A stretch of DNA of 43,273 nt from Candidatus Zipacnadia bacterium (GTDB taxonomy: Bacteria; Armatimonadota; Zipacnadia; Zipacnadales; UBA5352), in NCBI GenBank assembly GCA_029820295.1, contig JALGVA010000025.1, forward strand, positions 1 to 43,273. The letters run 5' to 3'. Below, piece after piece: positions 1-43,273 of the stretch. Within the stretch, counting starts at the first letter, position 1, and the number at the start of each line of letters is the position of its first letter. The notes beneath the pieces were generated by a model that made no database searches, was not told where the DNA came from, and saw only the letters and a program-made list of their open reading frames with translations. The translations under genes and the position numbers were made by a program.

Positions 1-252
1 ATCTGGCGCGCCAACCCCGAGACCGGCTACACGCCCTTCCTGCCCGCGCCCATCGAGCAGGTCGTGCGCCAGATCAGCATTGAGGCCCGGTACGTCGAGA
101 TGCTCACCGGGTACGAGTTCTTCAGCCAGATGGAGTGGCCGGGCAGCGCCGTGCAGCTCGGCGGGCCCGACGCCGTGCGGCTCTACGAGGAGTACCAGGC
201 CTACTACGCGCGGACCAGCGCACAGGCGGCCGACGCGCCCGAGTGGCGCTGA
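1..252 (+). CDS. C-terminal end of an unidentified protein (possibly DUF4434-like)
   Basis: The reading frame is open from the first base of the window and stops at 250-252, so this is the last 83 residues of a gene that starts to the left. The tail contains aromatic stretches such as EMLTGYEFFSQMEW and ends with a pattern (GGP.AVRLYEEYQAYY) that recalls the C-termini of DUF4434-type TIM-barrel proteins. That resemblance is from memory and weak. No catalytic motif is visible in the part present. The next gene begins 77 bp downstream and the gap shows no terminator, so the two could be co-transcribed. Confidence 0.55.
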   Translation: MWRANPETGYTPFLPAPIEQVVRQISIEARYVEMLTGYEFFSQMEWPGSAVQLGGPDAVRLYEEYQAYYARTSAQAADAPEWR

Positions 253-329
253 CGCGCAGGTGCCGGGCACAGGGGACGCGAACTTCGGCGGGCCGCGTGC
301 GGCTGATCTCCCGCCCACTGGAGGGCGCA

Positions 330-1374
330 ATGACCGATCGCGAGCGCGTTCTCGCCACCTTCGCCGGTGAGCCCATCGACCGCGTCTGCTGGCAGCCGCG
401 GTTGGAGCACTGGTACAACTACCACCGCAAGCTGGGCTCACTGCCCGAGCGCTACGCCGGGATGGAGCTGTTCGACGTCTACGACGACCTGGGCTGCTCG
501 GTGCGCTACGCCGGCCGGCGATGAGGCCGGGCGGGTGACCTACTACGAGACGCCCATTGGCACGCTCACCGAGGTGCTGCGCTACGGCGAGCACGGCACC
601 TCCGGCCACCGCGCGAAGTTCCCCATCCAGACGCTCGACGACATCGCCATCATGGAATACTTCCTGGCCGACGAGCGCGTGCGCTTCGACCAGGAGCAGT
701 TCGAAGCCATCGAGGCGCGCCTCGGCGACCGCGGCGTCTGCCAGTACTACTTCCCGCGCACCGGGCTGATGCGCCTGATCATCAATTACGTGGGCTTTGA
801 GGAGACCATCTACCTGCTGCACGACCAGCCCGAGCGCACCGAGGCCTTCCTGCACCACATCGAGCGGTGTGACGATCACATAATCGACGCCATCTGCGCG
901 AGTCCGACGCAGATCGTCAACTTCGGTGACAACATCGATGCGTGGCTGACGCCGCCGCCGCTCTTCGAACGCTATCTGATGCCGGTCTACGAGCGGCGCT
1001 GCGAGCAGTTCCACGCGGCGGGCAAGTTCACGCACATCCACATGGACGGCGCGCTCAAACCATTGCTGCCTCATCTCTCGAAGCTCCCCCAGCACGGGAT
1101 CGAGGCGCCCACGCCGTTGCCGCAGGGCGACGTGACGCTCGATGAGCTGCAGGACGCCTTCGACGGCAAGATCATGCTCGACGGCATCCCGTGCGTGAAC
1201 TTCCTGCCGGGCATGCCCGAGGCGGAGCTGGAGGAGATGACGCTGGGGCTACTCGAGCGCTTCGCGCCGAGGCTGATCCTGGGCATCTCGGACGAGATCT
1301 CACCGCCGGGCGATATCGAGCGCGTGCGGCGGGTGGCGGAGATCGTGGAAGCGACGGCGGGGCATGGGGGATAG
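330..1374 (+). pseudogene. Uroporphyrinogen decarboxylase (UroD/MtaA) family protein, frameshifted
   Basis: The start is ATG at 330 with GGAGGG at 320-325 as ribosome site. The first 64 codons (MTDRERVLATFAGEPIDRV...) are a typical UroD/MtaA N-terminus, but the frame stops at 522-524. The rest of the protein continues in the +1 frame from about 517 to 1374. The break sits on a tandem GCCG repeat (509-516); removing four bases joins ...RYAG to DEAGRVTYY... smoothly. The restored protein would be about 347 residues, normal for the family. The C-terminal half keeps family features: an NFGDNID segment, a THIHMDG segment where MtaA-type methyltransferases have a zinc-binding H-x-C, and LGISDEISPPGDIERV near the end. 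Members decarboxylate uroporphyrinogen or move methyl groups to corrinoid or thiol cofactors; in glycan-degrading bacteria their substrate is usually unknown. It may be a real pseudogene or an assembly error. Confidence 0.85.
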
Positions 1375-1392
1375 CGAGAGTTACGCCACAGA

Positions 1393-1457
1393 AGGGCAGA
1401 GAACGGCAGACAACGGCAACGACGGCGCACGGCAACGGCCACAACGACAACGGCGGG
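1393..1457 (+). repeat. AACGGC-type degenerate tandem repeat tract
   Basis: The gap after the UroD-like gene holds a run of close ACGGCA/AACGGC units (AGAACGGCAGACAACGGCAA and further units, ending ACAACGACAACGGCGG). The same hexamer, on either strand, recurs in other gaps of this window (near 8248, 20835-20860, 23880-23925, 31358-31610 and 34633-34735). No reading frame here looks coding. Confidence 0.6.
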
Positions 1458-1492
1458 GCCGGCGCAGGGCCTTTCGCCTTGCCGGGCATTTG

Positions 1493-1501
1493 TGCTATAA
1501 T
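1493..1501 (+). promoter_or_regulatory. Extended -10 promoter for ftsK
   Basis: TGCTATAAT is a perfect -10 box (TATAAT at 1496-1501) preceded by the extended TGn motif. No good -35 box lies at 16-18 bp; TTGCCG at 1479 is too close. Extended -10 promoters need little -35 contact. Initiation would be near 1508, about 95 bases before the GTG start of ftsK. Confidence 0.55.
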
Positions 1502-1601
1502 CTGAGCCATCACAGGGCTTCGGGCGCGTGAGGTGTGTGCGTGCCATCCGAAGCATCGTCACAGCTATCCGCCGCAGAAGCACGGATCGGAGGCAGGCCC
1601 T

Positions 1602-4049
1602 GTGTCCCGCATCGCTCGGGATGATATCCACAAGCTCAGGCGCGAGGTCGCCGCGATCGCCCTGATCACCGCGGCCGCGCTGACCCTTGCCAGCCTGGTC
1701 TACCGTAGTCAAGGCGGTCTGGGCGAGGGCGGCGGCTACCTGCCCGTACTCATCGCGGGCGCTCTGAAGATCTCCTTCGGCGTCGGCTCCTACGCCGTGC
1801 CCCTCGTGTTGCTGGTGGTCGGAGTGCTGTTCGCGCTCGAGAAGCCCCACGCGGCCTCGCCGCGCGCGCTCGCAGGCGCCGGCCTGATGTTCGCCGTCAT
1901 CCTCACCGCCACGTCGATGTATATCCCCGAGGAGGCGCGCTTCGACCCCGCCTGGGTCGCGCTCTACGGCGGCTACGTCGGGGCGACGCTGGCGTACGCG
2001 TCGCTGCGCATCCTGGGCACCGTCGGCTCGTACATCGTGCTCAGCGGCGCGGCGGTGATCGCGCTGGTGATGCTCACGCAGACCTCGGTCAAGGAGCTGC
2101 TGCAGGCCATCGGCCGCGGGCTGCAGAGCGCCTGCGCGACGACGCGCGACGTCTTCGCCGACACCGTGGCGGAGGCGGTGCGGCTGGTGCGCGCGCCAGC
2201 CGCCCGGCGCAGAGGCGGACGCGAGGCGCGCGAGCGGCCGCGGCGGCCGGACCGCGGTCCGGTGGTGGAGCTTGACCTCGACGGCGAGGAAGACAGCCCG
2301 CAGCCGCTGCAGCGGCCGAAGGAGCCCCGGAAGGGCAACGGGAACCCGAAGTCGCGGAGCCGCCGCCAGGCGAAGACCGAAGGCCCGCAGGCGGTGCTGC
2401 TCGACGGCGACGACCTGTACACCCCGCCCTCGCTGGACCTGCTCACCGACCTCGACGACGACGAGCAGACCGAGGATGCGCGCGAAGAGGCCACGGAGAA
2501 CATCATCAAGCTCGAGGACACGTTGGAGAGCTTCGGCGTGGGCGCCAAGGTGGTGGCCTACGAGCAGGGCCCGGTGATCACACGCTACGAGGTGGAACCG
2601 GCGCCGGGGATCCGGGTGGGCAGGATCGTGAATCTGTCGGACGACCTGGCGATGGCGCTGGCGGCGGTGGATGTCCGCGTGGAGGCGCCGATCCCGGGCA
2701 AGTCGGCGGTGGGCATCGAGGTGCCCAACCACCACCGCGCGGTGGTGGGCCTTAAGCGCCTGCTGGCCGAGGAGCAGTTCACGCAGCACCCGTCGATCCT
2801 GGCGGTGCCGCTGGGCCGGGACATCGCCGGCCACTGCGTGATGGCCGACCTCTCGCGCATGCCCCATCTGCTGGTGGCCGGCGCGACCAACTCGGGCAAG
2901 AGCGTGTGCCTGCACAGCATCATCTGCTCGCTGCTCATGCGCGCGCGCCCGAACCAGGTCAAGTTCATCCTGATCGACCCCAAGCGCGTGGAGCTGCGCC
3001 TCTATGACGGCATCCCGCACCTGATGGCGCCGGTGGTCTACAGCCCCAAGGAGGCCGCGGACGCGCTGCGCAAGGTCATCCGGGTGATGGACAAGCGCTA
3101 CGACATGTTCGCCCTCAAGGGCGTCGTGAACATCGATGAATACAACGAGCTGGCGGCCCGGCCCAAGGAGCACGCCGACGAGGAGTTCGAGCCCATCCCG
3201 CACGTGGTGATCATCATCGACGAGCTGGCCGACCTGATGATGCAGTCACGCGCGGAGTTCGAGTTCTCGATCTGCCGGCTGGCGCAGCTTGCGCGCGCCA
3301 CCGGCATCCACCTGGTGCTGGCCACGCAGCGGCCGTCGGTGAACGTCATCACCGGCACCATCAAGGCGAACATCCCCTCGCGCATCGCGCTGGCGGTGAC
3401 CTCGCAGCACGACTCGCGCACCATCCTTGACGGCCAGGGCGCGGAGCGGCTGATCGGGCGCGGCGACATGCTCTACTCGCCCATCGACGACAACCAGCCG
3501 CGGCGGCTGCAGGGCGCGTTCATCCCGCGCGCCGACCTGCAGCGCGTGGTCGATCACCTGGTGACGCAGGGGGAGCCGGAGTTCGAGATCATCCCGCAGC
3601 TTCCCGACGATGACGATGAGGACTTCGCAGGCGAGTTGGAGGTCAGCGACAAGCTCTACGCGGCCGCGGTCGAGCACGTGGTGGGCGAGGGCGAGGCGTC
3701 GGTCTCGGGGCTGCAGCGGCGCTTCAAGATCGGCTACGCACGCGCCGGCCGGCTGATCGACGCCATGGAGCAGCGCGGCGTGGTGGGCCCGCACGAGGGC
3801 CCCAAGCCGCGGCAGGTGATCCTGAATCCGTCGGCCATGCGCGACCACCTGGCGGTCATCACCGGGGGCGTGGGCATCGAGGCCGAGGCGGGGATGATGG
3901 ACGAGTACGACGAGGCCGACGACTACGACACCCCCGACGAGCATGACGAGGGCGAGGACTTCGACGAGGACGACGCGCCGCTTGCGGGCGCGCGAGCGGG
4001 GGACGAGGAGGACGCCGAGCCGGAGGAGGCGGCCGCCGAGAGCGCGTGA
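1602..4049 (+). CDS. ftsK: DNA translocase FtsK/SpoIIIE
   Basis: This membrane-anchored ATPase pumps chromosomal DNA through the closing septum and helps resolve chromosome dimers. I place the start at GTG 1602 (VSRIARDDIH) because GGAGG lies at 1589-1593; the longer open frame from 1533 has no such site. The 815-residue protein has about four hydrophobic segments in its first 170 residues, a charged linker (about 190-280), and the alpha domain from about residue 300 (LEDTLESFGVGAKVV...). The Walker A box is GATNSGKS at 427-434, with Asn where most FtsK proteins have Gly. Walker B is VVIIIDE with Asp540-Glu541. A winged-helix gamma domain (about 682-745) would read KOPS-like sites. The tail after residue 760 is an unusual Asp/Glu-rich stretch. 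It heads a run with the methyltransferase, rimO and the orphan gene at 6408. Confidence 0.95.
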   Translation: MSRIARDDIHKLRREVAAIALITAAALTLASLVYRSQGGLGEGGGYLPVLIAGALKISFGVGSYAVPLVLLVVGVLFALEKPHAASPRALAGAGLMFAVILTATSMYIPEEARFDPAWVALYGGYVGATLAYASLRILGTVGSYIVLSGAAVIALVMLTQTSVKELLQAIGRGLQSACATTRDVFADTVAEAVRLVRAPAARRRGGREARERPRRPDRGPVVELDLDGEEDSPQPLQRPKEPRKGNGNPKSRSRRQAKTEGPQAVLLDGDDLYTPPSLDLLTDLDDDEQTEDAREEATENIIKLEDTLESFGVGAKVVAYEQGPVITRYEVEPAPGIRVGRIVNLSDDLAMALAAVDVRVEAPIPGKSAVGIEVPNHHRAVVGLKRLLAEEQFTQHPSILAVPLGRDIAGHCVMADLSRMPHLLVAGATNSGKSVCLHSIICSLLMRARPNQVKFILIDPKRVELRLYDGIPHLMAPVVYSPKEAADALRKVIRVMDKRYDMFALKGVVNIDEYNELAARPKEHADEEFEPIPHVVIIIDELADLMMQSRAEFEFSICRLAQLARATGIHLVLATQRPSVNVITGTIKANIPSRIALAVTSQHDSRTILDGQGAERLIGRGDMLYSPIDDNQPRRLQGAFIPRADLQRVVDHLVTQGEPEFEIIPQLPDDDDEDFAGELEVSDKLYAAAVEHVVGEGEASVSGLQRRFKIGYARAGRLIDAMEQRGVVGPHEGPKPRQVILNPSAMRDHLAVITGGVGIEAEAGMMDEYDEADDYDTPDEHDEGEDFDEDDAPLAGARAGDEEDAEPEEAAAESA

Positions 4050-4092
4050 CGGACCATCACAGCAGCGCTCGCACCACACTTCCCAGCAGAGA

Positions 4093-5040
4093 ATGAGGCC
4101 CATGGCCAGCGAGAGTGCCGAGCCCCGCGGCGGCGTTGACGCGCGGGAGGCGGACGCGGAGGCGCCGGTGCATCCGCGCAACAGCCTGAACGACCTGACC
4201 GGCCGCGAGTGGATCAAGGCCACCAAGTCGTGGCTGGTGTGTGACTCGCGGCGCTACCACCAGAATCGCGACACGGAGCTGCACCCGGCCCGCTATCCCG
4301 AGGAGCTGGTGGCGCAGTTTGTGCGCTTCTTCACCAAGCAGGGCGCATGGGTGCTCGACCCGTTCTGCGGCAGCGGGGCGACGCTGGTGGCCGCGCGCGA
4401 GGAGGGGCGCAACAGCATCGGCGTCGAGATCAGCCCGCGCTACGTGAACATGACACGCGAGCGCCTGCGCGAGCCGGCGGGCCTGTGGGGGGGCCGGGCG
4501 GAGGTGCTCCGCGCCGATGCGCGCGAGATCGCCGACGCGCACACCTGGCGGGGCGTCGAGGGTGTGCCGATGGGGGAGGAGGGGCTGCCGCGCTTCGACT
4601 TCATCATGACCTCGCCGCCCTACTGGAACATGCTGCGCACCAGCCGCGGCGGCGTCGAGTCGACGCACAAGCTGCGTGCGAAGGACGGCCTCGACACCGA
4701 CTACGGCGACCAGCCGGGCAACCTGGGCCTGATCACCGACTACGAGGACTTCATCGAGGCCGTGGGCGAGGTCTTCGACGGCTGCGCGAAGCTGCTGGCG
4801 CCGGAGAAGTACCTGGTCATCGTGGCGCAGAACGTGCGCGTGCCTGAGGGCCATGTGCGGCCGCTGGCGTGGGACCTGGCGGAACGCGTGTCGCGCACGC
4901 TCAGCTTCCAGGGCGAGCGCATCTGGTGTCAGGACAGCAAGCGCCTGGGCATCTGGGGCTACCCGACCACCTTCGTGCCCAACTACCATCACCACTACTG
5001 CCTGATCTTCCGCAACATCCGGGCCGGAGACGGCCGATGA
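4093..5040 (+). CDS. DNA methyltransferase, N4-cytosine/N6-adenine type
   Basis: This 315-residue protein has the AdoMet-binding motif DPFCGSGA (residues 89-96) followed by the catalytic motif TSPPYW (173-178). A motif X-like segment, HPARYPEELV, precedes motif I. The order X-I-IV without a long insert differs from the common IV-then-I arrangement of stand-alone PF01555 enzymes. The SPPY form of motif IV is more often seen in N4-cytosine enzymes, but adenine cannot be excluded. No restriction endonuclease or specificity subunit is nearby, so it is probably an orphan methyltransferase; lying between ftsK and rimO hints at a core role. The start is uncertain: ATG 4093 or ATG 4102, neither with a strong ribosome site. 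The stop overlaps the rimO start as ATGA, suggesting translational coupling. Confidence 0.85.
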   Translation: MRPMASESAEPRGGVDAREADAEAPVHPRNSLNDLTGREWIKATKSWLVCDSRRYHQNRDTELHPARYPEELVAQFVRFFTKQGAWVLDPFCGSGATLVAAREEGRNSIGVEISPRYVNMTRERLREPAGLWGGRAEVLRADAREIADAHTWRGVEGVPMGEEGLPRFDFIMTSPPYWNMLRTSRGGVESTHKLRAKDGLDTDYGDQPGNLGLITDYEDFIEAVGEVFDGCAKLLAPEKYLVIVAQNVRVPEGHVRPLAWDLAERVSRTLSFQGERIWCQDSKRLGIWGYPTTFVPNYHHHYCLIFRNIRAGDGR

Positions 5041-6389
5041 GTCACACGGTCGCGCTGGTGTCGCTGGGCTGCCCGAAGAATCTCGTCGACTCTGAGGTGA
5101 TGCTGGGCCTGCTCGAACAGGCCGGCTACCGCATCGTGGATGAGGTCGAGGGCGCCGAGGTGGTGATCGTCAACACCTGCGCGTTCATCGAGCCCGCGGT
5201 CGAGGAGGCCGTCGAGGCGCTGCTCGATCTCGGAGACCTGAAGGCCTCGGGGATGCGCTGCCTGATCTGCGCGGGCTGCCTGACCGCGCGCTACGGGGCG
5301 GAGTTGCCGGCGGAGATGCCGGAGGTCGATGCCTTCATCGGGCCGGGCGCGGTGCCGGAGGTCGCACGGATCATCGAACGCTGCCTGGCGGGCGAGCGGC
5401 CGGTCGAGATGCCGCCCGCGCCCTGGCTGTACGCTGCCGACACGCCGCGGGTGCGCACCGGCCGCGAGTGGCTGGCGCACGTGAAGGTCGCCGATGGCTG
5501 CGATCATCGCTGCGCCTACTGCATGATCCCGAGCCTGCGCGGGCCCTATCGCAGTCGCCCGGCGGAGGACATCCGGGCGGAGGTCGCGGGACTCATCGGT
5601 GAGGGTGTGCGCGAGATCTGCCTGATCGCCCAGGACACCACCGCGTGGGGCAGCGATCTGCCGGGCGATGAGACGCTGGCGGATCTGCTGGGGGCGCTCG
5701 AGTTGGGCGGCTGGGACGGCTGGTTGCGCCTGCAGTACCTGCATCCGGATGGCATCACGGACGCGCTGCTGGCGGCGGTGAGCGGGAGCGGGCAGGTGGT
5801 CGAGTACTTCGACATCCCGCTGCAGCACGCCGACCGGGCGATCCTGCGCAGCATGGGGCGGCGCGGCGACGCCGAAAGCCACCTGGCGATGCTCGAGCGC
5901 ATCCGCGGCATGATGCCGGAGGCGGCGGTGCGCACGACCTTCATCGTGGGCTTCCCGGGCGAGAGCCGGGAGCGCTTCGAGAGCCTGCTGCGCTTCGTGG
6001 AGCAGGCACGCTTCGACCGGCTGTCGGCCTTCCGCTACTGGGACGAACCGGGCACGCGTGCGTATGAGCTGGGCGACAAGGTCGATCCGGCGGAGGCGCA
6101 GGATCGTCTCGATGAGCTGATGGAGCTGCAGGCGAGGATCTCGCGGGAGATCAACGAGCGCTTCGTCGGCCGGACGCTGCGGGTGCTGGTCGAGGAGGAC
6201 GGGGAGCAGCCCGGTGAGGTGCTGGGGCGCTCGTACCGGGACGCGCCTGAGATCGACGGCAGTGTCATCATCGCCTGCGAAACGGCCGGTTCATGTCCGG
6301 AGCAGGGCCACTTCGCCGACGTGCTCGTGCACGCGGCGCTGGACCACGACCTGAGGGGATGCCGCACGACCGGTGAGCCAATCCAGTGA
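5037..6389 (+). CDS. rimO: Ribosomal protein S12 methylthiotransferase RimO
   Basis: RimO is a radical-SAM enzyme that adds a methylthio group to the conserved aspartate of ribosomal protein S12. The 450-residue length is normal. The N-terminal UPF0004 domain carries its three cluster cysteines at Cys12 (SLGCPKNLVDSE), Cys48 (NTCAF) and Cys81 (CAGC). The radical-SAM CxxxCxxC motif is Cys155-Cys159-Cys162 (GCDHRCAYC). The SLGCPKNLVDSEVM signature separates RimO from the tRNA enzyme MiaB. A TRAM domain fills the last 70 or so residues. The start ATG at 5037 overlaps the stop of the methyltransferase gene (ATGA), with GGAG about 10 bases upstream inside that gene. The next gene begins 18 bp downstream. 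Confidence 0.95.
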   Translation: MSHTVALVSLGCPKNLVDSEVMLGLLEQAGYRIVDEVEGAEVVIVNTCAFIEPAVEEAVEALLDLGDLKASGMRCLICAGCLTARYGAELPAEMPEVDAFIGPGAVPEVARIIERCLAGERPVEMPPAPWLYAADTPRVRTGREWLAHVKVADGCDHRCAYCMIPSLRGPYRSRPAEDIRAEVAGLIGEGVREICLIAQDTTAWGSDLPGDETLADLLGALELGGWDGWLRLQYLHPDGITDALLAAVSGSGQVVEYFDIPLQHADRAILRSMGRRGDAESHLAMLERIRGMMPEAAVRTTFIVGFPGESRERFESLLRFVEQARFDRLSAFRYWDEPGTRAYELGDKVDPAEAQDRLDELMELQARISREINERFVGRTLRVLVEEDGEQPGEVLGRSYRDAPEIDGSVIIACETAGSCPEQGHFADVLVHAALDHDLRGCRTTGEPIQ

Positions 6390-6407
6390 GGAAGGGGATC
6401 CGCTCCG

Positions 6408-8231
6408 ATGGCACCCAACCCGGAACTTGCGTTGCGCTACCTCGGTGACACGCTCTACGGCGCCATCCTCGGCCAGGCGGGGGCGGTGCGCCCGCCCAAC
6501 CTGGTGCGCGCGCTGCCACAGGGCATGCGCATCAGCGTCGGCCTGATCCGGCAGGTGCTCGCCGACGATGAACGCTTCGTGGAGGTCGCGGGGCGCTTCG
6601 ACATCGCCGACCGCGAGACCATCCGCGTGCGCCCCTTCGGCGGCGCAGTGGCCACGCTGCTCGAGGAGTTCGGCCGGCCGATGCCCGAGGACCTGATGGT
6701 CACCGGCCTGGCGCGGCTGCGCGGCGGCTCGCCGAAGTACTTCTGCGAGCTGCTGGACGAGTACATCGAGACGCGCGATCAGGTGCTGCTGCTCGCCGGG
6801 CACGTCGTGGACGCCGACTGGGTCCTGGCGATGGAGGGCGACGACGAGCAGGCCGTGCTGTTCTACAACGACCTCGACCACGATGAGGACCTGCGCGAGC
6901 TGTGGGAGGAGTGCCAGAAGAAGGACCTGCGCAAGCGCGACCCCGCACTGACCGCGGCGAACATCCTCGAGACCTTCAACCGGCCGATCGGCCCGCGCCA
7001 GCTCGCCTTCCTGACCTGGACATATCACCCGCAGATCTTCGACCCGGTGGAGTTCGTCACCGACGTGCTCGGGCGCGATGACGTCACGGCCGCGTGCGGG
7101 CAGTGGATGAGCGGGAGGCTGATCGACGCGCTGCACAATGAGCTGCGCAGGCTCTCGGACGCGCAGGCGGGCGAGGGCGAGGAGCTGTACGAGGTGGACA
7201 TCGCGGAGGTGCTCGCGGCCGAGCCGCCGGCCACGCCCTACAGGCTGGACGCGGAGGATCGCGACAACATCCTGGCGGTGATGCGCGAGGCGCAGGTGCC
7301 GATCGGCATCGAGGAGCTGGTCGTGGACCTGCTGGAGATCCCGCCCGACAAGCGCAAGTTCGTGGCCGCGGCGCACGCGGTGCGTGATGCGCTGGAGGCG
7401 GAGGCGTCGCTGCTGCGCGTGTCGCCGGGGCGTTACATGTCTCGCGAGGCGATCCCGGACTGGGTAGACGAGGTGCCGACGCCGCTGTGCCCGGCGCCCG
7501 GCGAGGAGGACGAAGACATCCTGCTGGAGCTGGAGGCGCTGCCCGCCGACCTGCTCGAGGCCGTGCTCGACCCGGTGTACGAGGACGTGTGCGCGGACGT
7601 GGCGATCGAGGTGGACGACGAAATGATGGCGCGCGACACCACGCAGTACCCGCTGCTGCATCACCACTACGCCATGGGCACGATGGCGATCCGGAGCATC
7701 GACCGCGAGCTGTTCGGCGGGGATGCGCCGCTGACCATGCTGCTCATGCGCCACGGGGAGGCGGGCGTGTTCCCGGCGTGGCTCAACCGCGAGCTGTGGC
7801 TGCTGTTCGGACTGTCGCGCTGGTATCAGCGCGATCTGCCGCCCAGCGGCGCGGTGTTCACGGTCGCGCGCGGCGACGCTCCCGACACGTACACGCTGGC
7901 CTGGGACGGCAAGGTCGAGGAGGAGCTGGCGCCGGGGGAGGAGCGCATGGCGCAGCTTGAGCGCAAGCGCGAGCGGGTGAGCCACCGGCCGATCTCGGTC
8001 TTCGACCTCATGGTCGAGCTGCTCAGCGAGCGCCCGGATGGCCTGAGCTTCAACGCGCTGTGGGCGGAGATGAACGTGGTGCGCGCGACGACGCGCTGGC
8101 AGATCGCATCGCTGCTGGCCTACTACCCCTGCTTCACCGAGAGCGACGGCGCGTGGACCGTGGACACCGACCGTGTGCGCGAGCCGGGGGATGAGGTGCT
8201 GGCGGAGTTCATCGTGGGCCGCGAGGAGTAA
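6408..8231 (+). CDS. Orphan 607-residue protein with several winged-helix-like segments
   Basis: I do not recognise this family. The protein starts at ATG 6408 (AAGGGG upstream) and is highly acidic. By eye it contains several helix-turn-helix or winged-helix-like blocks: residues 10-70, 75-145, 165-225, 285-345 (PIGIEELVVDLLEIPPDKRK, reminiscent of HARE-HTH domains) and 545-600 (RPISVFDLMVELLSERPDGL). Between them, around residues 440-525, lies a probably beta-rich stretch (GAVFTVARGDAPDTYTLAW). There is no signal peptide, membrane segment or nucleotide-binding motif, so a cytoplasmic DNA- or nucleoprotein-binding role is possible. It follows rimO by 18 bp and is probably in the ftsK operon. 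The winged-helix reading is inference from pattern and should be tested by structure prediction. Confidence 0.8.
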   Translation: MAPNPELALRYLGDTLYGAILGQAGAVRPPNLVRALPQGMRISVGLIRQVLADDERFVEVAGRFDIADRETIRVRPFGGAVATLLEEFGRPMPEDLMVTGLARLRGGSPKYFCELLDEYIETRDQVLLLAGHVVDADWVLAMEGDDEQAVLFYNDLDHDEDLRELWEECQKKDLRKRDPALTAANILETFNRPIGPRQLAFLTWTYHPQIFDPVEFVTDVLGRDDVTAACGQWMSGRLIDALHNELRRLSDAQAGEGEELYEVDIAEVLAAEPPATPYRLDAEDRDNILAVMREAQVPIGIEELVVDLLEIPPDKRKFVAAAHAVRDALEAEASLLRVSPGRYMSREAIPDWVDEVPTPLCPAPGEEDEDILLELEALPADLLEAVLDPVYEDVCADVAIEVDDEMMARDTTQYPLLHHHYAMGTMAIRSIDRELFGGDAPLTMLLMRHGEAGVFPAWLNRELWLLFGLSRWYQRDLPPSGAVFTVARGDAPDTYTLAWDGKVEEELAPGEERMAQLERKRERVSHRPISVFDLMVELLSERPDGLSFNALWAEMNVVRATTRWQIASLLAYYPCFTESDGAWTVDTDRVREPGDEVLAEFIVGREE

Positions 8232-8356
8232 GCCTGCCGGGAACCGGGGAACGGCAACGCCGGGTGCGTCGTGAGATCGTCGGTAGACGGCGCGGCGGCG
8301 TGGTGGGACGAGCTCCTCACCGCCGGCCCGGTCGCGCGCGCGACCGCGTCGTGTGC

Positions 8357-8386
8357 GGTGGCCCGGGATCGGGACGGGGGAGGAGG
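8357..8386 (+). repeat. Dispersed G-rich intergenic repeat, copy 1
   Basis: GGTGGCCCG (8357-8365) followed by CGGGACGGGGGAGGAGG (8370-8386) matches the reverse complement of 31798-31843, where the same 17-mer and 9-mer flank an additional hairpin. This copy lacks the central hairpin. Related sequences lie at 10214 and 18181. Confidence 0.55.
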
Positions 8387-8458
8387 CTGTTGTCGTCCGC
8401 CCCGCGTCAGCCGTCGCTCATGCCGACACTCCCGATTGCCCCCGCGACGCCCCTCACC

Positions 8459-8487
8459 TTGCGCCTGATGCGACGTACGGATATGAT
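8459..8487 (+). promoter_or_regulatory. Sigma-70-type promoter for gltX
   Basis: TTGCGC at 8459-8464 and TATGAT at 8482-8487 are separated by exactly 17 bp. Transcription would start near 8494, giving a leader of about 100 bases before the gltX ATG. This separates gltX from the ftsK-to-orphan run upstream. Confidence 0.65.
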
Positions 8488-8596
8488 AGCAGGGCTGGCC
8501 GCGTTCGCGCGCGGGCAGCCTGCTGCTTTCTGCACGACGGCGACCCGCGGCGGTCCGCGCGGCCGCCGGCGCTCCCTCTCGAGAGGTGACCGACCC

Positions 8597-10099
8597 ATGT
8601 CAGAGGTGCGGACCCGCTTCGCCCCCTCGCCCACCGGCAACCTGCACGTCGGCGGCGCGCACACCGCCCTGTTCGCGTGGCTGTTCGCCCGCCACGAGGG
8701 CGGCAGGTTCGTCCTGCGCATCGAGGACACCGACGAGGTGCGCTCCACCGCGGAGTCGCTCGCGGCCATCTACGACGGCCTGCACTGGCTGGGGATCGAC
8801 TGGGACGAGGGCCCCGACGTGGGCGGGCCCCACGGGCCCTACATCCAGTCCGAGCGCCTCGACATCTATGAGGAGCACATTGCCCGCCTGATCGAGAGCG
8901 GCCGAGCCTACCGCTGCTACTGCACGCCCGAGGAGCTGGAGGAGCGGCGCGAGATCATGCGCGCCCGCGGCCTGCCGCCCCGTTACGACGGCAAGTGCCG
9001 CGCGCTCACCGCCGACGAGACCAGGCGCCTCGACGCCCAGGGGCGCGAGTTCTGCGTGCGCTTTCGCGTCGATGACCAGGGCGTGACCATCGTCGAAGAC
9101 CTGGTGCGCGGCGAGGTCGCCTTCGAGAACGCGCTCATGGGCGACTTCGTCATCCAGAAGACCTCCGGCTACCCGACTTACCACCTGGCCGTGGTGGTCG
9201 ATGACTACCTGATGGAGATCACGCACGTCATCCGCGCCGAGGAGCACCTGCCTAACACCCAGGCGCACCTGCAGCTCATGGAGGCGCTGGGCCTTGCGCC
9301 ACCGCAGTTCGCGCACCTGCCGCTGATCCTGGGCACCGACCGCACCAAGCTGAGCAAGCGCCACGGCGCGATCAACCTCATGGACTACCGGGAGCAGGGC
9401 TTCCTGCCCGAGGCCATGCGCAATTTCCTGGCGCTCATCGGCTGGTCGCCGGGCACCGACGAGGAGATCCTGAGCCTGGACGAGCTGATCGAGAAGTTTA
9501 CGCTCGAGGGCGTCAGCAGGTCGCCGGGCGTGTTCGACCTGGAGAAGGCCACCTGGCTCAACGGCGAGTACCTCAAGCGCGCGGACGCGGAGTACATCGC
9601 CGACCTGATCGAGCCGGAGCTGCGGGCCGAGGGGCTGATCGAGGAGGACCTTGGTCCCGAGCGGCGCGCGTGGCTGGTGGCGGTCGTGGAGCTGATGAAG
9701 GAGCGTACGCGGCTGCTGACCGACTTCGTGGTGTGGGGGCGCTACTTCTTCACCGACGACTACCTCTACGACAACCGCGCGCGCAGCAAGTGGCTGAGCC
9801 GCGAGGAGGTGCCGGAGCGCCTCGAGCTGCTTGCGGACCGGCTGGAGGGCCTCGAGAGCTGGGACGTGGACAGCATCGAGGGGGCGATTCGCGGCCTGGC
9901 CGCGGAGCTGGACGTGGGCGCGGCGAAGCTGATCCACCCGTGCCGGGCGGCGGTGACCGGGCAGACGGTGGGGCCGAGCCTGTTCGATCTGCTGGCGCTG
10001 GTGCCGCAGAAGGACGTGGTGGCGCGCCTGCGCAGGACGGCTGAGCTGGGCCGTGCGGGGGAGCTGGAGCCGCTGCCCGAGGGCGACGCCGCCGACTGA
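8597..10099 (+). CDS. gltX: Glutamyl-tRNA synthetase
   Basis: This class I enzyme charges tRNA-Glu, and in many bacteria also tRNA-Gln for later amidation. The 500-residue length is standard. The start is ATG 8597 with GAGAGG at 8581-8586. The N-terminus FAPSPTGNLHVGGAHTALF contains the HIGH-like motif HVGG (residues 17-20), followed by RIEDTD. The second signature, KLSKRHG, is at 251-257 in place of KMSKS. The C-terminal third is the helical anticodon-binding domain. No GatCAB gene is in the window, so whether it is discriminating cannot be told. It is transcribed from its own promoter, and a long structured gap follows. Confidence 0.96.
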   Translation: MSEVRTRFAPSPTGNLHVGGAHTALFAWLFARHEGGRFVLRIEDTDEVRSTAESLAAIYDGLHWLGIDWDEGPDVGGPHGPYIQSERLDIYEEHIARLIESGRAYRCYCTPEELEERREIMRARGLPPRYDGKCRALTADETRRLDAQGREFCVRFRVDDQGVTIVEDLVRGEVAFENALMGDFVIQKTSGYPTYHLAVVVDDYLMEITHVIRAEEHLPNTQAHLQLMEALGLAPPQFAHLPLILGTDRTKLSKRHGAINLMDYREQGFLPEAMRNFLALIGWSPGTDEEILSLDELIEKFTLEGVSRSPGVFDLEKATWLNGEYLKRADAEYIADLIEPELRAEGLIEEDLGPERRAWLVAVVELMKERTRLLTDFVVWGRYFFTDDYLYDNRARSKWLSREEVPERLELLADRLEGLESWDVDSIEGAIRGLAAELDVGAAKLIHPCRAAVTGQTVGPSLFDLLALVPQKDVVARLRRTAELGRAGELEPLPEGDAAD

Positions 10100-10158
10100 G
10101 CAGCCGGGGCGAGATCGAGCAACTTGGCTGGTTTGGTGAACATATGGGAGCGGGTATA

Positions 10159-10209
10159 CGTCTCATCAAGCGGACCTGGAGTCGTGGCGACGTTCGAGGT
10201 CCGCAGACG
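10159..10209 (+). other. Branched inverted repeat / possible structured RNA
   Basis: CGTCT (10159-10163) pairs with AGACG (10205-10209). GCGGACCT (10170-10177) pairs with AGGTCCGC (10197-10204). Inside, GTCG (10181-10184) pairs with CGAC (10188-10191). The left side has a 6-base bulge. A GTTCGAG segment recalls a tRNA T-loop, but the rest does not fold as a tRNA. It could be the 3' end of the gltX transcript or a small RNA. Confidence 0.45.
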
Positions 10210-10213
10210 GATT

Positions 10214-10260
10214 GGTGGGGGAGGAGGGTGTTGTCCCCGCCAACACCCGAGTCCCCCGCC
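10214..10260 (+). repeat. Two-part long hairpin, related to the G-rich intergenic repeat
   Basis: GGTGGGGGA (10214-10222) pairs with TCCCCCGCC (10252-10260). After a symmetric 3x3 internal loop, GGGTGTTG (10226-10233) pairs with CAACACCC (10241-10248). The loop is 7 bases. No T-run follows, so a classic terminator is unlikely. GGGGGAGGAGG is shared with the copy at 8376-8386. Confidence 0.55.
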
Positions 10261-10296
10261 GTACCATATCAGGAGGCCGGCGGCCCCGGGCACGTG

Positions 10297-10325
10297 TTGA
10301 CAAGCCCGAGTCGCTGTGCTATCCT
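10297..10325 (+). promoter_or_regulatory. Sigma-70-type promoter for the cysK-hcyS-hcyF unit
   Basis: A perfect -35 TTGACA (10297-10302) and a -10 TATCCT (10320-10325) are 17 bp apart. The inverted repeat CTCGCC-TCATCT-GGCGAG (10324-10341) overlaps the end of the -10 and the start site near 10332. It could be a repressor operator or a 5' hairpin of the transcript. The leader to cysK would be about 210 bases. Confidence 0.7.
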
Positions 10326-10368
10326 CGCCTCATCTGGCGAGCAGACGCGCGAGAGAGGACGCGCCATA

Positions 10369-10446
10369 GTGGCGACCACGCAGATTGAGGTGACGGTTGA
10401 CACGGTCGGCGCCATCCGGCGACCGTATCTGATGATGTCGCGCTGA
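10369..10446 (+). CDS. Possible 25-residue leader peptide
   Basis: A GTG at 10369 has GAGAGAGG at 10351-10358 and opens a 25-codon frame ending TGA at 10446. It lies wholly inside the transcript expected from the promoter at 10297-10325, and ends 4 bases before a terminator-like hairpin. The C-terminal part reads [10 protein letters not shown], with two adjacent Met codons three and four codons from the stop and no Cys codon. A leader peptide that lets translation control the hairpin would fit a sulfur amino-acid operon, but the coding status is unproven. Confidence 0.4.
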
Positions 10447-10450
10447 ACGA

Positions 10451-10502
10451 GGCCCCGCCCTGCTGCCATGTACCACGGCACCCGGGCACTGGGGCCCGTT
10501 TT
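10451..10502 (+). terminator. Attenuator-like hairpin upstream of cysK
   Basis: GGCCCC (10451-10456) pairs with GGGGCC (10491-10496). Inside, GCCC (10457-10460) can pair with GGGC (10484-10487) and TGCC (10464-10467) with GGCA (10477-10480). TTTT follows at 10499-10502. A competing hairpin, GCCCGT (10494-10499) with ACGGGC (10508-10513), uses the same 3' strand and would break the first. Two exclusive folds directly after a short ORF are the hallmark of attenuation. Fold energies were not computed. Confidence 0.45.
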
Positions 10503-10544
10503 CGTGTACGGGCATGGCGCAACAGACGCGGAGGAGTGGTTGCG

Positions 10545-11483
<939 letters not shown>

Positions 11484-11494
11484 GAGGAGGTCGC

Positions 11495-11659
11495 ATGATG
11501 TTCGGGCGCACCCGACCCGAGGCACAGGTGATGATCCGCATGGTCATGCCCCGGCGCCCCGCGGGGCGCACAGCCGGGATGGCCGCACCTGCCGCACCGT
11601 ACGAATACCGCGCGCCCGGACGTCACAGGAGCCCGCGGACGCCGGATCGGAGAGAGTGA
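11495..11659 (+). CDS. Possible 54-residue small protein between cysK and hcyS
   Basis: After the cysK stop there is a very good ribosome site (GGAGG at 11486-11490) followed by ATG 11495 and ATG 11498. The frame stays open for 54 codons and stops at 11657-11659, six bases before the hcyS start. The predicted peptide is rich in Arg, Pro and Met (starting MMFGRTRPEAQV) and matches nothing I know. Its end overlaps the hcyS ribosome site, so it could couple translation of cysK and hcyS. It may also be a chance frame in an untranslated spacer; G+C-rich DNA makes such frames common. Confidence 0.35.
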   Translation: MMFGRTRPEAQVMIRMVMPRRPAGRTAGMAAPAAPYEYRAPGRHRSPRTPDRRE

Positions 11660-11664
11660 TACCG

Positions 11665-12882
11665 TTGCCCAAGAGCTATGACGAGATCAACGAGAAGATC
11701 CGCAAGGGCGAGGTCGTGGTGGTGACCGCCGAGGAGATGGTAGACGTAGTTGCCGAGCTGGGGCCGGCCGGGGCCGCCGAGAAGATCGACGTGGTCACCA
11801 CCGGGACGTTCGGGCCGATGTGCTCATCGGGCGCCTTCCTGAACATCGGCCACAGCACGCCGCGCATGAAGATCACGAAGGCGTGGCTCAATGACGTGCC
11901 GGCCTACGCCGGCCTCGCGGCGGTGGACCTCTACATTGGCGCCACCGAGGTGGCGGAGGGCGATCCGCTCAATCGCAGCCACCCAGGGCGCTTCAGCTAC
12001 GGCGGCGGCCATGTCATCGAGGACCTGGTGGCGGGCAAGGACGTGCGCCTGCGCGCCGAGGCCTACGGCACCGACTGCTACCCGCGGCGCGAGCTGGACA
12101 CCTGGATCAGCATCGCCGACTTGAACGAGGCGTACATGCTCAACCCGCGCAACGGCTACCAGAACTACAACGTGGCGGTCAACGTGTACGCCGACCGTGA
12201 CATCTACACCTACATGGGCGTGGTCAAGCGCGACCTGGGAAGCGCGAACTACTGCTCGGCGGGGCAGCTCAGCCCGCTGCTCAACGATCCCTACTACCGG
12301 ACCATCGGCATCGGGACGCGCATCTTCCTGGGCGGCGCGCAGGGCTACGTCTACTGGCAGGGCACCCAGCATGACCCGACCGGCGGGCGGAACGAGCGCG
12401 GCGTGCCCACCGGCGGCTCCGGTACGCTGGCGACCGTCGGCGACCTCAAGCAGATGAACCCGCGCTATGTGGTGGGCGTGAGCATGCTCGGCTACGGCGT
12501 GTCGCTGGCCGTGGGGCTCGGGACGGCGATCCCGGTGCTGGACGAGGAGATCGCCTTCCAGACGGGCGTGAGCGATGCCGACATCACCGCGCCGATCATC
12601 GACTACAGCCGCAACTACGGCCTCAATGAGGGCGAGCCGTTGGGCGACGTGTCCTACGCGGCGCTGAAGACGGGCAGCATCGAGATCGAGGGCCGGCAGG
12701 TGCCGACGACGCCGCTGTCGAGCTACGTGCGTGCGAAAGAGATCGCGGAGAAGCTCAAGGAGCAGGTGGTGGCCGGGGAGTTCCTGCTGACCGAGCCGGT
12801 CGCGCCGCTGCCCTCGGCCGACAGCGGTCAGGGCTTCAAACCGCTCAAGTATCGCCCCGTGGGCGAGGAGGGGTGTGAGTAG
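11665..12882 (+). CDS. hcyS: Homocysteine biosynthesis protein HcyS (DUF39)
   Basis: HcyS-type proteins, with their ferredoxin partner, convert aspartate semialdehyde and sulfide to homocysteine, replacing the O-acyl-homoserine route. The 405-residue protein begins with the family pattern KSYDEINEKIRKGEVVVVTA. The start is taken as TTG 11665, with GGAGAGAG at 11649-11656 at ideal spacing; the in-frame GTG at 11656 lies on top of that site. The conserved cysteine segment is PMCSSGAF with Cys53, and a second likely functional cysteine is Cys138 in YGTDCYPR. The hcyF gene follows after 1 bp, the classic pairing for this pathway. The pathway is best known from methanogens and anaerobic bacteria, so its presence suggests access to free sulfide. 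Confidence 0.9.
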   Translation: MPKSYDEINEKIRKGEVVVVTAEEMVDVVAELGPAGAAEKIDVVTTGTFGPMCSSGAFLNIGHSTPRMKITKAWLNDVPAYAGLAAVDLYIGATEVAEGDPLNRSHPGRFSYGGGHVIEDLVAGKDVRLRAEAYGTDCYPRRELDTWISIADLNEAYMLNPRNGYQNYNVAVNVYADRDIYTYMGVVKRDLGSANYCSAGQLSPLLNDPYYRTIGIGTRIFLGGAQGYVYWQGTQHDPTGGRNERGVPTGGSGTLATVGDLKQMNPRYVVGVSMLGYGVSLAVGLGTAIPVLDEEIAFQTGVSDADITAPIIDYSRNYGLNEGEPLGDVSYAALKTGSIEIEGRQVPTTPLSSYVRAKEIAEKLKEQVVAGEFLLTEPVAPLPSADSGQGFKPLKYRPVGEEGCE

Positions 12883-12883
12883 C

Positions 12884-13291
12884 ATGGCCGAGAGCCGTGT
12901 GGTGCTTCACTTCCCGAAGGACCTGCTGGACCAGCCGGTGACCTCCACGGCCATCCGGCGCTACGATCTGGGCTTCAACATCCTGCGCGCGGACATCACC
13001 CAGGACCAGGAGGGTTTGATGGTGCTGGGCCTGGTGGGCGAGCCGGCTAACATCGAGGGCGCCATCGAGTGGATGCGCGAGCAGGGCGTGCGCGTGCAGC
13101 CGCTGGAGCAGGATGTGGTGCGCGATGACGAGCGCTGCACCGACTGCGGCGCGTGCATCGTGGTGTGCCCCACCGGCGCGCTGGCGATGGATGCGGCGAC
13201 CCGCGAGGTGAGCTTCGACGCCGAGCAGTGCGTGGCGTGCGGCATCTGCGTGCCCGTGTGCCCCCCGCGCGCGATGTCGATCAGCTTCTGA
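12884..13291 (+). CDS. hcyF: NIL-domain polyferredoxin, HcyF-type
   Basis: This 135-residue protein joins an N-terminal NIL domain (about residues 5-75) to two 4Fe-4S ferredoxin motifs. Cluster cysteines are 85-88-91-95 (CTDCGACIVVCP) and 116-119-122-126 (CVACGICVPVCP). NIL domains also occur at the end of the methionine ABC transporter ATPase. In the HcyS/HcyF pathway this protein is thought to supply electrons for homocysteine formation. The start is ATG 12884, with GAGGAGGGG upstream inside hcyS. It lies 1 bp after hcyS, so the two are surely co-transcribed. It ends the operon; a hairpin terminator follows at 13324. Confidence 0.9.
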   Translation: MAESRVVLHFPKDLLDQPVTSTAIRRYDLGFNILRADITQDQEGLMVLGLVGEPANIEGAIEWMREQGVRVQPLEQDVVRDDERCTDCGACIVVCPTGALAMDAATREVSFDAEQCVACGICVPVCPPRAMSISF

Positions 13292-13323
13292 AGCGCGGCA
13301 CAACACAATCGAGCAGAACCGAA

Positions 13324-13351
13324 CGAGCCCGCGGCTGACGCCACGGGCTCG
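13324..13351 (+). terminator. Hairpin between convergent hcyF and response-regulator genes
   Basis: CGAGCCCG (13324-13331) pairs perfectly with CGGGCTCG (13344-13351) around a 12-base loop. A weak T-rich stretch (CTTGCTGT) follows on the plus strand, and TTCGGTTCTG follows on the minus strand. It lies between two converging genes and could stop transcription from both sides. Confidence 0.6.
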
Positions 13352-13372
13352 CTTGCTGTCGCGAGGCGGGCT

Positions 13373-13798
13373 TCAGACTTCCCAGATGGTCTCGCCCTCG
13401 TCCTCGTCGCCCGGGCCGCCACCTTCCTCGAGGCTCTGGAAGATGCGCTCGACGAAGGTGAGCAGCTCGCGGGGGTTGAAGGGCTTGGTCAGGTAGGAGC
13501 TGACCCCCGAGGACCAGCCGCGGAAGATGTCGGCGTCCTGGGCCTTAGCGGTGAGCATGATCACCGGGATGTCCTGGGTATCGGGATCGGCCTGCAGGCG
13601 CTTGAGCGCCTCGAAGCCATCCATGCGCGGCATCATGACGTCGAGCACGATCATGTCGGGCTTGTCGGCCTTGACCTTCTCCAGCGCCTCGACGCCGTCA
13701 TAGGCGGTCATGACCTCATAGCCGGCACGCGCGAGGTTGACCTCGACCAATCGGACGATGTGCCGCTCATCGTCAACCACGAGGATCTTCTTTGCCAT
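13373..13798 (-). CDS. Stand-alone response regulator (receiver domain only)
   Basis: The 141-residue protein is a CheY-like receiver. Acidic pocket residues are Asp9-Asp10 (VVDDE), the phosphoacceptor is Asp53 (VLDVMMPRMDG), the switch residue is Thr83 (LTAKA) and the lysine is Lys105 (TKPFNP). An acidic, glycine-containing tail of about 20 residues follows and no output domain is attached. The start is ATG 13798 with GGAGGGAG upstream. Such proteins pass phosphate on or act by protein contact. No kinase is adjacent; the CHASE2 kinase at 36874 is distant and there is no evidence they pair. The gene has its own perfect promoter at 13897-13925, so it is probably strongly expressed. Confidence 0.93.
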   Translation of the reverse strand: MAKKILVVDDERHIVRLVEVNLARAGYEVMTAYDGVEALEKVKADKPDMIVLDVMMPRMDGFEALKRLQADPDTQDIPVIMLTAKAQDADIFRGWSSGVSSYLTKPFNPRELLTFVERIFQSLEEGGGPGDEDEGETIWEV

Positions 13799-13896
13799 GT
13801 AGAGCCGCTCCCTCCTTGGACCCCGACGCGGGTCAACGCATAAGCAGACTTCACCGAGCACGGTTGACGGGCGTCGGGGGCACCCGGTGTGCGCCG

Positions 13897-13925
13897 ATTA
13901 TAGCAGAGGCCCTCCAGCGTGTCAA
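13897..13925 (-). promoter_or_regulatory. Perfect consensus sigma-70 promoter
   Basis: Read on the minus strand, TTGACA (13925-13920), a 17-bp spacer and TATAAT (13902-13897) match the sigma-70 consensus at every position, with TGC before the -10 as an extended element. Initiation near 13890 gives a leader of about 90 bases to the receiver gene. Confidence 0.85.
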
Positions 13926-14006
13926 ACCGGCGCCGCAAAGCCGTCGTCACAGTCTCCACAGGTGACGTGCGCGGGCGGCCGGCATGTGCTCCCGGCTCGC
14001 AGGTGC

Positions 14007-15548
14007 TCAGGCTTCGCCGGCCGCGACGAGTTCGGCCGCCGCGTCGAAGCTGCCCTCAAGCTGACGGTAGAGCTGCTGATAGAGCCGGTGGTAGCCGGCG
14101 TAGAGCCGGTGGGCGGTCTCATCGACCGTCGGCGTGTCCACGGTGCGGATGGTGGCGCCGCAGGCCTCGACCACCGAGCCGTAGAGCCCCGCGCCTACGC
14201 CCGCCAGCAGCGCCGCGCCGTAGGCCGGGCCCTCGTCCACGTTGATGGTGGAGTGCGGATGGCCCGTGACGTCGGTCTGGATCTGCCGCCACAGCGGGCT
14301 GCGCGCGCCACCACCGGAGGCGCGCACCTGCGTGATCTCCACGCCCATGGCCTCGATGATCTGCAGCGAGTCGCGCAGGCCGTAGGCGACGCCTTCGAGC
14401 AGCGCACGGATCATGTGCGGGCGGCCGTGCCGCAGGCTCAGGCCGAAGAACACGCCGCGCGCGTTGGGGTTGGGGTAGGGCGTGCGCTCGCCGGTGAGGT
14501 AGGGCAGGAAGACCAGGCCCTCGCTGCCCACCGGGGCGTGCGCGGCCTCGGCGGTCATCAGCTCGTAGGCGTCCACGCCGGTCTGCGCGGCGACCTCGAT
14601 CTCGGCCGGGCACAGCTCGTCGCGCATCCACCGCAGCGAGCCGCCGGCGGAGAGCATCACGCCCATGACGTGCCACTTGCCGGGCACCGCGTGGCAGAAG
14701 GTGTGCGTGCGCAACTGCTCATCGACCACGGGCTCGTCGAGGTGCGCGAAGACCACGCCCGAGGTGCCGGTGCTGACCGACACCACGCCGGTGCGCACGA
14801 TGCCGTTGCCGACCGCGCCCGCGGCCTGGTCGCCGCCGCCGCCCACCACCGGTGTGCCCTCCGCGAGGCCGGTCAGCGCCGCCGCCCGTGCGGTGATGGC
14901 GCCGGAGACCTCCTGCGATTCGTAGACCGCCGGCAGCCACTCCTCGGGCAGCTCCAGGCGCTCGAGCATGAGGCTCGACCAGCGACGCCGGGGGACGTTG
15001 AGCAGCGAGGTGCCGGAGGCGTCGGAGACCTCGGTCGCGTACTCGCCGGTGAGGCGCAGGCGCACGTAGTCCTTGGGCAGCAGCACCCGGCGCAGGCGAC
15101 TGTAGTTCTCGGGCTCCTCGTCGCGCAGCCAGATGATCTTGGGCGCCTGGAATCCGGTGAGCACCGGGTTGAGGGTCTCGCCGACCACGTCATCGGCACC
15201 CACCGTCTCGGTGATCCACGCGCACTGCCTCGCGGTGCGCTGGTCGCACCACAGCAGCGCGGGGCGGATGACCTCGTCGGCCTCGTCGAGGAAGACCGAG
15301 CCATGCATCTGCCCGGACAGGCCGACGCCCGCGATGGCGTCGCCGCCGATGCCGGCCACGGCGAGGGCGGTGCGCACGCTGGCGACGGTGGCGTCCCACC
15401 AGTGGTGCGGATCCTGCTCCGCCCAGTTGGGGCGCGGCGTCGAGAGCGGGTAATCGGTCGCGTGGCTGCCCACCGGCGCGCCGCGCTCATCGATGATCAG
15501 CGCGCGCGTGCCGGTGGTGCCGACGTCGATGCCCAGCAGGTAGCTCAT
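14007..15548 (-). CDS. xylB: Xylulokinase (FGGY family)
   Basis: This kinase phosphorylates D-xylulose to xylulose 5-phosphate for the pentose phosphate pathway. The 513-residue length is typical. The N-terminal ATP-phosphate motif is GIDVGTTGTR with Asp8. The xylulokinase signature SGQMHGSVFLD is at residues 78-88, and the catalytic base is Asp240 in GGGGDQAAGAVG. The start is ATG 15548 with GGGAGGT upstream. It is the last gene of a leftward operon with two xylose-isomerase-like TIM barrels and a glycerate kinase. FGGY kinases vary in sugar choice, but the MHG motif favours xylulose. Confidence 0.92.
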   Translation of the reverse strand: MSYLLGIDVGTTGTRALIIDERGAPVGSHATDYPLSTPRPNWAEQDPHHWWDATVASVRTALAVAGIGGDAIAGVGLSGQMHGSVFLDEADEVIRPALLWCDQRTARQCAWITETVGADDVVGETLNPVLTGFQAPKIIWLRDEEPENYSRLRRVLLPKDYVRLRLTGEYATEVSDASGTSLLNVPRRRWSSLMLERLELPEEWLPAVYESQEVSGAITARAAALTGLAEGTPVVGGGGDQAAGAVGNGIVRTGVVSVSTGTSGVVFAHLDEPVVDEQLRTHTFCHAVPGKWHVMGVMLSAGGSLRWMRDELCPAEIEVAAQTGVDAYELMTAEAAHAPVGSEGLVFLPYLTGERTPYPNPNARGVFFGLSLRHGRPHMIRALLEGVAYGLRDSLQIIEAMGVEITQVRASGGGARSPLWRQIQTDVTGHPHSTINVDEGPAYGAALLAGVGAGLYGSVVEACGATIRTVDTPTVDETAHRLYAGYHRLYQQLYRQLEGSFDAAAELVAAGEA

Positions 15549-15591
15549 GGCGCACCTCCCGATGCGCGGGGTGGCGCGGACGCACGGCATC

Positions 15592-15663
15592 GTCGGGCAA
15601 GGATGCCCGACCTGCGCGATGTTGGAGTTGCGCGGGCGAGAAGGCCCGCGGGCAGGGCCTGCC
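15592..15663. repeat. Three adjacent hairpins in the xylB upstream gap
   Basis: GTCGGGCA-AGGA-TGCCCGAC (15592-15611) is a perfect 8-bp stem. CGCGGGC (15631-15637) pairs with GCCCGCG (15644-15650). GGCAGG-G-CCTGCC (15651-15663) is a near-continuous palindrome touching the stop of the next gene. They lie inside an operon, so they may act as partial terminators or mRNA-stability elements, or belong to dispersed repeats. Confidence 0.5.
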
Positions 15664-16035
15664 CTACGCGGCCTCGATCGTGACCTTCGCGCCCGAGCGG
15701 ACGGTCTTGAGTGCCTCCAGGTCGCCGGTCATCGTGCCGATGACTGCGACCGGGCTGGCGGGGCGAATCTCCTCGGCGGTGCTCATGGGCGTGAGGCCGA
15801 AGAACATGCAGAACGCCGAGCCCGGGGGCCAGTACGCGAGATCGCCGATGTCCACGACGGCCTGCAGGTCCTCACCCGGGCAGTCCACGTCGATACTGAA
15901 GTAGATCTCCTCGCCCCAGGTGCCCGCGGCTGCCTCGATGGGCAGCGCCTCGGCGACGGCCCGGCCGCAGGCGGAGTCGTTGAGTTCGGCCTCGACGACG
16001 ACATCGCCCGCGGTGATGCGGATCGGTGTGGGCAT
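15664..16035 (-). CDS. Cyclophilin-like fold protein (TM1367/DUF369 type)
   Basis: The 123-residue protein has the pattern of small cyclophilin-like beta-barrel proteins: ITAGDVVVEAELNDSACGRAVAEALP at the N-terminus, WGEEIYFS, then GDLAYWPPGSAFCMFFGLTP. I recognise this as the cyclophilin-like superfamily represented by TM1367. The biochemical function of these proteins is not established, and prolyl isomerase activity should not be assumed. The start is ATG 16035 with GGAGGAG upstream. Its place between xylulokinase and a TIM-barrel isomerase suggests a role near sugar catabolism, perhaps binding a small ligand. Confidence 0.8.
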   Translation of the reverse strand: MPTPIRITAGDVVVEAELNDSACGRAVAEALPIEAAAGTWGEEIYFSIDVDCPGEDLQAVVDIGDLAYWPPGSAFCMFFGLTPMSTAEEIRPASPVAVIGTMTGDLEALKTVRSGAKVTIEAA

Positions 16036-16079
16036 GAGTCATCTCCTCCTCGGCGTGCCGCCCGCGACTGATGGCGTCG

Positions 16080-16916
16080 TCAGGCGAAGATGTTCAGGTA
16101 GTTGATGCCCTTGATGAAGCCCTCTTCGCGGCCGAGGGCGCGGTCCTCGTGCTCGATGCTCAGCGTGTTGTTGTAGCCGTTGTCGCGCAGGCGGGCGATG
16201 AACACGCCCCAGTCGATCTCACCGTAGCCGGGGATGCAGTAGCGCCACCAGCCGGTGCCGCACAGGTTCCCGACCCAGGCGAGCTTGTGGGCGACGATCT
16301 CGGTGTCCTTGGCGTGCACGTGGAAGATGCGCTCTCCGAAGATCTCGACGGCCTTCAGATAGTCGATGCCCTGCCAGACCAGATGCGAGGGGTCGAAGTT
16401 GAGGCCGAAGTTCTCCGCCGGGACGGTCTCGAAGATCAGCTTCCACTGCGCCAGGTTGCAGATGTTGGTGGCAGTCCAGTTCTCCATGGCGAGCTTGACG
16501 CCCAGATCGGCGGCGCGGGCAGTGAAGTCGGCGTAGTAGGGCCCGGCGATCTGCGTGATGGTGTCCTCGCGGCTCATCTCGCCCGCGGGGCGGCCGGCCA
16601 TGCAGCAGACCACATCGATGCCGTTGGCCGAAGCCATCTCGACGGTGCGGGTGAGGGCCGCGCGGTTGGCCTCGCGTGCCTGTTCGTCGGCGTCGCTGAT
16701 GTCCAGGTAGCAGGCCAGCGAGCTGATGCGCAGCCCGGCGTCGCGGACCTGCGCGATCGCGTCGGCGGCTGCGGCGTCGTCGAAGTCCACGCACAGGTGC
16801 TTGCAGCCGGGCCGCACGTCGATCTCGAGCGTGTCGGCGCCGGACTCGACGGCAAACTTCACGATCGTGTCCATCGTCTCGTTGCGGAACGGCGCGGTCA
16901 GGATCCCGACGTCCAT
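16080..16916 (-). CDS. Sugar phosphate isomerase/epimerase (xylose isomerase-like TIM barrel)
   Basis: This 278-residue protein is an AP_endonuc_2/xylose-isomerase-like TIM barrel. Metal-binding acidic and histidine residues are visible in AMENW, LNFDPSHLVW, HVHAKDTEIV and the C-terminal SIEHED. These enzymes isomerise or epimerise sugars through an enediolate on a divalent metal. The start is ATG 16916, because GGGAG at 16926-16930 is correctly spaced from it; the ATG at 16925 touches that site. Neighbours on both sides are sugar-catabolic. The substrate cannot be told from sequence; a ketose linked to xylulose is a reasonable guess. Confidence 0.87.
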   Translation of the reverse strand: MDVGILTAPFRNETMDTIVKFAVESGADTLEIDVRPGCKHLCVDFDDAAAADAIAQVRDAGLRISSLACYLDISDADEQAREANRAALTRTVEMASANGIDVVCCMAGRPAGEMSREDTITQIAGPYYADFTARAADLGVKLAMENWTATNICNLAQWKLIFETVPAENFGLNFDPSHLVWQGIDYLKAVEIFGERIFHVHAKDTEIVAHKLAWVGNLCGTGWWRYCIPGYGEIDWGVFIARLRDNGYNNTLSIEHEDRALGREEGFIKGINYLNIFA

Positions 16917-16943
16917 GGCTGTCATCTCCCGGTCAAGTGTGTG

Positions 16944-18092
16944 CTACGTCGTCGCGCGCCCCGCAAGGAAGCAGCGCACCATCTGCTCGGCGGTGAAGGC
17001 GATCATGGGCCGGGCGTTGTCGGGCCGCATGGCCTCCGCGAGAGTCATCGGGCGGTTGAGGATGCACGCCAGCGCGTCGAAGCCGCGGTCGTGCAGGCTG
17101 ACGGCATCGAGCGCCACGCCGCCGGCGATGGCGATGACCGGCACGCTCTCGCGCTCGGCCACCGAGGTCACGCCCGCGGGGGTCTTGCCGAAGGCGGTCT
17201 GACTGTCGATTGCGCCCTCGCCGGTCAGGCACAGGTCGGCGCCGCGCATCTTCTCGGGCAGGTTCACCGCATCGATCACGATCTCGACGCCCGGCTCGAG
17301 GGTGGCCTCGCAGAAGGCCACAAGCCCGGCGCCCAGGCCGCCGGCGGCGCCCGCGCCGGGGATGTCGCGCACGTCCAGCCCGAGGTCACGCTGGATCACG
17401 TCGGCGACGTGGCGCAGGTTGGCGTCGAGCAGCTCCACGTCGGCCGGCGAGGCGCCCTTCTGCGGGCCGTAGACGTGGGCGGCGCCGCGCTCGCCGTAGA
17501 GCGGATTGCCGACGTCGCAGGCGACGCGGATCTCGGTCTCGCGCAGGCGGGGATCGGCGCCGGACATCTCAATGGTCGCCAGGCGCGCCAGTTCGGCGCC
17601 GCCAAAGCCGATCTGGGTGCCGTCCTCAGCCAGGAGGCGCACGCCCAGCGCCTGGGCCATGCCGGCGCCCGCGTCGGTGGTGGCGGAGCCGCCGATGCCG
17701 ACGATGAGCTTGCGGCGGCCGGCATCGAGGGCGGCGGTGATCAGCTCCCCGGTGCCGAAGGTGGTGGTGAGCTTGGGGTCGCGGCGGTCTTCAGGCACCA
17801 GTGGCAGGCCGGAGGCGGCGGCCATCTCGATGACCGCGGTCTCGCCGTCGCCGAGCAGGCCGAAGGTGGCCTGCACCGGGTCCCCGAGTGGGCCGGTGAC
17901 GCGCCGGGTGACCAGCTCGCCCGCGGTGGCATCCACCAACGACTGCACGGTGCCCTCGCCGCCATCGGCCATGGGCACCGACACGATCTCGAAGTTCCCG
18001 CGGATGCGCCCGATGCCCTCGGCGGCCGCCTCGCAGACCTCCAGCGCGGTCAGGCAGCCCTTGAAGGAGTCGGGCGCGATGACGATCTTCAC
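16944..18092 (-). CDS. Glycerate kinase
   Basis: The enzyme phosphorylates D-glycerate to 2- or 3-phosphoglycerate, feeding lower glycolysis. The 382-residue length and motifs match the GlxK/GarK family: APDSFKGCLTALEVCEA at the start, PMADGGEGTVQSLVDAT, the glycine-rich GIGGSATTDAGAGMAQALG, and GAGAAGGLGAGL. It begins with GTG 18092, with GGAG about 10 bases upstream. It lies 28 bp before the TIM-barrel gene on its left. In this setting glycerate may come from sugar-acid breakdown, though no aldolase or reductase is present in the window. Confidence 0.93.
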   Translation of the reverse strand: MKIVIAPDSFKGCLTALEVCEAAAEGIGRIRGNFEIVSVPMADGGEGTVQSLVDATAGELVTRRVTGPLGDPVQATFGLLGDGETAVIEMAAASGLPLVPEDRRDPKLTTTFGTGELITAALDAGRRKLIVGIGGSATTDAGAGMAQALGVRLLAEDGTQIGFGGAELARLATIEMSGADPRLRETEIRVACDVGNPLYGERGAAHVYGPQKGASPADVELLDANLRHVADVIQRDLGLDVRDIPGAGAAGGLGAGLVAFCEATLEPGVEIVIDAVNLPEKMRGADLCLTGEGAIDSQTAFGKTPAGVTSVAERESVPVIAIAGGVALDAVSLHDRGFDALACILNRPMTLAEAMRPDNARPMIAFTAEQMVRCFLAGRATT

Positions 18093-18115
18093 CGCGTGCA
18101 GCGCTCCTGTCCGAA

Positions 18116-18146
18116 CCGCGGCGGCCGCCGGTGGCGGCCGCCGCGG
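18116..18146. repeat. Perfect 14-bp inverted repeat
   Basis: CCGCGGCGGCCGCC (18116-18129), loop GGT, then its exact reverse complement (18133-18146). It is all G and C in the stem and must form an extremely stable hairpin in RNA. No T-run follows on either strand. It sits between two leftward genes, about 25 bases upstream of the glycerate kinase start. Confidence 0.7.
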
Positions 18147-18180
18147 AGGGTGCGGTTGTGCGTCAAGTCCGGGCGAACCG

Positions 18181-18243
18181 GCCTCCCCCGCCCCGAGCTT
18201 CGCTCGGGTCTGCCCCCTCCGTCCCGGAGGGGGCGGGGGAGGC
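18181..18243. repeat. Dispersed G-rich/C-rich intergenic repeat with three stems
   Basis: An outer stem GCCTCCCCCGC (18181-18191) with GCGGGGGAGGC (18233-18243) encloses CCCGAGC-TTC-GCTCGGG (18192-18208) and CCCCCTCCG-TCC-CGGAGGGGG (18213-18233). The fold is a compact cloverleaf-like or cruciform element. The arrangement resembles the element at 31798-31902. It is intergenic, just after the stop of the leftward TIM-barrel gene. Confidence 0.65.
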
Positions 18244-18254
18244 TCGGCGGCCCA

Positions 18255-19205
18255 CTACAGCATCGACCACGCGGCGTGGAAGGCGCGCTTGGTGCCGGCG
18301 ATGAGCAGGTCGGAGTCCTCGCCGGGCATGGGCGCGACCTCGAAGGTGACGATGGGCCGGCCGCTGGGCAGGTCGTCGCGGTCGAAGTAGCCGACGTAGA
18401 TGAGCGTCTCCAGGAAGCTCGCCAGCTCGGCCACGTCGTTCTCGCTGCCCGGATAGCCGAAGCCCGGGTGCTTGTCGCCGTAGCCGACCATCTCCTCGTC
18501 CGCCATTACGGCGTTGCCGACGTGGACGTGAATGAGGTGATCGACCGTGGGCGTGAGCATGTCCTGCGGGCTCTCACCCAGCAGCGGCATGTGCGAGAGG
18601 TCCTGGGTCAGGCCGAAGTTGGACACCTGGGCCTTGACGCGCTCGGCCAGCTCGGCGGCACGGGGCGAGGGGCCGATCAGGCACTTCTTGTCGATGGCGT
18701 CATCGAACTGCTCCAGCGACAGCCAGACCGGCTCGCCGTCGCCGGCGAGGCTCCGGGAGTACTCACACAGCTCCACGCACGAGTCCACCAGCGCGTCCAT
18801 GGCCGCCGGGATGTCCGAGTCGCTGTCGGGCCTGGGGCCGCTGAGGAAGGCGCAGATGCGGCAGTCGAGGGCGTAAGCCGCGTCGATGGAGAGCTTGACG
18901 TCATCGACGGCCTTCTGCCGCTCGGCGGCGTCGAGGGAGTTGACGTTGAGCTTGCCCAGCAGCAGCGGCGGCTGCGCGCCGATGCCCAGCTTGAGCTTGC
19001 TGGTGGCCGCGATGGCCTTGAGCCCCTCCATGACCTCGGGGTGCTCACTGCGGCGCACCTCGAGCACGTCGAAGAAGTCGTCCTCGGCGATCTGCCTGGC
19101 GGTGGCCAGGATCATGTCGGGGTCCTCGTCCCGGATGATCGGCCAGGCCATGAAGTGCACGATGCCGAGGTCCATCATGTCGCGCCAGTGCTTCTCACTG
19201 TACAT
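18255..19205 (-). CDS. TIM-barrel sugar isomerase/epimerase-like protein
   Basis: This 316-residue protein looks like another xylose-isomerase-like TIM barrel, more divergent than the one at 16080. Supporting segments are VWLSLEQFDD, NFGLTQDLSHMPLLG, HVHVGNAV and PIVTFEVAP at expected spacing for metal ligands. The start is ATG 19205 (MYSEKHWRDMMDLG) with GGAGG seven bases before it. The frame stays open much further upstream, but that extension is antisense to the PpiC gene and is not coding. It is the first gene of the leftward operon. The Asp-Leu-Ser-His and His-Val-His-Val-Gly patterns fit sugar isomerases, while its exact substrate is unknown. Confidence 0.85.
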   Translation of the reverse strand: MYSEKHWRDMMDLGIVHFMAWPIIRDEDPDMILATARQIAEDDFFDVLEVRRSEHPEVMEGLKAIAATSKLKLGIGAQPPLLLGKLNVNSLDAAERQKAVDDVKLSIDAAYALDCRICAFLSGPRPDSDSDIPAAMDALVDSCVELCEYSRSLAGDGEPVWLSLEQFDDAIDKKCLIGPSPRAAELAERVKAQVSNFGLTQDLSHMPLLGESPQDMLTPTVDHLIHVHVGNAVMADEEMVGYGDKHPGFGYPGSENDVAELASFLETLIYVGYFDRDDLPSGRPIVTFEVAPMPGEDSDLLIAGTKRAFHAAWSML

Positions 19206-19487
19206 ATCCGTTCCTCCCATGCATGCGCCCCGGGGGGCGACTTCAGTCGCGTTCGGGCAAGCGCACGCCCCGCATCGTGCGCGACGGGAGCGTGCGACCA
19301 CTGGTGCGTCGAGCGGGTACTTCCCGTTCGCGGGCGCAACTCCTCCCTGCTCGCACGATTGCCCTGGTAGTGGTCGCGGGCGAGGCAGGATATGTACCGC
19401 ACGCGGGGAACAAGACCCGTGAGGCCGACGCGCGAGGGCGTGCCGGTGGCATGTGCGCACGTGCCCGGTCACGGGAGGCGAGCGATC

Positions 19488-20774
19488 ATGAGACACAGCG
19501 CAGTCGCGACCGTCATCAGCATCATGGCCGTGTGCATTCCGGCATGGAGCCAGCAGCCCGAGCCGGCCGACGAGGAGTCGAGCGCGGTGCTGGCGATCGT
19601 TGACGGTCGGCCTGTGACCACCGATGAGCTGTGGTGGTACATGTCGCAGACCAGCGGTGGGCGGCTGCTTGATGATCTGATCCTCTCGCACCTGCTGGCC
19701 GCCGAGGCCGCGGAGCAGGGGGTGAAGGTGGGTGAGCCCGCGGTGGATGATGCGCTGGCGGCGCTGCGCGCGGGCTACGAGTCGGAAACCGCGTTTGAGC
19801 GCTGGCTGATCGAGTCCGGGCAGACCCTCAAGGGGCTGCGCATGCAGCTCCGGCAGGAGCTGCTCATCGACGCGCTGTTGGCCAGGCGCATGGGGCTCAC
19901 CGAAGAGGGCATCGAGGAGTACTACGCCGCCCACCCGGACGAGTTCACCACGGATACACGCGTGCACCTGCTGGACATCGTGGCGCTGACGCCGGAGGAG
20001 GCCTTCGTCGCGCGCGAGCGACTGGCGGCGGGGGAGAGCTTCGCGGACGTGGCCCTGGAGATGTCCCACGATCCGAGCGCGCAGCAGGGCGGCGACCGCG
20101 GCTGGATCACGCCCGATGACGTGCTGGTCGCGAACGTGGCCGAGGTCGTGTTCGCGATGGAGGCGGGCGAGGTCTCCGATCCGGTGGACTGCGGCGATCA
20201 CTTCCATATCTTCTACGCGCGCGAGGTCGAGCCGGGGCGGCTGATGCCGCTGGAGGAGGCGCGCGATCAGGTGGTGGAGCGCATCCGCGAGGTGCGCGGG
20301 ATTACGCGCGAGCTGCTGATCGCGCTGCTCAAGCGGCGCGCGCACATCGAGGTGTTGTGGGACGACCACCGCTACCTCAACGACTATTACGCGGACATGC
20401 GCGCGTACAAGGTGGCGGTGGACGACGTCGTGCTGGACCTGCCGGCGGCGCCGCGCCTGCTGGCCGGCGGCAACCTGATAGTGCCCGCGCAGGCGGTGCT
20501 GGAGGCGATGGGGGCGGAGGTGACGTGGACGCCGGAGAGCGGCGTGCTCGAGGCGACGCGGGATGACGTGCGCATCCGGCTGTTGGCGGGATCGAGTATG
20601 TTCGCGGCGGGGGGCGCGGAGCTGCAGATGAAGGAGGCGGCGCGGGTGGAGGGCGATGTGCTGATGATCTCCCCGCGTGCGCCAATCGAGGCCCTGGGCG
20701 GGTCGGTGCAGTGGAACCGCGCGGACAATACCTTGTATGTACGCTCGCGCGCGGAGCCTGAGGGCGAGGGGTAG
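19488..20774 (+). CDS. Secreted PpiC-type prolyl isomerase fused to a copper-amine-oxidase-N-like domain
   Basis: The 428-residue protein starts at ATG 19488 with GGGAGG at 19473-19478. A signal peptide covers about residues 1-21 (ending AWSQ). A SurA/PrsA-like N-terminal helical region follows (AIVDGRPVTTDELWW to about residue 150). The parvulin PpiC domain is about 155-255 (VHLLDIVAL, FADVALEMSHDPSAQQGGDR, WITPDDV). The last 100 residues (LLAGGNLIVPAQAVLEAMG, then IEALGGSVQWNRADNTLYV) match the small 'copper amine oxidase N-terminal' domain, common in Firmicutes and Armatimonadota cell-surface proteins. The likely job is folding or anchoring exported proteins outside the membrane. Being divergent from the sugar operon, it is probably a separate unit. 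Confidence 0.88.
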   Translation: MRHSAVATVISIMAVCIPAWSQQPEPADEESSAVLAIVDGRPVTTDELWWYMSQTSGGRLLDDLILSHLLAAEAAEQGVKVGEPAVDDALAALRAGYESETAFERWLIESGQTLKGLRMQLRQELLIDALLARRMGLTEEGIEEYYAAHPDEFTTDTRVHLLDIVALTPEEAFVARERLAAGESFADVALEMSHDPSAQQGGDRGWITPDDVLVANVAEVVFAMEAGEVSDPVDCGDHFHIFYAREVEPGRLMPLEEARDQVVERIREVRGITRELLIALLKRRAHIEVLWDDHRYLNDYYADMRAYKVAVDDVVLDLPAAPRLLAGGNLIVPAQAVLEAMGAEVTWTPESGVLEATRDDVRIRLLAGSSMFAAGGAELQMKEAARVEGDVLMISPRAPIEALGGSVQWNRADNTLYVRSRAEPEGEG

Positions 20775-20926
20775 GCGGCGCGGGCGTGGGCGGCGTCGCG
20801 TGTCATGCCGCGTAGGTAGGGCTTCCAGCCCGACGCCGTTGCTGTTGGCCGTTGTCGTTGTGCCCCTGACGTTCTCGTCGGGGGGCGGCGCGAAGCGCCG
20901 CCGTCGTCGGTTGAGCGAGGTCCCTC

Positions 20927-22363
20927 TTGGCTGAGAGCCGGCCCCCACAGGTGGACGCGCTGCGTATCCTGCACGAGAGGCCGGACGAGTGTGCCTGCAT
21001 CACCATCACCCGCAGGCAGCAGATCACCGTCGTCGTGCTGCTGGGCCTGCTCATCGCCGGCATCGCCCGCTGGCCGCTGAGCACGCTCATCGCCCTCAAC
21101 GCGCTCTTCATCCTCTTCTACGTGGTGCAGTCGGCCTACAAGTTCTACCTCGTCTACCTCTCGCTCGAGCGGCCCGTGCTGCATGACGTCTCTGCGGAGG
21201 ATATGGCCGCGGTCCCCGACGAGGACCTGCCCACCTACACGCTGCTGATCCCGCTCTACCGCGAGGCGGCGGTGCTCGGGCGGCTGGTTGAGGGTCTGGC
21301 GCGCATGGACTACCCGCCCGACAAGCTCGACGTGATGCTGCTGCTCGAGGAGGATGACGAGGAGACGATCGCGGCCGCGCGGACGATGGAGCTGCCCGCG
21401 CACATCCGGCCGGTGGTCGTCCCCGACAGCCAGCCCAAGACCAAGCCCAAGGCATGCAACTGGGGCCTGTTCATCGCTGAATCGGAGCTGCTGGTGATCT
21501 ACGACGCCGAGGACCGGCCCGAGCCCGACCAGCTCAGGAAGGCCGCCATCGCCTTCCGCAGCGTCCCCGACAACGTGGTGTGCCTGCAGGCCAAGCTCAA
21601 CTACTACAACCAGCGGCAGAACCTGCTCACGCGCTGGTTCACCGCCGAGTACTCGGTGTGGTTCGACCTGTTCCTGCCCGGCCTGACCGCCTCGCAGGCG
21701 CCGATCCCGCTGGGCGGCACCAGCAACCACTTCCGCGTCGAGCCGCTCAAGGAGCTGGGCGGCTGGGACCCGTTCAACGTCACCGAGGACTGCGACCTGG
21801 GCGTGCGCCTGCACAAGCACGGGTGGCGCACCGCGATGCTGGCCTCCACGACCTGGGAGGAGGCCAACGGCGCGTTCTGGTCGTGGTTCCGTCAGCGCTC
21901 GCGCTGGGTGAAAGGCTATCTGCAGACCTGGCTGGTGCACATGCGCCGGCCGTGGCAGCTCCTGCGCGAGATGGGCCTCGCCGACTCCTTCTCGCTGCAG
22001 ATGACCATCGGCGGGTCGCTGCTGGCCTTCCTGATCAACCCGATCTACTGGGCGATGACCATCATCTGGCTGGTGACGCATTCGGCGGCGATCTCGGCGC
22101 TGTTCCCGCCGGCGGTCTACCTGCTGGGCAGTTTCTGCCTGTTCGGCGCGAACTTCGTATTCGTCTACATGGCCGTGGCGGGCTGCATGGCGCGCGGCTA
22201 CTACGACCTGGTGAAGTACGCACTGCTCACTCCGGTCTACTGGCTGATGATGAGCATCGGCGCCTACAAGGCCTTCGGCCAGATCATCGTGCGTCCGCAC
22301 TACTGGGAGAAGACCGAGCACGGTATCTTCGACCTCGACGGGACCGGCGGTGAGGCGCCGTGA
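20927..22363 (+). CDS. Membrane glycosyltransferase family 2 (BcsA-like, no PilZ)
   Basis: This 478-residue processive-type glycosyltransferase has two N-terminal membrane segments (about 30-70), a cytoplasmic GT-A domain and about four C-terminal membrane segments (about 350-455). Catalytic motifs are visible: LLEEDDEE, DAEDRPEPDQL (DxD region), TEDCDLG (the TED base) and QRSRWVKG (Q-x-x-R-W). These define cellulose/chitin/hyaluronan-type synthases. No PilZ domain follows, so direct c-di-GMP control is not evident. The start is TTG 20927 preceded by GAGCGAGG; GTG 20951 is a weaker alternative. Its stop overlaps the next gene as GTGA, so the pair is probably coupled. Confidence 0.9.
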   Translation: MAESRPPQVDALRILHERPDECACITITRRQQITVVVLLGLLIAGIARWPLSTLIALNALFILFYVVQSAYKFYLVYLSLERPVLHDVSAEDMAAVPDEDLPTYTLLIPLYREAAVLGRLVEGLARMDYPPDKLDVMLLLEEDDEETIAAARTMELPAHIRPVVVPDSQPKTKPKACNWGLFIAESELLVIYDAEDRPEPDQLRKAAIAFRSVPDNVVCLQAKLNYYNQRQNLLTRWFTAEYSVWFDLFLPGLTASQAPIPLGGTSNHFRVEPLKELGGWDPFNVTEDCDLGVRLHKHGWRTAMLASTTWEEANGAFWSWFRQRSRWVKGYLQTWLVHMRRPWQLLREMGLADSFSLQMTIGGSLLAFLINPIYWAMTIIWLVTHSAAISALFPPAVYLLGSFCLFGANFVFVYMAVAGCMARGYYDLVKYALLTPVYWLMMSIGAYKAFGQIIVRPHYWEKTEHGIFDLDGTGGEAP

Positions 22364-23892
22364 GCCGCCGGGAGGTGTGGCTGGCGTTCGCGCTGGTGGC
22401 GGGGCTCACGCTCGGCGTGGGCGCGCGCGGCATCCTGGTAGAGCGCTTCGTGGACTGGGACGGGCTGGCGGCGGTGGCGCACGCGAACGACGTCTTCCGG
22501 GCCGAGCCGGCGGCGAATCTGGCGATGATCGGCTTCGTGCAGCCGCCGCTGCCGGCCCTGCTGCAGCTTCCGGTGGTGCTGATCGCGCCGATCCTGGCGA
22601 CTACCGGCCTGGCGGCGACTCTGCAGGGGGCGATTGCGGCCGGGACCGCGGCCGCGCTGCTGCTGGGAATGGCGGCCGAGGCCGGGTTGGGGCGCGGCTG
22701 GCGGCGGGCGCTGGTGGTGGCCTTCGCCCTGCACCCGCTGGTGCTGGGCCCGGCCTCGATGGGAGCGCCGCAGGCGCTGCTGACGACGCTGCTGTTGGGC
22801 GCGGCGTGGGCGCTGATGCGCTGGTCGCGGACCGAGTCGCTGCGCGACCTGATCGCCGCGAGCGTGGTGCTGGCGGCGGCGCTGATCACGCGCTACGAGG
22901 CGGTGTTCATCGTGGTCGGCGCCATGCTCTACCTGGGCTGGCGCACGCGCCGGTCGGGTGGGTCGTGGAGCAAGCTCGAGGGCACCATGATCACCTTCGC
23001 GCTGCCGGTCGTCTACGTGGCCGGGATCTGGATCATCGCCAACTGGGCGATCATGGGTGACCCATGGTACTTCGCCCGCGAGGCGTTCACGCTCGTGCCC
23101 GCGAGCCTTGATGAGATGCTGACGGCGTCGCTGCGCGTGTCGCTGGTGGCGTGCTTCCCGGTGCTGGCGCTGATCTACAACCAGATGCGCGGCGCCACGC
23201 GCTCGCCGGCCCCCGCTCGGGCGGCGGCGTGGCTGGTGCTGACGGCCATGCTCGCGCCGGCGATCTTCCCGGGCGTGTTCGCGGGTGTAGCCGAGGACGG
23301 CGACTGGGGGCGGCTGGTCACCGTCACCGCCATGGCGCTTGCGGGCGGCTTCGGCATGATTGCGGTGGTCGGCGGCGAGGCCGCAGCGGGCAGGAGCCGC
23401 GGGCCGATGCAGGGAACGGTCGTGATGATCGGCGCCAGCCTGGGCCTGGTGATCTTCCTGAGCATGGAGGGCGCGGGCTTTCCCGAGCCGGTGAGCGCCG
23501 CCTACCTCGGGCGGGGCGGGGCGCTGTCAGATTCGGCCACCCCGACGCTGTACGCAGCCGAGGAACTCAGGCACACCGAGCTGCCCGCCGGCGGCCGGCA
23601 CATCGTGGTCGGCTGGCCCGGGTTTGCAGTGGTGCTCTTCGCGGGCAGGACGGGGGAGATCGCGGCCATCCGGAGCGAGGACCTGCTCCGGGAGCGCGGG
23701 CGACTGTGGGTGGGCAGCCGCGTGGTGCTGCTGAGCGACCGCGAGGAGGCCGGCGTCCCGGAGGCGGCGGTGCCGATCTCCCCGGCGACCGAGCTGGCGC
23801 CGCTGTGGCAGGCCGGACCGTGGCGGTGCTTCGAGGTCGTGAGGGCCGGGACGACAGGCGGGAGCGGGCAACCGGCAACCGGGAACGGCTGA
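22360..23892 (+). CDS. Polytopic membrane protein, GT-C (GT39/ArnT-like) glycosyltransferase candidate
   Basis: This 510-residue protein has about ten hydrophobic segments in its first 370 residues and a soluble C-terminal portion. The first external loop contains an acidic motif (ERFVDWDGLAAVAHANDVF) like the catalytic Asp/Glu loops of GT-C enzymes that use polyprenyl-phosphate sugars. I cannot assign a donor or acceptor. It starts with GTG 22360 within the stop of the GT2 gene, so the two probably act together, for example in making or exporting a surface glycan. The ending TTGGSGQPATGNG is low complexity and runs into an AACGGC tract. Confidence 0.7.
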   Translation: MSRREVWLAFALVAGLTLGVGARGILVERFVDWDGLAAVAHANDVFRAEPAANLAMIGFVQPPLPALLQLPVVLIAPILATTGLAATLQGAIAAGTAAALLLGMAAEAGLGRGWRRALVVAFALHPLVLGPASMGAPQALLTTLLLGAAWALMRWSRTESLRDLIAASVVLAAALITRYEAVFIVVGAMLYLGWRTRRSGGSWSKLEGTMITFALPVVYVAGIWIIANWAIMGDPWYFAREAFTLVPASLDEMLTASLRVSLVACFPVLALIYNQMRGATRSPAPARAAAWLVLTAMLAPAIFPGVFAGVAEDGDWGRLVTVTAMALAGGFGMIAVVGGEAAAGRSRGPMQGTVVMIGASLGLVIFLSMEGAGFPEPVSAAYLGRGGALSDSATPTLYAAEELRHTELPAGGRHIVVGWPGFAVVLFAGRTGEIAAIRSEDLLRERGRLWVGSRVVLLSDREEAGVPEAAVPISPATELAPLWQAGPWRCFEVVRAGTTGGSGQPATGNG

Positions 23893-23940
23893 CGGCGAAG
23901 GCAACGGCGGACGGCGACGGCCGTGTTGGGCCGACCTCGA

Positions 23941-23977
23941 CCGACTGCTGGCCGACGCTATCGCGTCGGGCAGTCGG
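23941..23977. terminator. Stable nested hairpin after the glycosyltransferase pair
   Basis: CCGACTGC (23941-23948) pairs with GCAGTCGG (23970-23977), and CCGACGC (23952-23958) pairs with GCGTCGG (23963-23969) around a TATC loop. Only a 3-base bulge interrupts the 15 bp. There is no T-run, so termination, if any, would be Rho-assisted; it may instead protect the mRNA 3' end. Confidence 0.45.
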
Positions 23978-24148
23978 GCTCGTGCGGCCCTGCCAGCGAC
24001 AGGCGACAACGATGGGCGCGGTACGAGCCCGAGCCCTGCAACGACACACCACCGCAGCCCCCGGAGGGCTGTCTGCACTGAAGGGACCCGCTGAAGCACT
24101 CATCCATTCGGGCACCGCGGGGCGCCTGAGCGTCAGGAGGACGCAAAC

Positions 24149-27100
24149 GTGCGCCTGATCATCATCGCCGTTCCCACGCCGGCGAGGGCCGCCGCGCTGC
24201 TCCTCGCGACCGTGCTCGTGATCGGGGTCTGCGGCGCGCAGACCACCGGCTACGGGCCCGTGCGCGCCGAGCTGGAGGGCGCCACCACCGTCTACACCGT
24301 CACCACGCCGGTCTTCGAGACCACGCAGGACACGGTCTACCAGACCGAGCGCTTCGGCGCCGACTTCACCTACATCTTCCACGGCCTGCCACCCGGTCCG
24401 GCGCGGCTCAAGCTGGGCTTCTGCGAGAACCGCTATGCCCGGCGCGGGGAGCGCGTCTTCGACGTGTCGGTCAACGGCGCCGTGGTGCTCGATGACTTCG
24501 ACATCCTCGCCTGGGGCGATCCCAACGAAGCGGTTGTGCGCACCGTGGACATCGACATCCCGCGCGATGAACCGCTGCGCATTCGCTTCGAGGCCGAGAC
24601 CGACAACGCCAAGGTCAACCTGATACGTATCTACACCGGCGAGTGGGTGGTTGAGACGAGCCCGCAGGGCGAGAAGCCCAGCTCGCTCACCCCCGCCCGG
24701 CGCGACCTGCCCGCCTCCGAGGATGTCTGGGAGACCCAGCTCGGGCGGCTGGGCAGCCGCGTGGCCATCAACCCGCGCCCCCAGCAGGGCGTGTGGTGGC
24801 AGAGTCCGCTCGGCCACGCCGAGTACCGCACCGCCTACTTCGACCCGGGCACCGTGGACTTCAGGCAGCCGCCCGCGCGCTACCTGTTCGGCGTCAAGGT
24901 CGGCGACGTCGCCATCTCCATGCCCTTTGACGACCGGCTCAAACACTTCTCGGCCATCCGCCAGAGCGAGACCATGACCGCACTCTCGTATGAGTGCAGC
25001 TCGCCGGAGCTGCCGGTGAACGTGCGCTTCACCTGGCGCGCTCCGTTCTACCCGCAGGACGTGAAGCTTAGCGTCGCGCCCTATCTGACGCTGCAGGTTG
25101 ACGTCACGGGTAACGATCCGGCCCCGCAGAGCGGGCAGGTGCTGATCGGGCGCTCGCTGCCGGTGGGCGAGCCCATGCAGGCGTTCTCACACGAGGGCAT
25201 CATGGGCCTGCGGCGCACGCCCGAGGTATTCGAGATCCCCACCGAGGAGCGCTGGGTGGTGGATGACCCGCAGGCCTTCAGGTACTACACCACCGGCATG
25301 CCCGTGGGCGAGGCGCCGACCGAGCCCACCAGCGCCCTTGCCCGTGACGCCGACGACCGCGTGATCCTGCCGGTGATCTGGGACCAGCCCTACGGCGGCC
25401 TGACCTGGGACTTCACAGTGGCGGCGGGGGAGACGAAGTCGTGTCGGATCGTCTACGTCGGCTGGGTCGATGACCCCGTGCAATCGGTGCGCGGAGCCGG
25501 CCAGCGCTTCAAGTACCACGAGTTCTTCGCCGATCCCCACGAAGTCGCCCGCTACGCCTTCGATGAGTGGGACGCGATTGAGGCCCGCTGCCGGGACTTC
25601 GAGCGCATGATCGCCGCGATGACCGTGCCCGAGGCGCTCAAGCAGTTCCTGGCCTTCGCCACCCACAGCTACCTGGTCAACACCTGGTGGACGACCACGC
25701 CCGCCGGCGGTGACTGGTTCACGGTATGGGAGGGCTGCTGCCAGCTCCAGTCCACGGTGGACGTGGAGTACAACGTCGCGCCCATCTACTTCTTCCTGTG
25801 GCCGGACCTGCTGCGCATGCAGCTCGACGAGTGGGTGGGCCACATCGAGGACGGGGTGCTCAGCCACGACATGGGCGTGGGGCTGGAGGTCGATGGCATG
25901 GCCTACTGGCACCCCATGGAGATCGAGGAGAACACCAACTTCGTGCTGCTGCTGGACGCCTACTGGCGGCACACGGGCGATGAGGCGACGGTGCGCCGGC
26001 ACTACCGGTCGGTGCGCGAGCTGCTGGCGTGGATCACCGACGCGGACACCGACAACGATGGCTTCCCCGAGGAGGGCCTGTACAACACCATCGATCAGGG
26101 CTCGCCGGCGATCCAGTACGCGCCCGACCAGGTCTACCTGGCGGTGCGTTCCATCGCGGCGTACACGGCGGGGGCGCGCATGGCCGGGCTGGTCGAAGAA
26201 CCCGAGGACGCCGCGCGATGGACCGCCCGGGCGGCGCTGACGGCCGAGACGCTGGCGGATGAGGGCTGGCTCGAGGACCACTACGTCGTGGCGCTGAACC
26301 AGGTGCGGCAGGCCGCGCCGGCGGAGCCGGTGGGCGGTCCGGCCGACTACGCACCGATGGAGGACATGGGCGGGGGGATGGCGGTCGGCGACGAGGGTGG
26401 CATGGGCTGGGAGCCAGGTGCCGGCGGGACCTACTCCGGCGGCTACACCACGCCCGCCCAGCCGCTGACCGGCTGGGACAGCTACTCGATCTACACGACC
26501 AACGGCCTGGTCTACCCGATGCGCTCGGGCCTGGCGGTGGATGGTCTGGACCTTGGTCTGCTGCGGCGCGACCTGCGCGTGGCGTCGGGCGAGACCATGC
26601 AGGAGTATGGCTCGCCGCACACCAGCCACGAGAGCAACATGTGGGTGTCGCAGAACATCTGGCGCGACATCGCCGCGGCCTACCTGGGCATCGACTACAT
26701 CGACAATATCGACCGTTACTGGGACCTGGAGCGCTACATCAACACCGCCAAGTTCGGCGCCTTCACCGACGTCTACGTCTACAGCCGCGACTCGACGTCG
26801 CTGGACTACTATCCGCGCGGCGTGGCGGCCTACGGGCTCATCAGTGCGCTCGCGGGGCTGCAGTACGACGCAGTGGCGGGCACGGTGTCGCTGACGCCGC
26901 TGCGCACGCCGCTGCGCCTGCCGCTGACCATGTTCGCCGACTGGCGCGCGGGTACCGTCCCGTGGCTGGTGATCGAGGGCGATCCGACGGCGCCGACGGT
27001 GCGGGTCGAAGGGACCATCCCGGACGGCATCGAGTTCCGCCTGCGCCCACGCGGCGAGCCGTTCGCGGCGGGCGAAGTCATCCAGGTGGCGGGCGGGTAG
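24149..27100 (+). CDS. Secreted GH52-like glycoside hydrolase with N-terminal malectin-like domain
   Basis: The 983-residue protein starts at GTG 24149 with AGGAGG at 24135-24140. An N-terminal signal sequence ends near residue 31. Residues about 35-175 look like a malectin-type carbohydrate-binding domain (VYQTERFGADFTYIF, DVSVNGAVVLDDFDI). The remainder resembles GH52 beta-xylosidases of clan GH-O: NTWWTT, FTVWEG with Glu528 where GH52 has its WEG nucleophile region, SHDMGVG with Asp574, and YYPRGVAAYG near the end. A Gly/Met-rich insertion (about residues 723-776, with MEDMGGGMAVGDEGGMGWEP) interrupts the catalytic region. The likely substrate is a xylose-containing or related beta-glycoside. 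GH116 or DUF4965-type (alpha/alpha)6 proteins are the alternatives. The FAD oxidoreductase gene begins 18 bp later. Confidence 0.75.
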   Translation: MRLIIIAVPTPARAAALLLATVLVIGVCGAQTTGYGPVRAELEGATTVYTVTTPVFETTQDTVYQTERFGADFTYIFHGLPPGPARLKLGFCENRYARRGERVFDVSVNGAVVLDDFDILAWGDPNEAVVRTVDIDIPRDEPLRIRFEAETDNAKVNLIRIYTGEWVVETSPQGEKPSSLTPARRDLPASEDVWETQLGRLGSRVAINPRPQQGVWWQSPLGHAEYRTAYFDPGTVDFRQPPARYLFGVKVGDVAISMPFDDRLKHFSAIRQSETMTALSYECSSPELPVNVRFTWRAPFYPQDVKLSVAPYLTLQVDVTGNDPAPQSGQVLIGRSLPVGEPMQAFSHEGIMGLRRTPEVFEIPTEERWVVDDPQAFRYYTTGMPVGEAPTEPTSALARDADDRVILPVIWDQPYGGLTWDFTVAAGETKSCRIVYVGWVDDPVQSVRGAGQRFKYHEFFADPHEVARYAFDEWDAIEARCRDFERMIAAMTVPEALKQFLAFATHSYLVNTWWTTTPAGGDWFTVWEGCCQLQSTVDVEYNVAPIYFFLWPDLLRMQLDEWVGHIEDGVLSHDMGVGLEVDGMAYWHPMEIEENTNFVLLLDAYWRHTGDEATVRRHYRSVRELLAWITDADTDNDGFPEEGLYNTIDQGSPAIQYAPDQVYLAVRSIAAYTAGARMAGLVEEPEDAARWTARAALTAETLADEGWLEDHYVVALNQVRQAAPAEPVGGPADYAPMEDMGGGMAVGDEGGMGWEPGAGGTYSGGYTTPAQPLTGWDSYSIYTTNGLVYPMRSGLAVDGLDLGLLRRDLRVASGETMQEYGSPHTSHESNMWVSQNIWRDIAAAYLGIDYIDNIDRYWDLERYINTAKFGAFTDVYVYSRDSTSLDYYPRGVAAYGLISALAGLQYDAVAGTVSLTPLRTPLRLPLTMFADWRAGTVPWLVIEGDPTAPTVRVEGTIPDGIEFRLRPRGEPFAAGEVIQVAGG

Positions 27101-27118
27101 CGAGCAGGAGGCGGGGAG

Positions 27119-29350
27119 ATGCCTGAGTGCACGCGCGATGTGACCACCGGGGAGTACGAGGTGTGCGTGGTCGGGGCCGGGCTGGCGGGAATCTGCGCGG
27201 CGCTGGCGGCGGCGCGCCACGGCGCCCGCACCGCGCTCGTCGATGACCGGCCGGTGCTCGGCGGCTGCTCAAGCAGCGAACTGCGCATCCCCCCGTGCGG
27301 CGCGGGTTACTTCAACCCGTGGGCGACCGAGACCGGCATCATCCACGAGCTGATCGTCGAGGACCGCGCGCGTAACCACGCTCCGGTCGGTTACGGCCAG
27401 GCCAACGCCATCTGGGACCTGGTCCTCTACGACGCCTGCCGCCGCGAGCCGCGCCTCGACCTGCACCTGAACACCTGCATCGACCGCGTTGAGACGGCCG
27501 ATGAGCGCACCGTCGCGGCGGTCTCGGGCACGCAGTCGCACAGCGGCATTCGGCTGCACATCCCCGCACGCCTGTTCATCGACTGCTCGGGCGATGGCTG
27601 CGTGGGTGTCGGCGCGGGCGTGCCCTTTCGCATCGGCGGCGAGGCGCGGGTCGAGTACGGCGAGTCACTCGCGCCGGAGGAGCCCGACGACTTCGTGATG
27701 GGCTCGAGCCTGCTCTTCCGCGCCATCGACGTCGGCCACGATGTGCCCTTCGAGCCGCCCGAGTGGGCCGAGGTCTACGACTACCCCGAGGGCATCCCGC
27801 ACCGCGCGACGCGCGACCTGCGCGGCGGCTACTGGTGGATCGAGATCGGCTGGCCGCTGGACACGCTGCACGATGACCCGGCGATCCGCGACGAGCTGCT
27901 GCGCCACGTCTTCGGCGTCTGGGATCACATCAAGAACCGGGGCCGGGAGCGCGAGCAGGCGCGCACCTGGGCGCTCGACTGGGTGGGCTTCGTGCCCGCG
28001 AAGCGCGAGAGTCGGCGCTTCGTGGGGGCGCACGTGCTCACTCAGCAGGAGCTGCAGGGCGAGCCGGAGTTCGCCGACACGGTCGCGTACGGCGGCTGGT
28101 CGATCGACGATCACACCCGCGGCGGGATCACCGCCATCGACCGGGCGCCCTCATTCGATCGCCAGCGGCTGGCGGACTACTTCGTGACGCCCTACCCGGT
28201 GCCGCTGCGCAGCCTCTACGCGCGCGAGATCGGCAACCTGCTCCTCGCCGGGCGCTGCCTGAGCGCCGGCCGCATCGCCTTCAGCTCCCTGCGTGTGCAG
28301 CAGTCGCTGGCGACCACCGGGCACGCCGCGGGCGTCACCGCCGCATGGTGCGTCGAGCACGACTGCCGCCCGCACGACATCGACGACGCGCGTCCGCTGC
28401 AGCAGCGCCTGCTGCGCGATGATGCGTGGCTGCCGGGCGTGGCCGAGGACAACCTGGCCCGTGACCAACGCGGCGCGACCGCGCGGGCGTCGAGCGAGGC
28501 GCGGCTGCGGTGCGACCCGGGCGAAGGCGGGGTGTCGCTGGGCAGCCGGCCGGCGGCGCTGATGCCGATCTCGGCGGAGCGCATCGAGCGGGTCGCGCTC
28601 TTCCTGGAGAACGACGGAGCTCCGCACGAGATCTCGGTGTCGCTCTTCCGCGCGCGCCACGTCTGGGACATGAGCGCGCTCGACGGCGAGCCGTTGGCGA
28701 CCGCGTCGGCGACGGCGCCGACCGGCCACGGCTGGCTGGACATCGACCTGGACGCAGACGTGGAGCCGGGATTGTGCTGGGTGCTGGCGGAGGGCCACGG
28801 CAGCGTGCTGTGGCGCCATGCCGCCGAGGCGATGCCCGGGATGGCGGCCTGCCACTGGCGGCCGGACGGCACGCGCTGGTTCACCGGCGGGGGGTGGGAC
28901 GGCTGGGCGTCCCTGGCGGTGTGCGTGGAGCCCGAGAGCCGGCCGTTCGGCGCGGCGCAGGCGATCAACGGGCGCGCGCGGCCCGAGGCCGGCGCGAACC
29001 TGTGGGTCTCCGACGCCGAAGAGGCCCTTCCGCAGTGGTTGGAGGTGGCACTCCCCGGGTCCAGGCGCATTGACACCGCGGTGTTGATCTTCGACACGAA
29101 CCTGAGCCGCACGAACATGAGCACGCCGGGGCTGTTCCGCGCGCCCGAATGCGTGCGCGACTACACGCTCGAAGCCGAAATCGAGGGTCGGTGGCAGGAG
29201 TTGGCGGCGGTTACGGGCAACTATCATCGGCGCCGCGAGCATCGCTTCGAGGCGGTGGTCGCGACGAAGGTGCGACTGACGGTCACAGCCACGAACGGTG
29301 ACTCGTCGGCGCGGGTGTATGCCCTGCGCCTCTACGACGACGGGCACTGA
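27119..29350 (+). CDS. FAD-dependent oxidoreductase (FAD_oxidored family) with C-terminal beta domain
   Basis: The 743-residue protein begins at ATG 27119 with AGGAGG at 27106-27111. The dinucleotide-binding motif VVGAGLAGICAALAAARHG and the following acidic strand end (ALVDDR) mark an FAD Rossmann fold. VLGGCSSSELRI and the later NLLLAGRCLSAGRIAFSSLR are typical of the PF12831 family, which is abundant near glycosidases in Planctomycetota, Lentisphaerota and Armatimonadota. The last 270 residues are beta-rich and end in a discoidin-like stretch (VRLTVTATNGDSSARVYALRLYDD). No signal peptide is seen. Its substrate is unknown; oxidation of a sugar or sugar-derived acid is a guess from context. 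Confidence 0.87.
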   Translation: MPECTRDVTTGEYEVCVVGAGLAGICAALAAARHGARTALVDDRPVLGGCSSSELRIPPCGAGYFNPWATETGIIHELIVEDRARNHAPVGYGQANAIWDLVLYDACRREPRLDLHLNTCIDRVETADERTVAAVSGTQSHSGIRLHIPARLFIDCSGDGCVGVGAGVPFRIGGEARVEYGESLAPEEPDDFVMGSSLLFRAIDVGHDVPFEPPEWAEVYDYPEGIPHRATRDLRGGYWWIEIGWPLDTLHDDPAIRDELLRHVFGVWDHIKNRGREREQARTWALDWVGFVPAKRESRRFVGAHVLTQQELQGEPEFADTVAYGGWSIDDHTRGGITAIDRAPSFDRQRLADYFVTPYPVPLRSLYAREIGNLLLAGRCLSAGRIAFSSLRVQQSLATTGHAAGVTAAWCVEHDCRPHDIDDARPLQQRLLRDDAWLPGVAEDNLARDQRGATARASSEARLRCDPGEGGVSLGSRPAALMPISAERIERVALFLENDGAPHEISVSLFRARHVWDMSALDGEPLATASATAPTGHGWLDIDLDADVEPGLCWVLAEGHGSVLWRHAAEAMPGMAACHWRPDGTRWFTGGGWDGWASLAVCVEPESRPFGAAQAINGRARPEAGANLWVSDAEEALPQWLEVALPGSRRIDTAVLIFDTNLSRTNMSTPGLFRAPECVRDYTLEAEIEGRWQELAAVTGNYHRRREHRFEAVVATKVRLTVTATNGDSSARVYALRLYDDGH

Positions 29351-29368
29351 TGCCGGGAGGGTTCTCTG

Positions 29369-30766
29369 ATGGCGCCGGAACTGCGGGCAGGAGTCGCGAA
29401 GGTGGACATCACGCCGCCGCTGGGCCTGACCATGGCCGGCTACGGGGGGCGCAGCAAGGTCAGTGATGGGATCGAGGATCCGCTGTACGCCTACGCGGTC
29501 GCGCTGGAGCAGGGCGCCGAGGCGTGCGCGATCGTGGTCGGCGACCTCATCGGCATCCCCGGCCCGCTGGCGGGAGTGGTGCGCGAGCATGCTCAGGAGC
29601 TGTGCGGGCTGCCCGCCGAGCGCGTCATGGCCTGCGCCACGCACACCCACTGGGGCCCGGCTCTGCGCAAGTCCGGCTACCTGCCCCCGCACCTGCAGGA
29701 CGGGGTTTCTGAGGAGTACGCGCTTACCTGCGTGCGCCAGATGGCGGGCGCGGTGGCCGAGGCCTGGCGCACGCGCGAGCCGGCGGTCGCGCTCGCCGGG
29801 ACCGGCGACGCCGACCTGGCGAGCTTCAACCGTCGCCCGGTGACGGTCGAGGGGCAGGTCGCCATGAACCTGGCGCTGCCGCTCGAGGAGGCGCTGGTGG
29901 CGTCGCAGGTCGGCCACGACCTGTCGCTGACCTGGCAGAAGGGCGGCGCGCCGGGCGAGCGCCTCAGCCCGCCGCAGGAGGGCGTGCGGGGCCTGCGCGT
30001 GGGGCCGGTGAACTCGCAGGTGCCGGTGCTCAAGCTGGTGCGCCCGGACGGCTCGCCCATCGCGGCGGTTCTGTCCTTCGGCTGCCACCCGGTCTGCGGC
30101 GGCGACCCGGACACCACCTTCTACCGCTACTCGGCCGACTATCCGGCGTACGCGCGGCGGGTGCTCGAGCTGACGCTGGGCTGCCCGGCGGTCTTCCTGC
30201 TGGGCGCCGCGGGCGACCAGGTGCCGCTGCGCCGCCGGGGGGATTCACGCAGGCGGGTGGGGCACTCGGTGGGCGCGGAGGCGCTGCGCGTGTGGGAGCT
30301 GATCGAGGGCGACGGCATCGGCCCGCTGCGCGTCTCCAGCCGCATGGCGGAGCTGCCGCTGCGCGACCTGCCTACGCCCGAGGAGGCGCGCGAGGCATTG
30401 CAGGCCACAGGCGATCCGGATGGTCCCGGCGGCGTGCGCGCGCGCCACGAGCTGTCGCTGGCCGAGATGTACGACGGCATGACCGACTGCCCGATCGAGG
30501 TGTGGTCGATGGCGTTGGGCGAGCAGTGGGGGCTGGTCGGGCTGCCGGGCGAGGTGCTGTGCGAGTTCGAGCTGCGCACCCGCCAGCAGTCGCCCTTCGC
30601 CAACACCGCGCTGATCGAGCTGTCCCTGGCGACGCTGGACTACCTGCCCACGGACGCGGCGATCGACGAGGGCGGCTACGAGCCGGGGTGGTCGCCCTTC
30701 GGCAAGGGCACCGAGGCCGCGGCGGTGGAGGCGGCGGTGGCGGCACTGCACGACGTGGCGGGATAG
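29369..30766 (+). CDS. Neutral/alkaline ceramidase N-terminal-like protein
   Basis: This 465-residue protein starts at ATG 29369 with GGGAGG upstream. It opens with RAGVAKVDITPPLGLTMAGYGGR, the usual beginning of bacterial proteins annotated as neutral/alkaline non-lysosomal ceramidase N-terminal domain. The zinc-site motif ATHTHWGP and the later FGCHPVCGGD and YSADYPAYARRVLE support a metal-dependent amidohydrolase-like fold. It lacks a signal peptide and the C-terminal domain of true ceramidases, so ceramide hydrolysis is unlikely. Such short versions are often found beside glycan-degradation genes and may cleave an N-acyl or other bond of a carbohydrate. It follows the FAD oxidoreductase by 18 bp. 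Confidence 0.85.
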   Translation: MAPELRAGVAKVDITPPLGLTMAGYGGRSKVSDGIEDPLYAYAVALEQGAEACAIVVGDLIGIPGPLAGVVREHAQELCGLPAERVMACATHTHWGPALRKSGYLPPHLQDGVSEEYALTCVRQMAGAVAEAWRTREPAVALAGTGDADLASFNRRPVTVEGQVAMNLALPLEEALVASQVGHDLSLTWQKGGAPGERLSPPQEGVRGLRVGPVNSQVPVLKLVRPDGSPIAAVLSFGCHPVCGGDPDTTFYRYSADYPAYARRVLELTLGCPAVFLLGAAGDQVPLRRRGDSRRRVGHSVGAEALRVWELIEGDGIGPLRVSSRMAELPLRDLPTPEEAREALQATGDPDGPGGVRARHELSLAEMYDGMTDCPIEVWSMALGEQWGLVGLPGEVLCEFELRTRQQSPFANTALIELSLATLDYLPTDAAIDEGGYEPGWSPFGKGTEAAAVEAAVAALHDVAG

Positions 30767-30791
30767 CGCACCGCGAAGCGCTTGTATCACC

Positions 30792-31346
30792 ATGGCTGAG
30801 AGCAAGGACATCCGTGGACCGTCAATGGAGTGTGTGTCGCGGCTCGCGTGCGCGCAGGACCTGCCGGTGCTCGCGGTCTTCGAGCGCGAGCTGGCGCGGC
30901 TGTCCTTCCCGGAGGACCCGATCCTCGACCTCGACTACCACGCGGACAAGCTGCGCAAGGCGCTCAAGCGCGAGCCTGAGGGCATGATTGTGCAGACCGT
31001 GGCCTCGGAGGATGCGCCCGCGGGCGACGAGATCGCGGCGTGGTTGTGGCTGAGCACGAAGCGCACGCTGGCGACCTCCGAGCCCTACGGCGTGCTGCGC
31101 AGCCTCTACGTGCGGCGGCCCTACCGGCGCCACGGGCTGGCGCTGAGCCTGGCGGAGTACGCCCTGCGCTACTTCGCGCGCGCGGGCGTGAAGAAGGTCA
31201 TGGCCAAGGTGCATGCGGGGAACGCGCCGGCGCTGCAGGTGCTACGGCGCGCGGGCTTTCGGCCGCTGCACACCACGCTCGAGTATCGTCTGCAGCCCGG
31301 CGCCCCCTACTTCTTCGACGCCGACGAGGACCTCGACCAGGAGTAG
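30792..31346 (+). CDS. GNAT-family N-acetyltransferase
   Basis: The 184-residue protein has the GNAT fold signatures: LRSLYVRRPYRRHGLALSLAEYAL is the acetyl-CoA-binding motif A (R-x-x-G/H-x-G/A pattern) and NAPALQVLRRAGF is motif B. It acetylates an amine of unknown identity; small GNAT proteins cannot be assigned a substrate from sequence. ATG 30792 is used as start, but the upstream site is weak and ATG 30825 remains possible. It lies 25 bp after the ceramidase-like gene and is probably the last gene of that unit. A 9-bp stem hairpin follows at 31373. Confidence 0.85.
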   Translation: MAESKDIRGPSMECVSRLACAQDLPVLAVFERELARLSFPEDPILDLDYHADKLRKALKREPEGMIVQTVASEDAPAGDEIAAWLWLSTKRTLATSEPYGVLRSLYVRRPYRRHGLALSLAEYALRYFARAGVKKVMAKVHAGNAPALQVLRRAGFRPLHTTLEYRLQPGAPYFFDADEDLDQE

Positions 31347-31797
31347 CCGGGCCGTCAGCCGTTGCCGTTGTGCCCCTCGCGCCCTCGCGAGGGGGTCACC
31401 CGAAGGGCGACTGTCGTTCGCCGTTGCCGTGGCGCGTGCGGGAACGGCGGGCCGGCCAGTTGCCGTGCGCCGTTTCGCACGGTCGCGATGGGCGCGCATC
31501 CCCCGTGCCACGGGCGTCCCCGCCCGTGGGCCGTTGTCATTGTCCGTCCGGGAGGACACGTTGGGGGCCCGCAGCGATCTCCCACCCGCGCCTGCCGTTG
31601 CCGTGCGCCGTCCCGGACGGTGTGAAGGGCGGGCCGGTCAGGCGACTGCGACGTCGCAGGTCGCTGCGCGACCTCGGCGACCTCGCACCACGCGCGCCGG
31701 CGCGCTCGCGGCCGCCCCCCCGTACGGCTATGCATTACCCACAAGTGCTGCAGGTGTCCGCTCAGCGTCATACCGCTCCGCGGTGTGCGGGCGACGA

Positions 31798-31902
31798 CCT
31801 CCTCCCCCGTCCCGCTCCCGCTCTTGAGCGGGATCGGGCCACCCCCTCCCTGGCGATGCGGTCCCGCCCAGGGGCGGGAGCGCGGTTGCAGGCGGGAGGG
31901 GG
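31798..31902 (-). repeat. Dispersed G-rich/C-rich intergenic repeat, full-length copy
   Basis: CCTCCTCCCCCGTCCCG (31798-31814) is the exact reverse complement of 8370-8386. It is followed by TCCCGCTC-TT-GAGCGGGA (31816-31833), CGGGCCACC (31835-31843, matching 8357-8365), a stem CCCCCTCCC (31842-31850) with GGGAGGGGG (31894-31902), and inside it TCCCGCCC-AG-GGGCGGGA (31862-31879). The hairpin order parallels the element at 18181-18243. Confidence 0.6.
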
Positions 31903-31937
31903 CTTGCGCACGGGCAATCCCGTCCCGCAGGGCGCGG

Positions 31938-31965
31938 TGAGACTGCTCGCCTGCGAGCAGTCTCA
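31938..31965 (-). terminator. 13-bp palindrome after the heparinase-like gene
   Basis: TGAGACTGCTCGC (31938-31950), loop CT, then the exact reverse complement (31953-31965). It lies 25 bases beyond the stop of the leftward heparinase-like gene, the usual place for a terminator, though no clear T-run follows on the minus strand. Confidence 0.5.
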
Positions 31966-31990
31966 GGTTCCATCCCGGCCCACCCTCGCC

Positions 31991-34612
31991 CTACCCCTCG
32001 TCCGCCTCCCACCGCAGCGTGTCCGCGATGTGGAAGCGCGCCGGGCGGGGGATCGTCCAGCCCGGATAGTACATCATCTTGATCGCGTCGCCACGGATCT
32101 CCATCCCCGGCTCATCGCGCGTGAAGATCATCGCCCCTGTCGCGGTCGGCTCGACGCGGTCGATGATGAACGCCTGGGTGAGCGTGCCGCCCAGGTCCAC
32201 CACCAGGCAGCACCGCTCCAGCCCCGCAGGCAGCGACGCGTCGGTCTCGAAGGCATCGGCGCGCGCGCCCGCCTCGACGCGGTGGGTGGCGATCACCTCG
32301 CCCTCAAACGCGCCCGGCCCGGAGAGATCCACGTCGCCCACGCGCAGTACGGACGCATCGACGCCGTAGGCATGCACGAGCGCATCGCCATCGAGGCGCA
32401 CATGCGCGAAGCGCCCCGCGAAGCTGATGCCGTCCGTCTCCTGCACCGCGTACGGCGCATCGCCGCCATCGCTCAGTATCAGGTCCGTGCGCCCGTCGGC
32501 GAGGGTCACGCGCACGCCCACGTCCATCGGCCCGTCGCCCCATGCAATCGGCTCGACCGAGAGTACGTTGGGCGCGTCATCCCACGGGTCGTGCAGCGCC
32601 ACGAAGACCGACTCCCCGTCCTCGTGCCGCAGGTCGATGAAGTCGGCGTAGCCATCGCGGCGCATGGCCGGGCCGCGCGCGAGGATGGCCCGCGCGCCGG
32701 GCTGCCCGAGCAGGTGCGTGCGCATCTGCCCGCCGGACTCGTAGGTGAAGTCGGCCACCCAGCCCTCATCCGCGGGTGCCGAGCGCAGCTCGCCCAGGTA
32801 CTTGTGCAGCTCCCCCGTCATGGGCGCGAGATCGAGCGAGGTCGTGACCTCGTAGGGGTCCTGCAGGCAGCCGTGGAGCATCCAGTCATGCACCGCGCCG
32901 CCGCGCACGCGGAAGATGTCCACGGCGTAGACCTCGCGCTGGTCGATGTGCACCAACGCGACCGTGCGGCGGTAGACCTCCGGGTCGGGGAAGTATGCCC
33001 GCTCGGCCTCGGCCTCGGCGACCTGCACGGTGTCCCAGTCGGGCACGAAGCAGCGCAGCTTCGGGTCGTTGAGCGCGTTGCCGTGGCCGCCGTCGCGATA
33101 GCGCCAGTCGGGGATGTCCACGGTCATGCCCGGGTGCTGGGCGATGCCGGTCATGGCGTCGGCCGCGGTGATCGGCCGGCGGTGGCTGGCGTCGGGGAAG
33201 CGCCCCTGCTGGTTGGCCTCGTCGATCACCACAGTGTTGTGGCCGGCGGTCATGGTGTGCCACTCGCGCGTGGTGGGCCAGCCGGGCGTGTCGCGGTAGC
33301 GGGTCTCGGAGATCAGCTCGCGCCCGTGCGCGAAGAGGATGATGTTGAGCGCATCGTAGTGCTCGTGGCCGTGGGTGCCGGAGTAGTGCAGGTGCAGCTC
33401 GGCCATGTCCTCGCCCTCGCCGGTGCCCAGGATGGCGTGCCCCAGGCAGCCCAGGATGCGCGGGCGTGACTGCTCGGGCCGCGGGTCCCACCACGCGCCG
33501 TGCGGGTAGGTGGCGTCGTGCAGCTTGGCGTAGTCCTTGTTGGGGAAGGTCAGCTTGCTGAGCGCGCCCCACATGCGGTCAAGCTGGCGCGCGTACTCGG
33601 CGGCGAGGTCGAGATCGTCGTAGCGCGGCAGGTCGATGTCGCAGGTGTAGCCGGGCGGGTCGGAGTAACCGCGCAGCACCCTGGGCACGGTCTCGCGCAG
33701 CCCCCACGTGATGTCCTTGTGGTAGGCCGGCGAGCCCTCGTGCCAGAAGCCGTCGGCGTAGTACATGGCGTTGAGGATCCAGCGATAGCGCTGCACCGCG
33801 ATGTGCACGTAGCGCGGCTCGGGGATGGCCATGCCGTACTGCGGCAGCGCACGCAACATGTAATGTGTGAGATTGCCCAGGTCCAACGGGCGCTCCAGGT
33901 AGTGCTGGGGGATGTAGCGGATCAGGTCGCGCTCGATCTGCTCCAGCGCGCCGAGCTGCTGCATCGCGCCCGTGTCGTGGATGAGGTCAAAGGCGCGCAC
34001 CACCGGCAGGCCCGCGTCGAGATCGGAGACGTACCACACGCCCCACAGGCCGTTGGCGTCCCAGGCGAGGCGGTAGGCGGGGTCGTCCTGGTCGCGCAGC
34101 TCGCCCTCGCGGGTGACCAGCGGCCAGCGGGGCATGACCTCAGCGAGGCGCTGCAGGATTACCGCGCTGCGATGGGCGGCGTCCTCATCCTGCGAGAGAT
34201 GCGCGATGCGGGCGAGGTCCCACGCCACGTCGCGCATAAGCAGGTTCGAGGGATCCTGCGCCCCGCGCTCGGTGATCTGGGCGCGCAGCTCCTCGTCGGA
34301 GGCGGCCGCCCACGGGCCGGCCAGCGCTCGGAGGATGCGCGCGCCACGCCGGGCAACCTGCTCATCGCCGGTGGTCATGTAGAGCGCGAAAAGCCGGTCG
34401 GCCGCCCAGCGCGGCAGCACGTTGGCCTCGGCGGCTCGGTCGTCAGGATCGATGCTCGCCAGCAGCTCCTCGTCCGTCGCGGGCAGGCGCTCCTGCAGCG
34501 CGGCGCGCGTGGCCTCGGGGTCGCACTCGTAGCGCAGGAACGGGCGCTGTTGGGCATGCGTGGCGGTGATCGCCAGGGCCAGCAGGACGATGGTCGGCGT
34601 GGTCGGGTGCAT
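31991..34612 (-). CDS. Secreted heparinase II/III-like protein
   Basis: The 873-residue protein begins at ATG 34612 with AGGAGG upstream and has a signal peptide (about 1-20, ending THAQQ). The N-terminal half is an alpha-helical toroid. The central signature LHYSGTHGHEHYDALNIILFAHGRELI, with preceding GAWWDPRP and following HNTVVIDEANQQGR, is the PF07940 heparinase II/III-like beta-sheet domain. The TyrHis-containing HGHEHYD segment is where catalytic residues lie in the family. Members are polysaccharide lyases acting on uronic-acid polymers such as heparan sulfate or alginate, but many environmental homologues have other targets. The DUF6785 gene lies 135 bp upstream on the same strand and may be co-expressed. 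Confidence 0.85.
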   Translation of the reverse strand: MHPTTPTIVLLALAITATHAQQRPFLRYECDPEATRAALQERLPATDEELLASIDPDDRAAEANVLPRWAADRLFALYMTTGDEQVARRGARILRALAGPWAAASDEELRAQITERGAQDPSNLLMRDVAWDLARIAHLSQDEDAAHRSAVILQRLAEVMPRWPLVTREGELRDQDDPAYRLAWDANGLWGVWYVSDLDAGLPVVRAFDLIHDTGAMQQLGALEQIERDLIRYIPQHYLERPLDLGNLTHYMLRALPQYGMAIPEPRYVHIAVQRYRWILNAMYYADGFWHEGSPAYHKDITWGLRETVPRVLRGYSDPPGYTCDIDLPRYDDLDLAAEYARQLDRMWGALSKLTFPNKDYAKLHDATYPHGAWWDPRPEQSRPRILGCLGHAILGTGEGEDMAELHLHYSGTHGHEHYDALNIILFAHGRELISETRYRDTPGWPTTREWHTMTAGHNTVVIDEANQQGRFPDASHRRPITAADAMTGIAQHPGMTVDIPDWRYRDGGHGNALNDPKLRCFVPDWDTVQVAEAEAERAYFPDPEVYRRTVALVHIDQREVYAVDIFRVRGGAVHDWMLHGCLQDPYEVTTSLDLAPMTGELHKYLGELRSAPADEGWVADFTYESGGQMRTHLLGQPGARAILARGPAMRRDGYADFIDLRHEDGESVFVALHDPWDDAPNVLSVEPIAWGDGPMDVGVRVTLADGRTDLILSDGGDAPYAVQETDGISFAGRFAHVRLDGDALVHAYGVDASVLRVGDVDLSGPGAFEGEVIATHRVEAGARADAFETDASLPAGLERCCLVVDLGGTLTQAFIIDRVEPTATGAMIFTRDEPGMEIRGDAIKMMYYPGWTIPRPARFHIADTLRWEADEG

Positions 34613-34632
34613 GGCGGACCTCCTGTCATCGC

Positions 34633-34713
34633 AACGGCCCGGCCCGCCTGAAGCCCGGCCGCTGTTGGGTCGATGGGCCGCGAACGGCTCGGCCGGTCTG
34701 AAGCCCGGCCGCT
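34633..34713. repeat. Two direct copies of a 31-bp motif, 50 bp apart
   Basis: Copies at 34633-34663 and 34683-34713 differ at only 3 of 31 positions. Each starts AACGGC and ends CTGAAGCCCGGCCGCT, and each contains a CGGCC/GGCCG inverted pair. A further ACAACGGCAG follows at 34721. They occupy the gap between the DUF6785 and heparinase-like genes. Confidence 0.7.
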
Positions 34714-34747
34714 CCGAACGACAACGGCAGAGGCCGTTCTCCGCCGC

Positions 34748-36730
34748 CTACTCCATCACCAGCGACGGTGCCGGGTAGAAGTAGTGCATCACGATCCAGA
34801 AGGTGAGCACAACGCTCACGCCCAGGATGAGGCCGAAGGCCAGCGGACGCACACGGTTGAAGGCGCGGTAGCCGCCCAGGCGGACCACCGTGACCTTCAT
34901 CAGCCAGCCGATGAAGATCGACATCCAGTAGCGGTCGATAGGCCAGCCGAGGAAGGCCACGTAGCCCAGCGGGTGCAGGGGCCACCACACGAACTGCCGG
35001 CGCATCACCACCAGTCCCCAGGTGAGCGCGGCGCCCAGCCCCAGGCCGATCCAGTCGCCGGCGACCATGTGCGTGGGGCTCTCGATGTAGCGCGCCAGGC
35101 GGCTGACGGTGTTGAGCGACGAGCCGCTGGGCCACCAGCCGAGTTTGGGTACGCTCCACGCGTAGATCACGTAGATCGAGGTGATGTGCGCGACGAGGAT
35201 GGCGACCACAATGCCGGCCATCGCCGCCAGCATCACCTTCCCGCGCTGAGCGCGCATCTCGCTGCCGATCTTCAGCCCCTGCGCGACCGCGGCCATGTTC
35301 ATGGTGGCGGTGGAGCGGATTTGCGTCCAGCTCGTCATGGTCATCAGCGCCACGTTCTGGGCGCCGATGCGCTCGGTGCCGACCAGCTCGAAGATGGCCT
35401 CGTTGAGCCGGAAGGGGCTGGAGTAGATAAACATGCCCGCCTCGCAGACCACGCGCGCCACCACCATCCCCACCAGCGGGAAGGCCGCGTACTGCGCCAG
35501 CGCCCACAGCGTGGACATGCCGAAGTAGGAGCACCACCACACCACGAAGATCAGCGCGCCCACAAAGCCCAGCACCGACAGCCGGTAGGGCTCGTCGGCG
35601 TCGGCGGCATCCGGGCGCAGGCGGACGGCGCCCAGGGCGACGCCAAAGACCTTGCGCAGATGATCGCGCGCCGACCACAGCAGGGCCGTCGCCAGCACCA
35701 GGTAGCCGCCGACGGTCTGGTACTTGAAGAAGTTGTAGTGCCCGGCGTCCACGCCCACGGCAATGCGCGTGAACTCCTGGCAGCGGCGGAACCAGTAGAA
35801 GAACCACAGGGAGAAGCCGACCTCGGCGGTGAGCAGGTAGGCGACACCGATCATCTCCGGGTAGAAGTGCGTGGGGACGCGGTTGAAGGCCGACCACGGC
35901 CCACCCAGTACGGTCTGCGTGGTGCGCTGGAGGTTGATGTCGGGGATGCTCGGCCAGTACGAGTGCACGGCCTTGAGCGAGTAGAGCAGCACCGCGAAGG
36001 CGAAGCCGCCCCACATGAGCGGGCTGACCATCAGCGGCGCGGCGACCAGCGGCTCGCCCTCGACCACCTCGACCGGAACCTGGACCAGCGGGTAGAGCAG
36101 CCGCTCCTCCTGCTCCCAGCGATGGGCAATGATCGCCGCCGAGCACAGCACCAGCCAGTAGATCGCGAAGAAGAAGGGCGTCCACACCAGCAGCGGCGTC
36201 ACCCACGCGCGCCACGGCACCGACTGCCCCGGCGGCAGTCCCTCGTAGGCCCAGCGGATAGCGGGCGCCTCGGGCGAGGTGTCGGGCACCAGCATGGGGT
36301 TCAGGTCCTCGAGGTACAGCTCCGGCGGTGCGATGTCCGGCGTGGCGTAGTAGACGCTGCCGAGGATGTTGAGGTAGACGTGCTGCGAGTACTCCTGGCC
36401 GGCGATGGCCCCGACCACCAGGAGCATCAGAAAGGCCAGCAGCAACTCGCGCGCCGACAGCGCCCAGCGCGGTGCGACACGACGCCCCAGCCGCGTCACC
36501 GCGTTGACGCCGACGAGCGCCAGGAGCAGGCAGACGGCGCCGCGCGGCAGGTAGCCGGTGCCGATCAGCTCGTAACGCAGCAGGACGCCGAAGCAGCCGA
36601 CCATCGTGAAGCCCACGACCATGATCAGGCCGATGAGCACCGCGCGCGGCGTGACGCCGTCGCCGAGGCCGGCCGCCGTGAGAGGCTCGCGAGCGTCATG
36701 CTGTGAGGTACCGGCCGCCAGTGGGGTCAC
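34748..36730 (-). CDS. DUF6785/DUF6784 polytopic membrane protein
   Basis: This roughly 660-residue protein has about a dozen membrane segments. The C-terminal block (RRQFVWWPLHPLGYVAFLGW, then WLMKVTVVRLGGYRAFNRVRP and GLILGVSVV) is the DUF6784 signature, and the N-terminal block with RELLLAFLMLLVVGAIAGQEYSQHV fits DUF6785. Function is unknown; the topology recalls oligopeptide (OPT-like) transporters, and the families are frequent in Armatimonadota, Planctomycetota and Lentisphaerota. The start is uncertain. GTG 36730 gives a short polar N-terminus before the first helix (AVLIGLIMVVGFTMVG); the frame continues open upstream but that part is low-complexity and antisense to the kinase gene. 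A role in importing products of the adjacent heparinase-like enzyme is a guess. Confidence 0.82.
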   Translation of the reverse strand: MTPLAAGTSQHDAREPLTAAGLGDGVTPRAVLIGLIMVVGFTMVGCFGVLLRYELIGTGYLPRGAVCLLLALVGVNAVTRLGRRVAPRWALSARELLLAFLMLLVVGAIAGQEYSQHVYLNILGSVYYATPDIAPPELYLEDLNPMLVPDTSPEAPAIRWAYEGLPPGQSVPWRAWVTPLLVWTPFFFAIYWLVLCSAAIIAHRWEQEERLLYPLVQVPVEVVEGEPLVAAPLMVSPLMWGGFAFAVLLYSLKAVHSYWPSIPDINLQRTTQTVLGGPWSAFNRVPTHFYPEMIGVAYLLTAEVGFSLWFFYWFRRCQEFTRIAVGVDAGHYNFFKYQTVGGYLVLATALLWSARDHLRKVFGVALGAVRLRPDAADADEPYRLSVLGFVGALIFVVWWCSYFGMSTLWALAQYAAFPLVGMVVARVVCEAGMFIYSSPFRLNEAIFELVGTERIGAQNVALMTMTSWTQIRSTATMNMAAVAQGLKIGSEMRAQRGKVMLAAMAGIVVAILVAHITSIYVIYAWSVPKLGWWPSGSSLNTVSRLARYIESPTHMVAGDWIGLGLGAALTWGLVVMRRQFVWWPLHPLGYVAFLGWPIDRYWMSIFIGWLMKVTVVRLGGYRAFNRVRPLAFGLILGVSVVLTFWIVMHYFYPAPSLVME

Positions 36731-36873
36731 TCCCGGGCTCGGTCCGGGTAGATGCGCGGTTCGCGGATATTCGCGCGCGCCCGCGGCGGGACCTGCCCGG
36801 GTAAGGGGTGCGGGAGGCGCGCGGGTGGCGTGCGGCGAATACTTGACCGACGTGGATGTCGCAGCGGGGCTCG

Positions 36874-39774
36874 ATGACCATGCAGCGGCTGTCCCAGAGA
36901 TCGTCGCCGGTTCGCGTCGGCCTGCTGGTCGGGCTGAGCGTCTTCGTGGTGGTCGGCCTGCTCGGCGCGCTGGGGCGGCTGCAGTCCACGGAGAACGCGT
37001 TGCTGAGCCTGCGCTTCGAGGTGCGCGGTCCGCGCCAGGTGGGGGATCAGGTGGTCCTGGTAACCCTCGAGGAGGGCAGCGTGCAGGCCGCGGACGGCGC
37101 CGCCCCGTGGTCACGCGAGGGCCTGGCGGAGCTGGTGCGCCGCCTTGATAACGCTGGCGCGGCGGTGATCGGCCTCGATCTGCCCGGGCTGGCAGGGAAC
37201 GTCATCCCGGCGCGCTCGCCCGCCGAGGACGAGCTGCTGGCGCGGGCCATGCGCCAGCACGGTCGCGTGGTGCTGCCCATCGTCATCCGCGAGGCCGGCG
37301 AGGAGCAGCGTGCGCCCGGCCCGGCCGTGCGGCGCTTCGCGCTGGGGGAGGGCTCGGTGCCGCGGCCCCGGCGGTTGGAGCCGGGCTACCTCGCGGCCCC
37401 GGCCGCAGCACTGACCGATGCCGCGGCGGGTCTGGGCGTCACCAACATCTACCCCGACCTCGACGGCGCCGCACGTGAGGCGCCCCTCGCCGCATCATGG
37501 GGCGGCCTGGTCTATCCGGCGTTCTGGGTCGAGCTGCTGCGCGTCCACGAGGGCGTCCCGGCTGGAGAGGCGACCGTCAGGGGCCGCCGCGTCAGCGTGG
37601 GCGACACCACCTTCCGCGCCGACGCCGAGCTGGAGCTGCTCATCAACTACGTCGGCGGCTACCGCGAGTTCCCGCGCCTGCCCTACCGCTCGGTCGTGAC
37701 CCAGTCGATGGCCGCGCTGCGCACCCAGGTGGCGGGCAAGATCGTGGTCGTGGGCACCGACCTCGCCGGCGTGACCACGCTGCTGCGCACCCCCACCGCG
37801 CCGCTGATGCCGGGCGTTGAGGTGGCCGCGACCGTCACCGAGAACCTGGTCGCGCACACTATGCTCCGGCGCGTGCCCGGGTTGACCGGCGTGCTGCTGA
37901 CCCTGATCCTGGCGCTGCTGGTGGGCTCGCTGGCGGGGCGCAGCGGCCCCCTCGCCGGCCTGGGCATCACGCTCGCGCTGCTCGCCGTCGTCGCCGCCGG
38001 GGGCTTCGGCATCTTCCTTTGGGGCGTCTACGTGCCCCTGGCTGCGCCCCTGATCGCTGCGGCGCTCACCGGCGGCGTGCTGGTGGTCAACTCGGCGTCC
38101 CTGTCCGAGCGCCGGCGCGCCGAGGCCGAGGCGCGGCTGCAGTCGCGCCTGCAGGCCATCGCGGGCATCGGCCGGCTGGTCAACTCCAGCCTCGACCAGA
38201 ACCAGCTCCTGGTCGAGATCCTGCGCTGGGCGGAGAGCGAGATCGACGCGGAGGGCAGCTCGCTGCTGCTGATGGAGCCCGATGGCGAGCACCTGCGCTT
38301 CGAGGTGGCGCTGGGCGAGAGGGCGGACATGCTCAAGGACATCACCCTGCGCGTGGGCGAAGGCATCGCCGGCACGGTGGCCAGCACCTGTGAGCCCATC
38401 ATCGCGCAGGACGTGCAGACCGACGCGCGCTGGAGCCCCGACGTGGCCTACGCCATCGACCACGACACGCGCTCGATCCTGTGCGTGCCCATGATGCTGC
38501 GCGACCGCGTCGTGGGCGTGATGGAGGTCATCAACAAGCGCGACGGCTCGTTCACCGAGCACGACGTGCAGCTCATGCAGGTCATCGGCGCGCAGTCGGC
38601 GCTGTTTCTCGAGAACGCGCGCCTCTACTCGGCGCTGTCGGACAAGGTGGACGTGGCCAACGAGGAGCTGCGGCGCGCCAACGACCGACTGGAGTACGAG
38701 GTGGCGCGCATCACCACCCTGGTGGACGAGATGGCGGACGGCGTCATCGCCACCGACGAGGCCGATCGCATCGTGATCTTCAACAACGCCGCCGAGCGCA
38801 TGTTCGGCGTGCCCGAGGAGCGGGCGATGGGGCGGCAGGCGGTGACGGTGTTCGACCACCCGGGCCTGACCGACCTGTTCTCGATGCCGCTGTCCCCCCA
38901 CGGCGGCTCGTACGAGACCGAGATCGTGCTGGACGAGGCCGAGGGGCAGGTGGTGCGCGCGCACATCGCGCTCATCGACCAGCCCGGACAGCGGGCGGTG
39001 GGCAAGTGCGCGGTGTTCACCGACATCTCGCACCTCAAGGAACTCGACCGGATGAAGATGGACCTGATCTCGTTCGTCTCGCACGAACTGAAGAACCCCA
39101 TCGCGTCGCTGCAGGGCTCGTGCGACATGCTGCATGACCGCATTGACCTGAGCGATGAGCGCACCGCGCGGCTGCTCGACATCGCCTCGCACCAGAGCCG
39201 GCGCATGCAGTACCTGGTGCAGGACTTCCTCGACCTGTCGCGCATCGAGGCCGGACAGGCGCTCGAACTCAACTGGAGCGAGATCACGGACCCCGAGGCG
39301 CTGGTGCGCGGCGCCATGGCGCTGTGCCGCGGGGTCGGCCCGGAGCACCACCTCGACGTTGAGGTCGCCGGGGGCACGCCCGGGTTCTGGGCCGACCGCG
39401 ACAAGCTCGAGGCGGTGCTGATCAATCTGATCGAGAATGCCGTCAAGTACTCGCCGGACGGCGGCGACGTGACCGTGCGCGTCCGCCCTGAGGACGGCGG
39501 CATCGTGATCGAGGTCGCCGACCAGGGCGTGGGCATCCGCCCCGAGGACCTGCCCAGGCTGTTCCGCAGCTTCCAGCGCATCCACGACACCTCCTACGGG
39601 CGGGTGAGCGGGACCGGTGTGGGCCTGTACATCTGCCGGCACATCATGGAGGCGCACGGCGGGACGATCGACGTGGAGAGCACCTGGGGGGAGGGTTCCA
39701 CCTTCCGGCTGCACCTGCCGCTGCGCACGCAGTCGCCGGAGCCGGCCGGGCCGCCCGGCCGTGAGGTGCGATGA
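36874..39774 (+). CDS. CHASE2-GAF-PAS sensor histidine kinase
   Basis: The roughly 966-residue kinase has one N-terminal membrane segment (about 10-35), an extracellular CHASE2 domain (about 40-310, with VTLEEGSVQAADG, VIGLDLPGL and LLINYVGGYREFP), and three closely spaced membrane segments (about 320-405). Inside the cell come a GAF domain (about 425-580), a PAS domain (about 610-720), HisKA with His737 in SFVSHELKNPIASLQG, and an HATPase_c domain with NLIENAVKYSPDGG (N box), EVADQGVGIRPED (G1) and GTGVGLYIC (G2). It senses an outside signal plus probably a cytoplasmic ligand and phosphorylates an unknown regulator. ATG 36874 is preferred; ATG 36856 and ATG 36880 are alternatives without strong ribosome sites. 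Its stop overlaps the DUF951 start as ATGA. Confidence 0.92.
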   Translation: MTMQRLSQRSSPVRVGLLVGLSVFVVVGLLGALGRLQSTENALLSLRFEVRGPRQVGDQVVLVTLEEGSVQAADGAAPWSREGLAELVRRLDNAGAAVIGLDLPGLAGNVIPARSPAEDELLARAMRQHGRVVLPIVIREAGEEQRAPGPAVRRFALGEGSVPRPRRLEPGYLAAPAAALTDAAAGLGVTNIYPDLDGAAREAPLAASWGGLVYPAFWVELLRVHEGVPAGEATVRGRRVSVGDTTFRADAELELLINYVGGYREFPRLPYRSVVTQSMAALRTQVAGKIVVVGTDLAGVTTLLRTPTAPLMPGVEVAATVTENLVAHTMLRRVPGLTGVLLTLILALLVGSLAGRSGPLAGLGITLALLAVVAAGGFGIFLWGVYVPLAAPLIAAALTGGVLVVNSASLSERRRAEAEARLQSRLQAIAGIGRLVNSSLDQNQLLVEILRWAESEIDAEGSSLLLMEPDGEHLRFEVALGERADMLKDITLRVGEGIAGTVASTCEPIIAQDVQTDARWSPDVAYAIDHDTRSILCVPMMLRDRVVGVMEVINKRDGSFTEHDVQLMQVIGAQSALFLENARLYSALSDKVDVANEELRRANDRLEYEVARITTLVDEMADGVIATDEADRIVIFNNAAERMFGVPEERAMGRQAVTVFDHPGLTDLFSMPLSPHGGSYETEIVLDEAEGQVVRAHIALIDQPGQRAVGKCAVFTDISHLKELDRMKMDLISFVSHELKNPIASLQGSCDMLHDRIDLSDERTARLLDIASHQSRRMQYLVQDFLDLSRIEAGQALELNWSEITDPEALVRGAMALCRGVGPEHHLDVEVAGGTPGFWADRDKLEAVLINLIENAVKYSPDGGDVTVRVRPEDGGIVIEVADQGVGIRPEDLPRLFRSFQRIHDTSYGRVSGTGVGLYICRHIMEAHGGTIDVESTWGEGSTFRLHLPLRTQSPEPAGPPGREVR

Positions 39775-39986
39775 GCGGGCCGCTGCGGCTGCGCGCCGGC
39801 GAGCGCCTGGTGCTCAAGAAGCCGCACCCGTGCGGGACGAATCTGTGGGAGATCCTCCAGCCGGGGATCGACTTCAAGCTGCGCTGCACCGGCTGCGGGC
39901 AGATCGTGCGCATCCCGCGGCCGAAGCTGGAGCGGCGGGTGCGCGAGGTGATTCGTCCGCGGTCGGAGGAGGGGGCGGGGGTGTGA
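39771..39986 (+). CDS. DUF951 family small protein
   Basis: This 71-residue protein matches DUF951: LKKPHPCGTNLWEIL, then DFKLRCTGCGQIVRIPR and a basic C-terminus. Cys21 and the CxxC pair Cys39-Cys42 suggest a small metal- or nucleic-acid-binding fold. The family is widespread in Firmicutes and related groups, often beside ribosome or chromosome genes, with no settled function. The ATG at 39771 overlaps the kinase stop by 4 bases, and its TGA shares one base with the next ATG (TGATG), so translation of the three genes is likely coupled. Confidence 0.9.
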   Translation: MSGPLRLRAGERLVLKKPHPCGTNLWEILQPGIDFKLRCTGCGQIVRIPRPKLERRVREVIRPRSEEGAGV

Positions 39987-40393
39987 TGGTCGAAGACGAG
40001 GCGGCATTCCTGTGCGCGGTAGACGCGCGACTGCCCAACGCCGACTGCTTCGGCTGCGACGGCTGCGCGCGCCGCTGCAGCGGGAACCTGCGCATCACGC
40101 GCACGGAGTTCGAGGCGATCCGCGACTATCTGGACGGTGGCGGGTGGCTGCCGGTGATTCGGCGGCCGAACGATATGGTCGCGCCGTGCGAGTTCCAGGA
40201 GCCGGGCGGCACGCGCTGCATCATCTACCCGGTGCGGCCGCTGATCTGCCGGCTGTTCGGGCTGGTGGAGTGGCTGCCGTGCCCGCACGGGCGGGTGCGC
40301 GCGCAGGTGGCCGACGGCCCGGAGATCGCGGCCGCCTACGCGGGCTTCGAGCGCCACAGCTACCGCGAGTGGCTGCGCGTCACGCCGGCCTGA
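39986..40393 (+). CDS. YkgJ-type zinc/iron-chelating cysteine-cluster protein
   Basis: The 135-residue protein carries the YkgJ/UPF0153 pattern: CFGCDGCARRC (Cys21, 24, 27, 31), then PCEF.....TRCIIYPVRPLICRLFG with Cys68, Cys78 and Cys88, and a further Cys99. These eight cysteines are thought to bind a metal cluster. The function of the family is unknown; some members sit with flagellar or metal-homeostasis genes. The start ATG 39986 has GGAGGAGGGGG upstream inside DUF951; the long open frame further upstream is antisense-free read-through of the kinase gene in another frame and is not used. Confidence 0.87.
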   Translation: MVEDEAAFLCAVDARLPNADCFGCDGCARRCSGNLRITRTEFEAIRDYLDGGGWLPVIRRPNDMVAPCEFQEPGGTRCIIYPVRPLICRLFGLVEWLPCPHGRVRAQVADGPEIAAAYAGFERHSYREWLRVTPA

Positions 40394-40455
40394 GACGCGG
40401 CGCGCGACGGCGCGCAGTCCCAGTTGTGATCACAGCAGGGAACGGAGATAGCTTC

Positions 40456-40899
40456 ATGGCTACGGTCGAGAGCCGCATCGTCATCAACGCGCCGGTTGAG
40501 CGGGTGTACGCGATCGCACGCGACATCGAGCGCTTCCCCGACTTCATGGACGACGTGGTGGAGGTCGAGATCCTCGAGCAGACGCCCGAACGCCAGGTGA
40601 GCCGCTGGGTGGCGGGGATCGAGGAGTTCAACCGCACCCTCGAATGGACCGAGGAGGACTTCTGGAACGATGAGGACCGCCGGTGCGACTTCGCGATGCT
40701 TGAGGGCGACTTCACCTCGTACCGGGGCACCTGGGTGTTCGAGCCCGATGAAGAGGGTACACTGGTCACGCTGGTGGTGGAGTACGAGTACAACGTGCCG
40801 CTGATCGGCGCGCTCATCAAGAAGCTGCTGCACCGGAAGGTCCAGCAGAACTGCGACAACATGCTGGCGGCCATTAATGCCGAGGCCGAGCAGGCATGA
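40456..40899 (+). CDS. SRPBCC/START-like protein (COQ10 or polyketide-cyclase type)
   Basis: The 147-residue protein starts MATVESRIVINAPVERVYAIARDIERFPDFM, the standard opening of START-like lipid- or hydrophobe-binding proteins. The following FDV-like strands (VSRWVAGIEEFNRTLEWTEE, YRGTWVFEPDEEGTLVTLVVEYEY) and a long C-terminal helix (ALIKKLLHRKVQQNCDNML) complete the helix-grip fold. These proteins bind a hydrophobic ligand or act as chaperones for quinones; no enzyme is implied. The ATG has CGGAG upstream. It may be co-transcribed with the YkgJ-like gene 62 bp before it. Confidence 0.88.
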   Translation: MATVESRIVINAPVERVYAIARDIERFPDFMDDVVEVEILEQTPERQVSRWVAGIEEFNRTLEWTEEDFWNDEDRRCDFAMLEGDFTSYRGTWVFEPDEEGTLVTLVVEYEYNVPLIGALIKKLLHRKVQQNCDNMLAAINAEAEQA

Positions 40900-40966
40900 A
40901 ATCGGCGTCCGCGTGCGCGGGACGGAGGAATGGTGCACGCGGGGGAGAAACAGGCGCTGTTGGTAC

Positions 40967-40996
40967 TTGAGCGGGTGGCGCGAGTTGTGATATACT
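40967..40996 (+). promoter_or_regulatory. Promoter for the Met/Gly-rich secreted protein
   Basis: TTGAGC (40967-40972), an 18-bp spacer and TATACT (40991-40996), with TGA before the -10 as an extended element. Initiation near 41003 would give a leader of about 50 bases. Confidence 0.6.
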
Positions 40997-41051
40997 GCCG
41001 CGCAGGCTGGGCCCTGAATCGGCCGTCCGCGCTGGAAAGGTGAGGTGCGAG

Positions 41052-41945
41052 ATGCAGGTTCACCGCAGTCACCGCACTATCGTTGCGATCATTGTGTGCC
41101 TCCTGTCCACCGCCCTGCTCACGGGCGTGGCCGATGCGCGCGAAGTCCAGCTCGCCGGCATCCGGCTCGGACAGCACGCCATCAACCTGCTGGACATCTA
41201 CGGCCAGCCCATGGGCCTGGCGACCGGCGACGGCGAGGAGTTCGCCACCGGCGGCGCCGGCGCGGGCATGGGGATGGGCATGGATATGATGGGCGGCCCG
41301 GGCATGGGCATGGAGCCCGGGATGATGGGCGCCATGCCCGGCGAGGCGGGCGCGATGCCCATGGAGCCGGCGATGATGGGCGCCGAGCCCGGGATGATGC
41401 CCGAGGGCGCGCCGATGGCCGGTCCCGGGGCGTTCCCCGGGATGGAGGCCGCGGGCGAGCCGGGCATGGGCGGCGCGGCGGCCGGGGCGACCACCGGCGG
41501 TGTGCAGCGCAACCCCTACCCGCTGTGGGCGCTGCCGGTGTGGGTGTCGCTGGACGCGCATGAGCTTGAGTGGCTCTACCGCGTCGGCCCGGTGGTGCTG
41601 GGCTTCGTGCTCGACCGCGACGGCTACATCAGGTCGATCGCGGTCGCGGGCGAGAACTGCGACTTCGCCCGCACCAGCCTGTGGCAGCCCCACCAGTACG
41701 TGAAGCTCGGGGACAACTACAAGCGCGTCATCTACCGCTACGGCTGGCCCGATGAGACGCTGACCTACTACTCCACCGGGCCGGGCGAGGTCGGCACCGG
41801 CGGCGGTCCGGTCTCGGTCACCTGGAACGGCGTCACCCGCGAGTTCTCGCGCGACTGCATACTGCGCTACACCGAGAACAACAACATCGAGTTCACCTTC
41901 CACAACATGGAGCTGGTTCGCATCCACATCTGGACCCACGAGTAG
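41052..41945 (+). CDS. Secreted protein with a Met/Gly/Pro-rich region, unknown function
   Basis: The 297-residue protein starts at ATG 41052 after AGGTGAGG. Its N-terminus is a signal peptide (hydrophobic IVAIIVCLLSTALLTGVADA). A short N-terminal domain (VQLAGIRLGQHAINLLDIYG) is followed by about 80 residues of low complexity (about 73-150) with repeats such as GMGMGMDMM and EPGMMG; Met makes up a large share. The C-terminal domain (about 155-297, with WVSLDAHELEWLYRVG, GFVLDRDGYIRSIAV and VIYRYGWPDETLTYY) looks folded and beta-rich. I do not recognise the family. Met-rich stretches can bind copper(I) or act as flexible spacers. It is a single-gene unit with its own promoter and terminator. 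Confidence 0.8.
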   Translation: MQVHRSHRTIVAIIVCLLSTALLTGVADAREVQLAGIRLGQHAINLLDIYGQPMGLATGDGEEFATGGAGAGMGMGMDMMGGPGMGMEPGMMGAMPGEAGAMPMEPAMMGAEPGMMPEGAPMAGPGAFPGMEAAGEPGMGGAAAGATTGGVQRNPYPLWALPVWVSLDAHELEWLYRVGPVVLGFVLDRDGYIRSIAVAGENCDFARTSLWQPHQYVKLGDNYKRVIYRYGWPDETLTYYSTGPGEVGTGGGPVSVTWNGVTREFSRDCILRYTENNNIEFTFHNMELVRIHIWTHE

Positions 41946-41970
41946 CGCGGCGCATCCTGCAGACCCCATC

Positions 41971-42000
41971 GGCCCCCGGGAACCTCCGGGGGCCGTTTGC
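41971..42000 (+). terminator. Rho-independent terminator
   Basis: GGCCCCCGG (41971-41979), loop GAACCT, and CCGGGGGCC (41986-41994) form a perfect 9-bp stem followed by GTTTGCTTGG. It lies 26 bp after the Met-rich protein gene and is the clearest terminator in the window. Confidence 0.8.
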
Positions 42001-42023
42001 TTGGCGCCGACGCGGAGAGGACG

Positions 42024-42161
42024 ATGGCCGTGAAGTTCGCCGGGGAGTACCTGCGATTCGCGACGAAGACCACGCGGGCGTGTGCCGACAGCGCCGATGA
42101 GCACCGGCGCGGGTGGCGCGCGGCGGATCCACCACGCCGACCCGGAGGGTCGGTGTCGTGA
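42024..42161 (+). CDS. Possible 45-residue small protein
   Basis: ATG 42024 follows GGAGAGG (42014-42020) closely and opens a 45-codon frame (MAVKFAGEYLRFATKTTRAC...) that stops at 42159-42161. The first half looks like an amphipathic helix, the second half is Arg/Pro-rich. The 3' end overlaps a hairpin, CCGACCC-GGA-GGGTCGG (42137-42153), with extra CACG/CGTG pairing. It resembles no family known to me, and could be a chance frame in the leader of the sialidase-like gene. Confidence 0.3.
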   Translation: MAVKFAGEYLRFATKTTRACADSADEHRRGWRAADPPRRPGGSVS

Positions 42162-42206
42162 AGGCGTCATCGTAGCAGAGTAATGACCCACTGGGAGGTG
42201 GCGACC

Positions 42207-43273
42207 TTGGGCTACCAGATCGAGCTGCCTGAGGGGGCATACCATGTCGTGACCGCGCCGGACCACTGCGCGTGGCCGAACCTGACGCTGCTACCCAACG
42301 GTGAGATCGGCGCAGTCATCTACTCGCACCCCAGCCACGGCTGGGACGAGGGCGATCCGGAGCTGTGGATCAGCTCCGACGGCGGCTTCACCTGGGGCTG
42401 CCGCAGCGAGGTCACGCAACACGATCCGCCCAGCGTGCGCATGAACGTGGCGGCGGGCCTGAATCCGGAGGGGCACCTGGTGGCGCTGGTGAGCGGCTGG
42501 AGCCTGCAGGGCCCCGAGCGCGACGGGCGCGGCGTGGTGCTCAAGCCCTGGGTGAGCATCTCGACCGACAACGGCCACACCTGGGAGCACGTGGGCGAGA
42601 TCGCGCCCGCCGCGGGCGAGATCCCCGGCTTCGAGGGCGAACCGGTGCTCATCCCCTTCGGCGATGTGTGCGTCAACGATGACGAGTGCGTGGTGAGCTG
42701 CTACGGGTCGGCCAACTGGGAGCAGGACATTGCGCGCCACTCGGTGTTGCTGCGCAGCTCCGACGGCGGGCGGACCTGGGGCGACGCGTCGGTGATCGGC
42801 GCGGGCAACTACAACGAGACCGACGTGCTGGTGCACAGCTCGGGCCGCTGGCTGGCGCTGTGCCGCACCGCGAACGTGGTCAGCCGCGATGTCGGCCTCG
42901 CCCACGGCGCCAACGTGCGCCTGTTCGCCTCCGAGGACCAGGGGCGCACCTGGGAGTTCAAGCTCGATCTGAGCCAGCCGCTGCAGCACCCGGGGCACCT
43001 GCTGGAGCTGGCCGACGGGCGCATCCTGGCGACCTACGGCACGCGTATCCCGCGCTTCAAGGGCGTCATGGGTCGGGTGAGCGACGACGCGGGCGAGAGC
43101 TGGTCGGCGCCCTTCGTGGTGGTGGGCGGCCTGCTGGAGGGCGACTGCGGCTACCCGTCGAGCGTGCAGGTCGATGACGGCGCCATCGTGACCGCGTACT
43201 ACACCAACGCCGCGCCGTGGCACCAGCGCTACCACATGGGCGTGGTGCGCTGGCGGCTGGAGGCAGTGGGGCT
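42207..43273 (+). CDS. BNR/Asp-box exo-sialidase-like protein, 3' end outside the window
   Basis: The frame runs off the right edge after about 355 residues. At least five Asp-box motifs (S-x-D-x-G-x-T-W) are visible: SSDGGFTWG, STDNGHTWE, SSDGGRTWG, SEDQGRTWE and SDDAGESWS, each on the loop of a beta-propeller blade. Residues AWPNLTLLPNGEIGAVIY and a later GYPSSVQVDDGAIVTAYYT fit the sialidase superfamily. Function could be exo-alpha-sialidase, but many such propellers in glycan degraders act on other sugars; the arginine triad is not evident in the part seen. No signal peptide is present. TTG 42207 is chosen because GGGAGG lies 8 bases upstream (42193-42198); ATG 42183 in the same frame is the alternative. 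Confidence 0.85.
   Translation, partial: MGYQIELPEGAYHVVTAPDHCAWPNLTLLPNGEIGAVIYSHPSHGWDEGDPELWISSDGGFTWGCRSEVTQHDPPSVRMNVAAGLNPEGHLVALVSGWSLQGPERDGRGVVLKPWVSISTDNGHTWEHVGEIAPAAGEIPGFEGEPVLIPFGDVCVNDDECVVSCYGSANWEQDIARHSVLLRSSDGGRTWGDASVIGAGNYNETDVLVHSSGRWLALCRTANVVSRDVGLAHGANVRLFASEDQGRTWEFKLDLSQPLQHPGHLLELADGRILATYGTRIPRFKGVMGRVSDDAGESWSAPFVVVGGLLEGDCGYPSSVQVDDGAIVTAYYTNAAPWHQRYHMGVVRWRLEAVG

Follow-up and report, generated by a model that had tools for sequence, protein, structure and literature searches.

Two Methionine-Codon Leaders, One a Putative Transcription Attenuator, in a cysK-hcyS-hcyF Operon of a Zipacnadia Bacterium

The cysK-hcyS-hcyF Locus

The window analyzed here is a stretch of 43,273 nucleotides from a Candidatus Zipacnadia bacterium (contig JALGVA010000025.1). 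On its forward strand, it includes an operon of three genes, cysK, hcyS and hcyF, with one putative leader before cysK and another between cysK and hcyS. The hcyS and hcyF genes are part of a reported pathway in which aspartate semialdehyde and sulfide are converted to homocysteine, the precursor of methionine (PMC5764234). The features of the region are listed below.

10297-10325, forward: sigma-70-like promoter, TTGACA-17-TATCCT, with an extended -10 (TGTGC), from direct reading and from relatives
10351-10359, forward: Shine-Dalgarno (SD)-like GAGAGAGGA, 9 nt before the leader 1 GTG start, from direct reading
10369-10446, forward: leader 1 open reading frame (ORF), 25 codons, ending PYLMMSR (GTG at 10369, TGA at 10444-10446)
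10432-10437, forward: two adjacent Met codons, the putative control codons of leader 1, conserved in relatives
10447-10502, forward: nested predicted intrinsic terminator ending in TTTT (10499-10502), from folding and from relatives
10503-10510, forward: CGTGTACG, just 3' of the T run; an apparent accessory of some family terminators, not specific to the attenuator
10545-11483, forward: cysK, cysteine synthase A (TIGR01139, above cut-off)
11495-11659, forward: leader 2 ORF, 54 codons, MMFGRTRPEAQVMIRMVMPRRPAGR...RRE and a stop, with the SD sequence GAGAGGAGG
11554-11569, forward: leader 2 hairpin GCGCCC-CGCG-GGGCGC, 5 nt after the last Met codon, from covariation and a covariance model
11665-12882, forward: hcyS, homocysteine synthesis (HcyBio, DUF39; PF01837, E = 1.3e-149)
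12875-13291, forward: hcyF, NIL domain plus ferredoxin partner (PF09383 and Fer4 domains)

The TTGACA hexamer of the promoter occupies positions 10297-10302 and is followed, after a 17-nt spacer, by TATCCT, which ends at 10325. The stretch from 9700 to 11400 yields this one sigma-70-like site, against 0.1 expected, and most family members repeat the arrangement as TTGACA-17-TGTGCTA. The start codon of hcyS is probably TTG, as placed by aligning relatives. An earlier note, made by reading this DNA, had described the promoter, the 25-codon ORF with its ribosome site, the PYLMMSR ending with adjacent Met codons and the nested hairpin running into TTTT, and all of these are indeed present.

Leader 1

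Leader 1 was compared across its own genome and nine relatives, which together make up family f1. Its ORF is open in all ten genomes, with either Met-Met or one Met near the stop codon. Met-Met falls two to four codons before the stop in eight of the ten copies, against a mean of 0.06 and a maximum of 2 in shuffled sequences, in a test that takes no account of kinship and on genomes whose relatedness leaves fewer than ten independent cases of leader 1. These eight copies end in MMSR (twice), MMSHV, MMPDF, MMSHS, MMTHL, MMMYAV and MMYHI. The two exceptions, ending in IMSN and LMPQD, keep one Met, and the second Met of the doublet is retained in all ten. The rest of the ORF is much less conserved than Met-Met.

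A covariance model trained on nine copies, with G008 as the sole genome outside the training set, gives one strong match per genome in all ten family genomes (E from 2e-11 to 3e-19). In nine of them, leader 1 precedes cysK-hcyS. In G008, which has no cysK, leader 1 is located directly before hcyS, and it is this arrangement that ties leader 1 to hcyS.

The predicted terminator has a folding energy of -29.7 kcal/mol, compared with -21.5 +/- 3.1 kcal/mol for shuffled sequences (z = -2.7), and the nested structure folds in all ten family genomes, at -27 to -36 kcal/mol. The earlier note had suggested folding the stretch from 10332 to 10544. Taken whole, these 213 nt are not unusual compared with shuffles (z = -0.67); the unusual part is the terminator alone. 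The comparison of relatives that it also suggested, for covariation and for conservation of the ORF, bears out the open ORF and, in part, the terminator stem, but not a second hairpin, which is considered below. Pairing in the stem is kept in 89% of alignment cells, and the stem varies so little that its covariation is modest. In all ten genomes, the stem begins at or inside the stop codon of leader 1, and the second Met codon lies 7-13 nt from it.

Leader 2

The leader between cysK and hcyS was overlooked by the earlier note, and it is more widespread than leader 1. The peptide contains the sequence VMIRMVMPRRP, with Met codons at 11531, 11540 and 11546. Leader 2 was traced by reading upstream of hcyS in other families of the order, where small ORFs with an in-frame M-x-M are found, and most of these ORFs carry a start codon and an SD-like site. 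Of the 32 hcyS genes in the order, 29 are preceded by the pattern ATGnnnATG (3.8 +/- 1.7 in shuffles) and 17 by a stretch of five codons that includes three for Met (0.35 in shuffles); these comparisons, like all those with shuffles, take no account of kinship. Outside the order, ATGnnnATG precedes hcyS in 3 of 13 cases, in families f18 and f37. The ATGs stay in one frame, while the codon that separates them differs, in part at its third position (GCT, GCC and GCG), as would be expected if it is the Met codons that are conserved.

In the main form of leader 2, represented by 21 aligned sequences, a 7-bp hairpin begins 5 nt after the last Met codon. The hairpin covaries: 98.6% of cells are paired, 22 cells are changed on both sides, and none of 500 shuffles scores as high. 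When a covariance model of this form is searched, hcyS upstream regions are the top matches. The window is matched at 11528-11572 with E = 3e-12, as a member of the training set, and the nine matches of at least 29 bits from outside that set all lie just before hcyS. Most or all of the eight strongest matches away from hcyS are inside long reading frames and were set aside as background.

Leader 2 lacks a U run. Its ORF frequently stops no more than about 35 nt from the start of hcyS, an arrangement in which the leader could possibly act by translational coupling to hcyS. Pairing of the 3' arm of the hairpin with downstream copies of the 5' arm was also considered, and was rejected; it is seen in some genomes, but not above chance overall. 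In a few genomes, the predicted fold pairs the Met codons of leader 2 with a downstream CATCATCA.

Variant leaders are found in several families. A short form, in which M-x-M-R and a stop codon directly precede a larger hairpin that lacks a T run, occurs before some hcyS genes in families f2 and f18 and in part of f3. In one f3 genome (G034), ATGGGCATGCACTAG, encoding MGMH and a stop, is followed by a long hairpin about 300 nt upstream of cysK; the short form may thus also precede cysK. The f1 genomes G007 and G008 have second copies of hcyS, which lack leader 1 and have Met-rich leaders of their own, MAMCMPRMRRP and MFMRPRRESRR.

Proposed Mechanism and Alternatives

The anatomy of the two leaders, their conservation, the in-frame placement of their Met codons and the pairing in their hairpins are shown by the sequences and their comparison. 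From these we infer translation of the leader ORFs, termination, Met sensing and occlusion by the ribosome as the switch. Leader 1 is likely to be a methionine-responsive, ribosome-mediated transcription attenuator of cysK-hcyS-hcyF, with leader 2 as a second Met-codon leader before hcyS. If charged Met-tRNA were ample, the ribosome would finish leader 1 and leave, the terminator would fold, and transcription would stop before cysK. If it were scarce, the ribosome would wait on Met-Met, so close to the stem as to block its base, and RNA polymerase would read through; a separate antiterminator would not be needed. That expression should rise as methionine becomes scarce follows the usual logic of biosynthetic operons. 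Leader 2 has a like geometry, with its three Met codons followed so closely by a hairpin, and, having no U run, it would probably affect translation of hcyS or else elongation within the operon. How fast ribosomes pass the Met codons would then probably decide whether the homocysteine genes are expressed. More tentatively, the operon may have two Met sensors in series, each with the ribosome as the switch and codons set against a hairpin without an antiterminator, leader 1 stopping transcription and leader 2, which is order-wide, gating hcyS.

A classical attenuator of the trp/his type, in which a stall at Met-Met would let an antiterminator form and so exclude the terminator, is the usual mode of action of amino-acid leader peptides. 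The attenuator proposed in the earlier note had such a competing hairpin, and the window does contain one alternative hairpin of 5 bp, in which GCCCG (10494-10498), within the 3' arm of the terminator, pairs with CGGGC (10509-10513). The Met leader and the predicted terminator of that proposal are present in all ten family genomes, whereas the competing hairpin is not conserved; its arms have equivalents in only two of the ten. Nor do the terminator arms pair with upstream or downstream RNA in the relatives any better than in shuffles (one sequence is left out of the upstream comparison), and no conserved antiterminator was found. In published amino-acid attenuators, moreover, over 20 bp separate the terminator from the leader gene and so spare it from the ribosome (PMC4824070), whereas the leader 1 stem already begins within the stop codon. 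When a stop codon in Escherichia coli was moved to 5 bp from a terminator, termination fell from about 90% to less than 10%, in a translation-dependent manner (PMC4824070). Given this spacing, direct occlusion by the ribosome would fit better than a competing hairpin, and a mechanism of the trp/his type is unlikely.

Other readings concern what the Met codons mean. The leaders could be translated and affect termination and yet answer the general status of translation and not methionine, since the Met link of both is drawn from sequence. However, it would then be unexpected for two different leaders in an operon of the Met pathway to be repeatedly enriched in Met, which makes this reading improbable. 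The leader peptide could also be a sequence-specific arrest peptide, stalling on Met or SAM binding and not at unloaded Met codons. Several family members do have EVT..TVG..RP..MM in common, but only the Met positions are kept across the ten genomes (compare GMMSHV, RVMMPDF, WSMMTHL, GMMMYAV and RMMYHI), and leader 2 has Met codons again in a different peptide context, so that an arrest peptide seems similarly improbable. It is harder still to credit that the ATG repeats are part of a structured, riboswitch-like RNA and are not read as codons. Conserved structure does adjoin the conserved sequence. However, the constant frame of the ATGs around a varying codon, and the start codons and SD sites of most leader 2 ORFs, argue against this, as does a search of Rfam, in which no family is above the gathering threshold in the window and only weak matches to implausible eukaryotic families occur near the element at E <= 5. 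The SAM-I riboswitch (RF00162) controls methionine genes in many bacteria; the present case differs in that RF00162 has no match in the window or in 41 genomes of the order, which counts against a riboswitch here too.

For occlusion itself, the geometry also holds a difficulty. A ribosome paused at the Met codons extends only to about where the stem begins, and one finishing at the stop codon would cover the stem as well, so the direction of control would depend on timing. Leader 2 has no terminator, and it may therefore be that one mechanism does not serve both leaders.

Relation to Known Systems

Leaders with Met codons have already been published for metBA and metNIQ, and those described here are thus of a known kind; what is new is the genes, the presence of two leaders and the fact that no antiterminator was found. 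In Campylobacter jejuni, a leader named MetL has been proposed for metBA, the RNA there ending a short way past the stop codon (PMC3847290), and initiation peaks have been seen at MetL (PMC11955535). Like the leaders here, MetL is a short ORF that has several Met codons and precedes genes of Met biosynthesis, although here the transcript end is predicted. It differs in preceding metBA and not hcyS, in being limited to C. jejuni and close relatives, and in being one leader and not two. In Streptomyces lividans, a Met-codon leader, metL, has been proposed for metNIQ (PMC8079986). This is also a Met-containing leader peptide before Met-related genes, but the operon is one of transport, the transcript is leaderless, and there is no clear intrinsic terminator.

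The trp, his and leu attenuators share with leader 1 an ORF, control codons and an intrinsic terminator (here predicted) before biosynthetic genes. They differ in the antiterminator, of which no conserved counterpart was found here, and in the distance of more than 20 bp between stop codon and stem, which here overlap. Attenuation of the pyrBI type, in E. coli, is comparable in that folding of the terminator is prevented by the ribosome itself, as it would be at leader 1, and the spacing from stop codon to stem, taken alone, fits occlusion of this type (PMC4824070). However, pyrBI senses UTP and has its terminator within the leader ORF, whereas here the Met codons would set the timing.

The earlier note knew of no attenuator before a cysK-hcyS-hcyF unit. 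In keeping with this, no description of a Met-codon leader before hcyS was found in the open-access literature, most subscription journals being outside the scope of the search, and no regulator of the DUF39/HcyBio homocysteine pathway is described in the literature searched. Regulation of this pathway has hardly been studied, and Met-codon leaders appear to be used for it throughout an entire bacterial order. The geometry, in which control codons touch the hairpin and no antiterminator was found, suggests a minimal design for an attenuator. If the two-sensor scheme is true, it would provide control of the route from aspartate semialdehyde to homocysteine in a lineage where the search for SAM riboswitches found none. 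Leader 2 also offers a conserved sequence signature by which Met control could be sought in uncultured lineages.

Other Elements Near the Operon

The invariant TGTACG after the T run of leader 1 was considered as a part of the switch, and was rejected, as it also follows other terminators. In the family, (C/A)GTGTACG or CATGTACG occurs after the T run of several unrelated terminators, some of them after tRNA genes. Elements of this type are found at 3 of 33 terminator-like sites in 400 kb of genome G006 and at 1 of 13 in 400 kb of genome G000, and may be accessory elements of termination. Among the weaker matches of the leader 1 model elsewhere, those inspected are mostly ordinary terminators followed by TGTACG, again in some cases after tRNA genes; one in G000 (C60) lies past the end of an ordinary coding gene.

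A further nested hairpin, GGTGGGGGA..GAGGGTGnnGTCCCCGCCnnCACCC..TCCCCCGCC, is present in single copy at 10213-10261 of the window, downstream of gltX. It is located 117-232 nt after gltX in eight of the ten family genomes and was found in none of the 141 other genomes searched. Its inner arm covaries, and its 5' arm has two alternative C-rich pairing partners. Where cysK is elsewhere in the genome, this hairpin remains with gltX.
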